Source: a virus. From it: a DNA stretch of 64,000 nt. Positions 1 to 64,000 of the stretch are shown here, piece by piece (the first letter of the stretch is position 1; every line of letters begins with the position of its first letter). The stretch covers positions 32,985-96,984 of the IMG/VR virus record IMGVR_UViG_3300025324_000011; one strand, given 5' to 3'. Below the pieces are notes generated by a model, which worked only from the letters and a program-made list of their open reading frames with translations, was not told the origin of the DNA and ran no database searches. Made by a program: the position numbers and the translations under genes.

Positions 1-2
1 AA

Positions 3-266
3 TATTCCGCGAGAATTGCGCGTCCCGACGCATTAGCCGTCACGCACATGGATCGCCGCCCATCCAATAAAGTTGCGATTGAATACAATGGCGGATTACC
101 GAGGTATAAGGATGAACCGCATTTGATCCGGGCAATGAATCAATCGCTCGGCGTTGAAATCGAATATCAATTCTTCGGCCCTACCGCCTCATACGGCAGG
201 GCATTGCGAGACGAGAGAAGGCGCCGCCTTGATTACGCTGGACAAGCGATCCATTCAAACGCTTGA
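3..266 (+). CDS. 3' end of an unknown gene entering from the left edge
   Basis: The reading frame is open from the first complete codon of the window, so this is the C-terminal part of a longer gene. An ATG lies at 48 but has no ribosome site in front of it. The readable part is mixed and charged (IEYNGGLPRYKDEPHLI near its middle) and ends in an Arg-rich tail. I do not recognise a family. It ends just before regulatory element copy 1, on the same strand. Confidence 0.45.
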   Translation, partial: YSARIARPDALAVTHMDRRPSNKVAIEYNGGLPRYKDEPHLIRAMNQSLGVEIEYQFFGPTASYGRALRDERRRRLDYAGQAIHSNA

Positions 267-390
267 ATTCAATCCCGTGGATTTTGTCCAACTAATTGAA
301 CCGAGAAGCTCTAGACATAGCGCTTGGCGCGACGTAGGCCACTATATCTAGTGTTGGCGCTGTTGGCACGGTGTCTGCAAGAGATATGGA
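248..390 (+). promoter_or_regulatory. Repeat element copy 1: sigma-54-like promoter with upstream dyads
   Basis: First of three related elements (others at 21181 and 27467). The core reads TTGGCACGGTGTCTGCA at 363-379, with GG (365-366) and GC (377-378) exactly ten bases apart, the -24/-12 layout of RpoN promoters. Just upstream is a small hairpin, CACTA-tatc-TAGTG, then GTTGGCGC. A GATCCA block with TTGAAT and TCCAA repeats lies about 117 bases upstream of the -24 GG, in the range used by sigma-54 activators. The predicted start is near 389. Sequence is direct; function is inferred. Confidence 0.5.
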
Positions 391-405
391 GTGCGAGGCC
401 ACACC

Positions 406-570
406 ATGAACACGCTTCTCCAAGGCACAGAGAGCGCGCGAGAGCGGCGATCAGCTCGCAGTTGCGTTCGGCTGGAAGTATGCCTGAGCCCTGCGGGTAG
501 GGGACCCGGTCCCCTGCCCGGAGCACTCAAGCGCAAGAGCAGGACGCACGAAGAGGAGACCGGACAATGA
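406..570 (+). CDS. Possible small Arg-rich protein (54 aa)
   Basis: ATG follows GAGG by seven bases, and the TGA overlaps the next ATG (ATGA), as is common in this genome. The product is Arg/Gly/Pro-rich with no recognisable domain. It would fill the otherwise empty leader between repeat copy 1 and the gene at 567. The alternative is an untranslated leader; composition alone does not settle it. Confidence 0.3.
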   Translation: MNTLLQGTESARERRSARSCVRLEVCLSPAGRGPGPLPGALKRKSRTHEEETGQ

Positions 571-776
571 CATATCAAATCACGCGGCACAGCGGGACAA
601 GAAAATTCACCTGGGCGTGGTGCAACACACTGGAGGAAGCTGTCAGAATTGCAAATTCTGTCAGCATAAAAATTGTAGGAGAGCTGACCATCGTCGACTG
701 CAACACGGGCAAAAGATTCACGATTGCTCAAGCGATTGCTCAAGCGCAGGCCCGGAAAGAGCAGCTCGGAGCCTAG
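567..776 (+). CDS. Small unknown phage protein (69 aa)
   Basis: Starts after GAAGAGGAGACCGGACA, a good ribosome site. The product is mixed alpha/beta in appearance, with W-A-W-C near residue 17 and a short repeat (IAQAIAQAQ) near the C-terminus. It resembles short surface-binding phage proteins that begin with a TYQI-type strand, but no family is recognised. It is the first well-supported gene after repeat copy 1. A 19-base leader (GAACGACAAACCACAAGGA) follows its stop and recurs at 1022. Confidence 0.6.
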   Translation: MTYQITRHSGTRKFTWAWCNTLEEAVRIANSVSIKIVGELTIVDCNTGKRFTIAQAIAQAQARKEQLGA

Positions 777-850
777 AACGACAAACCACAAGGATACTCA
801 ACTACTTTGCCAGTAATCCTACAGGGCACACCACCGCTCTAGGACCAGTA

Positions 851-970
851 GTGCAAAGACTGTTGCTCAACACCGACGGACAAGTGTTACTCATGGGTAC
901 ACTGTACGAGATCAAAACCGAGCATATTGGGGCAGGTGTTTACAAGTTATCACTTAGACCTTGGAAATAA
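851..970 (+). CDS. Small unknown protein (39 aa), GTG start
   Basis: GTG start after TAGGACCAGTA; a later in-frame ATG at 893 would give only 25 residues. The peptide (QRLLLNTDGQVLLMGTLYEI at its N-terminus) alternates strands and turns and looks like a compact beta protein. No family recognised. Below usual gene-finder length, but composition and position in the small-gene array support it. Confidence 0.4.
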   Translation: MQRLLLNTDGQVLLMGTLYEIKTEHIGAGVYKLSLRPWK

Positions 971-1050
971 TAGGTCCAATGTCACTGCTGATCGTGGCGA
1001 TAACCTACATCTCGGTCTGTCGAACGACAAACCACAAGGAGGAAGGTACC

Positions 1051-1248
1051 ATGAAAATCCATCCGTTGAAATCTGCAGACAAGGCATACAACTGTGGGAT
1101 TATCGACGAGCGCGAGGGTGAAGGCTTCTATCTCTACAAAATCTCTGCCGCGCACGAAGCAGAGTACGAAGCAGGACGTGAAGAAGAGCGAGAGAGGCGG
1201 GAGTACGAACGTAGGGGCAGAGTTATAGGCAGAATGTACAGACACTAG
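1051..1248 (+). CDS. Small charged protein (65 aa)
   Basis: The start is fixed by AAGGAGGAAGGTACC immediately before ATG. The first half is mixed; the second half is an Arg/Glu helix (EAGREEERERREYERR) that should form a charged alpha-helix. Preceded by the second copy of the GAACGACAAACCACAAGGA leader. No family recognised. Confidence 0.6.
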   Translation: MKIHPLKSADKAYNCGIIDEREGEGFYLYKISAAHEAEYEAGREEERERREYERRGRVIGRMYRH

Positions 1249-1283
1249 GTTGACAAAGCAAACTGAGAAAAGGAGAACGACAA

Positions 1284-1460
1284 ATGATTGTCCGCTCGAA
1301 CCCAAGAAAGCACAAAGAAGGCTATGCAGTAGATCTATATAACGGCCAGTCGAAAGAGATCCGTCTAGCAACAGTGTACGGAGCCACAGTCGCAGAAGCT
1401 GTGAACCGTTCTAGGTGGATCATGAGATCGCTTGAGATACTTCTAGAGAGAGGATTTTGA
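1284..1460 (+). CDS. Small unknown protein (58 aa)
   Basis: ATG preceded by AAAAGGAGAACGACAA, a strong ribosome site. The product begins MIVRSNPRKHKEGYAVDLYN and continues with a helix (VAEAVNRSRWIMRSLEILLE). The layout of a short strand pair followed by an AEAV helix is also seen in the product at 567 (EEAVRIAN), so the two may share a fold. Function unknown. Confidence 0.55.
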   Translation: MIVRSNPRKHKEGYAVDLYNGQSKEIRLATVYGATVAEAVNRSRWIMRSLEILLERGF

Positions 1461-1524
1461 CAACGGTTAGTAAAGTAGCCCAGCAAGATATCACACTGAA
1501 TCAGACGCAAAAAGGAGAAACGAA

Positions 1525-1770
1525 ATGTTGACCAGATACGATATCGTCGAAGAGGTCGAAGACAGCTCTCCACGCGAATGGAGAGTGCTAAGCAGAGACG
1601 AGACCGCACTACAGGCAGTGAAAACTCTAAGAGCTTTACGAAACATGAGTCCGTTAGCAAGGTTAGCTCGACGTGAGGCGTATGAGGCAGAGAAAGAGCA
1701 GGGCGTGTGCGATCGATTTGGTTACAGGTACTTTACGTCACTCGATCTCAATCGAGGTCTACGGCAGTGA
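1525..1770 (+). CDS. Small unknown protein (81 aa)
   Basis: ATG preceded by AAAAAGGAGAAACGAA. The product is rich in Arg and Glu and mostly helical, with a central LARLARREAYEAEKEQ stretch. Its TGA overlaps the ATG of the next gene (TGATG), implying translational coupling. No family recognised. Confidence 0.6.
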   Translation: MLTRYDIVEEVEDSSPREWRVLSRDETALQAVKTLRALRNMSPLARLARREAYEAEKEQGVCDRFGYRYFTSLDLNRGLRQ

Positions 1771-2240
1771 TGGACACCAGTGACCGTCGCCGAATGATCC
1801 ACTCCGGAGTCTGTCCTGCCTGTGGTGGCGACCTATCCGTCCGGGTACCTCGTAAGGTCAAGGTCTGTGCTCGGCATGGCGCCTGCGGCCGGCTATGGGG
1901 CCTCGACGGAGACGAGATCATACAGGACGAGCATCCAATCGAAGCGCCCGCAGGATTCGAGGCAGCACGCTGGTACTGCGCCGCGCAGGAACAGGCCCTG
2001 CTCGCCGATCCGGCCGGTCGGGAAGCTCGGAACGAATCCCGGCGGCGGCCGGACGCGCCGGCCTGGACGGCCTGCCCGGTCTGCTCTTACCCTCACCCGG
2101 GAGACCGCTGTGATAACCCCGGTTGCGTCGCCTCCGGCAACGTCCCGCCCGAGATCCAGGCCCGCCGGGAACGCGAAGCCGCGGAAGCGGCAGAGCGGGA
2201 GCGTTTTGCTCGCATTCGCTACGGGAAGGTGCTTTCATGA
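1770..2240 (+). CDS. Zinc-ribbon protein (156 aa)
   Basis: Start chosen at the TGATG overlap with the upstream gene rather than the longer upstream frame. Two cysteine clusters are visible: CPACGG with a following C-x2-H-x2-C around residues 16-40, and CPVC with C-x4-C near residues 106-120, consistent with two zinc sites. The C-terminus is an Ala/Glu/Arg helix. Such proteins are common among small phage genes and may bind nucleic acid or act as adaptors, but no function can be assigned. Confidence 0.6.
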   Translation: MDTSDRRRMIHSGVCPACGGDLSVRVPRKVKVCARHGACGRLWGLDGDEIIQDEHPIEAPAGFEAARWYCAAQEQALLADPAGREARNESRRRPDAPAWTACPVCSYPHPGDRCDNPGCVASGNVPPEIQARREREAAEAAERERFARIRYGKVLS

Positions 2241-2371
2241 GACATCCCGTCTACGGACACCTCCACACTATCGCTGCCCGGCGTCCAGAGCGATTGTCCA
2301 GAAGTTTGAGAAAATCAACAAACGGCCGGCGTGCGGGCCGACAAGGGAGGAACTCAAAATGGTCACTTTGA
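2237..2371 (+). CDS. Possible small basic protein (44 aa)
   Basis: ATG overlaps the TGA of the upstream zinc-ribbon gene (ATGA). The product is very basic (Arg/Ser/Gly-rich) and overlaps the start of the gene at 2359 by 13 bases. No domain. The overlap style fits the array; the composition is weak evidence. Confidence 0.35.
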   Translation: MRHPVYGHLHTIAARRPERLSRSLRKSTNGRRAGRQGRNSKWSL

Positions 2372-2586
2372 AAGCATTGAGACAGAGAGCAGAAGGACTA
2401 GCCCGCCACCGCGGGCACTCCTTGGCATGGGAGACACCATGGCAGGATGGTGAGCGCCAGTGTCAGAACGCCATCTGCTGGCACGGCAAATGCTTTGCCG
2501 AGGTGCAAATCATCACACGACCTTTGCCGAACGAGGCCGATGTTGGCGGATCCGGCGTCGCTGGGCCTTGTCCCTGTCGAGAGTGA
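2359..2586 (+). CDS. Small Cys-containing protein (75 aa)
   Basis: ATG preceded by AAGGGAGGAACTCAAA. The first 30 residues form a basic helix (VTLKALRQRAEGLARHRGHS). The middle has C-x4-C-x4-C, and a C-P-C-P-C-type end closes the protein. These could form one zinc site. No family recognised. It is the last gene before the promoter of the ParB-like gene. Confidence 0.5.
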   Translation: MVTLKALRQRAEGLARHRGHSLAWETPWQDGERQCQNAICWHGKCFAEVQIITRPLPNEADVGGSGVAGPCPCRE

Positions 2587-2643
2587 GACGCAATACGGGC
2601 CAGGATGTTCCCCTAGCGGGGAGAGTACGGCGGGATTGGCGAC

Positions 2644-2672
2644 TTGACGGCATGCCCGTCATGCTGTAAGGT
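2644..2672 (+). promoter_or_regulatory. Candidate sigma-70-type promoter for the ParB-like gene
   Basis: TTGACG at 2644-2649, 17-base spacer, TAAGGT at 2667-2672. The ArsR gene promoter at 13208-13236 has the same layout and the same -10 word (TTGACA, 17, TAAGGT). The spacer contains a short dyad, GACGG-catgc-CCGTC, overlapping the -35 box. Confidence 0.45.
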
Positions 2673-2711
2673 AGCGGGAAATGGGATTCACCGCAAAAAA
2701 GGAGGAGAACG

Positions 2712-4079
2712 ATGGCGACCGAATACGATGGTGCCAAACGGGTAGATGCGCAGCGCTATCCTTGGGAGGAATTTTCGCGCGTCAAGATTGACGCTGCGCG
2801 CTCCTGTCGATGGACAGGGGCGCAGGAAGACCCGGCGGTTTGGCGAAAATTCCTCGAGAGTCTCGTTGTCTCGGGGCAGATCCAGCCATGCGTTATGGCG
2901 AAGGTCCCCCCGAACAAGGAAATCCATCTTCTTGTCGGATCTCGCCGCTTCCTGGGGATCAAGGAAATCAATGAAAATCTGCCTGAGTGGCAGGCTTGGA
3001 TTGAGTCCAAGATCGAGGAAATTGCGAATCGCCTAGTCGCCGACACCACGCTCTCAGAGGCGCTCGCCGACGAATTGCATTCCTTGAAGCGTGTCTACGA
3101 GGACGCACGCAAGCGCATAGAAGTCCCGATGTCGCTCATCTTCATGTCGCGGCAGGTTAGGTCTCGGGAGGAGGCTGACCGTATTGCCTTGGAGGAAAAT
3201 GACAACAGGCTGGATATGTCGCCGATGGACCGTGCGAACTTCGCCTACACGAAAAAGCAGAGAGGGGAAACCAATCGCGAGATCGCCGTGGCGATGAAGC
3301 TCAAATCGGCAACCGCTGTCAAGAATCTTCTAGAATATATCAGTCTCATACCCGAGGCTCAGGAACTGCTTCATCAAGGGCATCTCACTGAGGCCCTAGC
3401 GGGAAGAATGAGGCGATTGCCAGCGGAGAGGCAACTAGAATTCTGTCTCGCCGCCAAGGAAGGCAAAAAGCCTTCGGAGCTTCTCAGACAAGCCAATTCT
3501 GAATCCCGCCTAGGTGGCGAACAGGTACTCCGTTCCGCCGCAGAGTTGCGTCAGAAACTCGCTGAAATCCGCAGTAAGGACGGAGACTTGATCGTAAAAA
3601 CCATTGCGGCTTGGCTACTGGAGTGGGTAAACGGGAATCCAGATGCCCCGGATCTGGAGACGATCTTCGCTGCCGACACTCTACCCGAGCCGCCGAAGCC
3701 TCCCGAGCCGAAACCGCCAAAGAGCCCAGGGGTTCCGAAGCCACCGAAGGTTCAAAAACCGAAGAAGGAAAAGAAAGCGAAAAAAGCTACTAGCGGTAAG
3801 CGGGGGCGCCCTCCCGGATCGAAGAACAAGAAACCGGCGCAGGCGGCATTACCGCTCCCCATGGATCCCGACGCCGACGCGCAGGAAGAATACGCTGACG
3901 ATGTCCCGGCAATTGAGCGCGCGGAAGACATCGAGGTTCTGGAAGCCGAAGACGATACGCGCATGATCAGCGCCAGGGGGCTCCTCGACCCCGACGCAGG
4001 GTATGCCGATCCCTTCGAGGATCGGTCAATCATGGAAGCATTCGGGGATTCTGCCGTAGCCCGCGAGTGGCAGTGCTGA
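2712..4079 (+). CDS. ParB-like nuclease/partition-domain protein (455 aa)
   Basis: Strong ribosome site AAAAAAGGAGGAGAACG. The N-terminal ~100 residues carry the ParB/Srx-type pattern ending in LLVGSRRFLGIKEIN, equivalent to the GxRRxxA box. A second block (residues ~155-240) has EENDNRLDMSP followed by a helix-turn-helix-like region (TNREIAVAMKLKSATAVKNL). The C-terminus is disordered, with Pro/Lys repeats, an AT-hook-like GKRGRPPGSKNKK, and an acidic tail. The family includes partition proteins, CTPases and phage nucleases. No ParA was found, so a regulatory or nuclease role is as likely as partition. Confidence 0.75.
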   Translation: MATEYDGAKRVDAQRYPWEEFSRVKIDAARSCRWTGAQEDPAVWRKFLESLVVSGQIQPCVMAKVPPNKEIHLLVGSRRFLGIKEINENLPEWQAWIESKIEEIANRLVADTTLSEALADELHSLKRVYEDARKRIEVPMSLIFMSRQVRSREEADRIALEENDNRLDMSPMDRANFAYTKKQRGETNREIAVAMKLKSATAVKNLLEYISLIPEAQELLHQGHLTEALAGRMRRLPAERQLEFCLAAKEGKKPSELLRQANSESRLGGEQVLRSAAELRQKLAEIRSKDGDLIVKTIAAWLLEWVNGNPDAPDLETIFAADTLPEPPKPPEPKPPKSPGVPKPPKVQKPKKEKKAKKATSGKRGRPPGSKNKKPAQAALPLPMDPDADAQEEYADDVPAIERAEDIEVLEAEDDTRMISARGLLDPDAGYADPFEDRSIMEAFGDSAVAREWQC

Positions 4080-4109
4080 AAAGCGCGACCGCGGGTCAGG
4101 GGAAAGGGG

Positions 4110-4262
4110 GTGGTCAAGCAGCCGCCGTCAGCGACTTGGGCAAAGATCAGCGAGGCTGCAAAGGTGGAAAACGTGACGGGATCGCCGCATCGCAAAGAGA
4201 TGAATGACGGCTGCGACGATCAACTATGCTGGACATCCAGTGAGCGAAGAGGTGAGCATTGA
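4110..4262 (+). CDS. Possible small protein (50 aa), GTG start
   Basis: GTG follows AGGGGAAAGGGG closely, and the TGA overlaps the TTG start of the next gene (TTGA). The product is polar with no known motif. The coupling is the main support; otherwise this is leader sequence. Confidence 0.3.
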   Translation: MVKQPPSATWAKISEAAKVENVTGSPHRKEMNDGCDDQLCWTSSERRGEH

Positions 4263-4612
4263 CTATTCGCGAATTTATCTTGCATAAGGTGGTACGCATC
4301 TATAGTGCGGAGAAGGGTTGGTGGGGAGGCGTGCTACTGGCTGGAAATCAAGAGGAGCAAGCGGCGAAGCTCGCCGCAGCAGGAATCAAGCCTCTCGGGA
4401 GGTGCTCCGAATGTCATACCACCTACGTGCGAGACGGAGGCGATGCATGCGATCGATGCAATCCGCCAGCTGGCCGCCATGTCATTGGCGGGAAAATCGT
4501 AGTTTGTGCTGACGGTTGCAAGGTTTGCGCCGCCGAATCCAGCACTAAGGGTAAGAGCGCACACGTTCTTCCGCTGCGGCGCGAAGGGAAAACGAAAAAT
4601 GAGAGAGGTTGA
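4259..4612 (+). CDS. Zinc-motif protein (117 aa), TTG start
   Basis: TTG start after GAAGAGGTGAGCA. The middle contains C-x2-C and C-x2-C pairs (CSECHTTY and CDRCN), a typical rubredoxin-like zinc knuckle, and a third pair C-x2-GC-x2-C lies near residue 85. No family recognised. The 3' end overlaps the next gene. Confidence 0.5.
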   Translation: MTIREFILHKVVRIYSAEKGWWGGVLLAGNQEEQAAKLAAAGIKPLGRCSECHTTYVRDGGDACDRCNPPAGRHVIGGKIVVCADGCKVCAAESSTKGKSAHVLPLRREGKTKNERG

Positions 4613-5048
4613 AGCCATCAGTTCTCGCCGCTCTGGCCGGGATTGCCAAGAGTCCCATCCAAGTCCCGCAAGCGGTCCATCGTGGTGGTGTTGCTCTGGC
4701 GACTATCCGGAGCATGATGCGACGTGCCAGAACCGCAAGCCTGAGTCTCCAGCGAGGCGGATTGATCCAATGCGCCGCAAGAGATTAGCAACTGATTTGC
4801 CGAACGGCGTGCCGCCTTGGGCACCGCTGCGCAGGGTTATTCGGCTTTCAGGTGGCCGCACGCCAGAGGCGGAGGCGGAGGCGCGGGATATCCTTATAGC
4901 CTGGGGACGGTCTCGCAATCTCAAAATGGGATCGCTCGAATCATTCGTCTTCCCGACTAAGCACGGGGGGCGTCGGATGCGAATCAATGGCGGGCGCGTC
5001 TATCTTGGGCCGGTGAATTGCACGGACTGGTACGCCGATTTCTCGTGA
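4599..5048 (+). CDS. Unknown protein (149 aa)
   Basis: Start taken at ATG 4599, preceded by GAAGGGAAAACGAAAA and overlapping the upstream gene by 14 bases. The first half has clustered Cys, Trp and His (WWCCSGDYPEHDATC) that could bind metal. The second half looks globular, ending in a strand-rich GGRRMRINGGRVYLGPV. Function unknown. Confidence 0.45.
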   Translation: MREVEAISSRRSGRDCQESHPSPASGPSWWCCSGDYPEHDATCQNRKPESPARRIDPMRRKRLATDLPNGVPPWAPLRRVIRLSGGRTPEAEAEARDILIAWGRSRNLKMGSLESFVFPTKHGGRRMRINGGRVYLGPVNCTDWYADFS

Positions 5049-5416
5049 TATATCTAGCGATTCCGATCAAACACAACAACCCCGAGATTGAAGGCGCGCG
5101 CATCGAATGTGCCAACCGAATCGCTGCGTTGTTTCATGATCGTGGAATTCCAGTGTTCTCGCCAGCCTCACATGGTGGCGCCTTCGCGCGTCACGGATCA
5201 AATGGACGCGGGTGGGATTATTGGAAAAAAATAGATCTTCCGATCCTTACTCTATGCTGCTCTAAAATGCTGATCGTCAAGATCCCGGGATGGCAAGAAT
5301 CGAGAGGAATCCAGGTCGAGAGAGCTGCTGCTATGGAAGTTGGAATTCCGATCGTTGAGATCATGCCGCATTATAAATTTATGCCTGAATTGATACGACA
5401 GCAGCTTGCATCCTGA
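5045..5416 (+). CDS. DUF1937-like nucleoside deoxyribosyltransferase-fold protein (123 aa)
   Basis: The sequence begins VIYLAIPIKHNN and continues with an Arg/Asn helix, FSPASHGGAF, WDYWKKIDLPIL, MLIVKIPGWQESRGIQVERA and GIPIVEI. This is the DUF1937/deoxyribosyltransferase-like order: N-terminal strand, SP-x-H, a D in the central helix, GW-x-S-x-G, and a Glu on the last helix. GTG 5045 is preferred because it overlaps the upstream TGA and matches the family N-terminus; TTG 5018 is possible. Related enzymes handle nucleotides or bases, so a role in nucleotide metabolism or counter-defence is plausible but inferred. Confidence 0.6.
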   Translation: MIYLAIPIKHNNPEIEGARIECANRIAALFHDRGIPVFSPASHGGAFARHGSNGRGWDYWKKIDLPILTLCCSKMLIVKIPGWQESRGIQVERAAAMEVGIPIVEIMPHYKFMPELIRQQLAS

Positions 5417-5441
5417 CGGCTAATGTGATAGGTTGTCAAGC

Positions 5442-6548
5442 ATGCGGATAAGAGTCCACAGGCAATCGCTCCTCTCCTCCTTGCAAAAACTTTCCCATCT
5501 CACGAAGGGAAAAACGCTCCCGTTGTTGAAAGACGTTCTACTGTACGCAGAGGGCGGCGATCTAATCGTCGCCGCAACTGACCTGGAGTCAACGGCGCTT
5601 CATCGCCATGATGAGGCAGTAGAATCCCCGGGACAGCCGTTTGCAATCGACCGCGAACGACTCGCGCGTGCAGTCGATGCCATGGGTGGCGAGGAAGTCA
5701 TCGCCGAGGTCGGAGATGGTTTCCTTAACCTCGGAGAGGGAATGACGATCAGGTTCATTCCAGCCGACGCGCCCAACTTTCCGACGCTTCCGTCTTGGGA
5801 GCCCGGTAGTCCCATAGCACTTCCATTTTCTCCCGTGGTTGCCGCCCTATCGCGGGCCTACCTATTTGCCTCAAAAGAGGAATCTCGTTCCGAGATTGCC
5901 TCTATCCAATTGACGACAGAGAAGAAAAAGGTTTCAGTCAGCAGCACGAACGGCAGGCGCCTATGGTATGAGTCGCTGCCGATTGACGATGCTGAATCGA
6001 CAGAATTTCTGATTCCCTCCTTCGCCGCAAAGCTGATCGATTCTCTCCCGTCATCGAAGGAGCTACGCTTGGCGAGAAGCGATGCCAGCCCAGGGCACAT
6101 TTATGTCTGGAGCGACGATTCCGAAAGGCTCATGATCAGGGCGTGGGAAGGAACATTTCCAAACGTAGAAACAATACTGAAACAGCAACCGGAGGCATCC
6201 TCATCATTCATTGCAGAGTCGGGGAGTGATCTTGTCTCTGCGCTACGAAGAGCGGCGGTTGTATCGCAAAACGCAAACCTGATCTGCGACAAAGATGGCC
6301 TCATGGTCGCCGCGTTCGGTGATGACACGGGCTCCGTCAGCGTAGCCGTTAGCGGAGAGAGCGAGACTGAGTTTGATCTCTCTCTTCCGATCGCTCAGCT
6401 CATAGAGACCTGCTCAGCGCTAGACGCAGGGAACGGAAATATCATCCTCCAGCATGCTTCTCTCGTGGGCGGGGGCGGAGGACCGCTATTCTTGACTTGC
6501 TCGGCGCATCCCGAGCGGATCTCCCTGGTTATGCCGATGCGGCGATAG
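5442..6548 (+). CDS. dnaN: DNA polymerase III beta subunit-like sliding clamp (368 aa)
   Basis: The length and three-domain repeat fit DnaN. The N-terminus (MRIRVHRQSLLSSLQKLSHL, then TLPLLKDVLLYAEGGDLIVA) is typical of the first clamp domain; later come the STNGRRLW block of domain two and the PMRR C-terminus that usually forms part of the partner-binding pocket. The ring tethers a replicative polymerase to DNA. ATG 5442 is preferred over TTG 5433. It overlaps nothing and precedes the helicase by seven bases. A phage-encoded clamp is uncommon, and no polymerase lies in this window. Confidence 0.85.
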   Translation: MRIRVHRQSLLSSLQKLSHLTKGKTLPLLKDVLLYAEGGDLIVAATDLESTALHRHDEAVESPGQPFAIDRERLARAVDAMGGEEVIAEVGDGFLNLGEGMTIRFIPADAPNFPTLPSWEPGSPIALPFSPVVAALSRAYLFASKEESRSEIASIQLTTEKKKVSVSSTNGRRLWYESLPIDDAESTEFLIPSFAAKLIDSLPSSKELRLARSDASPGHIYVWSDDSERLMIRAWEGTFPNVETILKQQPEASSSFIAESGSDLVSALRRAAVVSQNANLICDKDGLMVAAFGDDTGSVSVAVSGESETEFDLSLPIAQLIETCSALDAGNGNIILQHASLVGGGGGPLFLTCSAHPERISLVMPMRR

Positions 6549-6555
6549 AGCGCGC

Positions 6556-7956
6556 ATGGACTACGAAGACTTTATTGCCTCGAAGGCAGCATCGCGTCGC
6601 TTCGAGGGGATCGAATCTACAGATCTTCCGAGCGTAATGTTCCCATTTCAAAGAGACTTGACTAAATGGGCGTTGCGAAGAGGAAGAGCTGCCATATTCG
6701 CCGGTACCGGTCTCGGTAAATCACTCATGGAGCTCGCGTGGGCAAGGGAAATCTCCAAGCTTGGCCGCGTGATCCTGGTTGCTCCGCTGGCCGTCGCTGA
6801 GCAAATGATCGGAGAGTCCAATAAATTCGATATTCCAGCGACATATACGCGGCGTGGCGAAAGATGCAGATCCCCAATAACAATCACCAATTATGAGCTT
6901 CTGCGGCATTTTAATGCAGATGATTTCGTCGGCGTAATTCTAGACGAATCAGGGATCATGAAGGACTTCACCGGCGCGATGCGCAACCTTTTAATCGAGA
7001 TGTTCGCCGAGACTCCGTATCGTCTCGCTTGTACCGCAACGCCGGCGCCTAACGATTACACAGAGCTAGGGAATCACTCGGAATTCCTTGGAATTAAAAC
7101 TAGAACAGAAATGCTGGCTGAGTATTTCGTTCACGACGGAGAGACGACGCAAGAATGGCGACTCAAGCGTCACGCCGAAAATGATTTCTGGCGATGGGTT
7201 TGCTCATGGGGAGCAATGATATCGCAGCCCTCTGATCTGGGATACGAGAATGAAGGCTTTGATCTCCCGCCGCTAAGAATGCACGATGTACGGGTTGACG
7301 TCGGAGATTCTGATTTCATGGCCGAGGGTTATCTTTTCCCGCCGGCCGCGCGAACGCTGAGCGATCAGCGAACGACGCGCAGGGCAACAAGAAATCAGAG
7401 GATCGGAGCGGCCGAAAAGATCCTGCTGAATCATCCGTCGAAGCCCGCAGTAGTTTGGTGCGAATTGAATACCGAGCAAGACGAAATGTCCGAGGCTCTT
7501 GGTTCTCGGGCGGTTTCAATCTACGGCTCTATGACCCCGGAGGAAAAGGTATCACTCCATCAAGAGTGGATCCGCGGATCGGTTCCATTCCTTGTCACAA
7601 AGGGATCGATCTTTGGGCATGGGATGAATTGGCAGCATTGTGCGCGCCAAGTGTTCCTGGGCTCCAGTCATTCCTTCGAGATGATCTATCAGTCTATCCG
7701 CAGGTGTTGGCGATTCGGACAGACAAGTCCAGTTGATATTTATATGATCTCGGCGGCCACGGAATCTGCAATCGTCGCAAATTATAGGCGCAAGGAAGCT
7801 GATTTCGCGCGAATGACGGGAGCGATGATCGAACATATGCGGGACACGATGCGCGCCGAGATCTCCTCGGCTCCGCGAGAGTGGAATGATTATACCGCCG
7901 AGGTTGATATGATCATCCCTGAATGGCTCAGGAGGGAAGAGTCGGCATGCGCGTAA
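6556..7956 (+). CDS. SNF2/DEAD-like DNA helicase (466 aa)
   Basis: Superfamily 2 ATPase. Walker A GTGLGKS sits at residues 50-56, a DESG Walker B at 130-133, and TATPAPND (motif III region) at ~160-167. The C-terminal half has GSIFGHGMNWQHC and the QSIRRCWRFGQ box, which carries the arginine finger of SNF2-type enzymes. Compact forms like this are frequent in phage replication modules. It lies between the clamp and a methyltransferase and overlaps the latter by ten bases, indicating one transcript. Confidence 0.8.
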   Translation: MDYEDFIASKAASRRFEGIESTDLPSVMFPFQRDLTKWALRRGRAAIFAGTGLGKSLMELAWAREISKLGRVILVAPLAVAEQMIGESNKFDIPATYTRRGERCRSPITITNYELLRHFNADDFVGVILDESGIMKDFTGAMRNLLIEMFAETPYRLACTATPAPNDYTELGNHSEFLGIKTRTEMLAEYFVHDGETTQEWRLKRHAENDFWRWVCSWGAMISQPSDLGYENEGFDLPPLRMHDVRVDVGDSDFMAEGYLFPPAARTLSDQRTTRRATRNQRIGAAEKILLNHPSKPAVVWCELNTEQDEMSEALGSRAVSIYGSMTPEEKVSLHQEWIRGSVPFLVTKGSIFGHGMNWQHCARQVFLGSSHSFEMIYQSIRRCWRFGQTSPVDIYMISAATESAIVANYRRKEADFARMTGAMIEHMRDTMRAEISSAPREWNDYTAEVDMIIPEWLRREESACA

Positions 7957-8951
7957 TCGATCAGGGGGGAGGCGCATCGTTCACAGCGTATCGCGGAGAT
8001 TGCGTTGAGATTGTGCGCGGAATACCAGATTGCTCAATAGATTATTCTATTTTCTCTCCGCCCTTCGCCTCATTGTACACTTATTCTGCGTCTCCGCGAG
8101 ATCTCGGTAACTGCAAGACGCATGAAGAATTCGCTGCGCACTTCAGGTATCTTATTCCTGAATTATTTCGCGTGACCAAGAACGGTAGACTCCTTTCATT
8201 CCATTGTATGGTATTGCCTACATCGAAGGTCAGAGACGGCGTTATCGGTCTTACCGATTTCCGCGGGAATCTCATAAGGGACTTCACTGAGTGCGGCTGG
8301 ATTCATCATTCAGAGGTAGTGATTTGGAAAGATCCCGTAACGGCCATGCAGCGGACAAAGGCTCTCGGATTGCTCCACAAGCAGATCGTGAAAGACAGCG
8401 CTATGGGTCGCCAGGGAATTCCAGACTATCTCATTACAATGAGAAAGCCCGGCGTCAACGAGGAGCCGATTCCTGAATGCTTCGATCGCTATTTTGGAGA
8501 AGATCCAGCGCCAACCGATCCCTATACCACGGATTTCCATACTCGCAACCCCTACTCAATCGCGGTGTGGCAACGTTACGCCTCTCCTGTGTGGATGGAC
8601 ATCAAGCCAAGCGATACCTTGCAATACAGGTCTGCTCGCGAGCATGCGGATGAACGGCACATAGCGCCCTTGCAGCTTACGGTTATACGGAGAGCCGTTG
8701 AGTTATGGACAAACCCCGGCGACGTAGTCCTTTCGCCGTTCTCTGGCATTGGCTCCGAGGGCGTTGTCTCGCTGGAAATGCAGCGCAGATTTATCGGAAT
8801 TGAATTGAAGAAATCATATTACGAGCAAGGGGTCAGGAATCTGCAAGCGGCAGAATCGCAACAAGGGTCGATGTTTCCAGATTCCGTTAGGGGCTACGCA
8901 GGCGAGATAGCCACTGATCTGGTGGATGACAAAGACGAGGGCGACGATTAA
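7947..8951 (+). CDS. DNA amino-methyltransferase, N4-cytosine or N6-adenine (334 aa)
   Basis: Start at ATG 7947 after CAGGAGGGAAGAGTCGGC. The catalytic SPPF motif is at residues 37-40, and the AdoMet-binding region (DVVLSPFSGIGSEG) is near residue 260. This order, catalytic motif first, is the beta-class arrangement. SPPF is used by both N4-cytosine and N6-adenine enzymes, so the base is not decided. No restriction partner is adjacent, which fits an orphan phage methyltransferase protecting phage DNA or marking replication. Confidence 0.8.
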   Translation: MRVIDQGGGASFTAYRGDCVEIVRGIPDCSIDYSIFSPPFASLYTYSASPRDLGNCKTHEEFAAHFRYLIPELFRVTKNGRLLSFHCMVLPTSKVRDGVIGLTDFRGNLIRDFTECGWIHHSEVVIWKDPVTAMQRTKALGLLHKQIVKDSAMGRQGIPDYLITMRKPGVNEEPIPECFDRYFGEDPAPTDPYTTDFHTRNPYSIAVWQRYASPVWMDIKPSDTLQYRSAREHADERHIAPLQLTVIRRAVELWTNPGDVVLSPFSGIGSEGVVSLEMQRRFIGIELKKSYYEQGVRNLQAAESQQGSMFPDSVRGYAGEIATDLVDDKDEGDD

Positions 8952-9274
8952 GGCTGACCGTCCATACCGAACGCTTCGGCTATCAAGTGGCGAACGCAGG
9001 TTCCGATTGGGACGCCTCGTTGCGCTGCGGCCCTTGACAACTTATCGCTCAGGCTTTCCGAGATCTCGACTTGGATGCGCTTGGTTCCACGTGTCGGATC
9101 TGCCGGCAATCTCCTGTATGCCATCGGATCGTAAGATGGCCGGTGCTTCTTGACGATCGCGTGCGCAGTCTGACGCGAGCATTGAATGCCGCGTTTTTGC
9201 AGGCGCTTGGCAATACGCGATGCCACGACTTCGCCAGCATCAAACTCCTGCAATATATAGACCCGAAGGTTCAT
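8948..9274 (-). CDS. RHH-type regulator (108 aa)
   Basis: The C-terminal ~50 residues (RIQVEISESLSDKLSRAA, then GVPIGTCVRHLIAEAF) form the strand-helix-helix of ribbon-helix-helix repressors. The N-terminal half (DAGEVVASRIAKRLQKRG, then SRQTAHAIVKK) looks like an additional helix-turn-helix. It points against its neighbours and overlaps the methyltransferase stop by four bases. Its promoter and that of the gene at 9375 are divergent and both carry TAAGAT, so it may regulate itself and the rightward genes (inference). Confidence 0.65.
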   Translation of the reverse strand: MNLRVYILQEFDAGEVVASRIAKRLQKRGIQCSRQTAHAIVKKHRPSYDPMAYRRLPADPTRGTKRIQVEISESLSDKLSRAAAQRGVPIGTCVRHLIAEAFGMDGQP

Positions 9275-9283
9275 CGCATGGTA

Positions 9284-9313
9284 ATCTTACAATAATGAGG
9301 ACAATAACGTCAA
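9284..9313 (-). promoter_or_regulatory. Candidate promoter of the RHH gene
   Basis: Read on the minus strand: TTGACG, an 18-base spacer, TAAGAT, ending about 10 bases before the ATG. The divergent plus-strand promoter has the same spacing and the same -10 word. Confidence 0.4.
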
Positions 9314-9322
9314 CCCGAGAAC

Positions 9323-9352
9323 TTGACAAGGTATACGGCAACGCGGTAAGAT
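9323..9352 (+). promoter_or_regulatory. Candidate promoter for the gene at 9375
   Basis: TTGACA at 9323-9328, an 18-base spacer, TAAGAT at 9347-9352, followed by a GGGAGGAAACCA ribosome site. Divergent from the RHH promoter. Confidence 0.5.
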
Positions 9353-9374
9353 TCGAGACACGGGAGGAAACCAA

Positions 9375-9713
9375 ATGAAGAGGCATATCGTAATCGTTCT
9401 TAGCGCCATCTTGGCAATTGCCATCCTCATGATCTGCTATGGGACAGACAAGAGTCTACATCAACGAGCCCATGAAGCGAACGACGGAGAGGCGCTCTGC
9501 GGATTTTTCTGGCCGCAAGGCGGCACAGCGCCGCATCCTCATCCTGTCAAATTTAGCATTACCACTTCCTTGCGTGAGGTGTCGCTCCGGCTTCCGGATG
9601 ACATCGTCACGCTCCGAAAGTGTCGAGCCGATACTTCGCTAAGAGAACTTCGAGAACGAGATTACGAGGATCTGCTACAGACAGCACGCGGCGGTGGCAA
9701 GGAGGAAAAATGA
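9375..9713 (+). CDS. Small exported or membrane-anchored protein (112 aa)
   Basis: Residues 1-22 are a basic start followed by a strong hydrophobic stretch (VIVLSAILAIAILMICY), a signal anchor or uncleaved signal peptide. The rest is soluble and charged, ending RGGGKEEK. No lipobox. Function unknown. Its TGA overlaps the next ATG. Confidence 0.6.
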   Translation: MKRHIVIVLSAILAIAILMICYGTDKSLHQRAHEANDGEALCGFFWPQGGTAPHPHPVKFSITTSLREVSLRLPDDIVTLRKCRADTSLRELRERDYEDLLQTARGGGKEEK

Positions 9714-10015
9714 AGGGAATCTACAGATTTAATTTCGATTGTGGCCGAGACGGCAATCTGCTCGGCATCTTCGTCTCGACACCCGATGATTTAGAGAAGC
9801 GGTACGGCAGGGAATTAGACTTTGGCTACGCTCTCGGGAAGTATAGTGAGATATATGGAGAGCTAGAACCGCGCCATGTCACCCTCGTGACCGACGATCC
9901 GAAAGCTGTAGCCATCTTCGAGAAGTACAAACTGGAGACCGGGAGAACGCCGTTCAATGACTACTCCGTAGACGAAGACCAAGACATAGACGACGAAGAT
10001 ATTTCAGAGGAGTAA
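9710..10015 (+). CDS. Unknown acidic protein (101 aa)
   Basis: ATG preceded by AAGGAGGAAAA, inside the stop of the upstream gene. Strand-rich N-terminus (KGIYRFNFDCGRDGNLLGIF), then a helix, then an Asp/Glu-only tail (DEDQDIDDEDISEE). Acidic tails of this kind occur in small phage proteins that mimic DNA or bind basic partners, but no family is recognised. Confidence 0.6.
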   Translation: MKGIYRFNFDCGRDGNLLGIFVSTPDDLEKRYGRELDFGYALGKYSEIYGELEPRHVTLVTDDPKAVAIFEKYKLETGRTPFNDYSVDEDQDIDDEDISEE

Positions 10016-10123
10016 TCGCCTGCGCCTACTAATCGTTGACGGTATAGTAAGGGAAATGCGGGGATGGTTAACTGCCGGTCTCTTTGCATAGACAATGTTC
10101 CAGACCTGCCTAATGGAGGTTGC

Positions 10124-11035
10124 ATGAGTGATGGAGCGAGCTTCGGGGACAGACTGCGAGCTGCGTCTGATTTCGCTTTTCTGGATGGCGTTGCCATCGC
10201 TATTGACCATGACGCAGAGAAATTGCGTGCGGAACGTGATGCATGGAAAGAAGCGGCCAGAGCTTGCGCCGATAACAGGGAAGTCCACCTCAGGGACAAT
10301 TGCCTGCTCATTCGGCGAAAGTTACTTGCGGATGTTTTGACAAGCGGGTGGTGTGATCGCTGCGAGGCAAGACTACGCAGGATGATCGATCGCATCCTGC
10401 CAGACGAGACATCCGATCCAGGTATCCAGTACCCAGTAGAAGAGACTTCTGCTTGCGACACGCACCTAGCAATCGATACAGGGAGACCACCGAGTGCGCC
10501 AGTTATCGCATTTTTTACTGGTCAGCACCGGTTTCTGTCAAACTTTTGGCCGTGCGAGGTCACCGGCCCTGGTGGCCTCATATATCCCAGCGTTGAGCAT
10601 GCCTACCAAGCCTATAAGTCAACATCTCCAGACGACTGGGCAGCGATTCATATGGCAATCTCACCAGGATTTGCCAGAAGCATGGGACGCTCGATACCAC
10701 GGGCTAGGTTTGATCCAGATTGGGATGACAAATGTCTGTCCATCATGGAGGAGCTACTACGACAGAAGTTCAGCCAGCCACCACTGAGAGATTATCTCTG
10801 TGCCACAGAGCCAGCGACGCTTATCGAAGGCAACACCTGGCGAGACCGGTTCTGGGGAGTGTATAACGGGAAGGGTGAGAACCATTTAGGCAGACTGCTC
10901 ATGCGCATCAGGGCCGATGCATCACGCAGCATCAATCCAACGGACTGGCCTGGGGGCGTGCCGTCAGATCCGCGTCCCTACCTGGAAGGGCATCCGCTGT
11001 CAGAGGATGAGGTAGCGCGCGGCCAGGCGCTTTAA
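10124..11035 (+). CDS. NADAR (YbiA-like) N-glycosidase-domain protein (303 aa)
   Basis: Start at ATG 10124 after TAATGGAGGTTGC. Residues ~125-270 match the NADAR family in order: FLSNFWPCEV, YPSVEHAYQAYK, R-x-D, a LLRQKF helix, LIEGNTWRDRFWGVYNG and NHLGRLLM. NADAR proteins cleave N-glycosidic bonds in riboflavin intermediates or ADP-ribosyl products and are linked to NAD metabolism and phage-host conflict. The first ~120 residues are extra: a helical stretch resembling a coiled coil and a C-x2-C pair. A fused, unassigned N-terminal domain is likely. Confidence 0.75.
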   Translation: MSDGASFGDRLRAASDFAFLDGVAIAIDHDAEKLRAERDAWKEAARACADNREVHLRDNCLLIRRKLLADVLTSGWCDRCEARLRRMIDRILPDETSDPGIQYPVEETSACDTHLAIDTGRPPSAPVIAFFTGQHRFLSNFWPCEVTGPGGLIYPSVEHAYQAYKSTSPDDWAAIHMAISPGFARSMGRSIPRARFDPDWDDKCLSIMEELLRQKFSQPPLRDYLCATEPATLIEGNTWRDRFWGVYNGKGENHLGRLLMRIRADASRSINPTDWPGGVPSDPRPYLEGHPLSEDEVARGQAL

Positions 11036-11101
11036 GGGAGCATCCCGGACTCGGATGGCGGCCAGCCCAACTGCCCGCTAAGAACCGTCTTGCGTCCCTG
11101 T

Positions 11102-11263
11102 ATGTGTGACCTGCCGCGGTGTCCAAGGTGCAACTACACGAAGCACGACGCGGCCTTCGAACTTGACCATGACATGTGCCCTGGAACAATTCCCCTAGAC
11201 ACGCTCGATGGCGCCGGGCGCGATGGCGCCGGGCCAAGGGACGGAACGGAGTGGGATGCATGA
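11102..11263 (+). CDS. Possible small Cys/His protein (53 aa)
   Basis: Begins MCDLPRCPRCNYTKHD, a C-x2-C zinc-knuckle-like start, and its TGA overlaps the ATG of the next gene. There is no clear ribosome site. Supported mainly by the Cys pattern and the overlap. Confidence 0.35.
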   Translation: MCDLPRCPRCNYTKHDAAFELDHDMCPGTIPLDTLDGAGRDGAGPRDGTEWDA

Positions 11264-11505
11264 ACGCTATTGAAGAATGGCTATCAGGCTGGGTGGCTGG
11301 AGAGGCTGCGGGATGCGCTGCATGCGCCAATCTTGTACGGTCGGCTGGATGCATTTGTAGATCGCTTCGGAAAGCCAACGACTTCCGCGGCACCATGAAG
11401 CCGATCGGCGCACGGGCCACCATGGGAAGGGATGGGGAGTGGACCATCGGTGAGCATGATCCTCGCTGCCCGGAGGCCCTTGCTGCGGATATAGAAGCAC
11501 AATAG
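11260..11505 (+). CDS. Small Cys-containing protein (81 aa)
   Basis: ATG overlaps the upstream TGA. It has CAAC and CIC clusters at residues ~19-34, then basic and polar sequence with a second Cys near the C-terminus. No family recognised. Confidence 0.4.
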   Translation: MNAIEEWLSGWVAGEAAGCAACANLVRSAGCICRSLRKANDFRGTMKPIGARATMGRDGEWTIGEHDPRCPEALAADIEAQ

Positions 11506-11535
11506 TGAATTGCTGAATGGGTAGGGCTGAAGCCG

Positions 11536-12030
11536 ATGATGCAGTGGGTGATTAGCAACCGCGCCGACCAGAAAACAAGAGAGATAGCTGATCGTCATTA
11601 TAACAGACAAAAAATCGGTTCGCCGCAGTTCGTTCCGCCTGGAAGGTGTGTCGTGCTAGTTACATTAGCGAAAGATGCGTTCTGGGTTACTTCGTGGCCG
11701 TTCGCACAATACGTGAAACATTCATGGGCTGGCGCTTGGGTGTGCTCGGCATTTAGGAACGAAAGCAAGACACTTTCAAGCCTATTGATTATTGAGGCGC
11801 TCGCGGCTACGCGGTTCATCTTTGGAGATCCGCCGACGAATGGCTGCGTCACGTTCGTTGATCCATCGAAAGTGCGGAAGAAGCGCGATCCCGGAAGGTG
11901 CTTCCTGCGCGCCGGATTCGTGCATGCTATTCCGCCGCAGACCAAGGGCGGCCTACTGGCATTCCAAATGTTGCCAGAGAATATTCCGAATGCAGTGCCG
12001 CCAGTTGGCCTTCAACTCTATTTATTCTGA
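11536..12030 (+). CDS. Conserved phage protein, possibly GNAT/Mom-like fold (164 aa)
   Basis: The pattern is HYNRQKIGSPQFVPPGRCVV near the N-terminus, WVCSAFRNES in the middle, a helix SSLLIIEALAATRFIFG, then VTFVDPSKVRKKRDPGRCF and AGF. Order and spacing resemble acetyltransferase-like proteins in which a late strand and an R-x-P-G-x-x-F-x-x-AGF segment bind the acyl donor; phage Mom modification enzymes are distant members. I recognise the family pattern but not a proven function. It sits directly upstream of the exonuclease gene. Confidence 0.5.
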   Translation: MMQWVISNRADQKTREIADRHYNRQKIGSPQFVPPGRCVVLVTLAKDAFWVTSWPFAQYVKHSWAGAWVCSAFRNESKTLSSLLIIEALAATRFIFGDPPTNGCVTFVDPSKVRKKRDPGRCFLRAGFVHAIPPQTKGGLLAFQMLPENIPNAVPPVGLQLYLF

Positions 12031-12041
12031 AAGATCAAATC

Positions 12042-12806
12042 ATGCGCCTGCTGCTCGTTGATGGCACCAACGCCGTTCTCCGTTACGCCGCCGCTATGAT
12101 CGGAGATCTTCGCGCCGAGTCAGTGCCAGACGCTGATTCCCTACGCGTCCTATCAGCGGTAGAGCGCGCGATCCGTCAATGCGCCGCGATTGCTCATTGC
12201 GACCATGCGATCATCGCCTTCGACGCCGCGGAGGGGACATGGCGCCGCGAGCTATTCTCTGAATACAAGAAGGGGCGGAAAAAGATCCCCTTCCCATGGT
12301 CTGCTGGTCTTTCTCGATTTCTCGCGGACGGTGGATGGTTTTGCTCGGTCGCCCCGGGATTCGAGGCAGACGATATTATTGCGACTATGGCGCGACGAAG
12401 CATCGACGCAGGCCATAGAGTTGCCGTGCTTTCCTCGGATTCAGACCTTCTCCAGTTGGCCTCCGAGTGGTGTTCGATTTACCAATACAGCAGCGGAGAG
12501 GTGCGCTTCGTTCTGCGAAATCCGCAATGGATCGCGGAGCACTACGGTATCCGCGACGTTTGGCAACTCGCCTATTACAAGGCGCTGGTAGGCGAGCTAG
12601 GAGATGGCCTTCCAGGAGTCCCCGGGATCGGTCCGAAGCGAGCGCTGCATCTCATGGCGCAATATCCCTCGGCCAAGGACCTATCGTCCTCCAGGGCGCT
12701 TCCTGCGAAGGATTTGGCCCGCTTTAGACGGATGCTTGAGCTTGTGACGCTGCGAGAGGATGTTCCGCTGGCGCCGCTGATTCCGATGGTCTGCAGGGTA
12801 CCCTGA
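12042..12806 (+). CDS. 5'-3' exonuclease, FEN/Pol I N-terminal type (254 aa)
   Basis: Start at ATG 12042. Motifs in order: RLLLVDGTNAVLRY (first metal Asp), FDAAEGTWRRELFSEYKKGR (arch region with Asp, Arg, Tyr, Lys), FEADDIIATMA, VLSSDSDLLQL, and the helix-hairpin-helix VPGIGPKRA. All catalytic acidic residues expected of a flap nuclease are visible. It would remove RNA primers or process DNA ends during replication. It ends 17 bases before a strong hairpin shared with the convergent ArsR gene. Confidence 0.85.
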   Translation: MRLLLVDGTNAVLRYAAAMIGDLRAESVPDADSLRVLSAVERAIRQCAAIAHCDHAIIAFDAAEGTWRRELFSEYKKGRKKIPFPWSAGLSRFLADGGWFCSVAPGFEADDIIATMARRSIDAGHRVAVLSSDSDLLQLASEWCSIYQYSSGEVRFVLRNPQWIAEHYGIRDVWQLAYYKALVGELGDGLPGVPGIGPKRALHLMAQYPSAKDLSSSRALPAKDLARFRRMLELVTLREDVPLAPLIPMVCRVP

Positions 12807-12823
12807 TCCGGAGGAGAAGCGCT

Positions 12824-12849
12824 GCGGGAAGGTGGCCCCACCTCCCCGC
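12824..12849. terminator. Bidirectional hairpin between convergent genes
   Basis: GCGGGAAGGTGG and CCACCTCCCCGC pair with one mismatch and a minimal loop. It sits exactly between the exonuclease stop and the ArsR stop. No long T tract on either strand, so it may act as a roadblock or weak terminator. Confidence 0.5.
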
Positions 12850-12874
12850 AAAATACAGAGGCGCGGCTGGACCT

Positions 12875-13183
12875 CTACGTAAGATCGAGATTGAGAACGG
12901 ACATCAGCTCGTTCACGATCTCGACGAGGGCATCCTCATTCGCCGTATACGGTCGCGCCTGAGCATCCCGCCGCGTCGTCACCAGCCCGCCGGCCTTGAG
13001 CTTCGCTAGGTGTTGTGAGACCGCCGAGAGCGAGATCTTGGCATGCTCCGCCAGATTCCCGACCCCGGTCTCTCCATCCGCGCGCAGCTTGGCGAGCATG
13101 CTGAGGCGGCTGGAATTCCCGAGCAGATTCACCGCCTCTGCCAGTTCATAGATGTCCATCGTTTCCTTGGTCTTCTTTGCCAT
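12875..13183 (-). CDS. ArsR-family winged-helix regulator (102 aa)
   Basis: Typical ArsR length and order: NLLGNSSRLSMLAKL, TGVGNLAEHAKISLSAVSQH (the recognition helix), LAKLKAGGLVTTRRDAQ wing, then a C-terminal dimer helix. No Cys metal-binding pair is present in alpha-3, so this is not an obvious metal sensor. The ribosome site is AAAGGAGGAAACAACGAA. A dyad GTTGTTcc...GGAAACAAC overlaps the leader and could be the autoregulatory operator (inference). Confidence 0.8.
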   Translation of the reverse strand: MAKKTKETMDIYELAEAVNLLGNSSRLSMLAKLRADGETGVGNLAEHAKISLSAVSQHLAKLKAGGLVTTRRDAQARPYTANEDALVEIVNELMSVLNLDLT

Positions 13184-13207
13184 TTCGTTGTTTCCTCCTT
13201 TGGAACA

Positions 13208-13236
13208 ACCTTATCAAAATGCGCTCAGCATGTCAA
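13208..13236 (-). promoter_or_regulatory. Candidate promoter of the ArsR gene
   Basis: Minus strand: TTGACA, 17 bases, TAAGGT, the same boxes as upstream of the ParB-like gene. A GTTGTT/AACAAC dyad lies between it and the start codon. Confidence 0.5.
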
Positions 13237-13270
13237 GGGGAACGCGATTAGCAAAACATCGGTGGGGGGC

Positions 13271-13300
13271 TTGACAAGCTCCGCCGCTATGTGCAAGACT
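13271..13300 (+). promoter_or_regulatory. Candidate promoter of the small RHH gene, leaderless layout
   Basis: TTGACA at 13271, 18 bases, AAGACT at 13295-13300, then exactly six bases to ATG. The -10 match is weak, but two other RHH genes (51386 and 62795) share this six-base layout. Confidence 0.35.
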
Positions 13301-13306
13301 AGGTCC

Positions 13307-13495
13307 ATGAGCGAGTCTGGCACACTCCAATTGCCCCCGCCGCGGACGATCCGCACGCGCCGCGTGCTGGTTGCTCTCACGATTGAGGAGCATGCGGCGC
13401 TGTCGGACTTGGCGGCACAACGAAGCGAGCCCCCTGCGACCGTCGCGCGGGCATTGATCGTGGCCGCCCTGCATGCGCTAAGGACAGAACGATGA
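13307..13495 (+). CDS. Small RHH/CopG-like protein (62 aa)
   Basis: The core TRRVLVALTIEEHAALSDLAAQ with ATVARALIVAALHAL fits the RHH strand-helix-helix fold. Length fits the family. No Shine-Dalgarno sequence; the start may be leaderless. It diverges from the ArsR gene, so the pair resembles a small genetic switch (inference). Confidence 0.55.
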   Translation: MSESGTLQLPPPRTIRTRRVLVALTIEEHAALSDLAAQRSEPPATVARALIVAALHALRTER

Positions 13496-13932
13496 TCCTG
13501 GACGTGGCGAAGGTGTCGGTTACTTCTCGGGGAAGCGGAAGCGGGTCGGCTTCGTCCGTCACCACAATGACCCGGTGCGCGGCCGGCGCCGCAGCGCGAC
13601 GCGGCCGGCTGCCTTGCGGTAATCCTTCGAGCCGCTCCCAGGTTTCCTTCTTGTCGGCTCCGCCCGATAGGGCAACCTCCCATGTATCCGGCGTTTCCAG
13701 CTCGCCGGCGACGAGCCGCTTCCAGGCGCTGCTTGAAGGGCGCGGGCGGGAGCGAATGTTCCCGTATCGATTCCTCGCCGAGCTCTGCCTGCTCTTCATT
13801 CTTCGGCTTCGCTCCTATCATGGCCTGCCACTTGTGACGCACCGCAATGAATCTGAGATCGCACCGCAGAACAGCGTTTGCGCTGGATACGCGCTTATCC
13901 GAGGAAGGAAGAGGAAATCTAAATCTGCGCAT
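13377..13932 (-). pseudogene. Possible frameshifted minus-strand gene
   Basis: Two minus-strand frames each look coding over part of this stretch. The first (13932 to about 13720) has IGAKPKNEEQAELGEESIRE. The second takes over near 13720 and reads KRLVAGELETPDTWEVALSG, then HRVIVVTDEADPLPLPREV. A single frameshift joins them. The plus-strand frames here are Ser/Arg/Pro-rich and look like shadows. The 3' end lies antisense to the RHH gene, which argues for a decayed copy. No family recognised. Confidence 0.3.
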
Positions 13933-14092
13933 GCTGGCGATTCGCGGCGAGGTTGATCTGCGATCTATTCAATGCGACGAACCGCTGCATCCAAGCTTCG
14001 AGGCGATGATTGCGGCCAATCCGCCGCATCGAAAGGGGAGGCGCAGAAACGCCTCGTGTCCTGTAAATCAGCCTATCGATGTTCCACGCTAA
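13847..14092 (+). CDS. Possible small protein (81 aa)
   Basis: Open frame with plausible C-terminal half (LRMLAIRGEVDLRSIQCDEP, then FEAMIAANPP). No good ribosome site; an in-frame ATG at 13930 would give a 54-residue product. It overlaps the doubtful minus-strand gene, so at most one is likely real here. Confidence 0.35.
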   Translation: MNLRSHRRTAFALDTRLSEEGRGNLNLRMLAIRGEVDLRSIQCDEPLHPSFEAMIAANPPHRKGRRRNASCPVNQPIDVPR

Positions 14093-14139
14093 ACTTACTC
14101 CGCTTGCTTTCTCTTGTGCTTTCTGCTAGGATGTGCAGC

Positions 14140-14376
14140 ATGAACAACGGATGCCCGCATTGTAAGTATAGAGGGATTCGCTTTTTCCTGAATTCCGGGA
14201 TGTGGAGAGACATTCTTCAGGAAAGGGGGCGAGCTGTTTTTTATTGCCCGAACTGCAAGGAATTGCTGCCGAAGGACGGAGGCGTCGCTAGCACGGAGCA
14301 TATCGGAGTAGTTCTCACGATCATTGCCGCCCTTGCCATTTTCCTTGTCATCGCTTTCATCATAGCGAGTCTCTAA
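14140..14376 (+). CDS. Zinc-ribbon membrane protein (78 aa)
   Basis: An N-terminal CPHCKYRG and a central YCPNCKELL pair form a two-knuckle zinc ribbon. A C-terminal hydrophobic helix (VVLTIIAALAIFLVIAFIIA) spans the membrane. Ribosome site AGGATG. The stop overlaps the next start (TAATG). Function unknown. Confidence 0.55.
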   Translation: MNNGCPHCKYRGIRFFLNSGMWRDILQERGRAVFYCPNCKELLPKDGGVASTEHIGVVLTIIAALAIFLVIAFIIASL

Positions 14377-14714
14377 TGGCGCATCCACACCCAAAATCAC
14401 GCAGGGTAGAGCTTCCCGGCGAATGGCCCGGGACAATCACCATGACCCCGGATGGACGGCTGCGGATCTACCTTGGTCGTGGTCATGGAGCGGCAAATAG
14501 CGCTGGCTGGACATGGCTCGGTAGATTTCTCGCCTGGGCTTCGACGGGCGTAAGGTTGCCGACCGAGATCCATGTCCATCACATGGACAATGATCACTTG
14601 AATATCCGAGAAGAAAACAGGATGCACCTCCATCGTTCCGAGCATTCGCGGCTGCATGCGGCAACTAGGACTCGCAACGAGAAAGGGCAATTCGCCGTCG
14701 AGGAGGCAGAATGA
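14376..14714 (+). CDS. HNH endonuclease (112 aa)
   Basis: The motif HVHHMDNDHLNIREENRMHL has the His-His, Asp and Asn spacing of HNH_3-type phage endonucleases. The N-terminal ~60 residues contain a DNA-binding-like RLRIYLGRGHGAANSAGW segment. Free-standing HNH genes of this size are often homing endonucleases or act in packaging. It is coupled to both neighbours by overlapping start and stop codons. Confidence 0.7.
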   Translation: MAHPHPKSRRVELPGEWPGTITMTPDGRLRIYLGRGHGAANSAGWTWLGRFLAWASTGVRLPTEIHVHHMDNDHLNIREENRMHLHRSEHSRLHAATRTRNEKGQFAVEEAE

Positions 14715-15190
14715 AACTCCTTTTCGTAATCGTATACATACTATGGATAGTATGCGGTGCGGTTGCGACTATCTCCGGGTTTCTCGGCATCGCTCTCATG
14801 ATCGGCGCCAACGATCAACCGTTGACAATGGGAAGCGATTCATTCGTTATTCTGATCTTTCTCGGATTGGTCTTCGGCGTTGCATTTATCGTCCTTGCGT
14901 CAGGCATCGAGCGGCTCGGAAGGGAGATCAGTTCAGGCTATAGAAATGTCGGTCGCCTGCTGGCGATCATGGTCCTATCTCTTGTCTTCGCCGCAGCAAC
15001 CGGCTCAAGACGAGAAGAGAAGAAATGCTATTTCAGCGTTGTCGCCAAGATATGCTACAAGCTTGGGCAACTGCGTAGATTCGGCGACACCATCGGCTGT
15101 TGCGTTTACAGTGCATGGGCAAGCCGCCCCATCTATTATGAATTTTGTCATTTTGATACGAAGACTAGGCGATGGATCTATACTCGCTGA
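14711..15190 (+). CDS. Membrane protein (159 aa)
   Basis: Three hydrophobic segments: residues ~3-30, ~45-65 and ~85-100. The soluble C-terminus is Cys- and Tyr-rich, ending in a basic FDTKTRRWIYTR. Starts inside the HNH stop (ATGA). No family recognised. Confidence 0.55.
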   Translation: MKLLFVIVYILWIVCGAVATISGFLGIALMIGANDQPLTMGSDSFVILIFLGLVFGVAFIVLASGIERLGREISSGYRNVGRLLAIMVLSLVFAAATGSRREEKKCYFSVVAKICYKLGQLRRFGDTIGCCVYSAWASRPIYYEFCHFDTKTRRWIYTR

Positions 15191-15597
15191 TCAGCGCACC
15201 ACCAAGTAAGCGCGTCGGCCGCGGCAAGCGCATGATGCTCACGGTACCGCAAGATGTCATTCCGCGCTTTGTGGCGCAGGCAGCCAAGTGGGGATGCAGG
15301 CCGGCAACGGCCGTTCTAAACCTCGCGCTCGGAGCATTGCGAGCGATCGAAGATCAAGAGATGCGCTTGTCACACAATCACCCGCTCAGGGCGGATGGTT
15401 ATGACCTCGGTTCGAATGTGCCGTTTGAAGTGGCCTTGGCGGCGTCCTACAATCCTCGTTGTGAGGCGTTCTGCGGTTGGGAGATAGGACCGTACCCCTG
15501 CACCAGGGAGCGTGGCCACGGTGGCGCTCACGTGGCGCGTGCGGCTGGCGGTGTTATCGTGGCAGCATGGGATGAAGAAGGAGGGCAGGGAGCATGA
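15172..15597 (+). CDS. RHH-like protein with a C/H zinc motif (141 aa)
   Basis: The N-terminal ~60 residues (KRMMLTVPQDVIPRFVAQAA, then ATAVLNLALGAL) resemble an RHH-type fold. The C-terminal half carries CGWEIGPYPCTRERGHGGAH, a C-x8-C-x4-GH-x-G-x-H pattern also found at 53294 and in the prohead protease gene. This motif is seen in small phage proteins and probably binds zinc. Its role is unknown. Confidence 0.55.
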   Translation: MDLYSLISAPPSKRVGRGKRMMLTVPQDVIPRFVAQAAKWGCRPATAVLNLALGALRAIEDQEMRLSHNHPLRADGYDLGSNVPFEVALAASYNPRCEAFCGWEIGPYPCTRERGHGGAHVARAAGGVIVAAWDEEGGQGA

Positions 15598-15728
15598 AGG
15601 CGCTCAGGCGTTGTTTTCTGTTTTTTGGCTTAACTGTTGCGATAATCTCTCCACCGAAAGATCCGTGGCGAAACCTAGCAGTGGCCGCCATTTTTGTGTA
15701 CGCTGCTTGTCACTGGCGCGAGGAGTAA
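15594..15728 (+). CDS. Small membrane protein (44 aa)
   Basis: ATG follows GGAGGGCAGGGAGC and overlaps the upstream TGA. Two hydrophobic stretches separated by PPKDPWRN suggest a hairpin membrane protein. Function unknown. Confidence 0.5.
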   Translation: MKALRRCFLFFGLTVAIISPPKDPWRNLAVAAIFVYAACHWREE

Positions 15729-15733
15729 CGGTC

Positions 15734-15928
15734 ATGGGCGGAACTGCGCTAGATCCACGGAAAGAGGAAGCATCGCAGGGCAGCAAATCCGCCAGCAATA
15801 TCGGATGCGCGGCGAAAATCGCAATCTTCCTAATCTTGCTTTCCATGGCTCGCATGAATTGCTATGACCATTTGTCGATCTATCCAGCTTGGATGCGAGC
15901 GGTCTGTAGTTGCCTATTTGCGGGCTAG
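15734..15928 (+). CDS. Small membrane protein (64 aa)
   Basis: A polar N-terminus, then AAKIAIFLILLSMARM as a likely membrane helix, then a Cys-containing tail. No strong ribosome site. It precedes the cytosine methyltransferase gene by six bases. Confidence 0.4.
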   Translation: MGGTALDPRKEEASQGSKSASNIGCAAKIAIFLILLSMARMNCYDHLSIYPAWMRAVCSCLFAG

Positions 15929-15934
15929 GATGAG

Positions 15935-16390
15935 ATGAGGTTCGCATCGGTTTGCTCGGGGTGCGGAGGGTTTGACCTTGGCCTTGAGCAAGCGGGCCTG
16001 CGATGCGTCGTACAAATCGAGATCAATAAGCAATGTTTCTCAGTTCTGGAAAAGCATTGGCCTTATGTTAAGCGGTTGAAAGATCTCTATGAGACGAAAG
16101 CGGAAGATCTTCCAGCCGTTGATGTTTTCGCAGGAGGAACACCCTGCCAGGATCTCTCGATTTCTGGACGCCGTGCGGGATTGGATGGAAGCGAATCCAG
16201 ACTCTTCTACGAATTCGTTCGCCTCGCTGATTCGCAGCCTGCCGCTGCGGTTCTCTGGGAAAACGTCCCTGGCGCTTTCACCTCCTCGGAGGGAGAGGAT
16301 TTTGCGATCATCCTCCGAGAACTCAGCGGATACTATCCTTCCGTCCCGATCGGAGGATGGAGAAATTCAGGCTTCTGCGTTGGACATTAA
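15935..16390 (+). CDS. Cytosine-C5 DNA methyltransferase, N-terminal part (frameshifted)
   Basis: Motif I is ASVCSGCGGFDLGLEQAG. The catalytic motif IV is GGTPCQDLS, with Cys as nucleophile, followed by ENVPG (motif VI). The frame then runs into TAA at 16388-16390 after GGWRNSGFCVGH, in the middle of the conserved core. The rest of the enzyme continues in another frame from 16389. Skipping one base at 16388 restores a normal protein. Whether this is a true mutation, an assembly error or recoding cannot be decided from one sequence. Confidence 0.8.
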   Translation: MRFASVCSGCGGFDLGLEQAGLRCVVQIEINKQCFSVLEKHWPYVKRLKDLYETKAEDLPAVDVFAGGTPCQDLSISGRRAGLDGSESRLFYEFVRLADSQPAAAVLWENVPGAFTSSEGEDFAIILRELSGYYPSVPIGGWRNSGFCVGH

Positions 16391-17057
16391 ACGATACGTG
16401 CTCTGGCGCGTGCTGGACGCTCAATACTTCGGAATTCCACAGCGACGCCGTCGCGTCTTCGTTGTTGGATTGCCTCGAAACGGGGAGCGGGGAAGAATTC
16501 GAGGCGTACATCCAGAGATACTTTTTGACGAAACGAGCCTGCGCAGGCATCCTCCGTCGAGCCTTGAAAAGGAACAGACCGTTGCCCCATTACTTGGAGG
16601 AAGCCTTGGCGGCCACAGAATAGGAGCAGAAGAGGCGGCAGGCGGGCATCTAATTAGTCACACCGTCACCACCCGCAGCGGTATGCATCATGATCCAACA
16701 AGCGACACATTCATTGTCCATACCCTGACAAGTGAGGGGGCGGACGCGAGCGAAGACGGCACAGGACGCGGCCTTCCGCTTGTTCTCGGAACTCTCGCTG
16801 CCTCATACGGAAAACAAGCAGGGAGGGACTTCGAGGTGTCGGATAATTTGATCGTTGCTCGCCGTCGCGTCCGGAGGATAACACCGATTGAGGCTGAGCG
16901 CTTGCAGGGCTTCCCAGATCATTGGACTAAGCATGACTCGAACGGTCGGAAGTTATCGGATGCGTCACGCTATCGAATGATAGGTAACGCGGTAGCCGTG
17001 CCAGTCGCAAAATGGATAGGATCTCGTTTAATTCAAGCAGTGGAGGATTCGCAATGA
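16389..17057 (+). CDS. Cytosine-C5 DNA methyltransferase, C-terminal part (frameshifted)
   Basis: The continuing frame reads KRYVLWRVLDAQYFGIPQRR (motif VIII region) and ends with ITPIEAERLQGFPDHW (motif IX) and YRMIGNAVAVPVAKWIGSRL (motif X). Together with the upstream piece it forms a full ~370-residue C5 methyltransferase with a target-recognition region in between. An in-frame extension exists upstream to 16089 but is antisense-like in composition. The downstream gene starts at the ATGA overlap. Confidence 0.75.
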   Translation, partial: KRYVLWRVLDAQYFGIPQRRRRVFVVGLPRNGERGRIRGVHPEILFDETSLRRHPPSSLEKEQTVAPLLGGSLGGHRIGAEEAAGGHLISHTVTTRSGMHHDPTSDTFIVHTLTSEGADASEDGTGRGLPLVLGTLAASYGKQAGRDFEVSDNLIVARRRVRRITPIEAERLQGFPDHWTKHDSNGRKLSDASRYRMIGNAVAVPVAKWIGSRLIQAVEDSQ

Positions 17058-17383
17058 GACACGCTAGGCCAGTAGATCAAGAGCGATGGAATAGCCGCCT
17101 CGCGCGCCTACGCAAGATCCTAGAGATCAACGTCCCCGATGTTGTGATTGCGACCGAGGCTGGCCTAATCTTGGAGGCGTGGCACGGCAACAAATGGCGC
17201 CGAGCTTTCTGGTGCCTGCGCGATGCTACGCGGTGGGCTTTGTTGTGGCGGGTTATACTGCCGCTCGAAATCGGATCTTGCCGATTTTTCGGAATCCACA
17301 GTTGGGATACGATCGAAGAGGAACAATGTGACGGGAGTTTCGCCGCGATAGAGCGATGCTGTTTCTGCATGAAGGCTAGGTAG
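17054..17383 (+). CDS. Small Cys-containing protein, DUF1660-like end (109 aa)
   Basis: Ribosome site GTGGAGGATTCGCA; ATG overlaps the methyltransferase TGA. The last third (CRFFGIHSW, then CCFCMKAR) resembles the C-x2-FG-H-W...C-x-C pattern of DUF1660 zinc proteins. It is the last gene of the leftmost plus-strand array and converges with the membrane cassette. Confidence 0.5.
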   Translation: MRHARPVDQERWNSRLARLRKILEINVPDVVIATEAGLILEAWHGNKWRRAFWCLRDATRWALLWRVILPLEIGSCRFFGIHSWDTIEEEQCDGSFAAIERCCFCMKAR

Positions 17384-17828
17384 ATTTCTTCCTCATCGAT
17401 TCAATCCTTTCCCGTAGCTCTTCGATCGTCGTTGCGCTATCCTCAAGGGATGCCTCAGCGAGATCAGCCCTAGTCCTAAGTTCCTTGACCTCTTCCTCGA
17501 GCAGAACGGCGTATTTGGCGCGCGGGCGAAGCTCTGCGACCTCTTCTCGCAGCGCCGCTAGTTGCGTTTCCGCCGCATCGAGTCTCGCCTCTAAGGTGGC
17601 TTGTCTCTTTTCGTACCTATCAAGTAATTGGCTGACTCGACCGAATTCCGATGTATCTTTAGCCGTAAGAACCTGCGTTTCCAACACAGCAGCATCTGCA
17701 ATCATCTTGCGAGCTTCTGGGCGACGAAACATAAAGGTACGAAGCAGGGCTAGCAGCGTGGCTAATCCACCTCCAGCGACTACGGACACGAGGACTGTAA
17801 CCCAGCCCGGGGTTGACGGTTCCGCCAC
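17376..17828 (-). CDS. Membrane-anchored coiled-coil protein (150 aa)
   Basis: N-terminal membrane helix (WVTVLVSVVAGGGLATLLAL) followed by ~110 residues of uninterrupted heptads (for example LDAAETQLAALREEVAELR). The topology matches i-spanins and other phage envelope proteins, but no partner o-spanin lipoprotein is adjacent. Last gene of the cassette; overlaps the convergent gene at 17383 by eight bases. Confidence 0.6.
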   Translation of the reverse strand: MAEPSTPGWVTVLVSVVAGGGLATLLALLRTFMFRRPEARKMIADAAVLETQVLTAKDTSEFGRVSQLLDRYEKRQATLEARLDAAETQLAALREEVAELRPRAKYAVLLEEEVKELRTRADLAEASLEDSATTIEELRERIESMRKKST

Positions 17829-18245
17829 TCAGGAATGCCTTGCTTTCTCGCGGTCTAGATCGATCATTAGGGTGCGGACTTTTTCAACCATCTCATCATA
17901 ATCACTCATCGCTTGGCGGATTGGCCGCACTGCGCGATGAAGCACAATGCCAGCAATAAGCGAGACAACCGCAGTCAAGATTAGCATTCCCGATTCGAGT
18001 CCGTAGTAGGGCTGGAAGATGACAACGACGCCAATCAAATGGGAGATCCCGCAGAAGGCGATGAATACCGATGCTAGCATCCATAGCGCAGGCTGCGGTA
18101 TTTTTGACTGCGATGAAAGAACTCTTACAATCGAAACGGGGATCCAGGTATAGGCAATAAAAATCAGGACGTTGCCTATGATGATAGCCCACAGAAGAAC
18201 TGGATCAGAAATACAAGATTCCCGAGCGATCGATAAAACTTCCAT
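17829..18245 (-). CDS. Ethylene-receptor-type (ETR1) membrane-domain protein (138 aa)
   Basis: Three membrane helices: residues ~17-43, ~53-75 and ~84-106. The sequence IFIAYTWIP (28-36) and CGISHLI (65-71) align without gaps to IAYFSIP and CGATHLI of plant ETR1 (recalled), placing Cys65 and His69, the copper/ethylene ligands, at identical positions; Asn25 replaces Asp25. FQPYYGLESGMLILTAVVSL matches the third helix of bacterial histidine kinases with this domain. Here the kinase is absent: only a ~30-residue helical tail follows. It sits second from the end of the cassette. Confidence 0.65.
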   Translation of the reverse strand: MEVLSIARESCISDPVLLWAIIIGNVLIFIAYTWIPVSIVRVLSSQSKIPQPALWMLASVFIAFCGISHLIGVVVIFQPYYGLESGMLILTAVVSLIAGIVLHRAVRPIRQAMSDYDEMVEKVRTLMIDLDREKARHS

Positions 18246-18263
18246 CTCCTTCCCTTTCCACTC

Positions 18264-18530
18264 TTACGCTGGAGATCGGGGACGATTTCGCGTTACTGCG
18301 GCGCGGATGCCCCAGAGGCCCAGGGCAGTCGCTACCGCCTCACCGACCTTGTAAAGATCGAGGTCGCCTCGGAAGTAGCCGGCGAAGGCCAACGCCACCA
18401 GCGTGGCGACGGCGAGCAGGGTTTTCAAGCCCGGCAACGGATCGCTTGGAGTACCGAGCTTGATCCTGCGGCCTCGGCGAGGCTTGCCGAGGCCCTTGGG
18501 GAGATATGGCGCTGTTGGGTGGTGTGGCAT
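18264..18530 (-). CDS. Small two-helix membrane protein, holin-like (88 aa)
   Basis: A basic N-terminus with Pro/Gly/Arg, a hydrophobic helix (TLLAVATLVALAFAGYF), a short charged turn (RGDLDLY), a second moderately hydrophobic helix (VGEAVATALGLWGI), and a basic C-terminus. This is class II holin topology, but sequence alone cannot distinguish a holin from other small membrane proteins. Confidence 0.5.
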   Translation of the reverse strand: MPHHPTAPYLPKGLGKPRRGRRIKLGTPSDPLPGLKTLLAVATLVALAFAGYFRGDLDLYKVGEAVATALGLWGIRAAVTRNRPRSPA

Positions 18531-18533
18531 GGC

Positions 18534-18827
18534 TTAGAGCTCCTCGGGCGGCTCAAGATAGCCAAGATCGAAGATGATCTGCCGCAGCTCGCGTCGCACG
18601 GTGCGGTTCAACTCTACCAGGCGTTCCGAGGCAGCCTGAGCCTGCGCGGTGCCCTTTCGCGCTGCGGTCGGTTCGAGATCGAGCGGCAGGGGGCGGAGGC
18701 GGTCTAGCACCTTGGTGGCGGCCTCGAAGGAGATGCCGATTTCTGAGGCGAGGGCTCTTGCCGCTGCCGGCGGGGGGCAGCAGAGATACAGCCAGCAGCA
18801 CGGACTACCGAGCGACGATTGAGGCAC
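18534..18827 (-). CDS. Small soluble helical protein (97 aa), GTG start
   Basis: GTG preceded by GGGAGGATAGAAAGG. A Cys-rich N-terminus (CCWLYLCC) is followed by a helical domain (SEIGISFEAATKVLDRLR, then SERLVELNRTVRRELRQI) and an acidic end. The only non-membrane product of the cassette. No family recognised. Confidence 0.5.
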   Translation of the reverse strand: MPQSSLGSPCCWLYLCCPPPAAARALASEIGISFEAATKVLDRLRPLPLDLEPTAARKGTAQAQAASERLVELNRTVRRELRQIIFDLGYLEPPEEL

Positions 18828-18832
18828 CCTTT

Positions 18833-19180
18833 CTATCCTCCCAGCTTCGCAAGTCCAGAGAAGACTCGGACATTGATCTGCTCTTGATTGGCCATCTTTT
18901 CCTCCATAACGGAGATGCGCCCACCGAGAGAGGAGACGCGCTCTTGGTATCGCACCAACTCCACGGTCGCCGTCTGATTGGCCGTTGTGGACTTCTCGAT
19001 CGCGGCCTGAAGCTCGCCAACCTTTGTCTCGAGACCGTTGAGCCGCATCGAGGCGACGCCGAGCAAAAAGATCCAGCCGACGACGCCCAAGATGACCCCC
19101 GGGCTGATCCACTGTTTGAGATATTCCATCGCTCGATCACCCATGGCGGTAGCCTCCTGCATGGACGGAGTGTCGCTCAC
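18833..19180 (-). CDS. Membrane-anchored coiled-coil protein (115 aa)
   Basis: GTG at 19180 overlaps the upstream TGA (GTGA); ATG 19144 is an alternative start. One membrane helix (PGVILGVVGWIFLLGVASM) is followed by a coiled coil (LNGLETKVGELQAAIEK) reaching near the C-terminus. Same architecture as the gene at 17376, so the cassette carries two such proteins. Confidence 0.55.
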   Translation of the reverse strand: MSDTPSMQEATAMGDRAMEYLKQWISPGVILGVVGWIFLLGVASMRLNGLETKVGELQAAIEKSTTANQTATVELVRYQERVSSLGGRISVMEEKMANQEQINVRVFSGLAKLGG

Positions 19181-19302
19181 GGCCCTGCTGCCGCCCTGCG
19201 GCTACCCCTGGCCTGATAGAGGTGAACCGAGAAGGCCAAACCGAGGGCCAAGATCTCGGCGCCCCAAACGGTTGCCAGGAGAATGAGAAGATTTGCGGTC
19301 AC
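19177..19302 (-). CDS. Micro membrane protein (41 aa), GTG start
   Basis: GTG overlaps the TGA of the upstream gene, and its own TGA overlaps the next GTG. The product is almost entirely one membrane helix (NLLILLATVWGAEILALGLA) with a basic C-terminal tail. The double overlap is strong evidence that it is translated. Confidence 0.5.
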   Translation of the reverse strand: MTANLLILLATVWGAEILALGLAFSVHLYQARGSRRAAAGP

Positions 19303-19457
19303 GTGGCGATGGCCCTCCGCAGCTTCAGGCCCTTCTCTTTGTCTCTAGTGAATCGAAAATACAGAAACACAGAGACGCAGAGCGCCACGGCAAGGGGTGC
19401 AACCACCCTGAGCATGGCGAAGTAGTGCACTGCCTCAGTAACATTCGGATGGATCAT
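19299..19457 (-). CDS. Micro membrane protein (52 aa)
   Basis: ATG after GAGGATTTCATCCG. One hydrophobic helix (VVAPLAVALCVSVFLYF) followed by a basic tail (TRDKEKGLKLRR). First gene of the coupled cassette, 24 bases after a minus-strand terminator; no promoter was found in that gap, so read-through may drive it. Confidence 0.5.
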   Translation of the reverse strand: MIHPNVTEAVHYFAMLRVVAPLAVALCVSVFLYFRFTRDKEKGLKLRRAIAT

Positions 19458-19480
19458 CGGATGAAATCCTCATTGCGGTT

Positions 19481-19535
19481 AAAAAAAGAGCCAAGGCGAC
19501 AACCGGAGGAGGAACGAAACCTTCGCCTTGGCTCT
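19481..19535 (-). terminator. Rho-independent terminator
   Basis: Minus strand: AGAGCCAAGGCGA, a 23-base loop, TCGCCTTGGCTCT, then a run of seven T. A perfect 13-base stem. It follows the gene ending at 19554. Confidence 0.75.
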
Positions 19536-19553
19536 GTCGAAACCACCACTCTT

Positions 19554-19964
19554 TCACCGCCGCCCCCTCGCTTCCGCCCGTGATAGATGCGCCCTCTTAG
19601 ATTCGCGGATGGCAGCCTGAGGAAACCCTTCGACTTCCGACCATTCTCCGTCATCTGCCAAGGCTGCCCATTTTCCGTCTCGACGCTGCAACCGATCTGT
19701 CATTAGATAGGATACAACTTCAGCATCGTCCGCCACAACCCGAGATGCGAGCATCTCGGTCAACCGTTCCTCGGTCGCCAAGATCGCCTCTTCGGGAGTA
19801 GAAAACCCGGTGCCGGCCGCATGGAGAGAGGTGAACGATCCACCGCCTTCTGCGATTTTGCACAGCCACAAGGAGGAATCATGGCCGATGGGCTCGGGCC
19901 GCATACGGATGCCTTGAGCAAGACGCGCGACCATTACGGCGAACGGATTGGGTGCTACGGCCAT
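19554..19964 (-). CDS. Unknown protein (136 aa)
   Basis: Starts MAVAPNPFAVMVARLAQGIR. The middle has FSTPEEAILATEERLTEML and DAEVVSYLMTDRL, predicted helices; the end is Arg-rich. Composition is balanced and unlike an antisense frame. No ribosome site of note and no family recognised. Followed by a clear terminator. Confidence 0.5.
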   Translation of the reverse strand: MAVAPNPFAVMVARLAQGIRMRPEPIGHDSSLWLCKIAEGGGSFTSLHAAGTGFSTPEEAILATEERLTEMLASRVVADDAEVVSYLMTDRLQRRDGKWAALADDGEWSEVEGFPQAAIRESKRAHLSRAEARGRR

Positions 19965-20064
19965 CGGTCTCTATTCTAGAACCACTGCGGCGTTTGATGC
20001 AACCCGAAGGATGATGGGCAGTGATCGGACCCGCACTTAAAGCTCACTGCGTATTGAGCGATGT

Positions 20065-20247
20065 CTATCCACTTTTCCGAACCGCATCCGATATTCCTGC
20101 TCCATGTGCCAGCAGTTTCTCGCTCAGCTCCCTTACCTTATCCATCAACCACAGCATGGCCTCCCGTTCGCGAAGGTAGTGGCCGCAAGGGAGTCCGTTA
20201 TCTCTATTCCATGCAATCTTCCCGTTTAGCCATTGGACGCGAGTCAA
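20065..20247 (-). CDS. Small unknown protein (60 aa), TTG start
   Basis: TTG start overlapping the TGA of the upstream micro-gene (TTGA). The product (TRVQWLNGKIAWNRDNGLPC, then a helix REREAMLWLMDKVRELSEKL) is well balanced and Trp-rich. No family recognised. The frame is also open upstream through the micro-gene, so a longer form is possible. Confidence 0.5.
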   Translation of the reverse strand: MTRVQWLNGKIAWNRDNGLPCGHYLREREAMLWLMDKVRELSEKLLAHGAGISDAVRKSG

Positions 20248-20366
20248 GGTAATCTTGAATACCCCATCTTCATTGATTTGTAGGTAGGACCTCCGCCTCC
20301 CTCTTCTATCCGCTGAAGGCGCTCAGCTTGGCGCATCTTGTTTCGTTGGCGAGATGCAATGGACAT
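20244..20366 (-). CDS. Micro-gene (40 aa)
   Basis: ATG preceded by GGAGGTTGCATC, an ideal ribosome site. The product is basic, with SIASRQRNKMRQAERLQRIE forming a likely helix. Starts 23 bases after the tRNA 3' end on the same strand. Coupled to the next gene by TTGA. Confidence 0.5.
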   Translation of the reverse strand: MSIASRQRNKMRQAERLQRIEEGGGGPTYKSMKMGYSRLP

Positions 20367-20388
20367 GATGCAACCTCCGAAGTTGAAG

Positions 20389-20460
20389 TGGGGCCAGCAG
20401 GGATCGAACCTGCGACCATCCGCTTAAGAGGCGGCAGCTCTACCGCTGAGCTATGGCCCC
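20389..20460 (-). tRNA. tRNA-Lys (anticodon CTT)
   Basis: Minus strand: acceptor GGGGCCA pairs with TGGCCCC, discriminator A. D stem GCTC/GAGC with AGCGGTA loop. Anticodon arm CCGC-CTCTTAA-GCGG, giving CTT at 34-36. T arm GCAGG-TTCGATC-CCTGC. CCA is not encoded. The outermost anticodon-stem pair is a G-A mismatch. It reads Lys AAG. Confidence 0.85.
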
Positions 20461-20484
20461 ATGGTTTTTAATACATCGTCCCAT

Positions 20485-20682
20485 TTACCACCCCTCCGCG
20501 CGCCGACGATTGACGCGGTGCCCGCAATCGATGCAGGTGACGCCCCGCGTGTAAATACCACCCCCGCTCGACTCCGAGTCGTCCCTTCCCCATGTTCCCG
20601 CCATCCTCACCTTCGCGTAAAACTCAAATCCGGAGGTACCTCCGCAGTGCGGGCAGCACATTATCTGGGCGCTCTTTTTCAT
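20485..20682 (-). CDS. Zinc-ribbon protein (65 aa)
   Basis: ATG after GGACGGAGAGAA. CCPHCGGTSGFEFYAKVR near the N-terminus and TCIDCGHRVNRRR at the C-terminus make a two-knuckle ribbon like the Lar (restriction alleviation) zinc-ribbon fold. Length fits Lar-like proteins. The exact function is not shown by sequence. Confidence 0.6.
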   Translation of the reverse strand: MKKSAQIMCCPHCGGTSGFEFYAKVRMAGTWGRDDSESSGGGIYTRGVTCIDCGHRVNRRRAEGW

Positions 20683-20826
20683 TTCTCTCCGTCCCTTCAT
20701 TTCGTCACCCATGCACCCCAACGATCAAACTTGATGGGCGAGCAGAAAATCTCGCAATCCAATCCATTCCTTGTTTCGCCAGCAGCTCGCAACGTAGATT
20801 CTCGGATCTTTCAGGTTGTGGCCTAA

Positions 20827-21120
20827 TTAGCACGGGTCAAGACGCGCCCATACAATGGACTCGCCGTCCGTGCCGCGCTCGATTGATGTACTGACACGAT
20901 AGTGTCGCCGTACATATCGCTTGTCGTTGTAATAATGGACGATCGACCTCTGGAGCCGCCTGACCTCGGTGGTCGGCACCGGGATGGGCCAATAGAGGAG
21001 TGGATTCCTCCGCGCCTCCGGGCTCGCCATCACCTCCTCGAGTCTCCTGTACACCTCCCGCCATCGGTCTCGGTCGTTGAGATGACGGGGAGGGATTGCT
21101 AAGCGCTGCTCTACGTCCAT
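20827..21120 (-). CDS. Unknown protein (97 aa)
   Basis: ATG after GGGAGGCGTCAACC. Begins with a polar helix (DVEQRLAIPPRHLNDRDRWR), continues LYWPIPVPTTEVRRLQRSIV and YYNDKRYVRRHYRVS, and ends with a strand. Tyr/Arg-rich. First gene of the minus block, 60 bases from repeat element copy 2. No family recognised. Confidence 0.5.
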   Translation of the reverse strand: MDVEQRLAIPPRHLNDRDRWREVYRRLEEVMASPEARRNPLLYWPIPVPTTEVRRLQRSIVHYYNDKRYVRRHYRVSTSIERGTDGESIVWARLDPC

Positions 21121-21180
21121 GGTTGACGCCTCCCGCGTAACATGCTAACATAGGACCGCCATGAGATGCAAGCGCCAACA

Positions 21181-21316
21181 GATCCAACGCCTTGAATCCA
21201 AGTTTCCGTAGAGATCCAAGGAAATGGACTGACCGGCGCTAGATCTAGTGCATGAGGCCATAGACACCACTATATGTTGTGTTGGCGCTGTTGGCACAGG
21301 TGCTGCATTAGTATGG
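21181..21316 (+). promoter_or_regulatory. Repeat element copy 2: sigma-54-like promoter with upstream dyads
   Basis: TTGGCACAGGTGCTGCA at 291-307 of this kilobase, GG (21293-21294) and GC (21305-21306) ten bases apart. Upstream hairpin CACCAC-tatat-GTTGTG and GTTGGCGC as in the other copies. GATCCAACGCCTTGAATCC begins 112 bases upstream of the -24 GG. A second candidate promoter, TTGACG-17-TAACAT at 21123-21151, lies upstream and could start a 16-codon leader ORF at 21161. Confidence 0.5.
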
Positions 21317-21379
21317 ACTCAGGACGGACAAAGGACAGACCAGAAGCGAGACAGGATAAACAACGGAAGAGAGGACAAA

Positions 21380-21562
21380 ATGAGACTGACCAAGGCAGAC
21401 CACGAGAAGATTAACAAGCTGGCTGACAAGTACTACGATTGCCGCGACCGAGAGGGCAGGACGCACGAAGAGGCAGTCTCTGAGGTCTTCGAGCTGTCAT
21501 CTGAGATTAGTGCATCTATGCACCTTGTCCGGATCACTCTTTCTACTATTGCAGTGGTCTAA
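21380..21562 (+). CDS. Small acidic-basic helical protein (60 aa)
   Basis: ATG after GAAGAGAGGACAAA. The product (MRLTKADHEKINKLADKYYD, then EEAVSEVFELSSEISA) is helical. First gene after repeat copy 2. No family recognised. Confidence 0.55.
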   Translation: MRLTKADHEKINKLADKYYDCRDREGRTHEEAVSEVFELSSEISASMHLVRITLSTIAVV

Positions 21563-21597
21563 ACCGACCAACCAGCGCGGATTAAGGAGATGATGTC

Positions 21598-22017
21598 ATG
21601 AGCATTCTCGCATACCGCGACTTCGTCCCTGGTGTAACCGTCAAGCTTACGGGTAACTTCCTCATCTCAACAGGACAACGCAAAGGCGGCGAAGGCTCAA
21701 AGCGTTGGACAGTCTTAGCCTGCACTTGCGGTCTATGCCGTAGCAACAAACATGTTGCAGTCAATGAGCCTTCAATGTCAATCTTCACTCCAGAGGAGAT
21801 AGCTAAAGAGCCCAGGATTGTCCATCGTCACATTGCAAAAGAGAACCTCGCGATTGTCGGACAATTGGACCATCGTAACTGTGGAGATGTCTATGCAGGG
21901 CAGACGATGGAGGGGCTCATAGCAGGGAGAAAGCCTCTAGGATCAAGGCCGATAGATACAGAGCCCGAGCCTGAGACTAAGCCTGCAAAGCCATGCCCCG
22001 ATGAACAGGAGGCTTGA
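21598..22017 (+). CDS. Unknown protein (139 aa)
   Basis: Ribosome site TTAAGGAGATGATGTC. Strand-rich N-terminus (VPGVTVKLTGNFLISTGQRK), WTVLACTCGLCRSN with a C-x-C-x2-C cluster, FTPEEIAKEPRIV, and a Pro/Glu-rich tail. Looks like a small beta-barrel with a linker tail. No family recognised. Confidence 0.6.
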   Translation: MSILAYRDFVPGVTVKLTGNFLISTGQRKGGEGSKRWTVLACTCGLCRSNKHVAVNEPSMSIFTPEEIAKEPRIVHRHIAKENLAIVGQLDHRNCGDVYAGQTMEGLIAGRKPLGSRPIDTEPEPETKPAKPCPDEQEA

Positions 22018-22022
22018 AGTAG

Positions 22023-22253
22023 ATGTCAACCACAATTAACACTATCCGAGAATTCAAAGCAAGATCTGTCTCGCTTTTTGAGAATAACAACTACCTCCAA
22101 CGCGGAACCACTATTACGTGGCGTGGAGCCAGGAAGACAACTTGGCGCGGCGGATCATCTGGATTCAGTGGGGAGTTCGAAGTCTCACATCCGTCACACA
22201 AAACTGTCCTTATTGTAGCATCTTACGACGATGAAGGACTAACAATAAGATGA
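22023..22253 (+). CDS. Small beta-rich protein (76 aa)
   Basis: Starts five bases after the previous stop, inside GGAGGCTTGAAGTAG. Contains TTITWRGARKTTWRGG, a near-repeat of a T-W-R-G strand, then FEVSHPSHKTVLIV. Probably a small SH3-like or OB barrel. No family recognised. Confidence 0.6.
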   Translation: MSTTINTIREFKARSVSLFENNNYLQRGTTITWRGARKTTWRGGSSGFSGEFEVSHPSHKTVLIVASYDDEGLTIR

Positions 22254-22402
22254 GCCAAAATGCTCTGCCGTGTTATATCCTCTGCCGAACCCCCACCTTG
22301 CGCGCCCATGCCGCCGCCGATGTCGTTGCTCCCGCAAGCCTAGAAGAGGTCGCTGAGGGGGTGCTTGAAATTCTTCGCGCGAGCATGGAGGGTGCGCCAT
22401 GA
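22250..22402 (+). CDS. Micro-gene (50 aa)
   Basis: ATG overlaps the upstream TGA and its TGA overlaps the next ATG. The product starts with Cys-containing SQNALPCYILCRTPTL and ends in an acidic-hydrophobic helix (SLEEVAEGVLEILRASMEG). The two overlaps support translation. Confidence 0.5.
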   Translation: MSQNALPCYILCRTPTLRAHAAADVVAPASLEEVAEGVLEILRASMEGAP

Positions 22403-22665
22403 GCGCAGGAGTCTCGGAGAGGGGAGTTGGGATGTCTTCCCCGACCTTCCGCCCAGGCGATCGAATCGAATGGCGCCAAGGACCGCGAGGACTGCGCCGC
22501 AGCGGCGTTGTCGTCTCGGCGCGCAATCAGATTGCCAGACTGCAAGTGCGCCGCGATTCGACGGGCGAGCTTTGCTATGTTACTCCAAGCGCCAACCCGG
22601 TGGTCTTGACAGAAGAAAGACAACAGGACCTCGGACTCGTCAACACCCCTTACGGGTGGGAGTGA
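22399..22665 (+). CDS. Small SH3/KOW-like protein (88 aa)
   Basis: FRPGDRIEWRQGPRGLRRSG is a typical start of a small barrel of the KOW/SH3 type, followed by VVSARNQIARLQVRRD and YVTPSANPVVL. Such proteins are frequent in phage early regions. Coupled upstream by ATGA. Confidence 0.55.
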   Translation: MSAGVSERGVGMSSPTFRPGDRIEWRQGPRGLRRSGVVVSARNQIARLQVRRDSTGELCYVTPSANPVVLTEERQQDLGLVNTPYGWE

Positions 22666-22671
22666 GATCGC

Positions 22672-23040
22672 ATGAACACTGCCGCTTGTCACGCCCGCGC
22701 CGTCAGCAACGGCATCAGGCTCGCCATGTCCAGCCGCACGGGCCGCGAGTCCCTAGATCGCTTCTGGCGACTCCTGCGGCGGTTACAGCGCCTGCCGATG
22801 GGCGACCTACGCCTCTTGGCGGGCAACCTGCGGCTCGCTTGGAGTCCACTCAGGGGCCGTACGGAGCTGGCCTCCAAGCTGGCCTTAGAGGGCGAGATCC
22901 GCTACGCCAGTCGATCAATGGCCGGTCCTGACGGATCAATCAGATACGCCCTGACGAGTCCATCTCGACGGCATCATGATGCCGCCTTTCTTCGCGCTCC
23001 TAGTGGACGCATGTGTTTCCTGTTGGGGGCGCGCCGATGA
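22672..23040 (+). CDS. Unknown basic protein (122 aa)
   Basis: Ribosome site GGGAGTGAGATCGC. Arg/Leu-rich helices (DRFWRLLRRLQRLPMGDLRL) and a C-terminal region with HH and RR pairs. Composition is high in Arg, so some doubt remains, but the overlap with the next ATG supports it. Confidence 0.45.
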   Translation: MNTAACHARAVSNGIRLAMSSRTGRESLDRFWRLLRRLQRLPMGDLRLLAGNLRLAWSPLRGRTELASKLALEGEIRYASRSMAGPDGSIRYALTSPSRRHHDAAFLRAPSGRMCFLLGARR

Positions 23041-23309
23041 ACCTCTTTTCGAACCGTCTTTTTGTTACAGGCGTATTCGCAGGCATCGCTTATGGCTCCG
23101 CGATGTTTGGGCTAGGGTACGCGACGGGCAGAGACGCGTACAGGCCGCGGAACTTGATCTGTATCACGCCATTGGATGACAACGCGGTGCGAATCACGCA
23201 CTATCGTCTAGATGGCAGCATGGCAACCGAGGACACCCTGACAGATAACGACGCGAAGACAGGGTGGGCAATTCCGGGCTGGGCGGCCGAAACCCTGGGG
23301 CAGAGATGA
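23037..23309 (+). CDS. Small membrane-anchored protein (90 aa)
   Basis: ATG overlaps the upstream TGA. N-terminal hydrophobic helix (RLFVTGVFAGIAYGSAMFGL) with small-residue spacing, then a soluble strand-rich domain (RNLICITPLDDNAVRITHYR). Signal-anchor topology. No family recognised. Confidence 0.55.
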   Translation: MNLFSNRLFVTGVFAGIAYGSAMFGLGYATGRDAYRPRNLICITPLDDNAVRITHYRLDGSMATEDTLTDNDAKTGWAIPGWAAETLGQR

Positions 23310-23337
23310 CCCGCACCGGTAAAAAGGAGACGTGAAA

Positions 23338-23679
23338 ATGGATATGCAAGGGCCAGCCGTCACGCAAGTCGGCTCCAAGCCTAGCTACTCGGATAGCCAC
23401 AAGGAGACTTTAATGGACGCGGCCGCTCTGCTCTGGCTGGACAACCAGATCCTCAGGACCAAGATCAGCCGGCTCGAAGCGGCTCTCCGCTGGGCTGAAT
23501 GCGAGCGCGATGCCGCAAAGGCTGCGGTCGCTGATAATTTGGGCATCGGTACCCTCTACGCTGTACTGGATGATGCCGTCCAGCGCCTCGGCACCCGGGA
23601 AGTTGCTGGCCTTTGCGGGGCGGTGAGCTTCCCGGAGATGGCGAGCGCTTCAAGACTGACGGGTGGCGCCCAGCCCTGA
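23338..23679 (+). CDS. Unknown protein with internal second start (113 aa)
   Basis: ATG 23338 after AAAAAGGAGACGTGAAA. The first 25 residues begin MDMQGPAV, a word shared with the gene at 24587. A second, equally good site (ACAAGGAGACTTTA) precedes in-frame ATG 23413, which would give MDAAALLWLDNQ and a helical core (ISRLEAALRWAECERDAAKA). Either the peptide is a leader on the same protein or two forms are made. Function unknown. Confidence 0.5.
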   Translation: MDMQGPAVTQVGSKPSYSDSHKETLMDAAALLWLDNQILRTKISRLEAALRWAECERDAAKAAVADNLGIGTLYAVLDDAVQRLGTREVAGLCGAVSFPEMASASRLTGGAQP

Positions 23680-23686
23680 GCCCCCG

Positions 23687-23732
23687 CCCCTCTCCTCTCA
23701 GAGGGGAGCGGCGAGCGCTCAACGGAGAGCGC
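23687..23732 (+). other. Two hairpins in the leader of the gene at 23791
   Basis: CCCCTCT-cctctc-AGAGGGG (23687-23706) and GCGCTC-aacgga-GAGCGC (23715-23732). No T tract. They follow the stop of the previous gene and may separate transcripts or stabilise the mRNA. Confidence 0.4.
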
Positions 23733-23790
23733 CAATCGCTGCTGGACGAAACCCAAGGGAACCCACCCGTGGGCCAGCGAGGAGAACGCC

Positions 23791-24129
23791 ATGAACCCAA
23801 CGGAGATGAAGCCGGCGTCAAAGGCAATGCAGGACTTCTTGGAAGGAAAGACCGATCGAGAAGAAGTAGACGATCCCTACTACAGTGAGATGGAAACGGC
23901 TCTCAGGTCGGCAGATGAACAGTGGTTCGAGGTCACGGGCTCTTCACCGAAGGTTGGGGGAGGATGGGATGACCTAATGGCATCTCTGTCGAGGCGGTTT
24001 ACGCAGCCACGCGGTACGGACCGTTTCGAAGTCAGGACGGTCCCGGCTGGCCGGGATCTCAAGGGAGATCCAACGGAGCGGGAGTTCATTCGGTACACCT
24101 GCGGGGTGACAGGCGAGAAGATCGACTGA
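23791..24129 (+). CDS. Unknown protein (112 aa)
   Basis: Ribosome site GCGAGGAGAACGCC. An acidic N-terminal half (EGKTDREEVDDPYYSEMETA) and a central helix, then a more basic end (FEVRTVPAGRDLKGD). The leader GGGCCAGC-aGGAGA recurs before the gene at 25209. No family recognised. Confidence 0.5.
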   Translation: MNPTEMKPASKAMQDFLEGKTDREEVDDPYYSEMETALRSADEQWFEVTGSSPKVGGGWDDLMASLSRRFTQPRGTDRFEVRTVPAGRDLKGDPTEREFIRYTCGVTGEKID

Positions 24130-24166
24130 GGTATCCTGAGCTACCACTGGTCTTTAGGAGATGAGC

Positions 24167-24560
24167 ATGGCGACGCAAGAACAGATTACGGAGGACCTGC
24201 TTGAGAATCGCCTTTTGCTCGACCATTACCCGCGGACGCGTGTCTGCTGGTACAACACCGCGCCGTTGCATCCAGAGACAAACGAAGGGAGATTGGAAGC
24301 TGTCACGCTCGACGCTGTGCCACGGGTAAGTGATCTTGTGATGTTCGGAAAGTCCAACCTTACCCGTGAAGCATGTTTGTTGGTATCCGGATACCTGCAA
24401 GGTCTGGGTGACTTGCCAAGCGACAGGAGCCACGAACGATGTCACGGCCGACCGAGAAGACCACCCACTACTTGCCCGGCCCAAGTCTGGCAGCGAGGCG
24501 GAGCGTGCGCTGCAACGGATCGAGCAGAGACTCATGGATCACGGATTTAACCTGACTTGA
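24167..24560 (+). CDS. Unknown protein, one-base frameshift near 24362
   Basis: ATG 24167 follows TTAGGAG by six bases. The first frame reads HYPRTRVCWYN and LDAVPRVSDLVMFGKSNLT. Leaving out one C of the CCC at 24363-24365 moves into a second frame that reads VKHVCWYPDTCKVWVTCQAT and ends LQRIEQRLMDHGF. The joined protein (~130 aa) has the common VPRVGD...V-x-H-x-C-W-Y-P pattern of small phage proteins. Without the correction the tail is low-complexity. Mutation or assembly error cannot be separated here. Confidence 0.5.
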
Positions 24561-24586
24561 ACTTTGCCGGCGAAGGAGAGACCGAC

Positions 24587-25108
24587 GTGAGCGATATGCA
24601 AGGACCCGCCGTCAACAAGCCTCAGAAGGCCGCGCTGTGGTTGTACGAGACCGAGACCTGGTTTCTCCTAGAGCTTCTCAAAGACACGAGAAATCGTTTT
24701 TGGACAACTACGACTGCGAGAGGTGTACAGCTTGAAGAAGTGGAGCAGAAACTCGAGAAGGTTCTCGAAGGCTATAGGCGGCAGAACACAGAATCGGCTC
24801 CAAGAGAAGATTCGCGAGACCTGGCCGTCCGGATGGAAAAGGCAGAAACCAGACTCAATGAACAGGCTCGCATGATCAACTTTATGAGGAACTACCTGAT
24901 CGACCTTGAGAACAAGCAGACCGCGAGCCCGATGTTTGACCGCGATGAGCTTTCCCGTCTACGCAGCGCTTTGGAATGCGAGCTACGCACGTGGACCAAA
25001 GAATCACAGGAGGCAGGAGAGGGAAAGGAGATCAGAGAGTTGTATGTCAAGGTGTGCAGGCTTGCCGGGTGTGGTCTTCGTGATGATGAGCTGGAGCTAG
25101 GCTATTAA
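24587..25108 (+). CDS. Coiled-coil protein (173 aa), GTG start
   Basis: GTG after CGAAGGAGAGACCGAC; the product begins MSDMQGPAV, shared with the gene at 23338. The body is helical with heptads (EEVEQKLEKVLEGYRRQ, then RMEKAETRLNEQARMI). Ends in a Cys-containing segment. Followed by a hairpin GGTACCTCC...GGAGGTGCC at 25127-25156. Function unknown. Confidence 0.55.
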   Translation: MSDMQGPAVNKPQKAALWLYETETWFLLELLKDTRNRFWTTTTARGVQLEEVEQKLEKVLEGYRRQNTESAPREDSRDLAVRMEKAETRLNEQARMINFMRNYLIDLENKQTASPMFDRDELSRLRSALECELRTWTKESQEAGEGKEIRELYVKVCRLAGCGLRDDELELGY

Positions 25109-25208
25109 AAAGACCGAAGCCCTGCCGGTACCTCCTGCCAGTCTGGGGGAGGTGCCGAGAGGGCTCCGGAATAGGGAACTCCACTTTTGGGCCAGCAAGG
25201 AGAAAGTC

Positions 25209-25385
25209 ATGACCGATAATGAGATTGGCAAAAGGGTTACCTGGGAAGGCGGTCACTGGATCGTCCGAGCGCGCTTACAAAGAGATTGGTTTGAGCTTGA
25301 GCACGACGATGGACGCATTAGGCAGGCACATCGTCGGGACATCTGCGGGCTGGCATATCTCCGCGCCGGAAAGGAAAGCTCATGA
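25209..25385 (+). CDS. Small beta-barrel-like protein (58 aa)
   Basis: Ribosome site CAAGGAGAAAGTC in a leader (GGGCCAGCAAGGAGA) nearly identical to that at 23772. The product (GKRVTWEGGHWIVRARLQRD, then WFELEHDDGRIRQAHR) is a small SH3-like barrel with DG turn. Coupled to the next gene by ATGA. Confidence 0.5.
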   Translation: MTDNEIGKRVTWEGGHWIVRARLQRDWFELEHDDGRIRQAHRRDICGLAYLRAGKESS

Positions 25386-25657
25386 AGATCATCGATCAAT
25401 GGCGGGCCGATGACGAAGTTTTCCGCCTGACGACCGAAGATGACGGCACGCATCGCTTGGAATGCCGTCCTGTTACCTCGGGCGGTGGCGCTTGGCGTGA
25501 TGTAACCGGGGACAGCGAGGCATTGCTCGTCAGGATTGAGGAGTTGGCCTCCGCTATCGAGATCCTCGTAAAGACGGCGCGGTACGGCCTGCTCCCGCTT
25601 CCCTCAAGGCTTGATTATCCAGATCTACTAGAGCCCGGAATCGAGGGGGCACCATGA
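25382..25657 (+). CDS. Unknown protein (91 aa)
   Basis: ATG overlaps the upstream TGA, and its own TGA overlaps the next ATG. Strand-rich N-terminus (FRLTTEDDGTHRLECRPV), then a helix (ALLVRIEELASAIEILVKTA). No family recognised. Confidence 0.55.
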   Translation: MKIIDQWRADDEVFRLTTEDDGTHRLECRPVTSGGGAWRDVTGDSEALLVRIEELASAIEILVKTARYGLLPLPSRLDYPDLLEPGIEGAP

Positions 25658-26349
25658 TTTCGGCGCTACATAAGCAGGGACGGCGAGCGCCGAAGCTGAA
25701 ATCACGGCAGCCGCGCATCGTTGACGGAATCGTTACTCACGAGCTGAGCGATGTCTCTAAGACTCAGGCCGTCTCTGTCGCAACATTTTTCGGCACCTTT
25801 GATATCGCTGGGGCAGAGATTTACGATCCTGCGCCGTCTTCGCGATTGCCAGAGGTTGGCTCTTGGGCGATGATTACTCGCAGACTTCCAGCCATCGAGG
25901 GCGGCGTTGACAAGCACTTCAGGGTAGGGCGATGCTTCTATTTGGAGCGCTCGGGTAACACCGACTCAAAGGGCTTCGGCCCCCGCGGCATTTATAAAGT
26001 AAAATGCCATTCTCCGTGGGGTGACGTCTCTTTATTCCCCTACGAATACAGCACCATCTCGATTCCCATGCTAATCGAGCTATGGGGCTCTGGGGAATTG
26101 ATCTTCCACCCTACCGCAGTTGATCCATTGCGATTGAATCAGGTTGTATTCTATGCACGCTCGCGCGGCCTCTCGCTTGCGGATGCGGCGGTGTTGGCAC
26201 TCGGAACTATCACTGCGCCGGTTGGCTGGTTTGAGCCGCGCGCAGATCTCGCGGAAGAATGCGAAGAGATGGAACGCCGCATTCATGCGCGGAAGCCGCC
26301 GCGGCGCTTCGGAATTCACGACATCGCAATCAAAGGGATATCGCCATGA
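25654..26349 (+). CDS. Unknown protein (231 aa)
   Basis: The central part (VGSWAMITRRLPAIEGGVDK, FRVGRCFYLERSGNTD, GIYKVKCHSPWGDVSLFPYE) is globular and strand-rich. The end has a helix with HTH-like SLADAAVLALGTITAP and a basic tail. No family recognised. Coupled at both ends by ATGA overlaps. Confidence 0.5.
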   Translation: MISALHKQGRRAPKLKSRQPRIVDGIVTHELSDVSKTQAVSVATFFGTFDIAGAEIYDPAPSSRLPEVGSWAMITRRLPAIEGGVDKHFRVGRCFYLERSGNTDSKGFGPRGIYKVKCHSPWGDVSLFPYEYSTISIPMLIELWGSGELIFHPTAVDPLRLNQVVFYARSRGLSLADAAVLALGTITAPVGWFEPRADLAEECEEMERRIHARKPPRRFGIHDIAIKGISP

Positions 26350-26582
26350 ACAATTGGCCTGATCGAACAGATGAAGTCTGGAGGAAATGGCGGGCGTTGC
26401 CAGACAATCAAGAGCGATGCGTAGCCGTTGCTCGATTCTTCGGAGCCTTGGCGGCCGGATCGCCTACGGAACGGGCTACGACCATCCTGCGCCTTTTGGA
26501 ATTGGCAATTGACAAGCAGGCGGGAGCGGATATCCGCTGGCCTGCCGTGACGGATGCGCTTACAGGAGGAAACAATCCATGA
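26346..26582 (+). CDS. Small helical protein (78 aa)
   Basis: ATG overlaps upstream TGA. Trp-rich start (NNWPDRTDEVWRKWRALPD), then FGALAAGSPTERATTILRLL. Ends within the ribosome site (ACAGGAGGAAACAATCC) of the next gene, overlapping it by four bases. No family recognised. Confidence 0.55.
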   Translation: MNNWPDRTDEVWRKWRALPDNQERCVAVARFFGALAAGSPTERATTILRLLELAIDKQAGADIRWPAVTDALTGGNNP

Positions 26583-27457
26583 GCGAAGCGCTTGCTGTAA
26601 CCTATACGGTGACCGCCGAAGACATCGCGGCGAAGCGATTGGCCTACGATGTCCTTGCGGCAGATACGCCGCAGGGATACGAATCCGTGCGAGTCGCTAT
26701 CGCAGATTGTAGGGCGACCCGCACCTCCATCGAAAAACGGAGAGTCGAACTGAAGGCGGACGCATTGGCTTTTGGGCGGCGCGTCGATTCGATCGCAAGG
26801 GAATTGACATCCCTGATCGAATCGATCGAAGAGCCGCTGAGGCTCAAAAAGGCGGCCGTGGATGACGCAAGGGAACGCGCCAAGGCGGAGAAGGAAGCCG
26901 AGGCACGGCGCATCGTTGAAGAGGAATTGCGAATCGAAAGGGAGGCGAGGGAGACTCAGGAGCACGCTGCGCGGGAAGCCGAGGAGAAGCGGCTGGCAGA
27001 GGAGCGCGAAAGACTGGCCGCAGAACGCGCCGAGATCGAACGGCAGCGCGCGGAATCGGAGGCAAGGGAAAGGGCCGCATCCGAAGCACTGAGAGCAGAG
27101 AAGGAAGCCCTGGAGACGGAGCGACAGCGCCTCGAAGCCGAGAAGCGGGCCGCTGAGCATGCAGAGTTTGAGCGGCTCGCAAAGATCCGCGCCGAAGCAG
27201 AGGCGAAGGAGCTGGCGCGCTTGGCGGTAATCGCCGCCGAGGAAGAGCGGATCGCTGAGGCGGAGCGTGCCGAGGGGCACCGCAAGCGCTTGGAGGCCCT
27301 GAAGCCCGACAAGGACAAGCTCGCCGCCTTCGCCGCCCGCCTACGCGAAGCGGAGGCCCCTATCGTCAAGACGCGAGATGGTAAGCGAGCACTGGCGGTG
27401 GCGGTCGCTGCGCTCGAAGAGATCGCCACTGCCTTGGAGGCGTTCGGCTCGCCATGA
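26579..27457 (+). CDS. DUF1351-like coiled-coil phage protein (292 aa)
   Basis: The first ~90 residues (AYDVLAADTPQGYESVRVAI, KRRVELKADALAFGRRVDSI, ELTSLIESIEEPL) match the DUF1351 pattern found beside phage recombination genes. A ~160-residue Arg/Glu/Ala coiled coil follows, then a C-terminal domain with ALKPDKDKLAAFAARLREA. No RecT or ERF gene is adjacent here. The ATG of the next frame overlaps its TGA and opens into repeat element copy 3. Confidence 0.6.
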   Translation: MSEALAVTYTVTAEDIAAKRLAYDVLAADTPQGYESVRVAIADCRATRTSIEKRRVELKADALAFGRRVDSIARELTSLIESIEEPLRLKKAAVDDARERAKAEKEAEARRIVEEELRIEREARETQEHAAREAEEKRLAEERERLAAERAEIERQRAESEARERAASEALRAEKEALETERQRLEAEKRAAEHAEFERLAKIRAEAEAKELARLAVIAAEEERIAEAERAEGHRKRLEALKPDKDKLAAFAARLREAEAPIVKTRDGKRALAVAVAALEEIATALEAFGSP

Positions 27458-27466
27458 ACCCGATTC

Positions 27467-27603
27467 GATCCAATTCCTTGGATTCAAGACGCTGGATTTT
27501 ATCCAGGGAATTGGATGCCGATATCCTAGATGCGGTAGCGTTGACTGCCTGCACCACCATATGTGGTGTTGGCGCAGTTGGCATGATGGCTGCAATAGAT
27601 AGG
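27467..27603 (+). promoter_or_regulatory. Repeat element copy 3: sigma-54-like promoter with upstream dyads
   Basis: TTGGCATGATGGCTGCA at 27578-27594, GG (27580-27581) and GC (27592-27593) ten bases apart. The hairpin is perfect here: CACCAC-catat-GTGGTG. The upstream block has CCAATTCC and GGAATTGG as an inverted repeat with CTTGGAT and TTATCCA. GATCCA lies 113 bases from the -24 GG. An open frame from ATG 27454 runs through the element into the next gene, so a coding origin for part of the conservation must be considered. Confidence 0.5.
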
Positions 27604-27648
27604 GACCGAGACGACAAAACGGAGCCAAAACCAAAGGAGATGGCCGCC

Positions 27649-27888
27649 ATGAAAATCGGGACTCAAATCTACTACACGGGCGACTGTGCCAATGAACCCG
27701 GGGTCTTTTACGTGAGTGAGGTCTTCCCGGCTGGTTACTTCACCCTGAGTGAGCGCGGATGGGATGGGGCGGGTCGTATCATTCGCGGTGTTCGACCGTC
27801 ACAGGTCGGTAGCCAGTACGAGGGGCACTGCGACCCCCGCTTTGTCCTACTGGACGCCGTAGAGGCTTGGCGGGCGCAGCGCGCGTAG
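27649..27888 (+). CDS. Small beta-rich protein (79 aa)
   Basis: Start set at ATG 27649 by CAAAGGAGATGGCCGCC; the same frame is open back to 27454. Strand-rich (MKIGTQIYYTGDCANEPGVF, then YFTLSERGWDGAGRII), ending in a helix. No family recognised. First gene after repeat copy 3. Confidence 0.55.
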   Translation: MKIGTQIYYTGDCANEPGVFYVSEVFPAGYFTLSERGWDGAGRIIRGVRPSQVGSQYEGHCDPRFVLLDAVEAWRAQRA

Positions 27889-27970
27889 AGACGCTAGATC
27901 CTCCACGGTAGGGTGTACCGCACCCCGCCGCGGGCGATCCAGCCCAGGGCCGAAACCAAAGGAGACGGCA

Positions 27971-28330
27971 ATGCGCTACAGCATCTACAGCAGCTCGACA
28001 GGACAGCACGTCGGAATCTACGCCGCAACGAGCGAGGATGGAGCGCTGGTCGCTCTGCTCGCGGACAAAGCAGACAACGCACAATACTGCCGCGAATTTC
28101 GGGCCGATCAGTGGCGCATCCGGCCGCTGCTCTCCCGCACTGGCGCCAAGCAGACCGCGCACCGGGAATCTCACATGTATCGTCAAGGTCGCGGGTGGAT
28201 CGTCTCAACCTGGGATGAGTGCGTGCAATGCCATCGCCTCTCGCATGAGCTGCCGTTCTTCGAGGCTCGCCAGCAGCTCGCGGAGTGGCGGCAGCAGAGA
28301 GCGGCCTACCTCTGCGGTGAGGACAACTGA
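27971..28330 (+). CDS. Unknown protein (119 aa)
   Basis: Ribosome site CCAAAGGAGACGGCA. N-terminal half (MRYSIYSSSTGQHVGIYAAT) strand-rich; central C-x2-C (ECVQCHRLSHE) could bind metal; C-terminal helix (EARQQLAEWRQQRAAY). No family recognised. Leader contains GGGTG-taccg-CACCC. Confidence 0.5.
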   Translation: MRYSIYSSSTGQHVGIYAATSEDGALVALLADKADNAQYCREFRADQWRIRPLLSRTGAKQTAHRESHMYRQGRGWIVSTWDECVQCHRLSHELPFFEARQQLAEWRQQRAAYLCGEDN

Positions 28331-28413
28331 TCGTCCAACTAGCCGCGTTGAAAGCAAAAGGATTGGAACTGAAACCATCGGCCCGCGGGCCACAAACCAA
28401 AGAGGAGTATGAC

Positions 28414-28854
28414 ATGAGACTCAAGATCGCCTTTGTCCTGTTCATCGCCGCCCTGCTGCTGGGGTTTGCGGGGAACGCCTTCGCGCAGGCCACAACGCCT
28501 CAGCAGATCCGCGCAGCGCTGCTTAATGACGGCACGGTGAGCCTTGTGTTTCGCGGGCGGATCGTTCGCACTCCAGCGGGCGTCGCGTCCAGTGAAGCCT
28601 TGCCTCCGGCGCTCGGCAAGGTCGGCTATGTCATGGCCGCGTTGCCGCCCGGTGTCCACCCGAACAAACGATCCATCTATGAACTGCTCTGCCTCTATCC
28701 CGACCTGATCGAGTTCGCCGCATCCGAAGGCTGCGAATATCTGAGCGAAGCTGGCCTGCCGGTGGAGGTGACGGTCTACCTCATCGGTTACGCAGAGGGT
28801 GAACACTTTGAGACCCACCTAGTAGCAACGAAAATCAAGCCGCTTCGCCATTGA
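28414..28854 (+). CDS. Secreted protein (146 aa)
   Basis: Clear Sec signal peptide: basic start, hydrophobic AFVLFIAALLLGFAGN and cleavage at AFA-Q near residue 25. Start set by CAAAGAGGAGTATGAC. The mature part has two Cys and a pattern TVSLVFRGRIVRTPAGV typical of small periplasmic domains. It may alter the host envelope; no family recognised. Confidence 0.6.
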   Translation: MRLKIAFVLFIAALLLGFAGNAFAQATTPQQIRAALLNDGTVSLVFRGRIVRTPAGVASSEALPPALGKVGYVMAALPPGVHPNKRSIYELLCLYPDLIEFAASEGCEYLSEAGLPVEVTVYLIGYAEGEHFETHLVATKIKPLRH

Positions 28855-28925
28855 GGCAACGCAGCCTAGATGGGGGGAATTGTCCCCAATAACTGGAAGG
28901 CCGTATCTTCTGAAGGAGTAGATTT

Positions 28926-29255
28926 ATGTTGCGTAGCGCGATCGTTGCCGCAGTCGTCATCGCTCTTTGCCTTTGCTCTCCAGCGAGCGCCGCAAGCTTC
29001 GGGACGCTCAACGGCGTTGTCATTGGCAAGGAAATCAGTTACGGACCGAGCGGTCTAATCAACCAGATCCTTTTGATTCTCGACACCCAGGATGGCATGT
29101 ATTGGTCCGTCACTTGCCGCCGCGCTGAAGCGAACCTAGGAAGGTGCATCAACGTCGAGCAGCTAGATATCGTCTCCGTCGATGGTGTCTTCAGGGCGGG
29201 ACCCACTGGGCCAGCCTCGCACCTCCTGTCCCCTCTATCGCTGTTCATCCTCTAG
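28926..29255 (+). CDS. Secreted protein (109 aa)
   Basis: Signal peptide (SAIVAAVVIALCLCSPASA, cleavage after ASA near residue 23). Ribosome site GAAGGAGTAGATTT. The mature part is strand-rich (FGTLNGVVIGKEISYGPSGL) with two Cys (SVTCRRA and LGRCIN). Overlaps the convergent minus gene by 21 bases. Function unknown. Confidence 0.6.
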   Translation: MLRSAIVAAVVIALCLCSPASAASFGTLNGVVIGKEISYGPSGLINQILLILDTQDGMYWSVTCRRAEANLGRCINVEQLDIVSVDGVFRAGPTGPASHLLSPLSLFIL

Positions 29256-29609
29256 CTTCTCGTCCCCAAGCAACTGCCGCAGCGAGGCAGGCTGCGGCAG
29301 TTGCTCCTGCCGCATTCCGAATAATGGACCGAGAGCAGATACGAATACTTCGCGAAATTCCGCGTTCTCAGTTCTTCCTCTTTGTGATGTTTCAGCCCCA
29401 CGATTCGCCGCCTGAATTACATGTCGTGAAATTCTCACACTTTCCGGAAAGTAGCATCCAGTCAATAGCCTCTCTTCTCCAGTGGCTGGATTCGATTCAA
29501 CGATCCCGCTTTCTGGGCCGATCCAAGCGGGGCACTTTGAATCATTGCCAATCAGAGAATCGAGAATCGCGCGGACTCCGCATGACTGACAGATAACTGG
29601 ATGCTGCAT
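29235..29609 (-). CDS. Unknown protein at the end of the structural operon (124 aa)
   Basis: ATG overlaps the TAA of the fibre gene (TAATG). N-terminal C-x2-C (CQSCGVRAI) with a later Cys pair suggests a zinc site; the C-terminal half is helical. Codons near the 3' end contain a perfect 14-base inverted repeat (29270-29304). Likely a tail-fibre-associated or small accessory protein; no family recognised. Confidence 0.5.
   Translation of the reverse strand: MQHPVICQSCGVRAILDSLIGNDSKCPAWIGPESGIVESNPATGEERLLTGCYFPESVRISRHVIQAANRGAETSQRGRTENAEFREVFVSALGPLFGMRQEQLPQPASLRQLLGDEKLEDEQR
29270..29304. repeat. Perfect 14-base inverted repeat inside coding sequence
   Basis: GCAACTGCCGCAGC and GCTGCGGCAGTTGC separated by GAGGCAG. 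It lies just after the convergent plus-strand stop at 29255 and inside the minus gene. No T tract, but it could stop transcription from either side. Confidence 0.6.
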
Positions 29610-30709
29610 TAGGTCATCTTTCCGACAACTGCGTCGAGATAAGATGGCCGCCACGCGCCAGTTGAGGCGATCGAAGCAGCAGAAAGTCCATGGCTATGGC
29701 CTCCACTGCTACCAGTGGAGTTAGTTTGAAATGTGCTAACGATGCTAGCCGCATCATGAGTTCCGTATTCAAGAGCCTGGATGGCTCCAGAGGTTCCACT
29801 GTTCAGCGCTGAGATTGTATGAGTATGGGCCGGGATATCAGTCGTGGTAAGCGTATACGAATCAGTGCTCCCGCTAACACTCAGGCCCGAGACTGTCCAG
29901 CTCCCGCCAGTGCCGCCACCGGTTGTATTAACGATTCTCAAAACTTTATCATGGGCAGCTGTGTCCAATGTGAACATTGCGGGGACTGCGGATTGCGGGA
30001 AGATAAGCTTGTCTCCGGAACCGCCGGCCGCCAGCGCCACATACTTCAGCCCCGCCGCAGTTTCAAGCGCAGAAGTCGCCTGATTCCAGCGGAACCGCGG
30101 TTGATTCTGTGTGTAGAAATCCATTCGATGCGGAGTCGTCGCATGCGAACCGCAGTAGTAAACGATCCGCCCGCCGGCTGATTCTCCGGTGGTTGGATCA
30201 GAAAGCATTATTTGCACGTTCGCATTGGCCGCCCCGATCAGGGAGAGCCAACACTCGGTAGCCGAGTTGCTATTCTGCGCCAATAACGCCGTGTAGGCGC
30301 TCGGAGTGATGAGCGCGCCAGAGAGGTGCGCGGTCTGGCGGGCAGTGAAAACGTTTGCCGCTGCAAGCAGGGCTAAAGCTTCAATCGGTGTGAAAACGAT
30401 GATATCCCGCGTCCCGGCCCCCCAAGAAACGGCGCCGCCGGCATTCGAGGACTGATAGATCTCTACGCGAGTAATCGTCAGCGTCGCAGTATCAAGAATT
30501 CCGCGTCCTACCTCCAGGAGGTTTGCCGAACCTGCGGCGGTCCTGTCCTCCGCTGCGTAGAAGATCGTATCGCCGCTAGCAATCGATCCATCGGATACTG
30601 CGTCGGAGATCGTGCGGTATCCAGTCGTCGGGGTCTCGACATACGTATATGTCGAAGTACCGGTCGTGCTGGACGTGACCTTCGTCAAGGCTGGTGCTCG
30701 GAATGCCAT
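29609..30709 (-). CDS. Tail fibre/collar-like protein (366 aa)
   Basis: Thr/Ser/Ala/Gly-rich, repetitive and acidic-poor, as expected of fibres. The C-terminal region has TTTDIPAHTHTISALNSGTS and SSGGHSHGLSAAS with WRPSYLDAVVGKM, the His-Thr-His and closing pattern of tail-collar-type fibre tips. It probably contacts the host surface at the tail end. Located in the correct place, downstream of the tail-tip genes. Confidence 0.7.
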   Translation of the reverse strand: MAFRAPALTKVTSSTTGTSTYTYVETPTTGYRTISDAVSDGSIASGDTIFYAAEDRTAAGSANLLEVGRGILDTATLTITRVEIYQSSNAGGAVSWGAGTRDIIVFTPIEALALLAAANVFTARQTAHLSGALITPSAYTALLAQNSNSATECWLSLIGAANANVQIMLSDPTTGESAGGRIVYYCGSHATTPHRMDFYTQNQPRFRWNQATSALETAAGLKYVALAAGGSGDKLIFPQSAVPAMFTLDTAAHDKVLRIVNTTGGGTGGSWTVSGLSVSGSTDSYTLTTTDIPAHTHTISALNSGTSGAIQALEYGTHDAASIVSTFQTNSTGSSGGHSHGLSAASIASTGAWRPSYLDAVVGKMT

Positions 30710-30720
30710 CTATTCCTCCG

Positions 30721-31527
30721 CTAAGATGCCGTCACCTTCAAGTCCACTTCCCAATGGTTGTAGAACGGGTTCATGAACGGCGCGGATTCCTTGATCCGGC
30801 CGCAGAACAGGTAGTCTAGGGGATAGACGGTTTCTTCGGGCTTGAAGTCTATTACCACGTCTTTCGAGGAACCACGCGCCCGACAGAACGGCTTGACGCT
30901 GCCCAAGGCTTCCGTATCGCTCAACCCCCATATCTTGATTGTACCACTCACCTCCAACCTTCGTGGCCGCGGGCTTGCCTCTCCGCCCATGTCCACGGTC
31001 TCCACGACAGGTTCCTGCGAAAGCAATTGCAATGGAAATACCGGGACTCCGCTGGTAGTCCCAGCCAACAGAACGATGCCCGTGCCCACCGCGAGTCTGC
31101 CAGCCTCGAAATATGAATCGCCACTCGCCGAATGATCGATGTCAATCTGAAACCATGTAGCGGTTTTCCCGGTTTCGTCGTACCAGCGAGCATGCTTGTC
31201 CGTCCACGTTCCAACGCTCGCCGCACCAGAGGGCCAGAATGGAATCACGGTGGAATCGTAGGACGCTGAACCATTCGTCAGATTTGCTTCGGTGGTAGCG
31301 AACCTCACGCGCCACGTGCTGCCGCTCTTTGCGTTCGCATACCCGAGGAAGACGTAGCGAATCGTCGTAGCGGCACCCAGGTTCCCCTTGATATATCCAG
31401 TCAACGCCGATGGCCGCCATTTGAGGGATGGCCGCTGCGATTGCAAACGAGACACCTCGAATCCCGCAACCTCAGTAGAGGCTACCAGGGTTATGGCATC
31501 GCTCAGCTCTGGAGATACGAGGATCAA
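30721..31527 (-). CDS. Phage tail-tip structural protein (268 aa)
   Basis: Strand-rich throughout (TGYIKGNLGAATTIRYVFLG, STVIPFWPSG, WFQIDIDHS). The final third (DVVIDFKPEETVYPLDYLFC, then NHWEVDLKVTAS) is typical of baseplate or receptor-binding-adjacent proteins. No specific family recognised; the call rests on position and fold-like composition. Confidence 0.55.
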   Translation of the reverse strand: MILVSPELSDAITLVASTEVAGFEVSRLQSQRPSLKWRPSALTGYIKGNLGAATTIRYVFLGYANAKSGSTWRVRFATTEANLTNGSASYDSTVIPFWPSGAASVGTWTDKHARWYDETGKTATWFQIDIDHSASGDSYFEAGRLAVGTGIVLLAGTTSGVPVFPLQLLSQEPVVETVDMGGEASPRPRRLEVSGTIKIWGLSDTEALGSVKPFCRARGSSKDVVIDFKPEETVYPLDYLFCGRIKESAPFMNPFYNHWEVDLKVTAS

Positions 31528-31575
31528 GAGGAGTTCCCCTGCGACTCGATGAAGGCGACCAGAGAGACCCTCATT

Positions 31576-33387
31576 CTAGCAGTCCAGGATCGGCTCATAG
31601 AGGACGTGGTGAACCTTGATATCGCCGAGCGTCGCAACTGCGTTCTGTCCGGTGATCTTGAGCGTAAAACTGGAGGCCCAGGAATCCGTGAGGCCCGCAT
31701 TCCCTCCGGTCCCCTGAAAGACGCCGCCGACCATCGCTGTTCTTATCCGCTTTCCAGCGGAGGCTCCCGTTCGAACGATCAGAACTTCCAATTTCCACTG
31801 CACGCCGTTTGGGGCCGTCGTGGCGTCGTTGACGGTAAAACTGTCCGTGCCAGCGTAAAACCGCAGGGTCTTGATGTTGGTGTTGGCTGCGAATCCGCCC
31901 CACGCTGTGACTCGAATGGCCTGATTGTCGCGAGACAGCGCGTCGGCCGGAACGACTTCCGTCCACAGATCGGTTTCCACGGTGTCGGCTGCGGTCTGCG
32001 TCGTGGAACCGTCCGAACGGGTGGTAGTGGAAACGGAGCCGCGATTTCCAGAGGACGCCTGCGGAGTCGCGCCGTAGGTCCAGCCCGAAGGCCAGACATT
32101 GTTGCGGGCGGTTATCTTGACGGAGTTGGCGGTGGTGCGCAGCCCGACACCGTTGGCTGAGATCACATAGGAATCCTTGTTGCCGATGATGGTCGGCCCC
32201 ACCTGTCCGCTGCCGACATCTACCACGATATTGTGGTTGTCGCTGGCGGTGGCGCCGCCGCCGTTCTCCGAGAAGTCGTTGTTCTCGATCAGCGCCTCGT
32301 TGGCGTTGGGGGTGGTGATGTAGATGCCCGTCGCCTTGTTGGCCCGGATGCGACTGTTCTGAATCTTCAGATGGTCGCAATCCTCCGCCTCGATCGACAT
32401 GCCGCGACAGGTGGCAGCACCGCCCGTTAAGAACCCTCCGGCGCTGATCCAACAATCGTTGAACGTCACCCATTGGACTGGCGTTGTTCCCGTCATTCTG
32501 ATGACGTGGCCATTGCGGGTAACATCAAACACGGAGCCACGGAACTGGTGAGCGTGCAGCCCATAGCCGCCGGCCACCATCGTGAGGACGTTTTCTAGGA
32601 CACCGAGCCCCGTGCAGTTGTTCATGTACACGGCGTCGCAATCCTCGATGTGCCAAGCGTAGCTCAGCAGCGTAGCCCCAGCACCAGAACTGGTGTAAGC
32701 GTTCTGGCCCATGATCGCGACGTTAGTAAAGTGGAGATCGGCGCCCTGGTTTATTGAGGTCGCCGCAGTCTGGCCGGCCTTGATTCCGATCCCTCCGGCT
32801 CCGCCCACGAAGTCGTGTAAGAAGCAATTGGTGACCCAGACGTTGATGTAGCCAGGGAACCAGAAGCAGCTCTCCTGCTTCTCCACCGCGATATTCGCGA
32901 AGCGGGAGTTGTAGAGCACTCGGCCGCCATCGTTGTAAGCAGCGGTGCCGCGGAAGACCCAGCCGGATGTCCGTGCTACGGAACTGGTCACCTTGAAGTT
33001 GCGCAGCGTGATGTCCTTGGTGCCGCCCGAGAACGTCGAGTACAGGAACAGGTCGTTGGTGGCGTGGGCAATGTCAATGACGGTCCCCTCGCCTTCGCCC
33101 GAAATCGTGAGACCATGCATGCCTCCGATATCGTAGAGCCCGTCCGTCTCCCAAGTTCCTCGCGGGATATAGACGCATCCACGAGGCGTGGCGGCGGCGG
33201 CGTCAGCGATGGCCGAGGCGATAGGGTCGGCTCCGGTATATGAGCCAACATCAAAAACCCGCTGCCGCGAGATGAGGTTTGGTGTCAGCGTCTTCGAGGC
33301 GCCGCCCACAGAGCACGGAATGCGCTCGTCTCCAGTTAGGCTGCTCAATAGTAGTGACGGATTAGATGGCAGTTGATTAGTCGGCAT
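31576..33387 (-). CDS. Right-handed beta-helix tailspike (603 aa)
   Basis: Start at ATG 33387 after GGAGTGAAACG. A head-binding-like N-terminus (~100 residues) leads into YIPRGTWETDGLYDIGG, GLTISGEGEGTVID and repeating short strands with Asn ladders (IQNSRIRANKATGIYITT, ALIENNDFSENG), a pectate-lyase-like beta-helix. The C-terminal ~180 residues form a separate beta domain. Such spikes bind and often cleave surface polysaccharide. Catalytic residues cannot be assigned by eye. Confidence 0.7.
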   Translation of the reverse strand: MPTNQLPSNPSLLLSSLTGDERIPCSVGGASKTLTPNLISRQRVFDVGSYTGADPIASAIADAAAATPRGCVYIPRGTWETDGLYDIGGMHGLTISGEGEGTVIDIAHATNDLFLYSTFSGGTKDITLRNFKVTSSVARTSGWVFRGTAAYNDGGRVLYNSRFANIAVEKQESCFWFPGYINVWVTNCFLHDFVGGAGGIGIKAGQTAATSINQGADLHFTNVAIMGQNAYTSSGAGATLLSYAWHIEDCDAVYMNNCTGLGVLENVLTMVAGGYGLHAHQFRGSVFDVTRNGHVIRMTGTTPVQWVTFNDCWISAGGFLTGGAATCRGMSIEAEDCDHLKIQNSRIRANKATGIYITTPNANEALIENNDFSENGGGATASDNHNIVVDVGSGQVGPTIIGNKDSYVISANGVGLRTTANSVKITARNNVWPSGWTYGATPQASSGNRGSVSTTTRSDGSTTQTAADTVETDLWTEVVPADALSRDNQAIRVTAWGGFAANTNIKTLRFYAGTDSFTVNDATTAPNGVQWKLEVLIVRTGASAGKRIRTAMVGGVFQGTGGNAGLTDSWASSFTLKITGQNAVATLGDIKVHHVLYEPILDC

Positions 33388-33391
33388 CGTT

Positions 33392-35749
33392 TCACTCCGT
33401 GAGCCAGAACCCACCCTCTTCGGTCAGCCAGAATCCACCTTCCTCAGTCATCCAGACTGATAGTTTTGCCATTAGCAGCGTTAAGACTACGTCGTCAACC
33501 GTTGAATGGTCTCCGAAATTCTCGACAAAGCCAACGATCGCCCCATTTTTGCCACCAGCTAGATCATAGCAACCTGCCGCCAAAATGCCAATGCTACCGA
33601 TGAAATGGGAGAGAACGCCGATCTTTGGACTCACGAAATAGAGATCTCGTTCGATCTCCCATAGCGCGAGCAGGGAATCGGCCAAAATCTTCGCGTCGGC
33701 ATAAGTATCAAGCTCCGTTAGAAGCGTGAGAACATCGCCGTCCGCAGGAGCGACAAGCGAAGAGACGTTGACGTATCTGTACTCTTGGCCGAAATCATAT
33801 CTATTAGTCAGCGAGACTGCTCCGGCTACCTCGGAATCATCCATTTGCCGGTTATACCGACGGTAGCCGATGATAACCTCCTTGACCGGAAGATTCGCTG
33901 GTTCGCGACGAAATACACCTCCCGCCGTAGGCTCGCGCAGGCCATCGCTTAAATCGAATGTTGCGGTCTGAGTCCATGGATCGGAGATTATTCCGACCAC
34001 GAACTGACCGACGCGGTTCAGCGCCCCCCATGCGGCAATCGAGATGAGCATCGCGTTGATCGATGCTCCGATCGTAATGCTGTCAGTGCCAGAGTAATAG
34101 CCACAGACCGCAGAATTGATTGTGTTCAAGGCGGCGAACGATGTTACGTCAAAGTCAGATGGATCGGAGAGGACGAGCCCCGCCATTTTGCGAGAGATGT
34201 TTGCAGCGCTCGTTACATAGCCCAGCGATCCGCCGTTGTCTCCTTGTGGATCGCAAGTGACAGTCCCAACCGGAGAGGAGCCGAGGCGGATCAGGCCCTT
34301 CGCTAAACACGTATTGTAGGTCCCTGCGGCTGGCGCTGCGCTATAGATATCCGATAGATCTGAGCCGAATGTAATTGGATCTCCGGAGTCACGGACTGCT
34401 GTCACTCCCTGAATAGAGCCATCGTTGATCTGGTAGACAAGCCTCTGCGGATCTACGAGCACGGGCTCAATCTGCCGCTTGACCCCATAACAGCGAGGTT
34501 TCGGCTTGCTTGCAATGGAGGTGTCGCCTTCGAGCGACCCTACCCAGGTTGCATTGGTAATCGTGCCGTCGCGATTGTTGGCAGTTTCATCGTTGGCCGT
34601 TGAACCGCTTCCCTCATTGTATTTCGTATAGATCGCCAGGTTCGATTCCGTCCCAAGCAGTTCCTTATGCATGTCCGCTTTGATATCATTCTGGATACGC
34701 GCATGCGTCCAGAACCTGAAGTCATCCTGATCTCCGGCCATGCCCGAAGAGCCGTCGCCGAAACTACCTACACGAATTGCCGCCGTATTATCAATGCTCG
34801 CAACGGTAGAGCATGAAACGTTACTGCCGAATTGAACGCCGTTGATGTAGAGACTGATCTGTTGCGCGGAACGATCTACGACAAAGGAAAATCGACGTAA
34901 TGATCCATCTAGGTATGTTGATCCCGCACCGGAAATAATAGCTGCGTGCGTAGCACCAGCATCCTGTATTTGGGCGAATAGATTATCTGATCCATTGAAG
35001 TAAAGAAACCATCCAGCGGCTCCAGTATTCCCCTTGGATGCAAGAACCTTCGCCGCTCCCGTAGCGGTTGAGCGGCTCAGTATCTCAATGGTGAAACTGC
35101 CGGCTGAGCCTTGATCAAGGATATCTCCGTAATCGACATAATCGCCGGTCCCGTCGAATCTCAGGCAGGCCCCGAATCCCCAGAACTTCCTTTCGTTTAG
35201 CTCCCGCTGGAGAAGAAGTCCTCGATCTCTTTGGAGGACTACAATCTGATCCAGGTCCCATTGCAAACCAGCGGAAGTTGCATGCGCAATTCGCGTGAAT
35301 TTGGTCAGCGATGTACCCGGCTCACCCGGTCCCAGGTAGGTATCAACCTGTTCGCCGAGCCATGAACGCTGAGCAATTTCATCGTACAATCGATCGCCGT
35401 TGCTGATCGCGATAGCTCCGCCAGATGCTCCATCAACGACCATGCCCATGTAATATGGCGTCGGTAGATTGAGCGACGAATTGTAGGGAGAGATCAGCCC
35501 TGGAAGGAACTGCGTCTGCTCTGCATCGCTGGGTAGCGTCCTGTATCCGCGATCGGTTACCGAGCCAGTTGTAATATCAACGGCGACCGTCGCCCCCGCA
35601 TCATTGACCGGTGTAGCACGGAGTAGGAATCTCCTATCAAGCAGCGGATCGCTCAGTAATCCCGGGAGAGGATCAGCTACAGAAAGGCTATCCGCGATCT
35701 CAAAATCGCCCTCAGTATAGCCGCCGGAAAGTAGTCCAGATAGGGACAT
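33392..35749 (-). CDS. Tail protein with LamG-like domain (785 aa)
   Basis: The first ~190 residues look like a tail-tip hub part. Residues ~190-390 (ACLRFDGTGDYVDYGD, SFTIEILSRST, GWFLYFNGSDNL, SFVVDRSAQQISLYINGVQF, DDFRFWTHARIQNDI) are a concanavalin/LamG sandwich that binds sugars or surfaces. The rest returns to tail-tip-like sequence. The very end is a tandem repeat of TEEGGFWL. Directly downstream of the tape measure, as expected for a distal tail or hub protein. Confidence 0.6.
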   Translation of the reverse strand: MSLSGLLSGGYTEGDFEIADSLSVADPLPGLLSDPLLDRRFLLRATPVNDAGATVAVDITTGSVTDRGYRTLPSDAEQTQFLPGLISPYNSSLNLPTPYYMGMVVDGASGGAIAISNGDRLYDEIAQRSWLGEQVDTYLGPGEPGTSLTKFTRIAHATSAGLQWDLDQIVVLQRDRGLLLQRELNERKFWGFGACLRFDGTGDYVDYGDILDQGSAGSFTIEILSRSTATGAAKVLASKGNTGAAGWFLYFNGSDNLFAQIQDAGATHAAIISGAGSTYLDGSLRRFSFVVDRSAQQISLYINGVQFGSNVSCSTVASIDNTAAIRVGSFGDGSSGMAGDQDDFRFWTHARIQNDIKADMHKELLGTESNLAIYTKYNEGSGSTANDETANNRDGTITNATWVGSLEGDTSIASKPKPRCYGVKRQIEPVLVDPQRLVYQINDGSIQGVTAVRDSGDPITFGSDLSDIYSAAPAAGTYNTCLAKGLIRLGSSPVGTVTCDPQGDNGGSLGYVTSAANISRKMAGLVLSDPSDFDVTSFAALNTINSAVCGYYSGTDSITIGASINAMLISIAAWGALNRVGQFVVGIISDPWTQTATFDLSDGLREPTAGGVFRREPANLPVKEVIIGYRRYNRQMDDSEVAGAVSLTNRYDFGQEYRYVNVSSLVAPADGDVLTLLTELDTYADAKILADSLLALWEIERDLYFVSPKIGVLSHFIGSIGILAAGCYDLAGGKNGAIVGFVENFGDHSTVDDVVLTLLMAKLSVWMTEEGGFWLTEEGGFWLTE
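33401..33448 (-). repeat. 24-base tandem repeat encoding TEEGGFWL twice
   Basis: The last codons of the LamG tail gene encode MTEEGGFWLTEEGGFWLTE. The two 24-base units differ by a few third-position changes, so the duplication is not brand new. Confidence 0.7.
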
Positions 35750-35755
35750 CGTTGA

Positions 35756-38700
35756 TCAAGCCGAAATTACGGTGCCAACGTTCTTACCGCCGGATCGCTG
35801 AGTTTCTATCCGCATAAGCCTACCGTTAGTCATCCGCTGTTCCGTAACGAGAGCCTCAAGCTGTTCAGACATCCTGTCCTGCGTGCGCGCTTGGCGGTCG
35901 GCGTAACTCACGAGATTACCGAAGCCATTATTCAATGTCCCAACCGTCTCGTTGTGACGCTGCTGTTGCGCGAACTTATCGGACACCACAAGGTTGCCTT
36001 GACGGATCGTATCTACGTTCAGGAGTCCGCGCAACGCTTCTTGAATGCGCGGCAACTCAACCGCGAATAACGCAGGTGAATACTTTTTGAGCGATTCGAT
36101 CAAGTCGCGTGCTGCTGGCGCAGCCTGTTGGAACGCCTCAAGGCTTCCTCCGCGCGCCCTGGCAATCAAATCACCAAATTGACCCTGCGCCGCGGCGATC
36201 GCTTGATCAGGCGCCACTCCTCCGACCTCTCCGCGCGCTATGCCCTCAAGGAATGACCGGATATCATCCTTTGCCTTTATGAACTCTTCGCGCAGTCTTT
36301 CGAGATCGGAGACCGTTGAATCTACGGCCTGACTGAATCCAGCCGCCGATTGAGGCGGATTAGCAATCGCATCGAGATCCGGCTTATTCCCCCTGATCCA
36401 ATCGATCGCTCCTCCGATAAATGCGATTTGCTCCTCAGTGAATATGCCCATCTTCTTGAGCATCTCAAACTGAAGTTGCATATTGGCAAACTCAAGCTCG
36501 AAGCGCACCTGTTCCAGCTTGAGACGGAAATCCTCGAAACCCGCAGCGCCCTTGTAATACTTGTCAAGGAAGCCCATGAGGCTATCGCCGAGGCTCAGGA
36601 ACTGCTCATCTCCAATCGCGCGCAAAGCATCGGCATTCTCAACCGCCCGAAGGCGTAGATAATTGATCGTCTTGCCGAGGTTCTCAAGCTCAAGCTGAGT
36701 TTGCGCGAGCCGCGAGCCGGCCGAGGCTGCGGCCTCAAGCTGAAGCAGGCGAATCCTTTCGCGCTCCGCCTGATTCACTTGCCAGAGTGGGATTCCCAGG
36801 TCCTTCGCAATCTTTCGCAGGTCGGCATACTGTTTGACGATATCCGATTCCTGCTGAGCGAAAGGCGAACGCTTTGCGGACATCGGATCGCCGAGGTACG
36901 GCGTAATGAGATCACGCTTGACCTGCTGAGCGAGGAGCGCTATTTCCCGCGCCCGCAACTCATTCAGTTGCTTTATGAGATCAGCATTCCCCTTGACCTT
37001 CTTTAGCTGTCCATCATAGGTCTCGTTCAAATCGGCGAGCTGTTGTTGTAGATCAGGCAGGAGGGCACGCCGACGATCGGCGATGAAATCCTTGACCTCG
37101 CCTTTCGCGCCGCGTCCTCCACCGCCGCGCGGAATCGTTATTTCACCGAGATCGATCGGCTTGATGGCCGCTAGGGCATCAAGGACCTTTTGAATTGCTT
37201 CGATCTGGAGATCAAGCGCGGCCAACGAGGCGATAATAGTCGCTCCCATGTTCTGGGCAAATTGATTGAATATCTCGCTCTCGCCCTGCAAAATAGTGCC
37301 CTTGACCTTCAGTTGTATCAGTCGCCCCTCGTTCTCTGCTCGCCATAGATCAATCTCGGAACGCGTCATGTCCCGCTGTGCGATAAGATTTGCTTTCTCG
37401 GCAGTGAGTCGCGCTGTCATCAATTGCAATTCAGCGTTGAACAGGGTGGCGCGCTGTTTTTGGCGCTCAAGCTCTTCCTGCGGAGAAAGCTGCTTCCCTG
37501 TGATCGCATCCCTCTGAGAGATGAGCGAGTTGAGAAAACTGCCGATGATATTGCTGATCGCTTGATCCAATTCCGGGCTCTTTCCGAGCATGGAGATCGC
37601 ATCGGCGATCCGGAGGTTGAGCTGCTGGAAAGCGCTGCGCAAATCGATCTGTACTTGATCTAATCCGAGCAAGGCTAGCTCTTGCGCTTTGGCGATTTCA
37701 TTCTGAAAATCATCCATCGTTTCGGCGGTTGATTGTTGAATCGCGCGAAGAACGATCGGATCAAGGCCGATAGTGGGCGTTGCCTTGATCGCCTGAATAG
37801 TGGCGAATTCAAATGCCGCCTCCATGTCGCGGCCGAAATTCTTTATCATGCCGTCTGCGTATCTGACGATCCATTGCGTTCGTTTTCCCTGCCCCTCACG
37901 GCTGATTTGTAGGCTAGCCGTCTTTTCGCTGAATCGATCAATCTGAGCGCCGAGTCCCTCCAGGAAGGCAACGACGCTATCAATGATTCCCTGCGTTGCC
38001 TTGAGCTGAGCCGTGAACCTACCGGGACCACCCTGGCGATTGAATCGCGAGAGATCGTAATCCATGTCGATCCCGCCGACTCCTCCGAAAGAAATACCAG
38101 TGTCAACCTCAGCGCGGCCAGATGTTTTTTGCTGGTTAAGCAGGACGGCGACAGCGGCGGCGAATACTCCCATCCAAGCAAGCCCAGCACCAGTAGCGCC
38201 GTAGGCCCCTGTGCCGCCGAATAAGCCGCTCATTCCACCACCGCTCACTGTTCCGCTCAGGGAGCCGCTTCCAGCGCCACCCGCTAAGGCTCCGAATGCC
38301 CCACCTCCGCCTCCACTCGCTGCCGAGACGGCACCGGTCTGCGCGCTTGCCACCTGAGCCGCCCGCTGCGTTGCAATCCAGCGTATGAGCCACTCGGCCA
38401 TAGCGCGAAACCACTTCGCGAGCCATTCCTGAAGAATGTCAGATAGTGTATCGGCGAAGACCGACTTGATTGATTCTCCAAACTTTTCGAAATCGATCTC
38501 CCCGGTCATGATAATTTCGTGGAAGGCATCGGCGAATACACTCGCGAACCCATCGGCCATCTCGGCAAATCGCGGATGCATCTCCAGGATACGATTCTGG
38601 AAAAGTACAGCTGCTTCCGCGGCGGTCAAGAATCCGCGCGCCAGTAACTCGTTTATCCTTTCGGTCTCTGCCTTGATCCTTGCATAATCAGGAATCCCTA

Positions 38701-41700
38701 GCGTTTCGCGCACCTCTTGCTTGAAACCAGCGGCGAATTCTGCGTCAGATAGGTCGCGGAGCGCATCTTTCATTTTGAGTAGCGCACGCGTCCGCGCCTC
38801 CATTGCTGCGGCGCCATCGCCCACGATGGTCTTGAAAACGCTATCCATAGCCTGCTTATGGATTTGCTCTTCGGTGGTCAAATCGGATAGCGCTGCGCCG
38901 CTTTCTCGCGTAGCCGCAGTCCTCTTATTAATTGCGTCTATTTCGGCTTCGAATGCTGACTCACCAGCCTTTATCTTGACCGCATTGGCAGTCATAACCG
39001 TACCGAGGTGAGCGAGCGAGCGGGTATACAGGTCGTTAACTGTCACAAGACTATTGCGCAATTGCGCCATTTCCCGCATTTTCTCTGGATCGAGGCCAGC
39101 AGCAGACTGCGCTTCATCGAGTAGCGCAAGCGTCAACTCCAGGCGAGCAAGGCTAGATCCGAGATCTGCTACCGAGGCGGCGTATTCCTTGAGATCTCGC
39201 GTCTCACCTACATTCAATTGGAGTCCGACGCCGGCCGAGATGCTGGACTTCATGAGATCGACGAGCGCTTGATAGGATTCCTTCTCTCTATCGATCGCTT
39301 GCGCAGCTTCATCGCGCCGCGCAATATTCCTGGCGATTGATGATATTTCCTGTTCGCTAAGGTCTAGACCGACGGCCTGAAGCTTCAAGCGAATATCCCT
39401 GATCTTTCCCTCGGCTTCCCCGGCCGTCCTCATTTCCCTGAGAGCATCAGCACCGAGCACTGCTGCCCTTGCCTCACGCTCTCTCAGGTCTGCTTCAAGG
39501 GCAATTTCAGCCATCGCATCATGGGCAGCCTTGAGCGCTTTCTCCTGATCCTCTGAAAGCTTTCCTAATGTTAGGCCAAGGTTTTTTCCTAGCTCTTTAT
39601 TTTCTTCATCTACCAAGAATGCTCCATGCAGATAGGCTTTCCAGGTGTTCAGCAACCCTTCGTACTGCTGTCCAAGCGAGCGAACCAGGACTCTCTGTTC
39701 GTCCAACTCATCCTTGGTAACTCCCTTATCAGTCCAATCTACCAGGGTGTTAACGATTCCAGGAACTACTTTCTTTGCCTCCATCTCCCTCAGCTTGGCT
39801 TCTGCGTCAAGCTTAAGAGCCGCAGTAGATTGCATGTGAGCAAGTATATTTCTGTGCTGCTCTTCGGTTAGTCTCTTTGTTGCTCCGGCCAAGAGGTCAG
39901 TCGCAATCCTTGTTCTGTCTAATTGCTCAATTTCAAGCAACATTGCAGCGTGGGCTTCGTTCGTCCTCTTCGTGTAGAGATAAATGCCGCCCGCCAATAT
40001 AGCCAATGCCGCTATGACAATAGCTAATGGAGAGGCGAGCATGGCCGCATTGATCCCGAGAATCGAGGTCTGCAACAACTTTCCAGCCTTAGCTGCTTCC
40101 GCTAAGTTCCTCGCCAACCCGACCATGTTCAACGGGATGCGCAGTGCCAGATAGGCTACAAAAACAGACCTAACTTCATCTACGTTATCGGCCAGAAACT
40201 TCGCTGCCTTTGCGGCGGCTCCGAGAGCTTCTCCGAGCGTCTTGCCGATCTCGCGTGCGGCAGTCTTTAACTCATCCTCATTCAGCGATCTCTGCAAGCC
40301 CCTGAATTCTTCTATGAATCCAACCGCCATACCCTCGCCGAATGCCCGCTGTACGCTGGCCCAAGCATTCGCAATAAGCTGCAATTGTGATTCTACGGAC
40401 TTGGCTCCGCGTGCAAATTCATCCTGGAGAGCGGTATTGCGCTCCCATTCATCGGCCGCGCTCTTGAGGTTTGTCCGCAGGTTGTCAACGCGTTGAGCGA
40501 GCACCGGGAGCACGAGGGCGTTGCGATCCCCGGAAAGCTTAAATCTATCAAGCACTCCAGGCAAGTCTTCCGCCTTGACTTTTGCGATACCCTCCAAGAA
40601 CATCGTAAGAGCTTCAACGGCATCGCGTTCGAAGGTCTGTTTCAATTGCGCGCCGCTTTGTCCTGTCAATTTTTCGAGCAGTTTTAGCGATTGCCCGCCG
40701 CCATATATGGCGGATTGGATACCGCGGAAGGCGTCTGCGATAGCAGTCCTACCGATCTCTGCTTGGATGCCAAACGATTCAAGGGTTGCACCGAACGCAG
40801 CCGCCTCAGCACTGCTCACCCCAAAGATGGCCGATGCGCGAGCAACCTCTCCGGCGGTCCTGGCGATCGCTGCTTCAGTTGCGTTTGTGTCATTACCGAG
40901 CCTGGTGATGACGCTAGCCAATCGATCAACCGTATCCGCGCTTTCCCCTGTAACGGTCTGGAGACGCGCAAGCGTAGCTGCCGCATCACCGCCCGATAAG
41001 TCGCTGGTCCTTCCAAGCTTCGCGATTGTAGTAGTATACTTTTCTAGGTTCTGAACACCAGTGATACCAAGAGATCCAGCGGCTTGCCCGATATCAAGAA
41101 GTTCTTTCGTCGCTACCGGTAACTCTGTCGTTGAAAGGATATCAATTCGCTTGCCAAGCTTGGCCATCTCCGCGTCTGATAGGTTGGCCGTCTTCGCAAC
41201 GCCGATAAGTCCGGTCTCGAATTCGGTGAACGCTGCCAGGGAGCCGCGCGCGAACTGGATCGCTCCGAAGGCGCTCAATCCGGGAAGCAGTAGGCCGAGC
41301 GCGCCCCTCAGCTTCGATACAGATTGTTCGAACTGCTGAATTGATCTATTGTGCTTTTCGGTAGCGGCCGTCGCGGCGTGTTCGCGCTCCACCAGTTTAC
41401 TGAGCGCTGCGGCCTGAGAATTGGTGAGCTGCGCATTCTTTCCGCGAAGCTGAGCGCTGACCTCGGCGATCTTGTTTTCCTGAGCTACCGCCAGCCGTTC
41501 GCGATCGTAGGCAGCCGTCCCTTTCTGGAGTGCGGCAACAAGTCTTTCTTGCTGCGAGACATGACGGCCGTAATCAGCGGTAGACTTCGCGATCGTCGCG
41601 GCGTTGCGTTTTAATGTGTCGTCGTTCTTCTTTACTGCGTCGTCAAGGCTTTTTACCTTGTAGCCGAGTTTCGTAATGGCTGCTTCTAGGGCCTTGGCCG

Positions 41701-41746
41701 CGGCCTCGCCCTGCCGACCCTCAACCTCAAGAATCAGTTGAGCCAT
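35756..41746 (-). CDS. Tape measure protein (1996 aa)
   Basis: Largest gene of the window and in the expected place after the tail chaperone pair. N-terminal heptads, then the TP901-type core (FTEFETGLIGVAKTANLSDA, ELLDIGQAAGSLGITGVQNL, GGDAAATLARLQTVTGESAD). One hydrophobic span (LAIVIAALAILAGGIYLY) near residue 590 and a Gly-rich stretch near 1210. Long coiled-coil regions follow. Known rule: about 0.15 nm of tail per residue, so a ~300-nm tail is expected. The ATG overlaps the stop of the T frame. Confidence 0.85.
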   Translation of the reverse strand: MAQLILEVEGRQGEAAAKALEAAITKLGYKVKSLDDAVKKNDDTLKRNAATIAKSTADYGRHVSQQERLVAALQKGTAAYDRERLAVAQENKIAEVSAQLRGKNAQLTNSQAAALSKLVEREHAATAATEKHNRSIQQFEQSVSKLRGALGLLLPGLSAFGAIQFARGSLAAFTEFETGLIGVAKTANLSDAEMAKLGKRIDILSTTELPVATKELLDIGQAAGSLGITGVQNLEKYTTTIAKLGRTSDLSGGDAAATLARLQTVTGESADTVDRLASVITRLGNDTNATEAAIARTAGEVARASAIFGVSSAEAAAFGATLESFGIQAEIGRTAIADAFRGIQSAIYGGGQSLKLLEKLTGQSGAQLKQTFERDAVEALTMFLEGIAKVKAEDLPGVLDRFKLSGDRNALVLPVLAQRVDNLRTNLKSAADEWERNTALQDEFARGAKSVESQLQLIANAWASVQRAFGEGMAVGFIEEFRGLQRSLNEDELKTAAREIGKTLGEALGAAAKAAKFLADNVDEVRSVFVAYLALRIPLNMVGLARNLAEAAKAGKLLQTSILGINAAMLASPLAIVIAALAILAGGIYLYTKRTNEAHAAMLLEIEQLDRTRIATDLLAGATKRLTEEQHRNILAHMQSTAALKLDAEAKLREMEAKKVVPGIVNTLVDWTDKGVTKDELDEQRVLVRSLGQQYEGLLNTWKAYLHGAFLVDEENKELGKNLGLTLGKLSEDQEKALKAAHDAMAEIALEADLREREARAAVLGADALREMRTAGEAEGKIRDIRLKLQAVGLDLSEQEISSIARNIARRDEAAQAIDREKESYQALVDLMKSSISAGVGLQLNVGETRDLKEYAASVADLGSSLARLELTLALLDEAQSAAGLDPEKMREMAQLRNSLVTVNDLYTRSLAHLGTVMTANAVKIKAGESAFEAEIDAINKRTAATRESGAALSDLTTEEQIHKQAMDSVFKTIVGDGAAAMEARTRALLKMKDALRDLSDAEFAAGFKQEVRETLGIPDYARIKAETERINELLARGFLTAAEAAVLFQNRILEMHPRFAEMADGFASVFADAFHEIIMTGEIDFEKFGESIKSVFADTLSDILQEWLAKWFRAMAEWLIRWIATQRAAQVASAQTGAVSAASGGGGGAFGALAGGAGSGSLSGTVSGGGMSGLFGGTGAYGATGAGLAWMGVFAAAVAVLLNQQKTSGRAEVDTGISFGGVGGIDMDYDLSRFNRQGGPGRFTAQLKATQGIIDSVVAFLEGLGAQIDRFSEKTASLQISREGQGKRTQWIVRYADGMIKNFGRDMEAAFEFATIQAIKATPTIGLDPIVLRAIQQSTAETMDDFQNEIAKAQELALLGLDQVQIDLRSAFQQLNLRIADAISMLGKSPELDQAISNIIGSFLNSLISQRDAITGKQLSPQEELERQKQRATLFNAELQLMTARLTAEKANLIAQRDMTRSEIDLWRAENEGRLIQLKVKGTILQGESEIFNQFAQNMGATIIASLAALDLQIEAIQKVLDALAAIKPIDLGEITIPRGGGGRGAKGEVKDFIADRRRALLPDLQQQLADLNETYDGQLKKVKGNADLIKQLNELRAREIALLAQQVKRDLITPYLGDPMSAKRSPFAQQESDIVKQYADLRKIAKDLGIPLWQVNQAERERIRLLQLEAAASAGSRLAQTQLELENLGKTINYLRLRAVENADALRAIGDEQFLSLGDSLMGFLDKYYKGAAGFEDFRLKLEQVRFELEFANMQLQFEMLKKMGIFTEEQIAFIGGAIDWIRGNKPDLDAIANPPQSAAGFSQAVDSTVSDLERLREEFIKAKDDIRSFLEGIARGEVGGVAPDQAIAAAQGQFGDLIARARGGSLEAFQQAAPAARDLIESLKKYSPALFAVELPRIQEALRGLLNVDTIRQGNLVVSDKFAQQQRHNETVGTLNNGFGNLVSYADRQARTQDRMSEQLEALVTEQRMTNGRLMRIETQRSGGKNVGTVISA

Positions 41747-42135
41747 TACACGCTTTCAGGTGGACGAAGAACACTCGGTTTCAAACCCGAGCGTAGAACG
41801 TGTGCCGCCTCTTGCCACACCTGCCGCCAAAATAGACGCTCCTCGTAACCGAGGATGCCATTGTCGCGGAGTATGCAATCCATGCTCTCGCGGTCAAGTT
41901 GGCCAGAAAAACCATCCCGCTTGATCTCAAAAAACTCTCGCCATGCCCACTCGCTCAAATCGGAAAGCGCAGGTAGATCATCGTGCAGGCATGGCACGTC
42001 AAGGCGCTCTTGTTTGAGATGCGCGCGATAGATTGCGAGGTCGCTTTCTGTCGCCGCTTCTCTTTGCTCGGGCGTTGCGTCTTTCGTAGCGAGAGCTTCC
42101 AGCCGAGCCTGCCACTCAGCCCTCGCTATTATTCC
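41746..42135 (-). CDS. Tail assembly chaperone, T frame (made by -1 frameshift)
   Basis: This frame has no good start of its own; ATG 41997 exists but has no ribosome site. Entering it by a -1 shift at the six-G run (42134-42139) gives a seamless continuation: GIIARAEWQARLEALATKDA, then VPCLHDDLPALSDLSEW. This is the classic G/GT arrangement upstream of the tape measure. The product would be the fused protein from 42668 to 41746. Confidence 0.6.
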   Translation of the reverse strand, partial: GIIARAEWQARLEALATKDATPEQREAATESDLAIYRAHLKQERLDVPCLHDDLPALSDLSEWAWREFFEIKRDGFSGQLDRESMDCILRDNGILGYEERLFWRQVWQEAAHVLRSGLKPSVLRPPESV

Positions 42136-42668
42136 CCCCGTGCTTGCTCCCGGAGGCGTTTTGCGATTCCAGAAAGCCGGTTGTAATGTTCCGAAACGAA
42201 CTCCCTGAAGCGCTTCGATCCCCTGTATATCCTCTGGAAATCCTTTTCACTGTAGGGCCATTCAGAACCGTCCTTGTGCTTCGCGCCTCGCCACTCCTTG
42301 ACGCCGCGGCCTGCGATCAAGGCGTCTGCCGTGAGCATGTCGGCAGCGCCAAACGGGAGATCATCTTTCTCCCCGATCTTGTTCTTCCTGCGGTATGCCT
42401 TTTCTAGCCGCTGATACTCGTTCGTCACAGCCAGGTTTCCGGTGATCCACACCTCCCATCCGGGAACGTTCGGCCACTCGAAAAAACGTCCGCTGAGATC
42501 CTCTTCCTCCCGTGCGAGAAGATCTTCAATGCTCTCGAAACGCTCAGCCTTGACAACAAAAGCTTCCCCGTCGCTTGCGAGAAGAGCCTCCAGGCTGCTA
42601 AGCATTTCCGGAGTAGATTCTCCGCCATCTCCACTATCAACCAACAGACGCAGGGATGTATCACTCAT
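42129..42668 (-). CDS. Tail assembly chaperone, G-type (179 aa)
   Basis: Small soluble acidic-basic protein located between the tail tube and tape measure genes, the invariant place of tail chaperones. N-terminal part (SLEALLASDGEAFVVKAERF) strand-helix; the C-terminal third is basic (RFREFVSEHYNRLSGIAKRL). It ends at TAA directly after a run of six G, from which the -1 frame continues. Chaperones of this kind coat the tape measure during tail assembly. Confidence 0.65.
   Translation of the reverse strand: MSDTSLRLLVDSGDGGESTPEMLSSLEALLASDGEAFVVKAERFESIEDLLAREEEDLSGRFFEWPNVPGWEVWITGNLAVTNEYQRLEKAYRRKNKIGEKDDLPFGAADMLTADALIAGRGVKEWRGAKHKDGSEWPYSEKDFQRIYRGSKRFREFVSEHYNRLSGIAKRLREQARGE
42134..42139 (-). 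other. Candidate -1 ribosomal frameshift site
   Basis: On the minus strand the codons are CGG GGG GAA TAA. Slipping back one base on GGG gives GGG then GGA ATA, which opens the T frame. The phasing is not the ideal XXXYYYZ, so slippage on the single GGG codon is proposed. A sequencing loss of one G would look the same. Confidence 0.5.
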
Positions 42669-42702
42669 CGTTATCCGCCTTTCGGAAAGTCACTGAAACT
42701 AA

Positions 42703-43920
42703 TCACGCCGGCACGTCAAAAACGGCCCACTGGAAACCGAATCCGGACGACTTGTACGCTGAGCTATTGTCCTTCGCCGGATCATGGACACTCAGCGTCA
42801 CGGGGAGGCTGATAACCTCGTTCGGACCACCGAAAGTCTCATCCCCAGAATCTGGCCTCAGCGCTGGCAGGAAGAATAGCTTGCGATTGCCTTGGAGGTC
42901 AACACAATCCCAGGCCGCTGCCATCGTGGTGTGGCTTTGGATGAGATCGGAAAGCGCCGTCCGCGCGGTGTCATCGAATCGCGCAGTAACTTGAAGCTGC
43001 GTCCCATCATAGTTGCCGAGATCCTGTTGCGCTGGACCGTCAGATCCGAGTCCGTAGACACCCTGGACAGCCTGCTGAATCGTCAACGAGAGATCCGAGA
43101 TAATGAGGGTTGACGGATCGCCAATACCCTGACCAGTGCTCGCGTTTGCCAGCCAGATCGAGTTGATGTCGTCTACCGCGGTGAAGAAATCGGAGGTTGG
43201 CGCCGCGAGATCAGCGCCAGTCCCGATCGTGGCGCTTATCGGCGTGGGGTGCTTGCCTACGCCAGTCCAAGATTCAGTGACATATGAACCCTGCTTCCAG
43301 TTGATCACGTTCTGAGACCACATGATCCCGGTTTCGCTCTTGAATTGACTGGTCAGATCTGTAATATGCGTCTGAGCGGAATAGAACTTTTCCGTGGTGC
43401 CGTCCTTCTGCCGGCGAGTCCTTATCCTGACAGAGGCACCAGCAGAAAAGTTTTGCAGCTGAGTCGCAGGAACGGTGATCGCGCCCGCCGCCGCCGAGGT
43501 GACAGGGCCGTACCAGTCAGCGGTATTCGGAGAGATGCCGACTCCGTCGATGTAAACCCAGTCTCCATCATCGATCGCTCCGAGGCCGTTCGCGGAGTCG
43601 GCTATGACGCCGCTCGCCGCAGAGATCGTGATAGCGGTGATAGAAACAGCGGCAGATCGGCTTGCGCCTGCCAATCCTTCCCACGGGAGAAGCGTGTTCT
43701 CGTACTGGAGATAGGTTGTGAATGCGAAAGTCCCATCCTTCTGCAAAATACGCGACGGGTGCGTGCGGCGGTCTCCGGTGTACACTGCGGGCTTTCCGAT
43801 ATTGCGCTGCCGGCCAAAGGTCAGACCGGTTACATTGATCAGTTGGAGCGCGGCGGCGGGAGTAACCCCGTAGGAGGATTCCTCAACAATACCGATCTTC
43901 GTGAATGTCGCGGTGCTCAT
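42703..43920 (-). CDS. Major tail tube protein (405 aa)
   Basis: MSTATFTKIGIVEESSYGVT is a typical tail tube beginning. LTFGRQRNIGKPAVYTGDRR, LQYENTLLPWEGLAG and the long beta-rich body fit phage tail tube proteins. The central region (TADWYGPVTSAAAGAITVP) looks like an inserted Ig-like domain. ATG overlaps the TGA of the upstream small gene. Position before the chaperones agrees. Confidence 0.75.
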   Translation of the reverse strand: MSTATFTKIGIVEESSYGVTPAAALQLINVTGLTFGRQRNIGKPAVYTGDRRTHPSRILQKDGTFAFTTYLQYENTLLPWEGLAGASRSAAVSITAITISAASGVIADSANGLGAIDDGDWVYIDGVGISPNTADWYGPVTSAAAGAITVPATQLQNFSAGASVRIRTRRQKDGTTEKFYSAQTHITDLTSQFKSETGIMWSQNVINWKQGSYVTESWTGVGKHPTPISATIGTGADLAAPTSDFFTAVDDINSIWLANASTGQGIGDPSTLIISDLSLTIQQAVQGVYGLGSDGPAQQDLGNYDGTQLQVTARFDDTARTALSDLIQSHTTMAAAWDCVDLQGNRKLFFLPALRPDSGDETFGGPNEVISLPVTLSVHDPAKDNSSAYKSSGFGFQWAVFDVPA

Positions 43921-44147
43921 TTCGCGTCCCCTTCTGGCGCTTCAACCTGCGCCTGAGCTGCATCCTCGGCCAGCAGCTCATTGGAATGATCCCTTTCCTC
44001 TTTTCTCGACTTGCGCAGAGCCTTCTTGACTTCTTTCAGCGCCTCGATTTCTCGCGACGTCTCATTTTCAAGCGCGCGAGCGTCCCACCGCTTGAGATCT
44101 TCTTCATTGCAGTCGTGATACTGACCTTCGATGTAAACACGAGACAT
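43917..44147 (-). CDS. Small charged tail-region protein (76 aa)
   Basis: Starts SRVYIEGQYHDCNEEDLKRW, then a long charged helix (SREIEALKEVKKALRKSRKE) and an acidic end. Proteins like this between the tail terminator and tube are common but unnamed. Coupled to the tube gene by ATGA. Confidence 0.6.
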   Translation of the reverse strand: MSRVYIEGQYHDCNEEDLKRWDARALENETSREIEALKEVKKALRKSRKEERDHSNELLAEDAAQAQVEAPEGDAK

Positions 44148-44158
44148 CGCAGTTTCTC

Positions 44159-44956
44159 CTATACCGTTGCTCCCGGTTCTATGCTCACCAGGAGGAGATT
44201 CGCGTTCTTTATCGTCCCTAAGCGCTGCCTGAAGCCGCTCACTGGCTCGGTCGTGGTGATCGCACCGTTCGTGCCCAACCAGATATCTCCGCTCGCCCCG
44301 AGCCCATGCGTAAAGCCCTGAAGCCCGTGCGTTGCAACCTGAAAGCTATCCCCTTGCACGGCGATCAAAATGGACTGCGCGCGAACCGAGGTTGCTGCGC
44401 TAGCCTTGATCCATGATCCGCTGGATAACGCGAGGGCCAAGGTTCCACTGAAGCCGTGCGACGCCTGCGAGAAGTTCATGCGCCCGTTGATCTCGGACAT
44501 TGCCAGTCCCTCGGTCCGCAAATTACATAGGAATGGAACTGAAAGGCTTATTTGATGCCAGTTTCCTTCGGCATCTAGCGCATAGTCCGGGGTCACCGAT
44601 TGACAATGAATACCGTCGAATCTCTGATAGCGGAAAACATTCGCAACCTGCCCTGCGGTCTGTTCCACCAATTCGTCGGCGACAGCCGAAAGTCCGTAGG
44701 GTCCGAACACCTGCACACTGATAATTCCCCTGCCAACCGCCCAATGCGATCCGCCGCCCCATGCCGCAGGATCGGCCTTGTACATATGGCTTGGGCGAAT
44801 CCACAGGGAATTGGCGGGTGTCGTCGTATTGACCGTAGGCGGAGTATAGGTCGCAGCTCCGTAGTAATCCCACGCAATGTTAGGAGTAGGAGAGTTGAGC
44901 AAGATTCGACTCCGAATTGCCTGAGAAATCGCCAGCTCTGCCCCCGTCCCTTCCAT
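44159..44956 (-). CDS. Tail terminator with extra C-terminal domain (265 aa)
   Basis: Residues 1-~150 (ELAISQAIRSRIL, NSLWIRPSHMYKADPAA, GIISVQVFGPYGLSAVADEL, WHQISLSVPFLCNL) fit the tail terminator family (lambda gpU-like, DUF4128). The C-terminal ~110 residues (GRMNFSQASHGFSGTLALAL, QVATHGLQGFTHGLGASG) are a separate Gly/Ser-rich beta domain with two HGL-type repeats, unusual for this family and probably surface-exposed on the tail. Confidence 0.65.
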   Translation of the reverse strand: MEGTGAELAISQAIRSRILLNSPTPNIAWDYYGAATYTPPTVNTTTPANSLWIRPSHMYKADPAAWGGGSHWAVGRGIISVQVFGPYGLSAVADELVEQTAGQVANVFRYQRFDGIHCQSVTPDYALDAEGNWHQISLSVPFLCNLRTEGLAMSEINGRMNFSQASHGFSGTLALALSSGSWIKASAATSVRAQSILIAVQGDSFQVATHGLQGFTHGLGASGDIWLGTNGAITTTEPVSGFRQRLGTIKNANLLLVSIEPGATV

Positions 44957-44962
44957 GCAACA

Positions 44963-45400
44963 TCAACCCCCGGGCACCAGCTCGCTCTGCCGAATGACAA
45001 GCGAGTCCGCCTTCTCGAGCGCTGCCTGCCAAAACGGACGGGCCGCCATCTTGACCGTGCCGCGATTGACAAAATCAGAGTATGGAGCTGCGGAGGTGAT
45101 TCCATAGAGATCGCTTGGACCGCGAGCGTTGAGCCGTGCGATGCTCTGCATAACTTGCGCGCCGGACAGAGAGGTTCCGCGAGCCTGATCCGTAACCTTC
45201 GGATTGAAACTCAGGTCTGGCGTGCCTACCCATGCGCGAATATGGGCTTTCATTGCGCCAGTCCTGACGGCCGCGAATCCGCTTGCTGTTTGCAGGGCTT
45301 CAATGCAGACTTTCGTTCCGAACAGCCTTAAATCGAATGGAAGATCCTGCGTTTTCCACCTTTCGATCTGCGAAATGAACTCTCCGGCATTCGTCGGCAT
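44963..45400 (-). CDS. HK97 gp10-like tail completion protein (145 aa)
   Basis: AAVRTGAMKAHIRAWVG, then YSDFVNRGTVKMAARPFWQA near the C-terminus, the hallmark pattern of the HK97 gp10 family. Length is typical. It joins the head-tail interface during tail attachment. Its ATG touches the stop of the upstream connector gene. Confidence 0.7.
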   Translation of the reverse strand: MPTNAGEFISQIERWKTQDLPFDLRLFGTKVCIEALQTASGFAAVRTGAMKAHIRAWVGTPDLSFNPKVTDQARGTSLSGAQVMQSIARLNARGPSDLYGITSAAPYSDFVNRGTVKMAARPFWQAALEKADSLVIRQSELVPGG

Positions 45401-45738
45401 TACGCACTCCTCAGCCAGAGCTTATAAAAGAGATTCCCTGCATCCGTGACAAGATTTCTTGTCTTCCCTGGAACAATTCGCCATTGACGCGATCCGAGGA
45501 TCAGGAAGTCCCCCGCCTTCGGCTCGCTGGTCAATGCCGCATCGGTTGCCGCGATCATCGTTGTCATAAGGCGTTCGATCACTCTTCCGTCTTCGATCAC
45601 TTCCTCTTCTCGAATCGGCGTTGCCTTGACCCCGCTGTCTTGAGTCGTGCTCGGCATATGCTTAATTGTCACGGCAAACCCGTATTCATCGATCAATTCG
45701 AGGATAGTCTGCTGTGTCTCTTCGTAGTCGAAGGCCAT
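45400..45738 (-). CDS. Head-tail connector protein (112 aa)
   Basis: Start moved to ATG 45738 (MAFDYEETQQTILE) with AGGTAAGCC upstream; an earlier in-frame start at 45765 would overlap the previous gene. Contains GFAVTIKHMPSTTQ, then AGDFLILGSRQWRIV, the strand pattern of head-closure proteins. Position between DnaT-like connector and gp10 homologue supports this. Confidence 0.6.
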   Translation of the reverse strand: MAFDYEETQQTILELIDEYGFAVTIKHMPSTTQDSGVKATPIREEEVIEDGRVIERLMTTMIAATDAALTSEPKAGDFLILGSRQWRIVPGKTRNLVTDAGNLFYKLWLRSA

Positions 45739-45742
45739 TGGC

Positions 45743-46285
45743 TTACCTGTACTGCCTATAACCAATCAAGTCCGGGGGAGACGGTTTGGAAAATTTCATC
45801 CTCGGTCTCAGCGGAAGAACGAGCATGGCGAGATGCTTTTCAACATCCTCGAACAGCGGCGTGGCCGGCGCGTCATCAAAAAACTCTTCTTCGATAGCCC
45901 CCTCCACCGCAACCCGCTTGATGCGTCCACCGCGCTTGTAAACTTTCGATAGCGTCCCCAGCTTCGCGAGCAATGAAGCTTCACAGTGCGCGAATTTCCA
46001 TTCCTTGACAACTGTACTAATCGCGATGGTTCGGCCATCGAGATATTCGGCGTCGATCCGAGGAAAGGACAGTGCTTGCCCAGCGACCTGGCGATCTCCA
46101 GATAGGCGTAATCCGTACACGCCTTCCAGCCAATCTGAGCCCTGACGCGCGTAGGCTTCTTTTTCTGCCGCAGTACCAGCCCACTGAACATTGCCCCTAT
46201 TCGCGAAGTAGGTATCAATCTCCGCCACGGAATTCGGAGATTCGGCGGCGGCCTCACCTGCGCCAGTTCCAACAACAAGACTCAT
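45743..46285 (-). CDS. Head-tail connector, DnaT-like type (180 aa)
   Basis: SVAEIDTYFANRGNVQWAG, EKEAYARQGSDWLEGVYGLR and GQALSFPRIDAEYLDGRTI follow the phage DnaT-like/head connector pattern (A-x-Y-F-x-x-R-G, A-x-D-W-L, Q-x-L-x-F-P-R). It likely forms part of the connector ring under the portal. Coupled to the upstream gene by ATGA. Confidence 0.65.
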   Translation of the reverse strand: MSLVVGTGAGEAAAESPNSVAEIDTYFANRGNVQWAGTAAEKEAYARQGSDWLEGVYGLRLSGDRQVAGQALSFPRIDAEYLDGRTIAISTVVKEWKFAHCEASLLAKLGTLSKVYKRGGRIKRVAVEGAIEEEFFDDAPATPLFEDVEKHLAMLVLPLRPRMKFSKPSPPDLIGYRQYR

Positions 46286-46995
46286 ATTGCGATTCCGTCA
46301 GCGTGATAGTACAGCACCAATTTGAGGACATCCTGCTGCAATGATTCCGGCAATAGCTCGCAGGCGCGACCCGTCCAGACCACCGAGCTATCAGCGACGA
46401 CTGCATCCTGCGCCGGCAACGTCGGCTGCGTGAGGCCAGAGGTGCCAGCCGCGCTGCATTCCAAGTAGAGATCGCTGTATTCCCAATCCGTACGCATGAC
46501 AATATCGCCAGCCGCGTAGGCCGTGCTGGCGGTCCATGTCGTAGCTTGCCCAGGCATGATCCATCCGGAATAATAGACGGCTTGATAGAACATTGCGCGC
46601 TCACCAAATGCCTGATCAGTGAATCCAGCGCTAAATGCCCTATCGTCTTCCCACCCGTTTTCCAAGTAGATTTGATCGCGAAACTGACCAATGATTTTTG
46701 CGCCGGAGACCTCCGATCCATCACGGGTCAGACTTGCAATCGTTTCGAGCGGATGCCGCGTTGGTCGCCACACCAATCCGCCGGCGCCGCTGAAATCCTC
46801 CTGAATTTTCTCCCGCCACGGCGGATATCCGAGATATGGATGAGAGGCAAGCAACTCAGAAGCTTGACGGATGTACCGATCAAGATCGGTGGTCAGAATG
46901 CTCAACCCCTTGAGCCGCAATTCCCTTCTAACTACTTCTCGCGAGATCATGGCGCGGCTCTTCGCCGATTGCAAAACGGTTATTTGCCGCGCCAT
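46282..46995 (-). CDS. Head-tail connector with C-terminal accessory domain (237 aa)
   Basis: N-terminal ~110 residues (LTTDLDRYIRQASELLAS, WREKIQEDFSGAGGLVWRPT, LETIASLTRDG) look like a connector/neck protein. From residue ~150 (TTWTASTAYAAGDIVMRTDW, GTSGLTQPTLPAQDAVVADS, VVWTG) there is a small carbohydrate-binding-like beta domain often appended to phage structural proteins. The exact role within the neck is not certain. Confidence 0.5.
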   Translation of the reverse strand: MARQITVLQSAKSRAMISREVVRRELRLKGLSILTTDLDRYIRQASELLASHPYLGYPPWREKIQEDFSGAGGLVWRPTRHPLETIASLTRDGSEVSGAKIIGQFRDQIYLENGWEDDRAFSAGFTDQAFGERAMFYQAVYYSGWIMPGQATTWTASTAYAAGDIVMRTDWEYSDLYLECSAAGTSGLTQPTLPAQDAVVADSSVVWTGRACELLPESLQQDVLKLVLYYHADGIAI

Positions 46996-46999
46996 CCCA

Positions 47000-47485
47000 T
47001 CACGCTTCCTTGTCTCCGCCCTTGATCATCTTGTCGATCGGTGGACGGCGGATCATGCGACGCACGGGCTGATTCTCTTCCTTTTCATCGTCCGTCAAGC
47101 TCAATAGCGGCTGCTCTGGCTTCTCTTCCTTGTAATACACGGCAACAGGCGGGCGCCGCCGTCCATCTGCCTCGCTCCCCAATACATAGGTTTCTGCCAC
47201 GTCCCGAGGGAAGCCAGCAATCTCGCCAGCCCGATAGCGTCCGCAGTTTTGAGTAAACTGCACGGAGACCAGCGAATCAGAGGGAACCACGGTCGGCACC
47301 GGCGACGAAGGCAACGCGTGCTTTCCAGCGATGAAAAGCTCGGCGATCGGTCCCTTTGATCCATCTGCCTTAGGGCGCCGCATCTTGAGGATGGCATCCG
47401 CTTCGCTCGGATTAAAACCAGCCACCTCCCCGGCGCCGTAGTTCTGCCATGGCCGATTGAAGTAAAGCGACACAAGATCAGGCAT
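47000..47485 (-). CDS. Head-region protein with internally duplicated domain (161 aa)
   Basis: Start at ATG 47485. Two copies of one unit: VSLYFNRPWQNYGAGEVAGF and VSVQFTQNCGRYRAGEIAGF, each continuing to a -DA- or -ETY- helix and a K/R-G-P-x-A strand. The C-terminal 45 residues are charged and probably disordered. Small SH3-like units like this occur in head decoration or connector proteins. Overlaps the upstream gene by one base. Confidence 0.5.
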   Translation of the reverse strand: MPDLVSLYFNRPWQNYGAGEVAGFNPSEADAILKMRRPKADGSKGPIAELFIAGKHALPSSPVPTVVPSDSLVSVQFTQNCGRYRAGEIAGFPRDVAETYVLGSEADGRRRPPVAVYYKEEKPEQPLLSLTDDEKEENQPVRRMIRRPPIDKMIKGGDKEA

Positions 47486-47943
47486 CAGAAGCCCTCCGAT
47501 TTCGGCATGATGATCGCAGCAGACCACGTGAGGGTGTCTGTCGCGGTGTTACTGAGATCTGGAGTAATCTGCGCGCGGATAAATGCGCGCGCGCCAGCGA
47601 GATTGGTAAGCAAGCATTCGTAGGTTCCCTCGACGGTGGCTCCGCCGCTCGGACCAGTGGCTACGACCGTCGCGGTAAACGCCGTCCCGAAGTCCGCAGC
47701 CCCGGTACCCGCCGCAGCAGTCGCATCCTGAAGATTGCCGGCGAAGCTCAGCGTTTTATCCTCAGCGAGGACGGCTTTGTACGTAATCACCACGACACAA
47801 GACTGCGATCCATAGGTCGTACGATCGCCCCATGGGCCGTTGACCTCCGTTGCGTCGCCAGTGCCAGCAGCGGTAGCAGTGCCAGCCCCACCACTAAGCG
47901 ACGTGAGGTGGCGGCCTACGCTATGTTCATTTGCAAAGCTCAT
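47485..47943 (-). CDS. Small head protein, possibly decoration (152 aa)
   Basis: Beta-rich, Ala/Thr/Gly-rich product (TATAAGTGDATEVNG, SCVVVITYKAVLAEDKTLSF) ending in SAAIIMPKSEGF. Located directly after the major capsid gene, the usual place for decoration proteins. No specific family recognised. Confidence 0.5.
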   Translation of the reverse strand: MSFANEHSVGRHLTSLSGGAGTATAAGTGDATEVNGPWGDRTTYGSQSCVVVITYKAVLAEDKTLSFAGNLQDATAAAGTGAADFGTAFTATVVATGPSGGATVEGTYECLLTNLAGARAFIRAQITPDLSNTATDTLTWSAAIIMPKSEGF

Positions 47944-47973
47944 AGCCTTTTCTCCCCTTAAGCCGATTCCTTT

Positions 47974-49245
47974 TTACGCGCCCCAAGTCAGCCCGGTGGT
48001 AATGTGATGAGCGTTGGTGTAGGTGGTGTTGAGATCGGTGCCAAGCACTAGTCGCACAGCCTGAGTGTTCCGGTTCATCAGCGAACGGGTAGCGCCACCC
48101 GATACGTAGCTGCCCTCACGGAAGTATTCGACCTGTACCTTACCGCCGTTCTCGCCGCCCACCTGACCAATCAGCACGTGCTCCATATCCAAGAGGTATA
48201 GCTCGCTTTCGTTGGAACCGCCGCCGAGGTTAGCTGGCACGTTGTTGCTGCTGGCGAACGGAATTCCGAAAAGCGTCCCCTTGGACAGCTCCTCGTTGAA
48301 GTACGGGTGATTAAAACCGTCCAAGGCCCCCCACTTGAGCCAATACTCTGTACGCGGATTCCAGATCCATCCCATGCGCTCCATGGGCGCGTTCTGGCCC
48401 GCCAACTTCGTGAACGCCGTCCGGAAGTCTGTCAGTGACGTGAGGAAAGTAGGCGTCGCGGTCATCGCGGTTGTCTGCGTGGCAAACCACCGGATGCCCT
48501 TCGGCGTATGATCGGAGCCTGCCCCGCGGATGAAAGCAATGTCCAGGCCGATACCGACCTCGCGGCGCGCCATGTTCTCAACGTATGCCGAGACGCGCGG
48601 ACCGACCTTCGTCTGAAGCATCTTGTTTGAAATCTCGATGATGCTCGCGATGAACTTCTCGGTCAGCTTCCGCATGCCAGTTGATGGCGTCGAATCGATT
48701 TCGTCGGTGATCACTTCGCCAACCCAGAAGACGGAGGGGCGGCCCGTGAAACCGGGGACCTCCATAGCCCCGTTGTCCAGTGGAAGCTGGACGGGACCGA
48801 GCTTGAGGAGCGCAGTCTTCGGGGCGAGCGCGTCAAACCAGCGATCAAGGACATCGCTTTGAATCAGTGCGCCGCCCTCCGTCGCCTCGGAAAGGTTGAT
48901 CGTTTTCGCCACGGTGGGTCCGAGGTATTTGGTGACATCCTCCATGGCCCGCGCGCGTCCATCATCGGCCTTGCCATACTTCGCCATCGCAAAGCAAAGG
49001 GCTCCGATCGGATTCTTTCCCTCGGTTGCCTGTTTCCAGTCGGCGGAAGCGAGCTTCGTCGCAGCCTGTGATTCGAAGATCCCCTCCATCGATCGATCGC
49101 GTTGGCCGTAGGACTTCTCTAGGGCGGCAGCGAACATGCCTTCGAGCTTGTCGCCGAGAACGCCCTCGAAAGCCTTGACGGCAGTATCGTGGTACTTCTC
49201 CGTTTCACTTCCAGGAACGATGTTCTCAGGCATTTCTTTCCTCAA
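47974..49245 (-). CDS. Major capsid protein, HK97 fold (423 aa)
   Basis: N-terminal ~110 residues are helical and may act as a delta/scaffold segment. The HK97-type core follows: EGGALIQSDVLDRWFDAL, MEVPGFTGRPSVFWVGEVIT, KLTEKFIASIIEISNKML, GIPFASSNNVPAN and VEYFREGSYVSGGATRSLMN. All the typical elements (N-arm, E-loop-like strand, spine helix, P-domain) are in order. Directly follows the protease gene with ATGA overlap. Confidence 0.85.
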   Translation of the reverse strand: MRKEMPENIVPGSETEKYHDTAVKAFEGVLGDKLEGMFAAALEKSYGQRDRSMEGIFESQAATKLASADWKQATEGKNPIGALCFAMAKYGKADDGRARAMEDVTKYLGPTVAKTINLSEATEGGALIQSDVLDRWFDALAPKTALLKLGPVQLPLDNGAMEVPGFTGRPSVFWVGEVITDEIDSTPSTGMRKLTEKFIASIIEISNKMLQTKVGPRVSAYVENMARREVGIGLDIAFIRGAGSDHTPKGIRWFATQTTAMTATPTFLTSLTDFRTAFTKLAGQNAPMERMGWIWNPRTEYWLKWGALDGFNHPYFNEELSKGTLFGIPFASSNNVPANLGGGSNESELYLLDMEHVLIGQVGGENGGKVQVEYFREGSYVSGGATRSLMNRNTQAVRLVLGTDLNTTYTNAHHITTGLTWGA

Positions 49246-49751
49246 ATGGGCAGTCGCCCCGTTGTCCTGTAATCGAAGTCCTTCGCGGTCTTTTCGATCA
49301 TTCTTGCCGTGATTGCTTCCATCTCCTGCACGGACAAGATTTCCAGCGGATTCGGCGAGTCGAAAGACGCCTCTTTCTTTTCCTCGGACTCCGGTGGTTT
49401 CTCTTCCATGGGCGCCGCCCTGTTGATCAACGGCCCCAGGGTTTCAGCAGCGAATTTCCGGAGAGCAGAGTTGAGCAGCTCCTCGACATCCGTCCGCGTA
49501 ATCGGCGGCGCCTCTTTTGCCGTCTCGCCGTGAATCAATTCGATGGATGCTCCCTTGCCGAGGACGCCTTCCAGAAATTCAATCGAAATCCCTTCGGGTA
49601 GCGCCACCTTGGCGGTACCGGCCCGCTGGAAGACGTGGCCGCCGACGTGCCCCTTGTCCGCTTTGCAAATGGATTCGCCGCGCAGCTCGCCGCACTCTTC
49701 CGGCGTCTTCGCAATTTCCTCTACCGCCTTCGTCTCAACCGGTTCATTCAT
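49242..49751 (-). CDS. Nested scaffold protein from internal start (169 aa)
   Basis: Inside the protease gene, CAGGAGGAACCGAAA sits eight bases before an in-frame ATG, a better site than that of the full gene. The product (MNEPVETKAVEEIAKTPEEC onward) would contain only the charged scaffold region and its zinc-like motif. Nested protease/scaffold starts are well known (lambda C/Nu3). Direct evidence is the ribosome site and frame. Confidence 0.6.
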   Translation of the reverse strand: MNEPVETKAVEEIAKTPEECGELRGESICKADKGHVGGHVFQRAGTAKVALPEGISIEFLEGVLGKGASIELIHGETAKEAPPITRTDVEELLNSALRKFAAETLGPLINRAAPMEEKPPESEEKKEASFDSPNPLEILSVQEMEAITARMIEKTAKDFDYRTTGRLPI

Positions 49752-50534
49752 TTTCGGTTCCTCCTGTGCCGGGAGACGTTTCTTGGAAATATCGTCCGCA
49801 GAAAGCTGAATCAACTCGAATCCATTGCCGTATCCGATGAGCTTCGCAAGCGCATCCGCCTTGTCTGGCGCCATTAGCAGCGGCATGCCATTGGTGAGGA
49901 CACCGCCCACGCTCTTGGCCTCTTCGTAGAGGCGGAAGCTCCAATCAAGGAGTGGAATCAAATCAATTCCAGCAGCAGCAGCGCCCTTTGCGAGGGCGAG
50001 TGGTTGATCAGGCACGGCGACCTTGGACACCTCGTAGAGCTCAAGCTCTTCGATGTCCATGCCCCGGCGCTGCTCGTTGAACGCGTATTTCATCATCTTG
50101 CCGCCGATTGAACACGCGCGCATGAGGCGCTCGGCGGTCAATCTGAAAATCGTCTCGCAGAGCATGCCGTGCTCTAGATCATCGGCAGACCAGAATTCGC
50201 AGACGGAAAAAGCCTTGCCGCCCTTGACTCCATGCTCGACGGATTGACCTATGGGGAGGCCCCAGTAGCTATGACAGGCAAGCCACACAGGATTAGAGTC
50301 GTACTGTTTGAAGGAGATGCCATCCTGCTTGATTGAGTCACGCGAGCGATCAGGGGCGGCTGCCGAGATGGTATGGAAGATCCGCCGTTTCGCGCGGTCC
50401 ACCTTCTCCGGGTCCATCATCCCGCCCTGCGCCGCGCACACAATCACATCGTCAAAGGAAACGCCCTTGTCCAACTCCGCCTTGACATCAGGGAGCCAAA
50501 CGCGCCGCCCGTTGGGTATCGATAAAGTGTCCAC
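49242..50534 (-). CDS. Prohead protease fused to scaffold region (430 aa)
   Basis: GTG start. Residues ~45-110 (SRDSIKQDGISFKQYDSNPV, HSYWGLPIGQSVEHGV) and YEVSKVAVPDQPLALAKGA near 185 are the S78 (HK97-type) protease. From residue ~260 the protein becomes a charged, helical scaffold-like region carrying a C-x6-C-x4-GHVGGH motif. It cleaves the prohead and itself. An internal in-frame start at 49751 can make the scaffold separately. Ends overlapping the capsid gene. Confidence 0.8.
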   Translation of the reverse strand: MDTLSIPNGRRVWLPDVKAELDKGVSFDDVIVCAAQGGMMDPEKVDRAKRRIFHTISAAAPDRSRDSIKQDGISFKQYDSNPVWLACHSYWGLPIGQSVEHGVKGGKAFSVCEFWSADDLEHGMLCETIFRLTAERLMRACSIGGKMMKYAFNEQRRGMDIEELELYEVSKVAVPDQPLALAKGAAAAGIDLIPLLDWSFRLYEEAKSVGGVLTNGMPLLMAPDKADALAKLIGYGNGFELIQLSADDISKKRLPAQEEPKMNEPVETKAVEEIAKTPEECGELRGESICKADKGHVGGHVFQRAGTAKVALPEGISIEFLEGVLGKGASIELIHGETAKEAPPITRTDVEELLNSALRKFAAETLGPLINRAAPMEEKPPESEEKKEASFDSPNPLEILSVQEMEAITARMIEKTAKDFDYRTTGRLPI

Positions 50535-50555
50535 CGCTAGCTATTGTGGCCAGGG

Positions 50556-50585
50556 TTGACGGACGCGCTACTGATTTGGCATAAT
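50556..50585 (+). promoter_or_regulatory. Candidate promoter for the 50613 cluster
   Basis: TTGACG at 50556-50561, an 18-base spacer, CATAAT at 50580-50585 (five of six to consensus). The gene starts 27 bases downstream with AGGGAAAAGGA. Confidence 0.55.
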
Positions 50586-50612
50586 GCGCAATATGGTCAC
50601 GAGGGAAAAGGA

Positions 50613-50906
50613 ATGAGCAGTCACCCGCAATTATCGTGCTGGCAATGTCGTCATCTCATCTACAGTCTGGCATGGTGCGGGACTGATATCACGCCAGGTG
50701 ACGCCTTCGAGCTGTCATGCGCGAAAAAACACTGGAAATTTGATCCGCAGGAGTCCACCGTCGGAGATTTTCGGCGCTCAATGTCCGCGGCAGAAACGTG
50801 CGCCGACTTTCTTGACTTCAAGATGGATCGCGCACCATGGATGATAGCGCGCGTTGAATTTGATCGCCTCAGCCCGAAGGAGCGCTGGTTCCGTCGTGGC
50901 GCTTAA
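50613..50906 (+). CDS. Cys-rich small protein (97 aa)
   Basis: ATG after GAGGGAAAAGGA. CWQCRHLIYSLAWC, ELSCAKKHW and ETCADF give a Cys-rich, probably zinc- or iron-binding protein. C-terminal region has DRLSPKERWFRRG. Divergent from the structural operon. No family recognised. Confidence 0.55.
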   Translation: MSSHPQLSCWQCRHLIYSLAWCGTDITPGDAFELSCAKKHWKFDPQESTVGDFRRSMSAAETCADFLDFKMDRAPWMIARVEFDRLSPKERWFRRGA

Positions 50907-51147
50907 CTCAGAAGCATATTGGGCCGCCAAGCGCGGCGCCTTTGGTGACTACCTCCGCGAGCTAAGGGGAGAGCGCTCGCGCCGCGTAATCGTCGCTGGA
51001 CTCGAAGGACGGAATCAGGACTGGTACCGCCATATCGAAGACGGCAACCGCAGCTTCCTGCGGACAAGCGAAATCGGCGAGCTGGCGCAAGCTCTCGGCG
51101 TACCAGCCAACGACATATTCCGGAGGGCCCAGAAAGCTGGGTATTGA
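50896..51147 (+). CDS. XRE-like helix-turn-helix regulator (83 aa), GTG start
   Basis: GTG with GGAG twelve bases upstream. FGDYLRELRGERSRRVIVAG, WYRHIEDGNRSFLRTSEIGE and LAQALGVPANDIF follow the lambda-repressor-like HTH order. Too short for a full repressor with an oligomerisation domain. Overlaps the upstream gene by 11 bases. Confidence 0.6.
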   Translation: MALNSEAYWAAKRGAFGDYLRELRGERSRRVIVAGLEGRNQDWYRHIEDGNRSFLRTSEIGELAQALGVPANDIFRRAQKAGY

Positions 51148-51148
51148 A

Positions 51149-51304
51149 ATGAACGATGCTGCGGCGGCGTGGTTATGTGGCCTCGCAATATTGATGGTAA
51201 TCACGATGCTGATATACAAACTGCTGAAACGGCCGCGCAAGCCTACTGCGTCCTTCCAGCCGTCCTGTCCTTGTCTCCTTCTTCCTACGCTAGAGTTAGT
51301 GTAG
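51149..51304 (+). CDS. Micro membrane protein (51 aa)
   Basis: One membrane helix (WLCGLAILMVITMLIYKLL) followed by a Lys/Arg/Pro-rich and Cys-Pro-Cys tail. Starts just after the HTH gene without a strong ribosome site. Its 3' end overlaps the divergent promoter region of the RHH gene. Function unknown. Confidence 0.4.
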   Translation: MNDAAAAWLCGLAILMVITMLIYKLLKRPRKPTASFQPSCPCLLLPTLELV

Positions 51305-51385
51305 TCCCATTGGGAACCGATGTCAAGGGGTTTCTGGAAACTTTCTCATCTTGACTTTGTAGCCCCATTGGGCTAGAGTCTGAGC
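51298..51385. promoter_or_regulatory. Divergent promoters with repeated operator
   Basis: Plus: TTGACT (51351), 17 bases, TAGAGT (51374-51379), then six bases to ATG. Minus: TTGACA (51326 to 51321), 17 bases, TACACT (51303 to 51298). Each spacer holds a copy of TAGyCCCATTGGG (51302 and 51360), a near-palindrome. The RHH product downstream is the natural candidate to bind them. Confidence 0.55.
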
Positions 51386-51589
51386 ATGGCTAGACCGAAG
51401 ATGGAAGAGTTACGCCGGCATAGCGCCTCCATGCGAGTCCGTCTCCTGCCTGAGCATGACTCCCTGATCCGCGAAGCTGCCGAGCATGCCGTCAGGCGCA
51501 AAGGCTCCGGCGACCTGAGCGACTGGCTTCGGGAGGCCCTGGTCTCGGCGGCTCGCCGCGAGTTGAAGAGGGACGGCGGGGAGGCATAG
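51386..51589 (+). CDS. RHH regulator (67 aa), leaderless layout
   Basis: ASMRVRLLPEHDSLIREAAE then SGDLSDWLREALVSAARREL fits the RHH fold. ATG is six bases after the -10 box, with no Shine-Dalgarno sequence, so the mRNA is probably leaderless. Likely autoregulated through the CCCATTGGG operators. Followed directly by a terminator hairpin overlapping its stop codon. Confidence 0.6.
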   Translation: MARPKMEELRRHSASMRVRLLPEHDSLIREAAEHAVRRKGSGDLSDWLREALVSAARRELKRDGGEA

Positions 51590-51607
51590 GACCTCCCGCA
51601 CCGTCCC
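51566..51607 (+). terminator. Terminator-like hairpin at the RHH stop codon
   Basis: GGGACGG and GGGGAGG pair with CCTCCC and CCGTCCC around ATAGGA. Long GC stem but no T tract. Confidence 0.45.
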
Positions 51608-51720
51608 TGCGGCGGTATGCGGGAGCGGGGAAGGCTAGGCCGAAGCAACTCGGCTAGCTGGCCGCTCCCGCGTGTGGTGCCTGGAGAATCGGCCCACATG
51701 GCGGCACCCCCTTTCCGGGG

Positions 51721-51750
51721 TTGCGACGCGGGCCGCCTGAGTGCTATACT
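51721..51750 (+). promoter_or_regulatory. Extended -10 promoter
   Basis: TTGCGA, 18-base spacer, TGC-TATACT: an extended -10 (TGnTATACT). No ORF follows; a terminator lies about 75 bases after the predicted start. Confidence 0.5.
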
Positions 51751-51756
51751 GCGCGG

Positions 51757-51831
51757 TCTGTTGAGATCTCAGACGGCCTTTGTCTGGTTCTCTGAATCGC
51801 CAGCGGTTAGTCCCCGCTGGCGATTCCATTT
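51757..51831 (+). ncRNA. Candidate small RNA (~75 nt)
   Basis: Bounded by an extended -10 promoter and a strong terminator. The transcript would fold a first hairpin CAGAC-ggccttt-GTCTG (51769-51785) and then the terminator stem. A GAGATCTC palindrome lies in its 5' part. No reading frame of note. Could be antisense or sRNA; targets unknown. Confidence 0.45.
51794..51831 (+). terminator. Rho-independent terminator
   Basis: GAATCGCCAGCGG, loop TTAGTCC, CCGCTGGCGATTC, then CATTTTT. A perfect 13-base stem. Confidence 0.8.
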
Positions 51832-51934
51832 TTAAGGGGCAATCTCGGGAAATTGGCTCGACCTGGGAGAGAAATCGAGAAATTTTCTCCCAGACTCGGC
51901 AAGCCTGGGAGAAAATTATGGCTCCGCTTGGAGT

Positions 51935-52930
51935 TTAAACCCATGGTTTTCTAAGCAACCTCAAAAGATACTTGCGGAACTGAGCTTCCGGCGAGTTTTC
52001 TAGATACCATTGTAACTGCGCCGAAGGTAGGTTGTCTAGGTACTTCCGGATCAGCGCATCCGGTTTATTGGCGAGGTACTTCTGCAATGTTGATACGGGA
52101 TCTGGATCGTCCAGAGACTCGCCGGAATGCCACTGCGCAACCCGTTCTGCTCGGCTGGCGAGATGAGCCGTGGCCGGAGCAATCTGTTTATGCCGCGCAA
52201 AGGCGACCGCAAGTCCTACCAGAACGCCGAGGGCTATGCCCGGAACACCCGGCAGGAGTGTTCCAAAAATGAGTGTGGCGCCGAAAATCGAGCCGACCGA
52301 TTCGGCGATTATGCCCGGTGAAGTTTCCTTGCCGCGATCAAGGCCGAGGTTTTTTTGCAGCTCGTCTTGCATTTTCTTGAACTTTGGCAGGACATCATCA
52401 ATTGCTCGCACGGTGGCGTAATCCTCTGCGGACAGGCGTTTGGGCGCAACGCTGCTTAAAGCCTCAAGAGACACAGCGTAAGCATCGCGCACCAAGAGGG
52501 TAGCCTCTCGTATCGTTTCTAGGTCATCGATTATGAATTCCTGATCTCGAATTAGGTCTTGCCACTTCACGCGCGTATGGCGCGGCGCTTGCGCTTGCGT
52601 TTTTCGAAGCTCTTGCAACCTTATTTGACTGCCGCGCAGTTCCGCTTCCGCCCAATCAATGCTGGACTGTTGCCGAAAAATTTCCTCGGTCAGAGTCTTC
52701 CGTAAGGCCGTAAGGTTTTCTTCTAGGATGCCATGCTGCTGGATATCAGCTACCATCTTAGGTAGACCGCTGATCAATTCTTGAGCTGAACGCAAAAAAT
52801 CCGATCTTCGTTCAGCCGCTCTCGTCCGATCTATGGTGCGCCACTCATCCATTGTGCTCACGAGCGCAGCCGGATTCCACGCTTGACTAACATAGTCATG
52901 CAGGAAAAAGGTGGGGGGCATAGCCGGCAT
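51935..52930 (-). CDS. Coiled-coil membrane protein with 11-residue C-terminal repeats (331 aa)
   Basis: Residues ~25-195 are helical and heptad-rich (LTALRKTLTEEIFRQQSSID). A long hydrophobic Gly-rich span (VGSIFGATLIFGTLLPGVPG, then LGVLVGLAVAFA) at ~212-245 looks membrane-inserting or hairpin-forming. The C-terminus repeats Y-L-x-N-x-P-x-A four times (KYLANKPDALI, KYLDNLPSAQL, WYLENSPEAQF, KYLLRLLRKP). The lone minus gene in a regulatory island with its own promoter resembles a moron. Role in superinfection exclusion or abortive infection is inference. Confidence 0.55.
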   Translation of the reverse strand: MPAMPPTFFLHDYVSQAWNPAALVSTMDEWRTIDRTRAAERRSDFLRSAQELISGLPKMVADIQQHGILEENLTALRKTLTEEIFRQQSSIDWAEAELRGSQIRLQELRKTQAQAPRHTRVKWQDLIRDQEFIIDDLETIREATLLVRDAYAVSLEALSSVAPKRLSAEDYATVRAIDDVLPKFKKMQDELQKNLGLDRGKETSPGIIAESVGSIFGATLIFGTLLPGVPGIALGVLVGLAVAFARHKQIAPATAHLASRAERVAQWHSGESLDDPDPVSTLQKYLANKPDALIRKYLDNLPSAQLQWYLENSPEAQFRKYLLRLLRKPWV

Positions 52931-52937
52931 GCCGCCG

Positions 52938-52964
52938 ATTCTATAGGAGATTCCCGGCTGTCAA
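52938..52964 (-). promoter_or_regulatory. Candidate promoter of the repeat-bearing membrane gene
   Basis: Minus strand: TTGACA, 15 bases (short), TAGAAT, then seven bases to ATG with no Shine-Dalgarno sequence. Layout is leaderless, as for the RHH genes. Confidence 0.4.
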
Positions 52965-52987
52965 CCACCAGCAAAGTGTACCATACT

Positions 52988-53220
52988 GCTAGTACAGCGG
53001 TGCAGCCCCCGCCTTCGGGAGAAGAGGGCTGCACTAGCGCCCGCTCGTATAGCCGTGCCCCCATCCGCCCTAACCATCAACGTCTAAGAGACGCCAAGGA
53101 GCGGCAGGCAAGGTGAGGCCATACGGTCGCTCGGGCCGCTACGGTGGATGTGGTGGGAAGATGCGCTCTCCCCTCCTGGAGGGGAGGTTAGACCGGTCCG
53201 GCAGGTTTGCGGACCGGTCT
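52988..53220. other. Gene-free stretch with three strong hairpins
   Basis: GCTAGT...GTGCAGCCC pairs with GGGCTGCACTAGC (52988-53038); CTCCCCT-cctgg-AGGGGAG (53168-53186); AGACCGGTCC-11-GGACCGGTCT (53190-53220). No T tracts. Lies between the divergent genes at 52930 and 53294; may be attachment, insulating or RNA-structure sequence. No gene seen from 52931 to 53293. Confidence 0.5.
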
Positions 53221-53293
53221 GGGCGTAACTTTGCAAGGGACAGCGCTACCCAAATTTCCCATTAAAATTGTCCCTGACGCAGCCAGGTAATCG

Positions 53294-53548
53294 ATGAGAA
53301 GCTCGGAACTTTGCGGATATTTCTTTGACAATGGGTGGACTTGCACTCGCCGCAGAGGACACGATGGGCTGCATGAGGCTCATGGATTCAGAGGACGAAC
53401 GATGCACGTACAGGGCTCCGACGCATGCCGCGAAGGCGCCATCGACTTCTCCGATGCGACAGTACAGCTCGCTACAGCTAACTCCGCCTTAGATTCATTG
53501 CTGAGCATCCTTGCGTGGCTGATTGAACGCCTTAAGATCAGACCATAG
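53294..53548 (+). CDS. Small protein with C/GHxGxH motif (84 aa)
   Basis: CGYFFDNGWTCTRRRGHDGLHE at the N-terminus is the C-x9-C-x4-GH-x-G-x-H pattern also found at 15172 and in the protease gene. The C-terminal half is a helix (ALDSLLSILAWLIERLKI). It is an isolated plus-strand gene ended by a long hairpin terminator. Function unknown. Confidence 0.55.
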   Translation: MRSSELCGYFFDNGWTCTRRRGHDGLHEAHGFRGRTMHVQGSDACREGAIDFSDATVQLATANSALDSLLSILAWLIERLKIRP

Positions 53549-53559
53549 CGAGCGGATGG

Positions 53560-53579
53560 CCCCCCCCCCCCTTTTTTTT
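53560..53579 (+). repeat. Homopolymer tract C12 T8
   Basis: Twelve C then eight T between the stop at 53548 and an 18-base hairpin. The window also ends in eleven C (63990-64000). May be a phase-variable tract or an assembly weakness. Confidence 0.7.
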
Positions 53580-53583
53580 ATAG

Positions 53584-53630
53584 ACCACGCAGGCAAGGCC
53601 CCGATGAGGGCCTTGCCTGCGTGGTTCTTT
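53584..53630 (+). terminator. Long hairpin terminator
   Basis: ACCACGCAGGCAAGGCCC, loop CGATGA, GGGCCTTGCCTGCGTGGT, then TCTTT. A perfect 18-base stem ending the gene at 53294; also faces the minus gene ending at 53647. Confidence 0.75.
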
Positions 53631-53646
53631 GTTGGGGAATCCGGCG

Positions 53647-54180
53647 TCAGCGAACGGTCGTGGTACCACAGCCCCACTCGCTGAGGTGCGTGTTATCGCC
53701 AGCAATACATTGACACTGCTGTCCGTGTCCTTCCGTGGGGCTATCAACCGTGATGCACATCCACAAAGTGGTGGTCGTTTGGCTACCATCGGCGCGTGCG
53801 TGCGGCATTGACTCGGTTCCAACTCGCGGTGGGGCGCCGTTGTAGGAGTTCATACAACTGAGGTTTCCGACTTTCCAGCCACCGCAAAACGTCACTACGT
53901 CGAGCGTACACCCAGCGGAGAAGCACTTCATATCCTCGCCGCGAAGGGTTCCTCCCTCATCGAATTTACACCACCCCTGCGACGCATTGCCTGAGAAATC
54001 AAATGGGCCGGTGGCGCTGTTTGCGCAACTTCCCGTCGTCACGTGCCGCTGGTGGATTCCCGGAGCCCAGGGGCTGAAAAAGCCCCCGCAGTCGTCGGCT
54101 TGACTAAAAAGTTGCCGCGGAAGCAAAAACACGAAAACCAGGCAGACCACTGCGAGAAAACACACCGCTTTCGTTCGCAT
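53647..54180 (-). CDS. Secreted Cys-rich protein (177 aa)
   Basis: Signal peptide (KAVCFLAVVCLVFVFLLP, cleavage near FSQA-D at ~28). The mature part has about twelve Cys (for example DDCGGFF, GWCKFDEGG, TFCGGWKVGNLSCMN, QQCQCIAGD), consistent with a disulfide-rich secreted protein. Ribosome site AAAGGAGAAGGTATCT. Located at the end of the left-reading portal block. Function unknown. Confidence 0.6.
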   Translation of the reverse strand: MRTKAVCFLAVVCLVFVFLLPRQLFSQADDCGGFFSPWAPGIHQRHVTTGSCANSATGPFDFSGNASQGWCKFDEGGTLRGEDMKCFSAGCTLDVVTFCGGWKVGNLSCMNSYNGAPPRVGTESMPHARADGSQTTTTLWMCITVDSPTEGHGQQCQCIAGDNTHLSEWGCGTTTVR

Positions 54181-54278
54181 AGATACCTTCTCCTTTCCTT
54201 TTTCTGGAGCCGTTGTTTTTGATTGCTCCGGGCATCCCTCGGCGAGGGACACCCGCGGCCGTCAAGCGCACCGTAAAC

Positions 54279-56420
54279 TCAGTCGGCCAAGGCAATCAAC
54301 CGCCTAACAATTGTCTTCGCGTCCAATCCTACGCCCGTTCGCAGTAGTCCATTCTCAGTTCCAAGATCGGAGACCAGCTTATTCAGGCGATCGATCTCGG
54401 TCCGCAGCCTTATCACTTCGCTGCTGTCTGGCGTCGGCGAAGGATCAGGCTTCGGCGGCCCTGGTTCAGGCTTCGGATCGGGTTTCGGCAGCGGCTGCTT
54501 CGGCATGACCAGTGCGTAGTACGCCACGATTGGCATGCCGCCTTGGTCACGCGCGCCGTTCCAGGCCATGGCGAGGTCGGTAAAAATCTCTTTCCATAGA
54601 GGATCCCCGTCCGAAACAGGAAGATCAATGATTATACCGAACACCCCGGCCGCGTTGGCTCTCCGTACTAGTTCAATGGAGAAGGTCTCTCCCACCAAGA
54701 GCCCCTTCCCATCCTTAATCCCTCTTGTCTGACCATAGGCCGCGACCCAGAGGCCGTCCGTAGCAGGCTCCGGGAATGGCGCTTCCGGAAACAGAGTCCC
54801 CGTTGGATACTTCTGCGCCGACCCGCCTCCGACGCGCATAGCGGTCATCGTGAATCCAAGGGATTTTAGCGCCGATGCCATAATCCGCACGTGCTTATCC
54901 TCCTGCGGCTTAGGCCGCGGTCCATTTCCTTCATCAAGGCCAGAAACGATTTCTATGACGTGTCCGAAAGGAGGGATGTACGCTCTCGGCTGCTCGCTAT
55001 CAAGCTGTTCATCTCGAAGAACCCATGTTTTTGGCAGTGCTAAGCCAATAACGATCGCTCCGGGACCAAGCGCTGTTTTCGTCGGTAATTTGACGAGTAA
55101 CCCACCTGCTTCGCTTAACAGGGTTGCTTTCATTCCATCCCAAAGAAGTCGATAAATAGCGGTAGCCCCCCAGGGAACTTGGATTCCGCCCTTCTGTTCA
55201 CCGCTTGCCTCCAATCGGTGATGACCCCTACCCTGACGTCCAATCGTCCAAGCGAATCCCTGCTTCCACTTCTTCTGATTATCAATCGGCCCAACGCTGA
55301 CGCCGATCAACGGGATAATGCCACCCGCGGGGCGATTATTCGGAAACGACACGCGCACCTTGAGATCTAAGGGAAGTCCATCATATGGAATGACAAGCGA
55401 GGTTGACGAGGATGGAGCGCTGCGCCCTGGATCTCGAGGAAGTACAATCCGCGTACCACTATTGATTACTGGCCGCGGCTGAGGTTCTGATGGTTTTTTA
55501 TCTGATGCCGGCGCATCCGCTTCGTCGAACCATGGCACTAGATGCAAACCGACAGTGATATCGCTTACGAGAAGCCCCGGAGGCAGCGGTAGGACATTGT
55601 CGCCGTAAACATCAGAACCATACCGAATGAACGCGCTGTCAATACCATCGATTTCTGCCCAAGAATAATCTCCGCGACGCGCGCGAAATCCTCCATCTGG
55701 CGGCAGGAACCTGCGCTCCTTGGTAACGTTATCCCAAGTCCCCGCAAGAATCGGAGTTGTATTGCTGTTAATCGTTCTGGCGTGAACGACCGCCTTGCCA
55801 CCCTCTGTTTCTACGATCCTGATTGGATACGCCACCGGTAGATCTTGGATGTCTAGGTCAAGGGAGGCCATGTAGAGATCGTGGAGTCTCTGCTTGAGCA
55901 GCAGGCCGGCATGATACGTCCACTTCATTCGAAGCCCATATTTGGCGGCCTGCGCCCACGATTCCGCCTGCTTGAGTCCGGCTTGATCGTCGCGCGCCAA
56001 GGCGAGCAGCCACTCATACCTGCCTGCGTGCGGATAGTGGCCACCGCTACGTTGCCCGAACCATAGGCACGTTCCATCTCCGCACTCTGTGGCCTCCAGA
56101 AATGCAAGAAACCAAGAACACCAGCTGGCGGCCGATGGGATCTCGGTTGAGACCGACGCTTCGGCCAAAAAACTCCAATCGCTATAAATCCACGAACAGA
56201 CCTCGGTACCACCCCAAGAGAGGCGCTCACGTTGGTGCCGCTCGTGCCAAGAGGCGACAGCGCGATCCTTGTTTTCGCCCAAGAGAATTCGTACAGCGTC
56301 ACGGAGGCGCGGGCGATTTTCTCCTGGTTGGTTATCGTTCTTGTAGCCGAAAGTGTTTGGGGCCTTACCCTCGATGGCTGCAAGAAGTTCCTGGCCGAGG
56401 GTCTGTTCGTCGCCAGCCAC
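54279..56420 (-). CDS. Large unknown protein with Pro-rich linker and C-terminal helix (713 aa)
   Basis: The first ~190 residues are Trp- and Cys-rich (WSFLAEASVSTEIPSAASWC, CGDGTCLWFGQRSGGHYPH). The middle is strand-rich with FAWTIGRQGRGHHRLEASGE. Residues ~560-650 (LWVAAYGQTRGIKDGKGLLV, AAGVFGIIIDLPVSDGDPLW, GMPIVAYYALVMPK) look like part of a TIM-barrel-like hydrolase domain. Then a Pro/Lys/Asp linker and a coiled coil (RLRTEIDRLNKLVSDLG). Structural or lytic roles are both possible; no family recognised. Confidence 0.5.
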   Translation of the reverse strand: MAGDEQTLGQELLAAIEGKAPNTFGYKNDNQPGENRPRLRDAVRILLGENKDRAVASWHERHQRERLSWGGTEVCSWIYSDWSFLAEASVSTEIPSAASWCSWFLAFLEATECGDGTCLWFGQRSGGHYPHAGRYEWLLALARDDQAGLKQAESWAQAAKYGLRMKWTYHAGLLLKQRLHDLYMASLDLDIQDLPVAYPIRIVETEGGKAVVHARTINSNTTPILAGTWDNVTKERRFLPPDGGFRARRGDYSWAEIDGIDSAFIRYGSDVYGDNVLPLPPGLLVSDITVGLHLVPWFDEADAPASDKKPSEPQPRPVINSGTRIVLPRDPGRSAPSSSTSLVIPYDGLPLDLKVRVSFPNNRPAGGIIPLIGVSVGPIDNQKKWKQGFAWTIGRQGRGHHRLEASGEQKGGIQVPWGATAIYRLLWDGMKATLLSEAGGLLVKLPTKTALGPGAIVIGLALPKTWVLRDEQLDSEQPRAYIPPFGHVIEIVSGLDEGNGPRPKPQEDKHVRIMASALKSLGFTMTAMRVGGGSAQKYPTGTLFPEAPFPEPATDGLWVAAYGQTRGIKDGKGLLVGETFSIELVRRANAAGVFGIIIDLPVSDGDPLWKEIFTDLAMAWNGARDQGGMPIVAYYALVMPKQPLPKPDPKPEPGPPKPDPSPTPDSSEVIRLRTEIDRLNKLVSDLGTENGLLRTGVGLDAKTIVRRLIALAD

Positions 56421-56608
56421 TAGATTTCCTTCGTGCGTACGGAACGCATTTCAGTCTTGGCGGTCAGCGCTGGTAATGCGCGATTGACGGATAAACACTC
56501 CTTCATGCGCGCGAAGCTATCCTGTTCATATAACCTCGCGAATGAGTCCTCGTTGACCTGCGACCAAACAACGTTTTCATTGTACCAGTGGATGCGATAA
56601 GTTGCCAT
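56420..56608 (-). CDS. Small unknown protein (62 aa)
   Basis: ATG after TGAGGTGGTTACC; TAG overlaps the ATG of the next gene. Begins MATYRIHWYNENVVWSQVNE, an aromatic beta-like start, then ARLYEQDSFARMKECL. No family recognised. Confidence 0.5.
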   Translation of the reverse strand: MATYRIHWYNENVVWSQVNEDSFARLYEQDSFARMKECLSVNRALPALTAKTEMRSVRTKEI

Positions 56609-56621
56609 GGTAACCACCACC

Positions 56622-57050
56622 TCAATCTGGACAATCGGCACAGGTGATGCGTGATGGCCTCACGAACATCCCGGACTGCTGCCCCCACACTCTCACCTCT
56701 GCATTCTGTTCGATCTTTGCGGCGATAACCGCGAACCGACCCGTGCAGATCACAAACTTCGGCGCATACTCGCCGATGACGTTCACTGGTAGGAGGACGC
56801 CAAGCGGCTCTCCGCGAGTGAGCAGCTGAGAAAGCGCCGCAGAGACAAGCGGATCTTGGATTGCGACCTCGGCCGCCGTTGCGTTGAGCGGAACCTGCTC
56901 TCCCGCAAAGCCCCTCAACTCCATGTCGGCAAACTTAGCCGACGTGAACGTGGCGGCTCCGATCGAACGCATCGCCGAGCATCCGCTGCAAAGGACGACC
57001 GCTACGGCGATGATAATTGAAATGTAAGCCGCTGAATGTTTGTTTCGCAA
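56622..57050 (-). CDS. Lipoprotein (142 aa)
   Basis: Signal peptide with lipobox: AAYISIIIAVAVVLCSGC-S, Cys near residue 24. The mature protein is globular (VPLNATAAEVAIQDPLVSAA, GVLLPVNVIGEYAPKFVICT) with a Cys pair at the end (CADC). Phage lipoproteins may be o-spanins or superinfection-exclusion factors; the length is more like the latter (inference). Confidence 0.6.
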   Translation of the reverse strand: MRNKHSAAYISIIIAVAVVLCSGCSAMRSIGAATFTSAKFADMELRGFAGEQVPLNATAAEVAIQDPLVSAALSQLLTRGEPLGVLLPVNVIGEYAPKFVICTGRFAVIAAKIEQNAEVRVWGQQSGMFVRPSRITCADCPD

Positions 57051-57092
57051 GGTTGAAACTCCTTTCTATGGCTTAGGGCAAGCCAGTTGAAA

Positions 57093-57194
57093 TCATTCAC
57101 CTCTTCGTTTCAGATAATTCAATGACATGATCGCCACAACGAAGACTAGCACGCAGAGAGCAACGTCGAACCAAAAGTCATAATCTTCTAGCAC
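57093..57194 (-). CDS. Micro membrane protein (33 aa), GTG start
   Basis: GTG after CGGAGGGCGAGGC. One hydrophobic helix (WFDVALCVLVFVVAIMSL) with a short basic tail. Overlaps the upstream micro-gene by 17 bases. Ribosome site and topology are the evidence. Confidence 0.45.
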   Translation of the reverse strand: MLEDYDFWFDVALCVLVFVVAIMSLNYLKRRGE

Positions 57195-57309
57195 GCCTCG
57201 CCCTCCGCCGTTTGTAGTCGGTGATCTCAGCGGCGCGTACGAGACCGCGTATCATATCACTTACCTCCACGTCGCCTCCCTCTTCTACGCAATCCATCAC
57301 ATTTCCCAT
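57178..57309 (-). CDS. Micro-gene (43 aa)
   Basis: ATG start; product begins GNVMDCVEEGGDVEVSDM and ends with a very basic RRRARRARRL. Overlaps the next micro-gene, suggesting coupling. Weak ribosome site. Confidence 0.35.
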   Translation of the reverse strand: MGNVMDCVEEGGDVEVSDMIRGLVRAAEITDYKRRRARRARRL

Positions 57310-57344
57310 TATACAGGTTGTGGTTATCTGGCGTCAAGTCGTGG

Positions 57345-58337
57345 CTATCCAGCCGCTTCAGCGGGAGTCATGGGCCGTAAGCTTCCGCCGCGTTTCGGGG
57401 CGATGAATGGCGGAACCGTTGGTGACTCTTCATCCTTTCTGACTAGTCTTTCACCGCACCGGCAATTAGTATCATGACCCTCTGCATCCGCTTCACCGTT
57501 CGGATAATTGCCATTGATCGGTGCTCGGCTACCGTGCGCAGCATAACATATTTGACAAAGTACGGCGTCAAGAATGGCGATCCATTCGCGTTCGTAAATC
57601 TCCTCGCTGATCAGCCCGCGTAACGCCGATTCACGCACGAGACCGACTTCCGCAGCTCTGCCGGCGCGCGCCATCTCTGTTTGCGCCACGTTCAACGCGC
57701 GCCGCGTCTTCAGGCGTTCCGCGTATACCTTCGCGAGGCGCGATGACTTATCTGGGCTGACCCCGGCTTCCAACAACTTACGTTCGTAGCCGCCCACCGC
57801 CTTGCTCCATGCTTCAGTAAGCGGCAGTCGTTCACGCAATTGATCAGCAATGCGCACAGCGCTAAAATCGCTGCCGAGGGAATCCGCCATGACTTGGCGG
57901 AGCGTTGCCCTCGCCTTATCTGTTATCTCTTGAACGAATTGCGCGCCGCGCTGACGCAGCCACATTTCGCCGCGAGTCTGCATGAAAGCGGATTCGATTG
58001 GAAGACTCAGGCGAGCCTTCAGATTCTTTGCCGAGATATCGGCGACCGAGAACAAGGCGCGGCGAGATGCTCCCTCGAAAGCCAGGGGCCGCCCGAGCGC
58101 CGCAGGATTCGTCAATAATTCGGCGATGTACTCTACGCGAAAGACGCGCTCAATCTCAACGACGCTATGCGATTCGATAGCTGCCAGGAGTGTCACTTGC
58201 CCAGGATCGCGGCGCAACTTCTCGAACGCAACGATCCATGAGCGTTGAGCAGATACAGTCAAGCGACGGAGCTGCGCTAATAGCCTTGCTCGGTAGGCTG
58301 CTTCCGTGAGGATTCGCGCTGCCTTGAACGTAAGCAC
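57345..58337 (-). CDS. Head morphogenesis protein, Mu F/SPP1 gp7-like (330 aa)
   Basis: The central and C-terminal parts (RRALNVAQTEMARAGRAAEV, EWIAILDAVLCQICYAAHGS, GHDTNCRCGERLV) match the phage head morphogenesis family: R-x-x-x-x-A-R-T/Q-E-x, W-x-x-x-x-D-x-x-x-C-x-x-C, and H-P/D-x-x-C-R-C. The N-terminus is helical. It lies immediately after portal in the operon order, as in SPP1-type heads. Confidence 0.75.
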   Translation of the reverse strand: MLTFKAARILTEAAYRARLLAQLRRLTVSAQRSWIVAFEKLRRDPGQVTLLAAIESHSVVEIERVFRVEYIAELLTNPAALGRPLAFEGASRRALFSVADISAKNLKARLSLPIESAFMQTRGEMWLRQRGAQFVQEITDKARATLRQVMADSLGSDFSAVRIADQLRERLPLTEAWSKAVGGYERKLLEAGVSPDKSSRLAKVYAERLKTRRALNVAQTEMARAGRAAEVGLVRESALRGLISEEIYEREWIAILDAVLCQICYAAHGSRAPINGNYPNGEADAEGHDTNCRCGERLVRKDEESPTVPPFIAPKRGGSLRPMTPAEAAG

Positions 58338-58347
58338 GAAGGCCCTG

Positions 58348-58587
58348 CTAGATATACTCTAATTGTAGTCTATTTCTGCCGATCGTAACGCGGACAAACG
58401 AGGTACCGAAGAGGCGCTTTCTCCATGAATGCTTCGCGCTTTCTTCTGCCGCGGCATTGAATCTTGCGCGCTCCGCCTGGAAAATGCGGAACCTAGAATA
58501 CGCTTCTTTCAGAGCATCGCGACGAGCCGACGCCACCTCAATCGCCCCTGCGGCGACCATCGATATCCCCGGGGATATTCGTTTCAT
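58348..58587 (-). CDS. Small protein between portal and gp7-like gene (79 aa)
   Basis: Mostly helical and basic (AIEVASARRDALKEAYSRFR, then FNAAAEESAKHSWRKRLF) ending in a strand. Conserved position but no named family. Confidence 0.55.
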   Translation of the reverse strand: MKRISPGISMVAAGAIEVASARRDALKEAYSRFRIFQAERARFNAAAEESAKHSWRKRLFGTSFVRVTIGRNRLQLEYI

Positions 58588-58613
58588 AACAATCGCGCAT
58601 TCCTTCCCTTTGC

Positions 58614-60119
58614 TTACGGCAATAGCGCCGCCACCTTAGACCGCTCGGCGGGCTTTAGCGCCCAACGCTTAGACGCAACATCGAGGCCCATATCCATGGC
58701 GTCCCGCCAAGCCCCGGCAACTCGCTTCGCTTCTACTTCGGCAGGCTCTTCATCTTTGGGCTCTGCGGCAACGACATCCGCAATATGCTCAATCGTCTTT
58801 CCAATCGGAACCGAGAACAGGCCGTCTAGCCGCTCGTCTGCTGGAAATCCAGCGGCTGCCCGGAGTTCATTCAGCTCGAATGCTTCGCCGTAGCCATCAA
58901 TGATCCTGTCGCGACGCTCCTCATCTACAAGCTGCTCAAGCTCATAGGAAAGGATTATGCGATCCTCGCCCGCGAATTCCGGGGGACGCCCCAGGTGGGG
59001 CTCTAAGTATCTCTGCTGAAGATGGCGGATGCTTGCTTCCAGAGATGGAATCGTACTGTTCTCCCGCAGGAATACCTTGGCGGCGTAAGCGGTGGCGCGG
59101 TTCGCCGTCACTTCCCCGATAACCGCCGGTGGGACTCCGAAGACTTTCAGGATGACATCTGCCGCCGATTTCGTGAGCTCAACGGCCTGAAGATCCGCGG
59201 CGGATCTATCGAGATCGTGAACCTCAAACTTCGAATGCGGCTCCGATGGGATACTCAGGAAGATGGACGTTCCCGCTGCGTATGCTCCGCGTAACTTCTC
59301 CTCGAACCTCGCCTCTACCTCCTCTTTCTCTCGCGGTCCAAATGATCCAGCAATGAGTACGTCGGGGCGACCCTTATTAAGAAAGCGCGCCAGCATCATA
59401 ATCATCGCTTGCTCATAGATCGCGATATCATGGTCTAGCGATGAAGCTACGCCAGTTCCGCGACCATATGGGTTGAACGGGCTTGGCTCTTTCGTCGTTT
59501 CGATGTCTTCTGGCGGAACCGGTTGACTCAGGAACCGAATGCGATAGAAGTTGTCGCCAGTCCCCAAGCTCGGGGGGGTCACCCAATGGGCAGGGATTGG
59601 CAAGCGTAGAACTGGGATATGTGTTACTTTGTCGCGTAAGATCAAATAGAAGACTTCGCCAACAATATCCATGAGGATTTGATCTAGGGCAATCGACGCG
59701 AAGCCGTCGAAGTATCCCGGGACTCCCCTGCGAATCATGGCGAGGAATGGATGCGGTCCATATGCTTCCTCAACATCTACCAGCTCGCCCTGTTCCCGCA
59801 TCTCCTTGATGAGATCCATGCGGAAGCGCATCGGGGTGACCATTACGCGGCCCTTGAGCGCCATGGCGCGGCCACGCTTGGGAGAGGTGGGGGCTAGCAG
59901 GGTCAAGCGCGCCGAGGCCCGATTTCGAGCCCTGACGCCGCAGGCGAGGCGCACCCATCCGTTCGTCGCATACAGCGACGTAAGCTCCTCTTGGCTGCGG
60001 GCGGAACGCTGCTTTTGTTGTCCAATGCGAAGAATGGACGCGCCTGAGTTGATAGCCGCAGCAGTGTCAATCCGCGGCCCCTGGAATGTCGCCTTGGCAA
60101 TGTAAGAAAGGAGGGACAT
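58614..60119 (-). CDS. Portal protein, HK97-like (501 aa)
   Basis: WVRLACGVRARNRASARLTL, HPFLAMIRRGVPGYFDGFAS, YLILRDKVTHIPVLRLPIPA with WVTPPSLGTGDNFYRIRF, LARFLNKGRPDVLIAGSFGP and KVFGVPPAVIGEVTANRATAY are portal signatures in order. The end (EAFELNELRAAAGFPADERL) matches the clip/crown end of Phage_portal proteins. The 12-mer ring forms the DNA entry. No terminase gene lies upstream of it within the window. Confidence 0.8.
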   Translation of the reverse strand: MSLLSYIAKATFQGPRIDTAAAINSGASILRIGQQKQRSARSQEELTSLYATNGWVRLACGVRARNRASARLTLLAPTSPKRGRAMALKGRVMVTPMRFRMDLIKEMREQGELVDVEEAYGPHPFLAMIRRGVPGYFDGFASIALDQILMDIVGEVFYLILRDKVTHIPVLRLPIPAHWVTPPSLGTGDNFYRIRFLSQPVPPEDIETTKEPSPFNPYGRGTGVASSLDHDIAIYEQAMIMMLARFLNKGRPDVLIAGSFGPREKEEVEARFEEKLRGAYAAGTSIFLSIPSEPHSKFEVHDLDRSAADLQAVELTKSAADVILKVFGVPPAVIGEVTANRATAYAAKVFLRENSTIPSLEASIRHLQQRYLEPHLGRPPEFAGEDRIILSYELEQLVDEERRDRIIDGYGEAFELNELRAAAGFPADERLDGLFSVPIGKTIEHIADVVAAEPKDEEPAEVEAKRVAGAWRDAMDMGLDVASKRWALKPAERSKVAALLP

Positions 60120-60153
60120 GGTGGCCTAGTGTCGCGCGAATCAACAGGTGCCG

Positions 60154-60660
60154 TCAAGTCGAAGCCGGGAGACCGGCTTGATAGAAGAAGCGGCGTATGT
60201 TGGAATCGTCGATATCTACGCCCCTGACCTTGCCGTGTTCCTGAGCACGCTTCCACGCCTCTTCCCAAGGGGAACCTGGTGCATGACTAATGTTAGATAG
60301 TTGCACGCCCGAATAGTGACCGTACTCCATCCACACCTTCTCTAGGACCGATAGCGCCGAGGGATCGGTTATCCGCGGGATTACCCACTCTTTGCCATCA
60401 AAGATTGTGGCCGGGCCGGCAATCGTGGAGTTTCCGTCTTTCTTGAATTCGTGATAAACAGTTGGAACAACTGGCCCGTAAGGCCATGCCTCAACATTCT
60501 CGTCGAGAAGAGGCTCGCCGGTCACGGCAAGGTGCCAGCCATGCGCGAAGTAGATCAGCTTTTGGAGCTTAAGCGGGTCCACTGGCACGCCTGACGCCTT
60601 GCTCTTCTCGATGAAGAAATTGGCGACGGCTAGCGTTGGTTGAGGTGAAGAGCTGTACAT
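60154..60660 (-). CDS. Panacea (SocA/DUF4065-like) antitoxin-domain protein (168 aa)
   Basis: Start at ATG 60660 after GGAGGTGTACCATC. FFIEKSKASGVPVDPLKLQK, LIYFAHGWHLAVTGEPLLDE and VEAWPYGPVVPTVYHEFKKD are the diagnostic Panacea blocks. Panacea proteins serve as antitoxins for many unrelated toxins and as proteolytic adaptors. No clear toxin is fused; the neighbouring genes at 60795 (opposite strand) and 61091 are candidates (inference). Confidence 0.8.
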   Translation of the reverse strand: MYSSSPQPTLAVANFFIEKSKASGVPVDPLKLQKLIYFAHGWHLAVTGEPLLDENVEAWPYGPVVPTVYHEFKKDGNSTIAGPATIFDGKEWVIPRITDPSALSVLEKVWMEYGHYSGVQLSNISHAPGSPWEEAWKRAQEHGKVRGVDIDDSNIRRFFYQAGLPAST

Positions 60661-60794
60661 GATGGTACACCTCCACCCAAGAGAGTGGACGGCTCCGAAG
60701 TATGGTCGCACACTTAGCTGACGAGAGTCAAAGCCGCCGGTAGGTGGCTCGCTGTGGTTCCTTTTGACCTGCCGTGAAATATCCTGCAAGATCA

Positions 60795-60998
60795 ATGGTT
60801 TACAGCCGGTTCGGAGTGATCCCGCGCGGCTCGACGCACACCTACTCCCTTGTCTATCTGCCGGAGCGGCGCCTGCTGGCGACGTTCCGGTACGCCCGCC
60901 ACTGCCGAAGCTTGGCCGCGGAACTCGCCCCGCTCTTACTGCGTGATGAGCAAGCGGCGGTAGCGGTGACGGCGCGGCATTTGCGCGAAGCGACCTAG
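60795..60998 (+). CDS. Small unknown protein (67 aa)
   Basis: VYSRFGVIPRGSTHTYSLVY, then LPERRLLATFRYARHCRSLA and a helical end. Good composition, weak ribosome site; GTG 60774 is an alternative start. Points away from the Panacea gene and ends at a GC-rich hairpin. Could be the small partner of the Panacea protein, but no toxin motif is seen. Confidence 0.45.
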   Translation: MVYSRFGVIPRGSTHTYSLVYLPERRLLATFRYARHCRSLAAELAPLLLRDEQAAVAVTARHLREAT

Positions 60999-61012
60999 AC
61001 AACTTACCCCCA

Positions 61013-61038
61013 GGGGCGGCGCTTGGACGGGCCGCCCC
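61013..61038 (+). terminator. GC hairpin after the gene at 60795
   Basis: GGGGCGGC, ten-base loop, GCCGCCCC, followed by TTCCCTC. Perfect 8-base stem; weak T tract. Confidence 0.5.
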
Positions 61039-61090
61039 TTCCCTCTCCGCCCGAGTCCGCCGAAGATCCCGCGCCGGTCGTTGATCGGCA

Positions 61091-61564
61091 CTATCGGGAG
61101 TCGGTGTAGGCTTCGAGTGTCGGCCCCGTTGCGGGTCGGCCCTCTTCGTTCTCCGCGATTGGCGCCAGAGGAAGCCTTAACTGAGGCTTGGCTGCCGACA
61201 TCACGTCGATTTCCCGCGACCCTTGCTCGCGGTCACCCACGACAAGGGCGAGCTTGAGCACCCCAGGGTGCGGCAGTACTATGCCGGCCAGTGTAAGTAT
61301 CTGACGAAACCTTGATTTTCCGTTGAAGTTGATAGTTATGGGCGCCTTGAATATCTCCTCACCTGACAGCGTGAGCACTGCCATGCCATCGATCTCCCGC
61401 TTGTCGCCCTCTTCTCGCTGAAGAATAAAAAGGCAAGCAAGCTCCGGCATTACAATTGGAAACATCGGCACGAGCGTAGATTCGGCAAGATCAATAAGCG
61501 ACACAGTATCGGTGTCAACATCGCGCACAATTCGATTCGCGCATGCGGCAAACTGACATCTCAT
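61091..61564 (-). CDS. Unknown conserved protein, DUF6941-like (157 aa)
   Basis: Pattern: CANRIVRDVDTDTVSLIDLA, then VPMFPIVMPELACLFILQRE, GEEIFKAPITINFNGKSRFR and GIVLPHPGVLKLALVVGDRE. I recall this order from DUF6941-type proteins of unknown role; the match is by eye. Beta-rich, probably a single sandwich domain. ATG overlaps the upstream TGA. Last gene of the three-gene operon. Confidence 0.5.
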   Translation of the reverse strand: MRCQFAACANRIVRDVDTDTVSLIDLAESTLVPMFPIVMPELACLFILQREEGDKREIDGMAVLTLSGEEIFKAPITINFNGKSRFRQILTLAGIVLPHPGVLKLALVVGDREQGSREIDVMSAAKPQLRLPLAPIAENEEGRPATGPTLEAYTDSR

Positions 61565-61962
61565 GATTCAGGCATCCCAGAAATGTGAACTGCGGCCGTA
61601 GAAGGCATCTGGATCTTAATCGTGCTCACGGACATGCGATCTAGAACGTTCTGCAAAATCTGATCAAGCCATCGAAAGCTCCGCACTCCACCGAGTCGAG
61701 GAATTACGCGTTTGACTTCGTCCGCGTTGTGGAAACCAAGGGCGGTCAACGCCGCATAGGCCGTGGCTAGGTCTTCCACCGTTTTGTGCGACAATTGATC
61801 AAGCTCAACTACCAGAGATACCAAGTCTTCAGCCGAGTAGGTATTGGCAAGATCCCGGACAGTGACGTCTCGGCGGAAGTGCCGAAACAGATAGCCCGGC
61901 ATATTAGCGACGAGATAACGTTCAACTAGGCCGCGAACGCCTAACTTTGAGCGATCGATCAT
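61561..61962 (-). CDS. Unknown helical protein (133 aa)
   Basis: Helices throughout (LGVRGLVERYLVANMPGYLF, EDLVSLVVELDQLSHKTVED, LATAYAALTALGFHNADEV). Ends with strand-like VSTIKIQMPSTAAVHI. No family recognised. Overlaps both neighbours by four bases, so it is co-translated with them. Confidence 0.55.
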   Translation of the reverse strand: MIDRSKLGVRGLVERYLVANMPGYLFRHFRRDVTVRDLANTYSAEDLVSLVVELDQLSHKTVEDLATAYAALTALGFHNADEVKRVIPRLGGVRSFRWLDQILQNVLDRMSVSTIKIQMPSTAAVHISGMPES

Positions 61963-62441
61963 TGTTGATGCATCCGAAAATACCGAGCACCCAAGAATCT
62001 ATAGGGACAGTCGCTGGCGCGGTGGATCAATTCCTTGTAGTTTCCCCATTTGCTAATGACCAACGGTACCTTCATGTTTTTATTGATCTCTGGGGATTCG
62101 AGAATGATGGCGGAGTGTTCAATTTCGCCATGTTCGCCAAAGTAGAGCAACACATCGCCGGGCAAGGCGGACTCGTCTTTTACTTCGCGGTATCTATCTT
62201 CTGCTAGAATCTGAAGGACAACATTGACATCTTCAACGGCTGTACGGCGACAGGCAAATGCGAGGCCGTGACAATTGTAGCGGGTGTCGGGGCCTGCCCG
62301 CTCGATCAGGCTAAAACCGGTGCCATATTTTCGCTCCATTTGCGCGTAGCGTGCCAGTTCGCCGGGGAAAACTTGCGCCTCCAACCGAACATTGGGGACA
62401 TGATTCCCCTGAGCAGTGTCCAGTCGAAGCTCGTGTCCCAT
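61959..62441 (-). CDS. Putative NlpC/P60-type (papain-like) cysteine peptidase or amidase (160 aa)
   Basis: YNCHGLAFACRR (Cys nucleophile at residue ~56), then DESALPGDVLLYFGEHGEIE-H (His) and VISKWGNYKELIH plus CPYRFLGARYF follow the cysteine, GD-x-x-x-Y, H-S/T and K-W-G order of small papain-like domains. Catalysis is inferred from residue order. First gene of the operon; likely effector if the operon is a defence or toxin module (inference). Confidence 0.55.
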   Translation of the reverse strand: MGHELRLDTAQGNHVPNVRLEAQVFPGELARYAQMERKYGTGFSLIERAGPDTRYNCHGLAFACRRTAVEDVNVVLQILAEDRYREVKDESALPGDVLLYFGEHGEIEHSAIILESPEINKNMKVPLVISKWGNYKELIHRASDCPYRFLGARYFRMHQQ

Positions 62442-62603
62442 AGCTCCATTCTACCTGAATGGCGACCCGGGGGCTAGGCCGCCCGGCGGAGTCAAGACCC
62501 GGAGGACGCCATGGCGCACTTCTACAGAGGACCTGTACCCCCTCATCCTCACCGCTTCCTGAGGGGTCTGCTGCTCTTGGCCCTGCCGCGGGCCTTGATA
62601 CCG

Positions 62604-62795
62604 CTACCGCCCCTTCTTCTTCGCGGGGACCCTATCCCCTAGCTCGGTTCTCGCGGCCTTCAGGAGACGGTCTCTGATCCAGTTGGACATGGGCCGTCCA
62701 TCCTGATCCGCGGCTCGCTGGTAGAGCCCCTTCTCCTCTTCGGAGATGCGGATCTCCAGGCGGGAGTCCTTGGAGGTGGAGGCGATCTTAGGCAT
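62604..62795 (-). CDS. RHH antitoxin-like regulator (63 aa), leaderless layout
   Basis: SRLEIRISEEEKGLYQRAAD then RPMSNWIRDRLLKAARTELG is a DUF1778/Arc-type RHH fold; ends KKKGR. ATG lies six bases after TACAAT with no Shine-Dalgarno sequence. It should autoregulate through the operators at 62801-62872. No toxin gene is adjacent. Confidence 0.65.
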   Translation of the reverse strand: MPKIASTSKDSRLEIRISEEEKGLYQRAADQDGRPMSNWIRDRLLKAARTELGDRVPAKKKGR

Positions 62796-62800
62796 ACGGG

Positions 62801-62872
62801 CATTGTACGGACGATTCCCGGAAAAATCAAGAGCCTACCCCCTTGACATGCCCGGACAATGTCCGTACAATG
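62801..62872. promoter_or_regulatory. Divergent promoters with inverted operator pair
   Basis: Minus: TTGATT (62830 to 62825), 17 bases, TACAAT (62807 to 62802). Plus: TTGACA (62843-62848), 17 bases, TACAAT (62866-62871). CATTGTACGGAC (62801-62812) and GTCCGTACAATG (62861-62872) are exact inverted copies covering both -10 boxes; CGGACAATGTCCG (62853-62865) is a third near-palindrome. Confidence 0.6.
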
Positions 62873-62909
62873 GTCCTGTGAGCTTGGAGAGGAGACAAGG
62901 ACACTAGAC

Positions 62910-62948
62910 AAAAACGGCCCGGCAGTCGCTACCAACGACCACCGGGCC
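62910..62948 (-). terminator. Hairpin with T tract, minus strand
   Basis: Minus strand: GGCCCGG...CCGGGCC with an inner GTCG/CGAC stem, then GTTTTTG. It also lies 30 bases downstream of the plus-strand promoter at 62843 and could stop it. Confidence 0.5.
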
Positions 62949-63014
62949 TAGAACCGCCAGCCGTAGCCAACGGTCCCGCAACCCCAATTATGGCACGGCT
63001 GGCACCCCGAAAGG

Positions 63015-63983
63015 ATGCCGACCATGCAAGCCTGCCCAACCTGCCAGACCGACACCTGCAAGCGCTTCGGCCACACCCGCGAGGGACACCAGCGGTTCCG
63101 CTGCCGCACCTGCCGCAAGACGTTCTCCGAGCGGCCTGACCGTCCCCTTGGGGACATGCGGCTCCCCTTGGACCGCGCGCTCCTCTGCTTGCACCTTCTG
63201 TGCGAGGGGAACTCGGTTCGCGCCGTCGAGCGCATTACAGGAACTGAGAAAAAGACAATTCTCCGCCTGCTTGTCCAGGTCGGGCAGGGGTGCGAGAGGA
63301 TACTTGAGGAGACGGTCAAGGCGGTCCCGGTCAACGACGTCCAGGCGGATGAGGTGTGGACCTACATCACCTGCAAGCAGAAGACTCGCGAACGCAAGGG
63401 AATCACGGACCCGGACGCAGGGGATGCTTATTGCTTCATCGGCATTGAACGTACCTCTAAGCTGGTGCTCGCGTGGCACCTCGGCCGGCGTAACAAGTGG
63501 GACGCCCACGATTTCATGGAGAAACTGAGCAACGCGACCACGGGCGAATTCCAGCTTTCGACCGATGGTTTCGCCGGTTTCGTGGACGGCGCGGAATGGA
63601 ACCTTGGCTCGCGGGTTGACTACGCGCAAGTTATCAAGGAATTCGGCACTGCGGGCGGCGAAGAAGCGCGGCGGTACGCTCCGCCGCGCCTGATAGGACA
63701 GGAGAAAGTCACCATCTTCGGCACCCCGGATGAGGACCGGGCTTGCACGTCACACGTCGAGCGCGGCAACTGGACGCTGCGCGGCCATCTTCGCCGATTC
63801 ACCCGCCTGAGCAACGGCTTCTCTCGCAAGAAGGAAAACCTGCGGGCCGCGCTGGCGCTCTACTTCAGTTATTACAACTTCGTCCGGATGCACAAGGCAA
63901 TCCGCATGACGCCGGCTATGGCGGCGGGGATCGCTAAGAAGCCTTGGGAGATGGCGGATCTGGTGAAGGCGGCAATGGGTTAA
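63015..63983 (+). CDS. IS1-like transposase (322 aa)
   Basis: N-terminal zinc ribbon (ACPTCQTDTCKRFGHTREGH, RCRTCRKTFSERPDR) followed by a helix-turn-helix (EGNSVRAVERITGTEKKTIL), as in IS1-type InsA regions, here in one frame. Catalytic blocks: QADEVWTYI (first Asp), LSTDGFAGF (second Asp), and ERGNWTLRGHLRRFTR (Glu), then FSYYNFVRMHKAIRMTPAMA. The gene is complete. Terminal inverted repeats were not found; the right end may lie beyond the window. ATG 63024 with AAAGG upstream is an alternative start. Confidence 0.75.
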   Translation: MPTMQACPTCQTDTCKRFGHTREGHQRFRCRTCRKTFSERPDRPLGDMRLPLDRALLCLHLLCEGNSVRAVERITGTEKKTILRLLVQVGQGCERILEETVKAVPVNDVQADEVWTYITCKQKTRERKGITDPDAGDAYCFIGIERTSKLVLAWHLGRRNKWDAHDFMEKLSNATTGEFQLSTDGFAGFVDGAEWNLGSRVDYAQVIKEFGTAGGEEARRYAPPRLIGQEKVTIFGTPDEDRACTSHVERGNWTLRGHLRRFTRLSNGFSRKKENLRAALALYFSYYNFVRMHKAIRMTPAMAAGIAKKPWEMADLVKAAMG

Positions 63984-64000
63984 AGGCTACCCCCCCCCCC

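Follow-up and report, generated by a model that had tools for sequence, protein, structure and literature searches.

Gene content and setting of the three elements

The window analyzed here is a stretch of 64,000 nucleotides, corresponding to bases 32,985-96,984 of the 96,984-base virus record IMGVR_UViG_3300025324_000011, which comes from an uncultured phage. Genes were called with a simple custom script. The phage is tailed, with portal, HK97-type capsid, tape-measure-like and minor tail genes on the minus strand, and the plus strand encodes a ParB-like protein, a DNA polymerase processivity factor, a helicase, methyltransferases and an exonuclease. The terminase gene lies outside the window, in the remainder of the record.

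Three related elements are present on the plus strand, with cores at 351-379, 21279-21307 and 27566-27594, the places at which an earlier sequence-only reading had located sigma-54-like promoters. Copy 1 precedes small genes that run into the replication genes, whereas copies 2 and 3 precede small-gene arrays that begin at 21380 and 27649. Measured from the element ends given in that reading (390, 21316 and 27603), the coordinates of the first gene starts differ by 177, 64 and 46 bases for copies 1, 2 and 3, respectively, in agreement with the 45-180 bases that had been claimed. Given the small size of the genes and, for copy 1, the position ahead of the replication genes, these arrays would be expected to be expressed early. 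The genes referred to below are as follows.

567-776 (+), first called gene after copy 1, 69 aa, without NCBIfam match
21380-21562 (+), first called gene after copy 2, 60 aa, without NCBIfam match
27649-27888 (+), first gene after copy 3, 79 aa, without NCBIfam match
2712-4079 (+), ParB-like gene, 2.3 kb from copy 1, best E value 1.6e-5
12875-13183 (-), ArsR/SmtB-family regulator gene, amid the plus-strand replication module

The start of the first gene after copy 3 was picked by eye as an ATG with a ribosome-site-like AAAGGAG, within the open frame 27454-27888. The match of the ParB-like protein to its family is weak (17.2 bits, under the family cut-off), and the closest solved relative of the ArsR-family protein is NolR (E value 2.7e-11).

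Some other features of the window were observed in passing. A single tRNA-Lys (CTT) gene lies near copy 2 at 20388-20460 (-), and a 713-aa protein is encoded among the head genes at 54279-56420 (-); searches of Pfam, PHROGs and phage records with the latter gave no match. A 138-aa membrane-like protein, encoded at 17829-18245 (-), matches the sensor domain of ethylene receptors (Pfam ETR1_N, E value 5e-20) and is too short to include the kinase part. It contains a C-x3-H pair (FCGISH), which we take to resemble the copper site of ethylene receptors. An ethylene-binding-like protein would be an odd thing to find on a phage.

Copy number and anatomy of the elements

The core consensus GTGTTGGCGCnGTTGGCAy-N5-CTGCA is present in all three copies, and a scan of the whole 96,984-base record at up to 3 mismatches returned these three sites and no others. 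A matrix derived from the copies scored them at 63.7-65.1, and the next-best place in the record at 7.6. These two scans gave no additional degenerate copies. As had been stated, GG and GC are ten bases apart in every copy of TTGGCAY-N5-CTGCA. The features of each copy are listed below, and distances in the text are counted from the first G of the -24 GG.

Copy 1
253-268 (+), activator-like dyad 1, ATTCA-N6-TGAAT, centre about -129.5 from the predicted start
267-282 (+), overlapping middle dyad, ATTCA-N6-TGGAT
286-301 (+), activator-like dyad 2, GTCCA-N6-TGAAC, centre about -96.5
311-315 (+), CTAGA, invariant
340-353 (+), 14-bp dyad CACTA-N4-TAGTG, next to the -24 box
353-360 (+), GTTGGCGC, invariant
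363-379 (+), -24/-12 core TTGGCAC-N5-CTGCA, predicted transcription start near 390

Copy 2
21182-21197 (+), dyad 1, ATCCA-N6-TGAAT
21214-21229 (+), dyad 2, ATCCA-N6-TGGAC, 79 bases before GG
21239-21243 (+), CTAGA, invariant
21268-21281 (+), 14-bp dyad CACTA-N4-TTGTG, four of five arm pairs
21281-21288 (+), GTTGGCGC, invariant
21291-21307 (+), -24/-12 core TTGGCAC-N5-CTGCA, predicted start near 21318

Copy 3
27468-27483 (+), dyad 1, ATCCA-N6-TGGAT
27482-27497 (+), overlapping middle dyad, ATTCA-N6-TGGAT
27501-27516 (+), dyad 2, ATCCA-N6-TGGAT, 79 bases before GG
27526-27530 (+), CTAGA, invariant
27555-27568 (+), 14-bp dyad CACCA-N4-TGGTG
27568-27575 (+), GTTGGCGC, invariant
27578-27594 (+), -24/-12 core TTGGCAT-N5-CTGCA, predicted start near 27605

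Upstream of the core, each copy carries two 16-bp inverted repeats of the form RTYCA-N6-TGRAY, 32-33 bp apart. Dyad 1 starts 112, 111 and 112 bases before GG in copies 1, 2 and 3, and dyad 2 starts exactly 79 bases before GG in all three. In copies 1 and 3, a third, overlapping match to RTYCA-N6-TGRAY lies between the two dyads, and in copy 1 the right half of dyad 1 shares bases with the stop codon that ends the open frame 48-266. The sequence-only reading had described this region as a conserved block beginning GATCCA. Such a block does begin 117, 112 and 113 bases before GG, but it resolves into the two dyads. All copies have an invariant CTAGA that begins at -54, in the interval separating the dyads from the core. 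A 14-bp dyad, CACYA-N4-TRGTG, spans -25 to -12 and abuts the -24 box, and the invariant GTTGGCGC precedes TTGGCAY-N5-CTGCA in each copy. The three copies thus have in common their motifs, a fixed geometry and a placement ahead of small-gene arrays.

Strict RTYCA-N6-TGRAY occurs 11 times in the record, with eight of these occurrences inside the three elements, compared with 1.6 expected per 97 kb (60 simulations), a comparison that is partly circular because the consensus was read from the copies. The inverted-repeat form itself and the paired nature of the arm changes between copies (TTCA/TGAA versus TCCA/TGGA) stand outside this circularity. All strict pairs less than 40 bp apart in the record fall within the elements, and the combination of dyad 2 and core at the fixed spacing gave three matches in the window but none in any of 100 shuffles. 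The best summed arm match was 13 for dyad 2 and 14 for the 14-bp dyad; among 300 random triples, 13 was reached once and 14 never, although this null is lenient because random triples are not related copies.

The 14-bp dyad had previously been read as a hairpin with changing but still paired bases. The inverted repeat itself holds, in the common register CACYA-N4-TRGTG with 5, 4 and 5 of five arm pairs in copies 1, 2 and 3, but a hairpin at the RNA level is not supported. RNA folding of the region gave three different structures, with z values of -2.1, +1.6 and -1.65; given that the folds differ between the copies, the repeat reads as a DNA dyad. In an Rfam scan of the window, the tRNA was the sole match at gathering score. 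A structured RNA element was rejected, there being neither an Rfam family nor a fold common to the copies.

Conservation between the copies

Ungapped identities were calculated between pairs of copies. Identity is 85-92% just before the -24 box and falls to 20-60% inside the N5 spacer, while the flanking TTGGCAY and CTGCA are kept. Sigma-54 does not read the bases of the N5 spacer. In dyad 2 the identity is 62-81%, and around dyad 1, where copy 2 is shifted by one base, it is 39-67%. The spacer from dyad 2 to the core (-63 to -27) is 30-54% identical, and sequence farther upstream 14-23%. Motif blocks and their spacing are therefore kept while most of the intervening sequence has diverged. Copies 1 and 3 are also alike outside the motifs, with 75% identity in the stretch that separates the two dyads and 65% past the core, so that some of the likeness reflects plain common descent.

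Scoring of the core as a sigma-54 promoter

Binding of sigma-54 at sites in Salmonella was reportedly measured by chromatin precipitation. A scoring matrix was built from 29 intergenic sigma-54-bound sites of this organism given in a table of PMC3844500. With this matrix, copy 3 scored 18.5, copy 2 17.7 and copy 1 17.2. The known sites themselves, scored by leave-one-out, ranged from 14.3 to 23.0 with a median of 17.9, and copy 3 scored above 17 of the 29. No site with GG reached 17.2 in 73 other phage loci (1,102,091 bases, near-duplicates included), and simulated sequence yielded 0.175 sites of at least 17.2 per 97 kb (40 simulations).

Two further places in the record score above all three elements: L006:6098, at 19.8 and inside a called gene, and window position 2479 (+), TGGCACGGCAAATGCTTT, at 19.2. 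The latter lies inside the open frame 1822-2586, which the gene script did not call, upstream of the ParB-like gene. A third place, L006:9492 (-), scores 16.1 and is also inside a called gene. No strict dyad was found near any of these three positions. Given that five sites of at least 17.2 are far above the simulated rate, either chance matches are commoner in this record than in simulated sequence or L006:6098 and window 2479 are also sites; TGGCACGGCAAATGCTTT may be chance or a fourth site. The occurrence of such high scorers within frames means that a high score alone is no proof.

The two dyads, centred at about -96 and -129, would fall within the 80-200 bp range expected of activator sites. 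A site for DNA bending by IHF between such dyads and the core is common in sigma-54 promoters but not required. In the spacers of the three elements, no IHF-like site with 0-1 mismatches was found, and one with 2 mismatches occurs in copy 1 only.

Occurrence of the element elsewhere

Megablast of window positions 1-25000 against phages returned no relative, and a distant blastn search with copy 1 and its surroundings returned no match. Protein searches of phage records gave distant matches only (30 records for the capsid, 313 for the helicase). IMG/VR scans with the capsid, portal and ParB-like proteins found no relative. An IMG/VR scan with the helicase gave 73 loci at 35-54% identity. In two of them a single strict core-like match occurs, with no dyad, and a close pair of strict dyads is absent from all 73. 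Records very near the window may have been left out of all these searches. A scan with L007:11029-12048 recovered one relative, G001 (57%). Three called proteins have matches in it, two of these extending across most of the protein and one across 48 residues; the element is absent from it. No relative with the element was thus recovered.

Searches with the element itself, as the sequence-only reading had proposed, found the strict core in no other IMG/VR contig and in two GTDB genomes, both times within a bacterial open frame (423 and 265 aa). These two exact matches apparently arose by chance. A loose form of the core occurs in 113 IMG/VR stretches, 80 of which were examined; of the 80, 24 are not crossed by any open frame of at least 600 nt, and in none of these 24 does a TYCA-N6-TGRA dyad lie within 160 bases upstream. 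One virus contig, L104, carries a textbook sigma-54 core, TTGGCACGCGCATTGCA, at 5518-5534 (+) (G003:45578-45594), just ahead of an ATG with a ribosome-site-like GGAGGG, and L084 has a similar site; no TYCA-N6-TGRA dyad lies within 160 bases upstream of the L104 core. The combination of dyad 2 and core at the fixed spacing occurs ten times in IMG/VR, each time in an open frame (longest per locus 492-7176 nt) and never with a second dyad.

A scan for dyad and core at free spacing was made in 398 genomes of one phylum, that of the betaproteobacterial assembly L005. The CTGC form matched in two genomes and the TTGC form in six, compared with 0 and 1 for a reversed control pattern. Five of these eight matches lie in open frames longer than 800 nt, and the set includes the homologous pairs L208/L209 and L213/L214. 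Bacterial genomes L208 and L209 have in common, at 1500-1575, TTGGCACATTCGCTGCAATGA, which resembles a sigma-54 core, and 55 bases ahead of it CTCCAAATCATTGAAT; the core precedes a gene that by eye resembles an M20-type peptidase. The pair look like one real bacterial sigma-54 promoter, and that of L209 is also in a long antisense frame. Their CTCCAAATCATTGAAT is possibly the same kind of activator site as in the phage elements.

Alternative explanations

The elements could be read as a thrice-repeated promoter of the sigma-70 type (or of another sigma-70-family factor), with TTGGCA as the -35 box and the dyads as repressor or activator operators. TTGGCA agrees with TTGACA at five of six positions, and TATGGA lies 16 bases after it in copy 1 and 15 in copy 2. 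However, among -10 candidates at 15-19 bases the best agree with TATAAT at only 3, 3 and 2 of six positions and shift in spacing, and the would-be -10 is less conserved than CTGCA, which would fall unexplained in the spacer. No plus-strand sigma-70 match of at least 9/12 was found within the elements. A separate sigma-70-like sequence, TTGACG-N17-TAACAT with TG, is found upstream of copy 2 (21123-21151) and could serve the copy 2 array, and a minus-strand GTGCCA-N17-TATAGT is present in copies 1 and 2, but at copies 1 and 3 a minus-strand promoter would run against the plus-strand genes lying upstream. In the two regions scanned, 8 matches were found against 4.5 (sd 2.4) in shuffles, and 2 against 2.1 (sd 1.3), so that single matches say little. 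We regard a sigma-70-type promoter as unlikely. Another alternative is a non-promoter site for a DNA-binding protein, for example a partition or replication site of the ParB-like protein (2712-4079). Inverted repeats are present in every element and the ParB-like gene is 2.3 kb from copy 1, but the ParB match is weak, the orientation is constant with the elements 46-177 bases before gene arrays each time, and a sigma-54-grade core is present in all three copies, which makes this explanation improbable.

ArsR proteins bind inverted repeats, and the presence of an ArsR/SmtB-family gene (12875-13183) in the phage allows for an operator through which a phage regulator of this kind acts on the arrays via the dyads. 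Such regulators often bind before their own gene, yet strict RTYCA-N6-TGRAY is absent there, and -96 and -129 are far for simple repression; as an explanation of the elements this is very improbable, although it is compatible with a sigma-54 core. Either a ParB-like or an ArsR-family site may exist as an addition, but neither accounts for the core. Short dispersed promoters are typical of phages with a single-subunit RNA polymerase, and the 713-aa protein without family might be considered for such an enzyme. This gene sits among the head genes, however, and PF00940 had no match in the record, a weak argument since the same search matched none of 14 controls; we give the polymerase explanation only a very slight chance. 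Lastly, the conservation might reflect a leader peptide or protein end in the frame giving TTICxVGAVG, which, as the sequence-only reading had pointed out, is open in copies 2 and 3 and has a TAG upstream in copy 1. In copies 2 and 3 the open frame runs on into the first gene, and in copy 1 a TGA also follows soon after. Comparison of codons between the copies showed that 14 of 19 differences in this frame change the residue, as do 13-20 in each of the other five frames. A coding role for the element was rejected on this comparison, and the probability left to a conserved peptide is negligible.

Proposed mechanism and its consequences

In a sigma-54 promoter that has an enhancer, the -24/-12 core is accompanied by two inverted repeats about 100-130 bp upstream, the arrangement seen here. 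The core scores, the free N5 spacer, the dyads upstream and the lack of a good -10 support the promoter reading at the level of sequence, and each element probably combines a promoter dependent on sigma-54 (RpoN) with an enhancer of its own. Here, host sigma-54 RNA polymerase would bind TTGGCAY-N5-CTGCA as a closed complex. The two RTYCA-N6-TGRAY dyads, separated by three helical turns at about -96 and -129, would be occupied by an activator from the family of bacterial enhancer-binding proteins. The bound activator would then loop to the polymerase and open the complex by ATP hydrolysis, after which RNA synthesis would begin about 12 bases past GC and proceed into the small-gene array. Beside the -24 box, the 14-bp dyad CACYA-N4-TRGTG would likely be the site of a second regulator. 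What the sequence shows directly is the motifs, their fixed geometry, their copy number and their placement, and we infer binding, activation, start sites, the supply of both sigma-54 and activator by the host, and early timing.

A sigma-54 activator domain was not found in the record, which may be incomplete, whereas the identical search was positive in 14 of 14 control genomes. The activator is therefore probably a host protein, in which case a host signal would switch all three gene blocks in concert. Because sigma-54 polymerase depends on an ATP-driven activator to open DNA, a gene placed behind a promoter of this class stays silent until a specific signal is present. We give an even chance to the broader proposal that in this phage three small-gene blocks, one of them leading into the replication genes, are jointly controlled by sigma-54 promoters that carry their own enhancers and depend on an activator from the host, the blocks being expressed only when a host signalling pathway is on. 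If so, that pathway would be one for nutrient, envelope or other stress, and the infection programme would become a readout of host state that runs through an all-or-none class of promoter. The usual view is that phage gene blocks are read with the housekeeping sigma factor or by a polymerase that the phage itself encodes. A sigma-54 arrangement would give host nutrition or stress a direct route to decide the reading of phage gene blocks, and the elements offer precise bases at which this can be tested.

Relation to known sigma-54 systems

The sigma-54 promoter class is well known from bacteria; its ownership and use by a phage would be new. The glnA promoter driven by NtrC is a sigma-54 promoter with two activator sites and a comparable geometry. 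Like bacterial promoters of this two-site type, the elements show a ten-base interval between GG and GC in the -24/-12 core and, some 100-130 bp upstream, a pair of inverted repeats separated by about three turns. Unlike them, the elements are carried by a phage, in three copies, before small phage genes, and have an extra dyad that abuts the -24 box. The NtrC site is GCACC-N5-GGTGC, from which the RTYCA-N6-TGRAY dyads differ when read by eye. Among the Salmonella sites in the accessible part of PMC3844500, those of astC, TGGCACGAATGCTGCAAT, and glmY, TGGCACAATTACTGCATA, are close to the phage core.

NtrX sites of Sinorhizobium meliloti are given as CAAN2-5TTG in PMC9223101, the main text of which contains neither of the words sigma54 and rpoN. 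In agreement with this motif, which is short and common, CAA-N4-TTG centres four of the six main phage dyads, whereas the other two break it. The likeness to NtrX sites, so far as that source describes them, is put forward as a lead only.

In the full-text literature searched, no report of sigma-54 control of phage gene blocks was found; this is no proof of novelty because subscription papers were mostly outside its scope. Such control is likewise unreported in the accessible parts of PMC3391216, PMC7693777, PMC3844500, PMC8743547, PMC3656092, PMC12316311 and PMC5053324. As far as these partial texts extend, phage phi1422 has a regulator linked to sigma-54 (PMC3391216), Pectobacterium phage Q19 a putative sigma-54-like factor (PMC7693777) and Xp10 a protein, P7, that blocks sigma-54 polymerase (PMC5053324). 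Those phages carry sigma-54-linked proteins, whereas the present phage carries promoters, with no activator found in the record. According to the available sections of PMC3844500, four genes of the Salmonella prophage Fels-2, in two operons, change with rpoN and are lower when rpoN is present, and the psp genes respond to phage via sigma-54. On that account the Fels-2 genes are not activated by rpoN and the psp genes belong to the host, and both are unlike the elements of this phage.

Follow-up and report, generated by a model that had tools for sequence, protein, structure and literature searches.

A predicted membrane-anchored helical orphan protein with a C-terminal 12-residue repeat, encoded by a putative accessory gene of an uncultured siphovirus

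What kind of protein does a lone minus-strand gene at 51935..52930 encode, and what might it do for the virus that carries it? The gene lies in the record IMGVR_UViG_3300025324_000011, which comprises 96,984 bases (about 97 kb). Bases 32985–96984 of this record, a stretch of 64,000 nucleotides, were analyzed and are called the window in the following. Judged by its gene content, the source virus is an uncultured siphovirus, i.e., a long-tailed phage, because the window encodes a tape-measure protein (1996 aa), a portal, an HK97-type capsid protein and a MuF-like protein. A close named relative was looked for, and none was found. A terminase search yielded one 48-kb record and one 4-kb fragment as better relatives. 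The only close relative found was IMGVR_UViG_3300041404_000129 (G045), itself a 48-kb fragment, and scans by capsid and protease alignment led to G045 again and to no other record. Helicase-based relatives amounted to 73 loci, and 44 records were searched. The focal gene was found in 0 of these 44 helicase-sharing viral records, as was a convincing portal match, and they were rejected as relatives because the helicase was the only thing in common.

The existence of a lone minus-strand gene at this site, as proposed by the first-pass annotation, was confirmed with exact coordinates, an ATG start and 331 codons. A codon score was computed against the confident genes of the same phage. The in-frame score was 0.137, compared to 0.143 for the MuF-like gene, 0.121 for a 713-aa gene and 0.205 for the MCP gene, and the two other frames of the same strand had negative scores. 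The GC contents at the three codon positions (0.63/0.42/0.55) were similar to those of the neighboring genes. The focal ORF is a real gene whose codon signature agrees with that of the other genes of this phage, and its 331-aa product (P0001) is described below as a membrane-anchored helical orphan protein.

For the whole protein, no credible match was obtained in Pfam, PHROGs, PADLOC, NCBIfam or the PDB, by tblastn against phages and plasmids, or in pattern scans of IMG/VR and GTDB. Searches with the membrane and C-terminal part, with sub-parts and with the N-terminal part alone resulted only in chance-level matches. Fold searches with both structural models yielded no match at E ≤ 0.001; the SMC-like, 14-3-3, Vipp1 and SipB folds that turned up are typical of a generic helical bundle and were rejected. 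A DNA pattern of two consecutive repeat units matched one viral and one genome contig, and both matches were discarded because they are antisense to real genes, i.e., a tape-measure-like ORF and the gene for a substrate-binding-like protein. A suspected kinship of the LPGVPG hairpin with the DUF454, DUF456 or PGPGW membrane families was dropped as Pfam gave no match. By these searches, the protein currently has no known relatives and counts as an orphan. Orphan genes of such kind are common in uncultured phages.

The first-pass annotation had described a long coiled coil followed by a Gly-rich membrane span. Long helices of a helical hairpin or bundle, coiled-coil-like in character, are indeed predicted for residues 35–195 (52346..52828, minus strand). 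The AlphaFold single-sequence model places them at residues 35–66, 70–114, 117–159 and 168–194, and is fair only at about residues 71–160 (pLDDT 72–88; overall pLDDT 54). However, the heptad regularity was only marginal (shuffle p = 0.06), and therefore, "helical bundle or hairpin" is a safer label than rod-like coiled coil.

Residues 206–246 (52193..52315, minus strand) form a Gly-rich hydrophobic segment with a central PGVPG, which includes the charge-free 34-residue stretch SVGSIFGATLIFGTLLPGVPGIALGVLVGLAVAF. The hydropathy over this segment reached 2.0 on the GES and 2.1 on the Kyte-Doolittle scale, which supports the earlier view that the product is a membrane protein and leads to its prediction as an integral one. 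The model contains helices at residues 206–225 and 231–245, albeit with low confidence, and the segment probably folds into two short membrane helices on either side of PGVPG, i.e., it is a predicted hairpin anchor rather than one span. The protein has no obvious N-terminal signal peptide, and the residues R-H-K come after the second membrane helix; on this basis, both protein ends are expected to be cytoplasmic. A plain membrane anchor would account for the Gly-rich hairpin just as well as a pore-like segment would, and the earlier reading of the protein as a sensor rod joined to a pore-like segment goes beyond the data.

The C-terminal repeat exists, but it differs from the four 11-residue units that had been described. 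The motifs YLANKPDA, YLDNLPSA and YLENSPEA begin at residues 285, 297 and 309 and are followed by the remnant KYLLRLL; hence, there are three full units plus a remnant, and the period is 12. The three units of 12 residues are KYLANKPDALIR (residues 284–295; 52046..52081), KYLDNLPSAQLQ (296–307; 52010..52045) and WYLENSPEAQFR (308–319; 51974..52009), and the degenerate fourth unit is KYLLRLLR (320–327; 51950..51973), all on the minus strand. The best self-match at lag 12 was 15, a value that was reached by none of 1000 shuffles (mean 8.6, maximum 13). The DNA pattern of one unit was found three times in the window, always in the focal gene, while 0.04 occurrences were expected. The full units have 6 of 12 residues and 21–23 of 36 bases in common, which makes a recent DNA duplication an unlikely origin of the repeat. 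When the C-terminal segment was modeled alone with AlphaFold, four short helices were predicted (pLDDT 73–85), one per unit and with breaks at N-x-P. This predicted stack of short helices is similar to the cytosolic domain of MgtE, and a weak Foldseek match to 2yvy was observed (TM 0.44). However, its E-value of 2.4 is not significant, and Pfam gave no MgtE_N match.

How might the gene be expressed? A promoter-like box with leaderless geometry, TTGACA-15-TAGAAT (52938..52964, minus strand), is located upstream, with TTGACA at 52964–52959 and TAGAAT at 52943–52938. The box ends 7 nt upstream of the ATG, and thus, the transcript would be leaderless. When the complete 97-kb record was scanned for ATG-proximal boxes, the focal gene was the only substantial ORF served, next to one other ORF of 63 aa, and shuffles gave 0–1 matches ahead of ORFs of at least 60 aa. 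The box may be a chance occurrence. No strong Shine-Dalgarno motif was found upstream of the ATG, and therefore, leaderless expression appears plausible. Box and geometry of the previously proposed leaderless-type promoter are thus present, but the spacer of 15 nt is below the optimal length. Directly 3′ of the stop codon, a terminator-like 17-bp hairpin was found (51881..51917, minus strand; z −4.1 for a 101-nt stretch), which does not have the clean T-run of a classical terminator.

The gene was also said to be placed between regulatory genes and a hairpin-rich gap. It is flanked on one side by plus-strand regulatory genes, i.e., an HTH gene (50854–51147) and a 67-aa regulator-like ORF (51386–51589), and the gap on the other side contains strong hairpins, but this gap is not empty. 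It harbors a small plus-strand ORF (53294–53548, 84 aa) with a C..C..H..H-type motif. This ORF is followed by a terminator-like inverted repeat with 18 perfectly matching bp (19 pairs in the scan; region 53294–53626) and a short T-rich tail. A run of C and T is present at about 53560–53580.

A comparison with G045 was used to characterize the surroundings. The head and tail genes of G045 and the window are collinear, and the identities are 60% for the MCP, 66% over 238 aa for the protease, 50% for the portal, 53% for the MuF-like protein and 56% for the HTH protein. The distance from the HTH gene to the MuF-like gene is 6.2 kb in the window versus about 0.8 kb in G045, where the gap contains only small unrelated ORFs. 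The cargo stretch of about 6 kb (51148..57344) is inserted among the phage head genes, with the focal gene on the late strand. None of the 67-aa, focal, 84-aa, 201-aa, 713-aa and 142-aa genes has a homologue in the 48 kb of G045 (best E 0.12). As the focal gene is absent from G045, in which the HTH and MuF-like genes are near neighbors, it would represent cargo in a variable site, a view that is based on one fragmentary relative. This absence, the promoter-like box and the downstream hairpin support the earlier label "moron-like".

Three further cargo genes are located on the minus strand. They encode a protein listed with 201 aa that combines a signal-peptide-like stretch with a Cys-rich secreted domain (53647..54252), a 713-aa protein for which no homologue was found (54279..56420), and a 142-aa protein with a lipoprotein-like signal (VVLCSGC) at its start (56622..57050). 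A promoter-like box just after the MuF-like gene (TTGACG-18-TATAAT, 11/12; 57337–57308, minus strand) stands ahead of the 142-aa, 713-aa and 201-aa genes. From their sequences, the focal protein and two of the other cargo products look envelope-directed.

Several other genes of the record have recognizable domains. A 138-aa membrane protein (17829–18245, minus strand) matches ETR1_N, the ethylene-receptor N-terminal domain (E 1e-18), which is unusual in a phage record. It carries a C-x-x-x-H segment (FCGISHLIG) that resembles the metal-binding helix of this domain. A Panacea/SocA-like antitoxin domain (60154–61002, minus strand; E 6e-23) is encoded upstream of the portal gene, and a NADAR domain protein at 10064–11035 (plus strand; E 7e-21); the NADAR family is linked to NAD/ADP-ribose chemistry. 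A trypsin-like protease gene is present near the left end (L004:30-992, minus strand), and two adjacent genes (L005:13025-15048, plus strand) seem, by eye, to encode a J-domain plus kinase-like protein and a von Willebrand A-like protein, without a Pfam match. An InsA/IS1-like transposase gene (63015–63983, plus strand) occupies the extreme end of the contig and may explain why the assembly stopped there.

The most economical reading of the focal gene is that of a single-gene accessory membrane protein, which may modify the membrane of the host or hinder rival phages. That the gene is cargo and that its product has the described membrane anatomy is quite probable. The full statement, i.e., an accessory (moron-type) cargo gene for a membrane-anchored protein with an exclusion function, is a tentative proposal. 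According to this proposal, the gene would be transcribed from its own promoter, and the hairpin would anchor the protein in the inner membrane, with the helical N-terminal part and the C-terminal helix stack both in the cytoplasm. As a guess, the protein could bind an entry or membrane partner and, like other small phage membrane proteins, could interfere with the DNA entry or the development of competing phages. A more specific version, in which a new, hairpin-anchored single-gene exclusion protein recognizes the entry apparatus of other phages with its 12-residue short-helix repeat and belongs to an envelope-directed cargo cluster, seems rather doubtful.

The putative exclusion function is a guess by analogy, and good precedents exist. 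Membrane proteins are found among the proteins with which long-tailed phages achieve exclusion by blocking DNA injection, e.g., HK97 gp15 and those of Tuc2009 and TP-J34, and SieA likewise blocks DNA injection (PMC10883804). Like HK97 gp15, P22 SieA, Sie2009 of Tuc2009 and Ltp of TP-J34, the focal protein would be the membrane product of a single accessory phage gene; for those proteins, a membrane location has been predicted or shown (PMC10883804). In contrast to SieA, which has 162–164 aa and three predicted membrane spans, the focal protein comprises 331 aa and combines a large helical domain with a single hairpin and the repeat. The phage, plasmid, Pfam, PHROG and PADLOC searches revealed no relationship by sequence to known exclusion proteins, and no similarity to any phage record searched. 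Tab of JBD26 is an anti-phage moron with its own promoter inside the late operon (PMC10884400). Similarly, the focal gene is an addition among genes for morphogenesis, comes with a promoter-like box of its own and is absent from a relative. However, Tab, with just 83 residues, acts by preventing the assembly of virions, and its gene is oriented against the late operon, whereas the focal gene is on the late strand. SNIPE is a membrane-bound defence protein that acts at genome injection, and it shares with the presumed topology of the focal protein an inner-membrane anchor and a cytoplasmic remainder (PMC13190303). In contrast to SNIPE, no nuclease or DUF4041 domain was matched, and the anchor is found in the C-terminal half instead of close to the N-terminus.

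The full proposal, from the cargo gene to the exclusion function, is supported by the codon signature, the hydropathy, the repeat statistics, the short C-terminal helices and the absence from G045, and further by the promoter-like box, the trailing hairpin, the envelope-directed-looking neighbors and the exclusion and moron precedents. It is weakened by the lack of a homologue with a tested function, the empty PADLOC scan, the restriction to one relative, the 15-nt spacer and the hairpin without a T-run. In addition, exclusion pays most in lysogeny. The argument leans on a temperate life style, and it is weakened because neither a tyrosine nor a serine integrase nor ParA was found in the record, which may be a fragment.

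About as likely as exclusion, although less specific, is a possible action of the accessory membrane protein on the host, e.g., envelope tethering or remodeling, altered transport or help with the takeover during the phage's own infection. The anatomy and the location fit this reading just as they fit exclusion, and the envelope-directed cargo neighbors and the missing defence-library match are in agreement with it, but there is no specific pointer to a host target. A virion or ejection component that penetrates membranes, is packaged in the head or is used at DNA entry is unlikely. Such a component would fit a gene that lies on the late strand within the cluster of head genes and close to the MuF-like and protease genes, and helical, hydrophobic ejection proteins exist. 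Nevertheless, G045 keeps the head module without this gene, a 1996-aa tape-measure protein is already present, and homology to a structural protein, which would speak against the earlier annotation, was not found, with no PHROG head or tail match. Improbable, too, is an abortive-infection effector whose hairpin depolarizes the membrane once the helical part or the repeat senses a phage: the gene is a single-gene unit without a match to a toxin or defence family, and although a Gly-rich hairpin with 34 uncharged residues adjoins the long helices, plain anchors can be Gly-rich hairpins too. A holin-like or lysis-timing function is very unlikely, as the protein is much longer than usual holins, has a long soluble N-terminal part, and lacks an endolysin neighbor and a family match; the membrane hairpin and the fact that no holin or endolysin was recognized among the genes scanned are the points in its favor. 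A degenerate or chance reading frame without function would account for the lack of homologues anywhere searched, but it can hardly be reconciled with a frame open over 341 codons, a codon score and codon-position GC contents that resemble those of phage genes, and a repeat that is preserved better as a protein pattern than a recent DNA duplication would explain.

Taken together, the interval from the HTH gene to the MuF-like gene is a likely site of cargo insertion in this virus group. Confirmation of the focal protein as an exclusion protein would bring a new and unrelated sequence family into this class of phage membrane proteins, few of which are understood mechanistically, and its repeat would be an obvious experimental handle.
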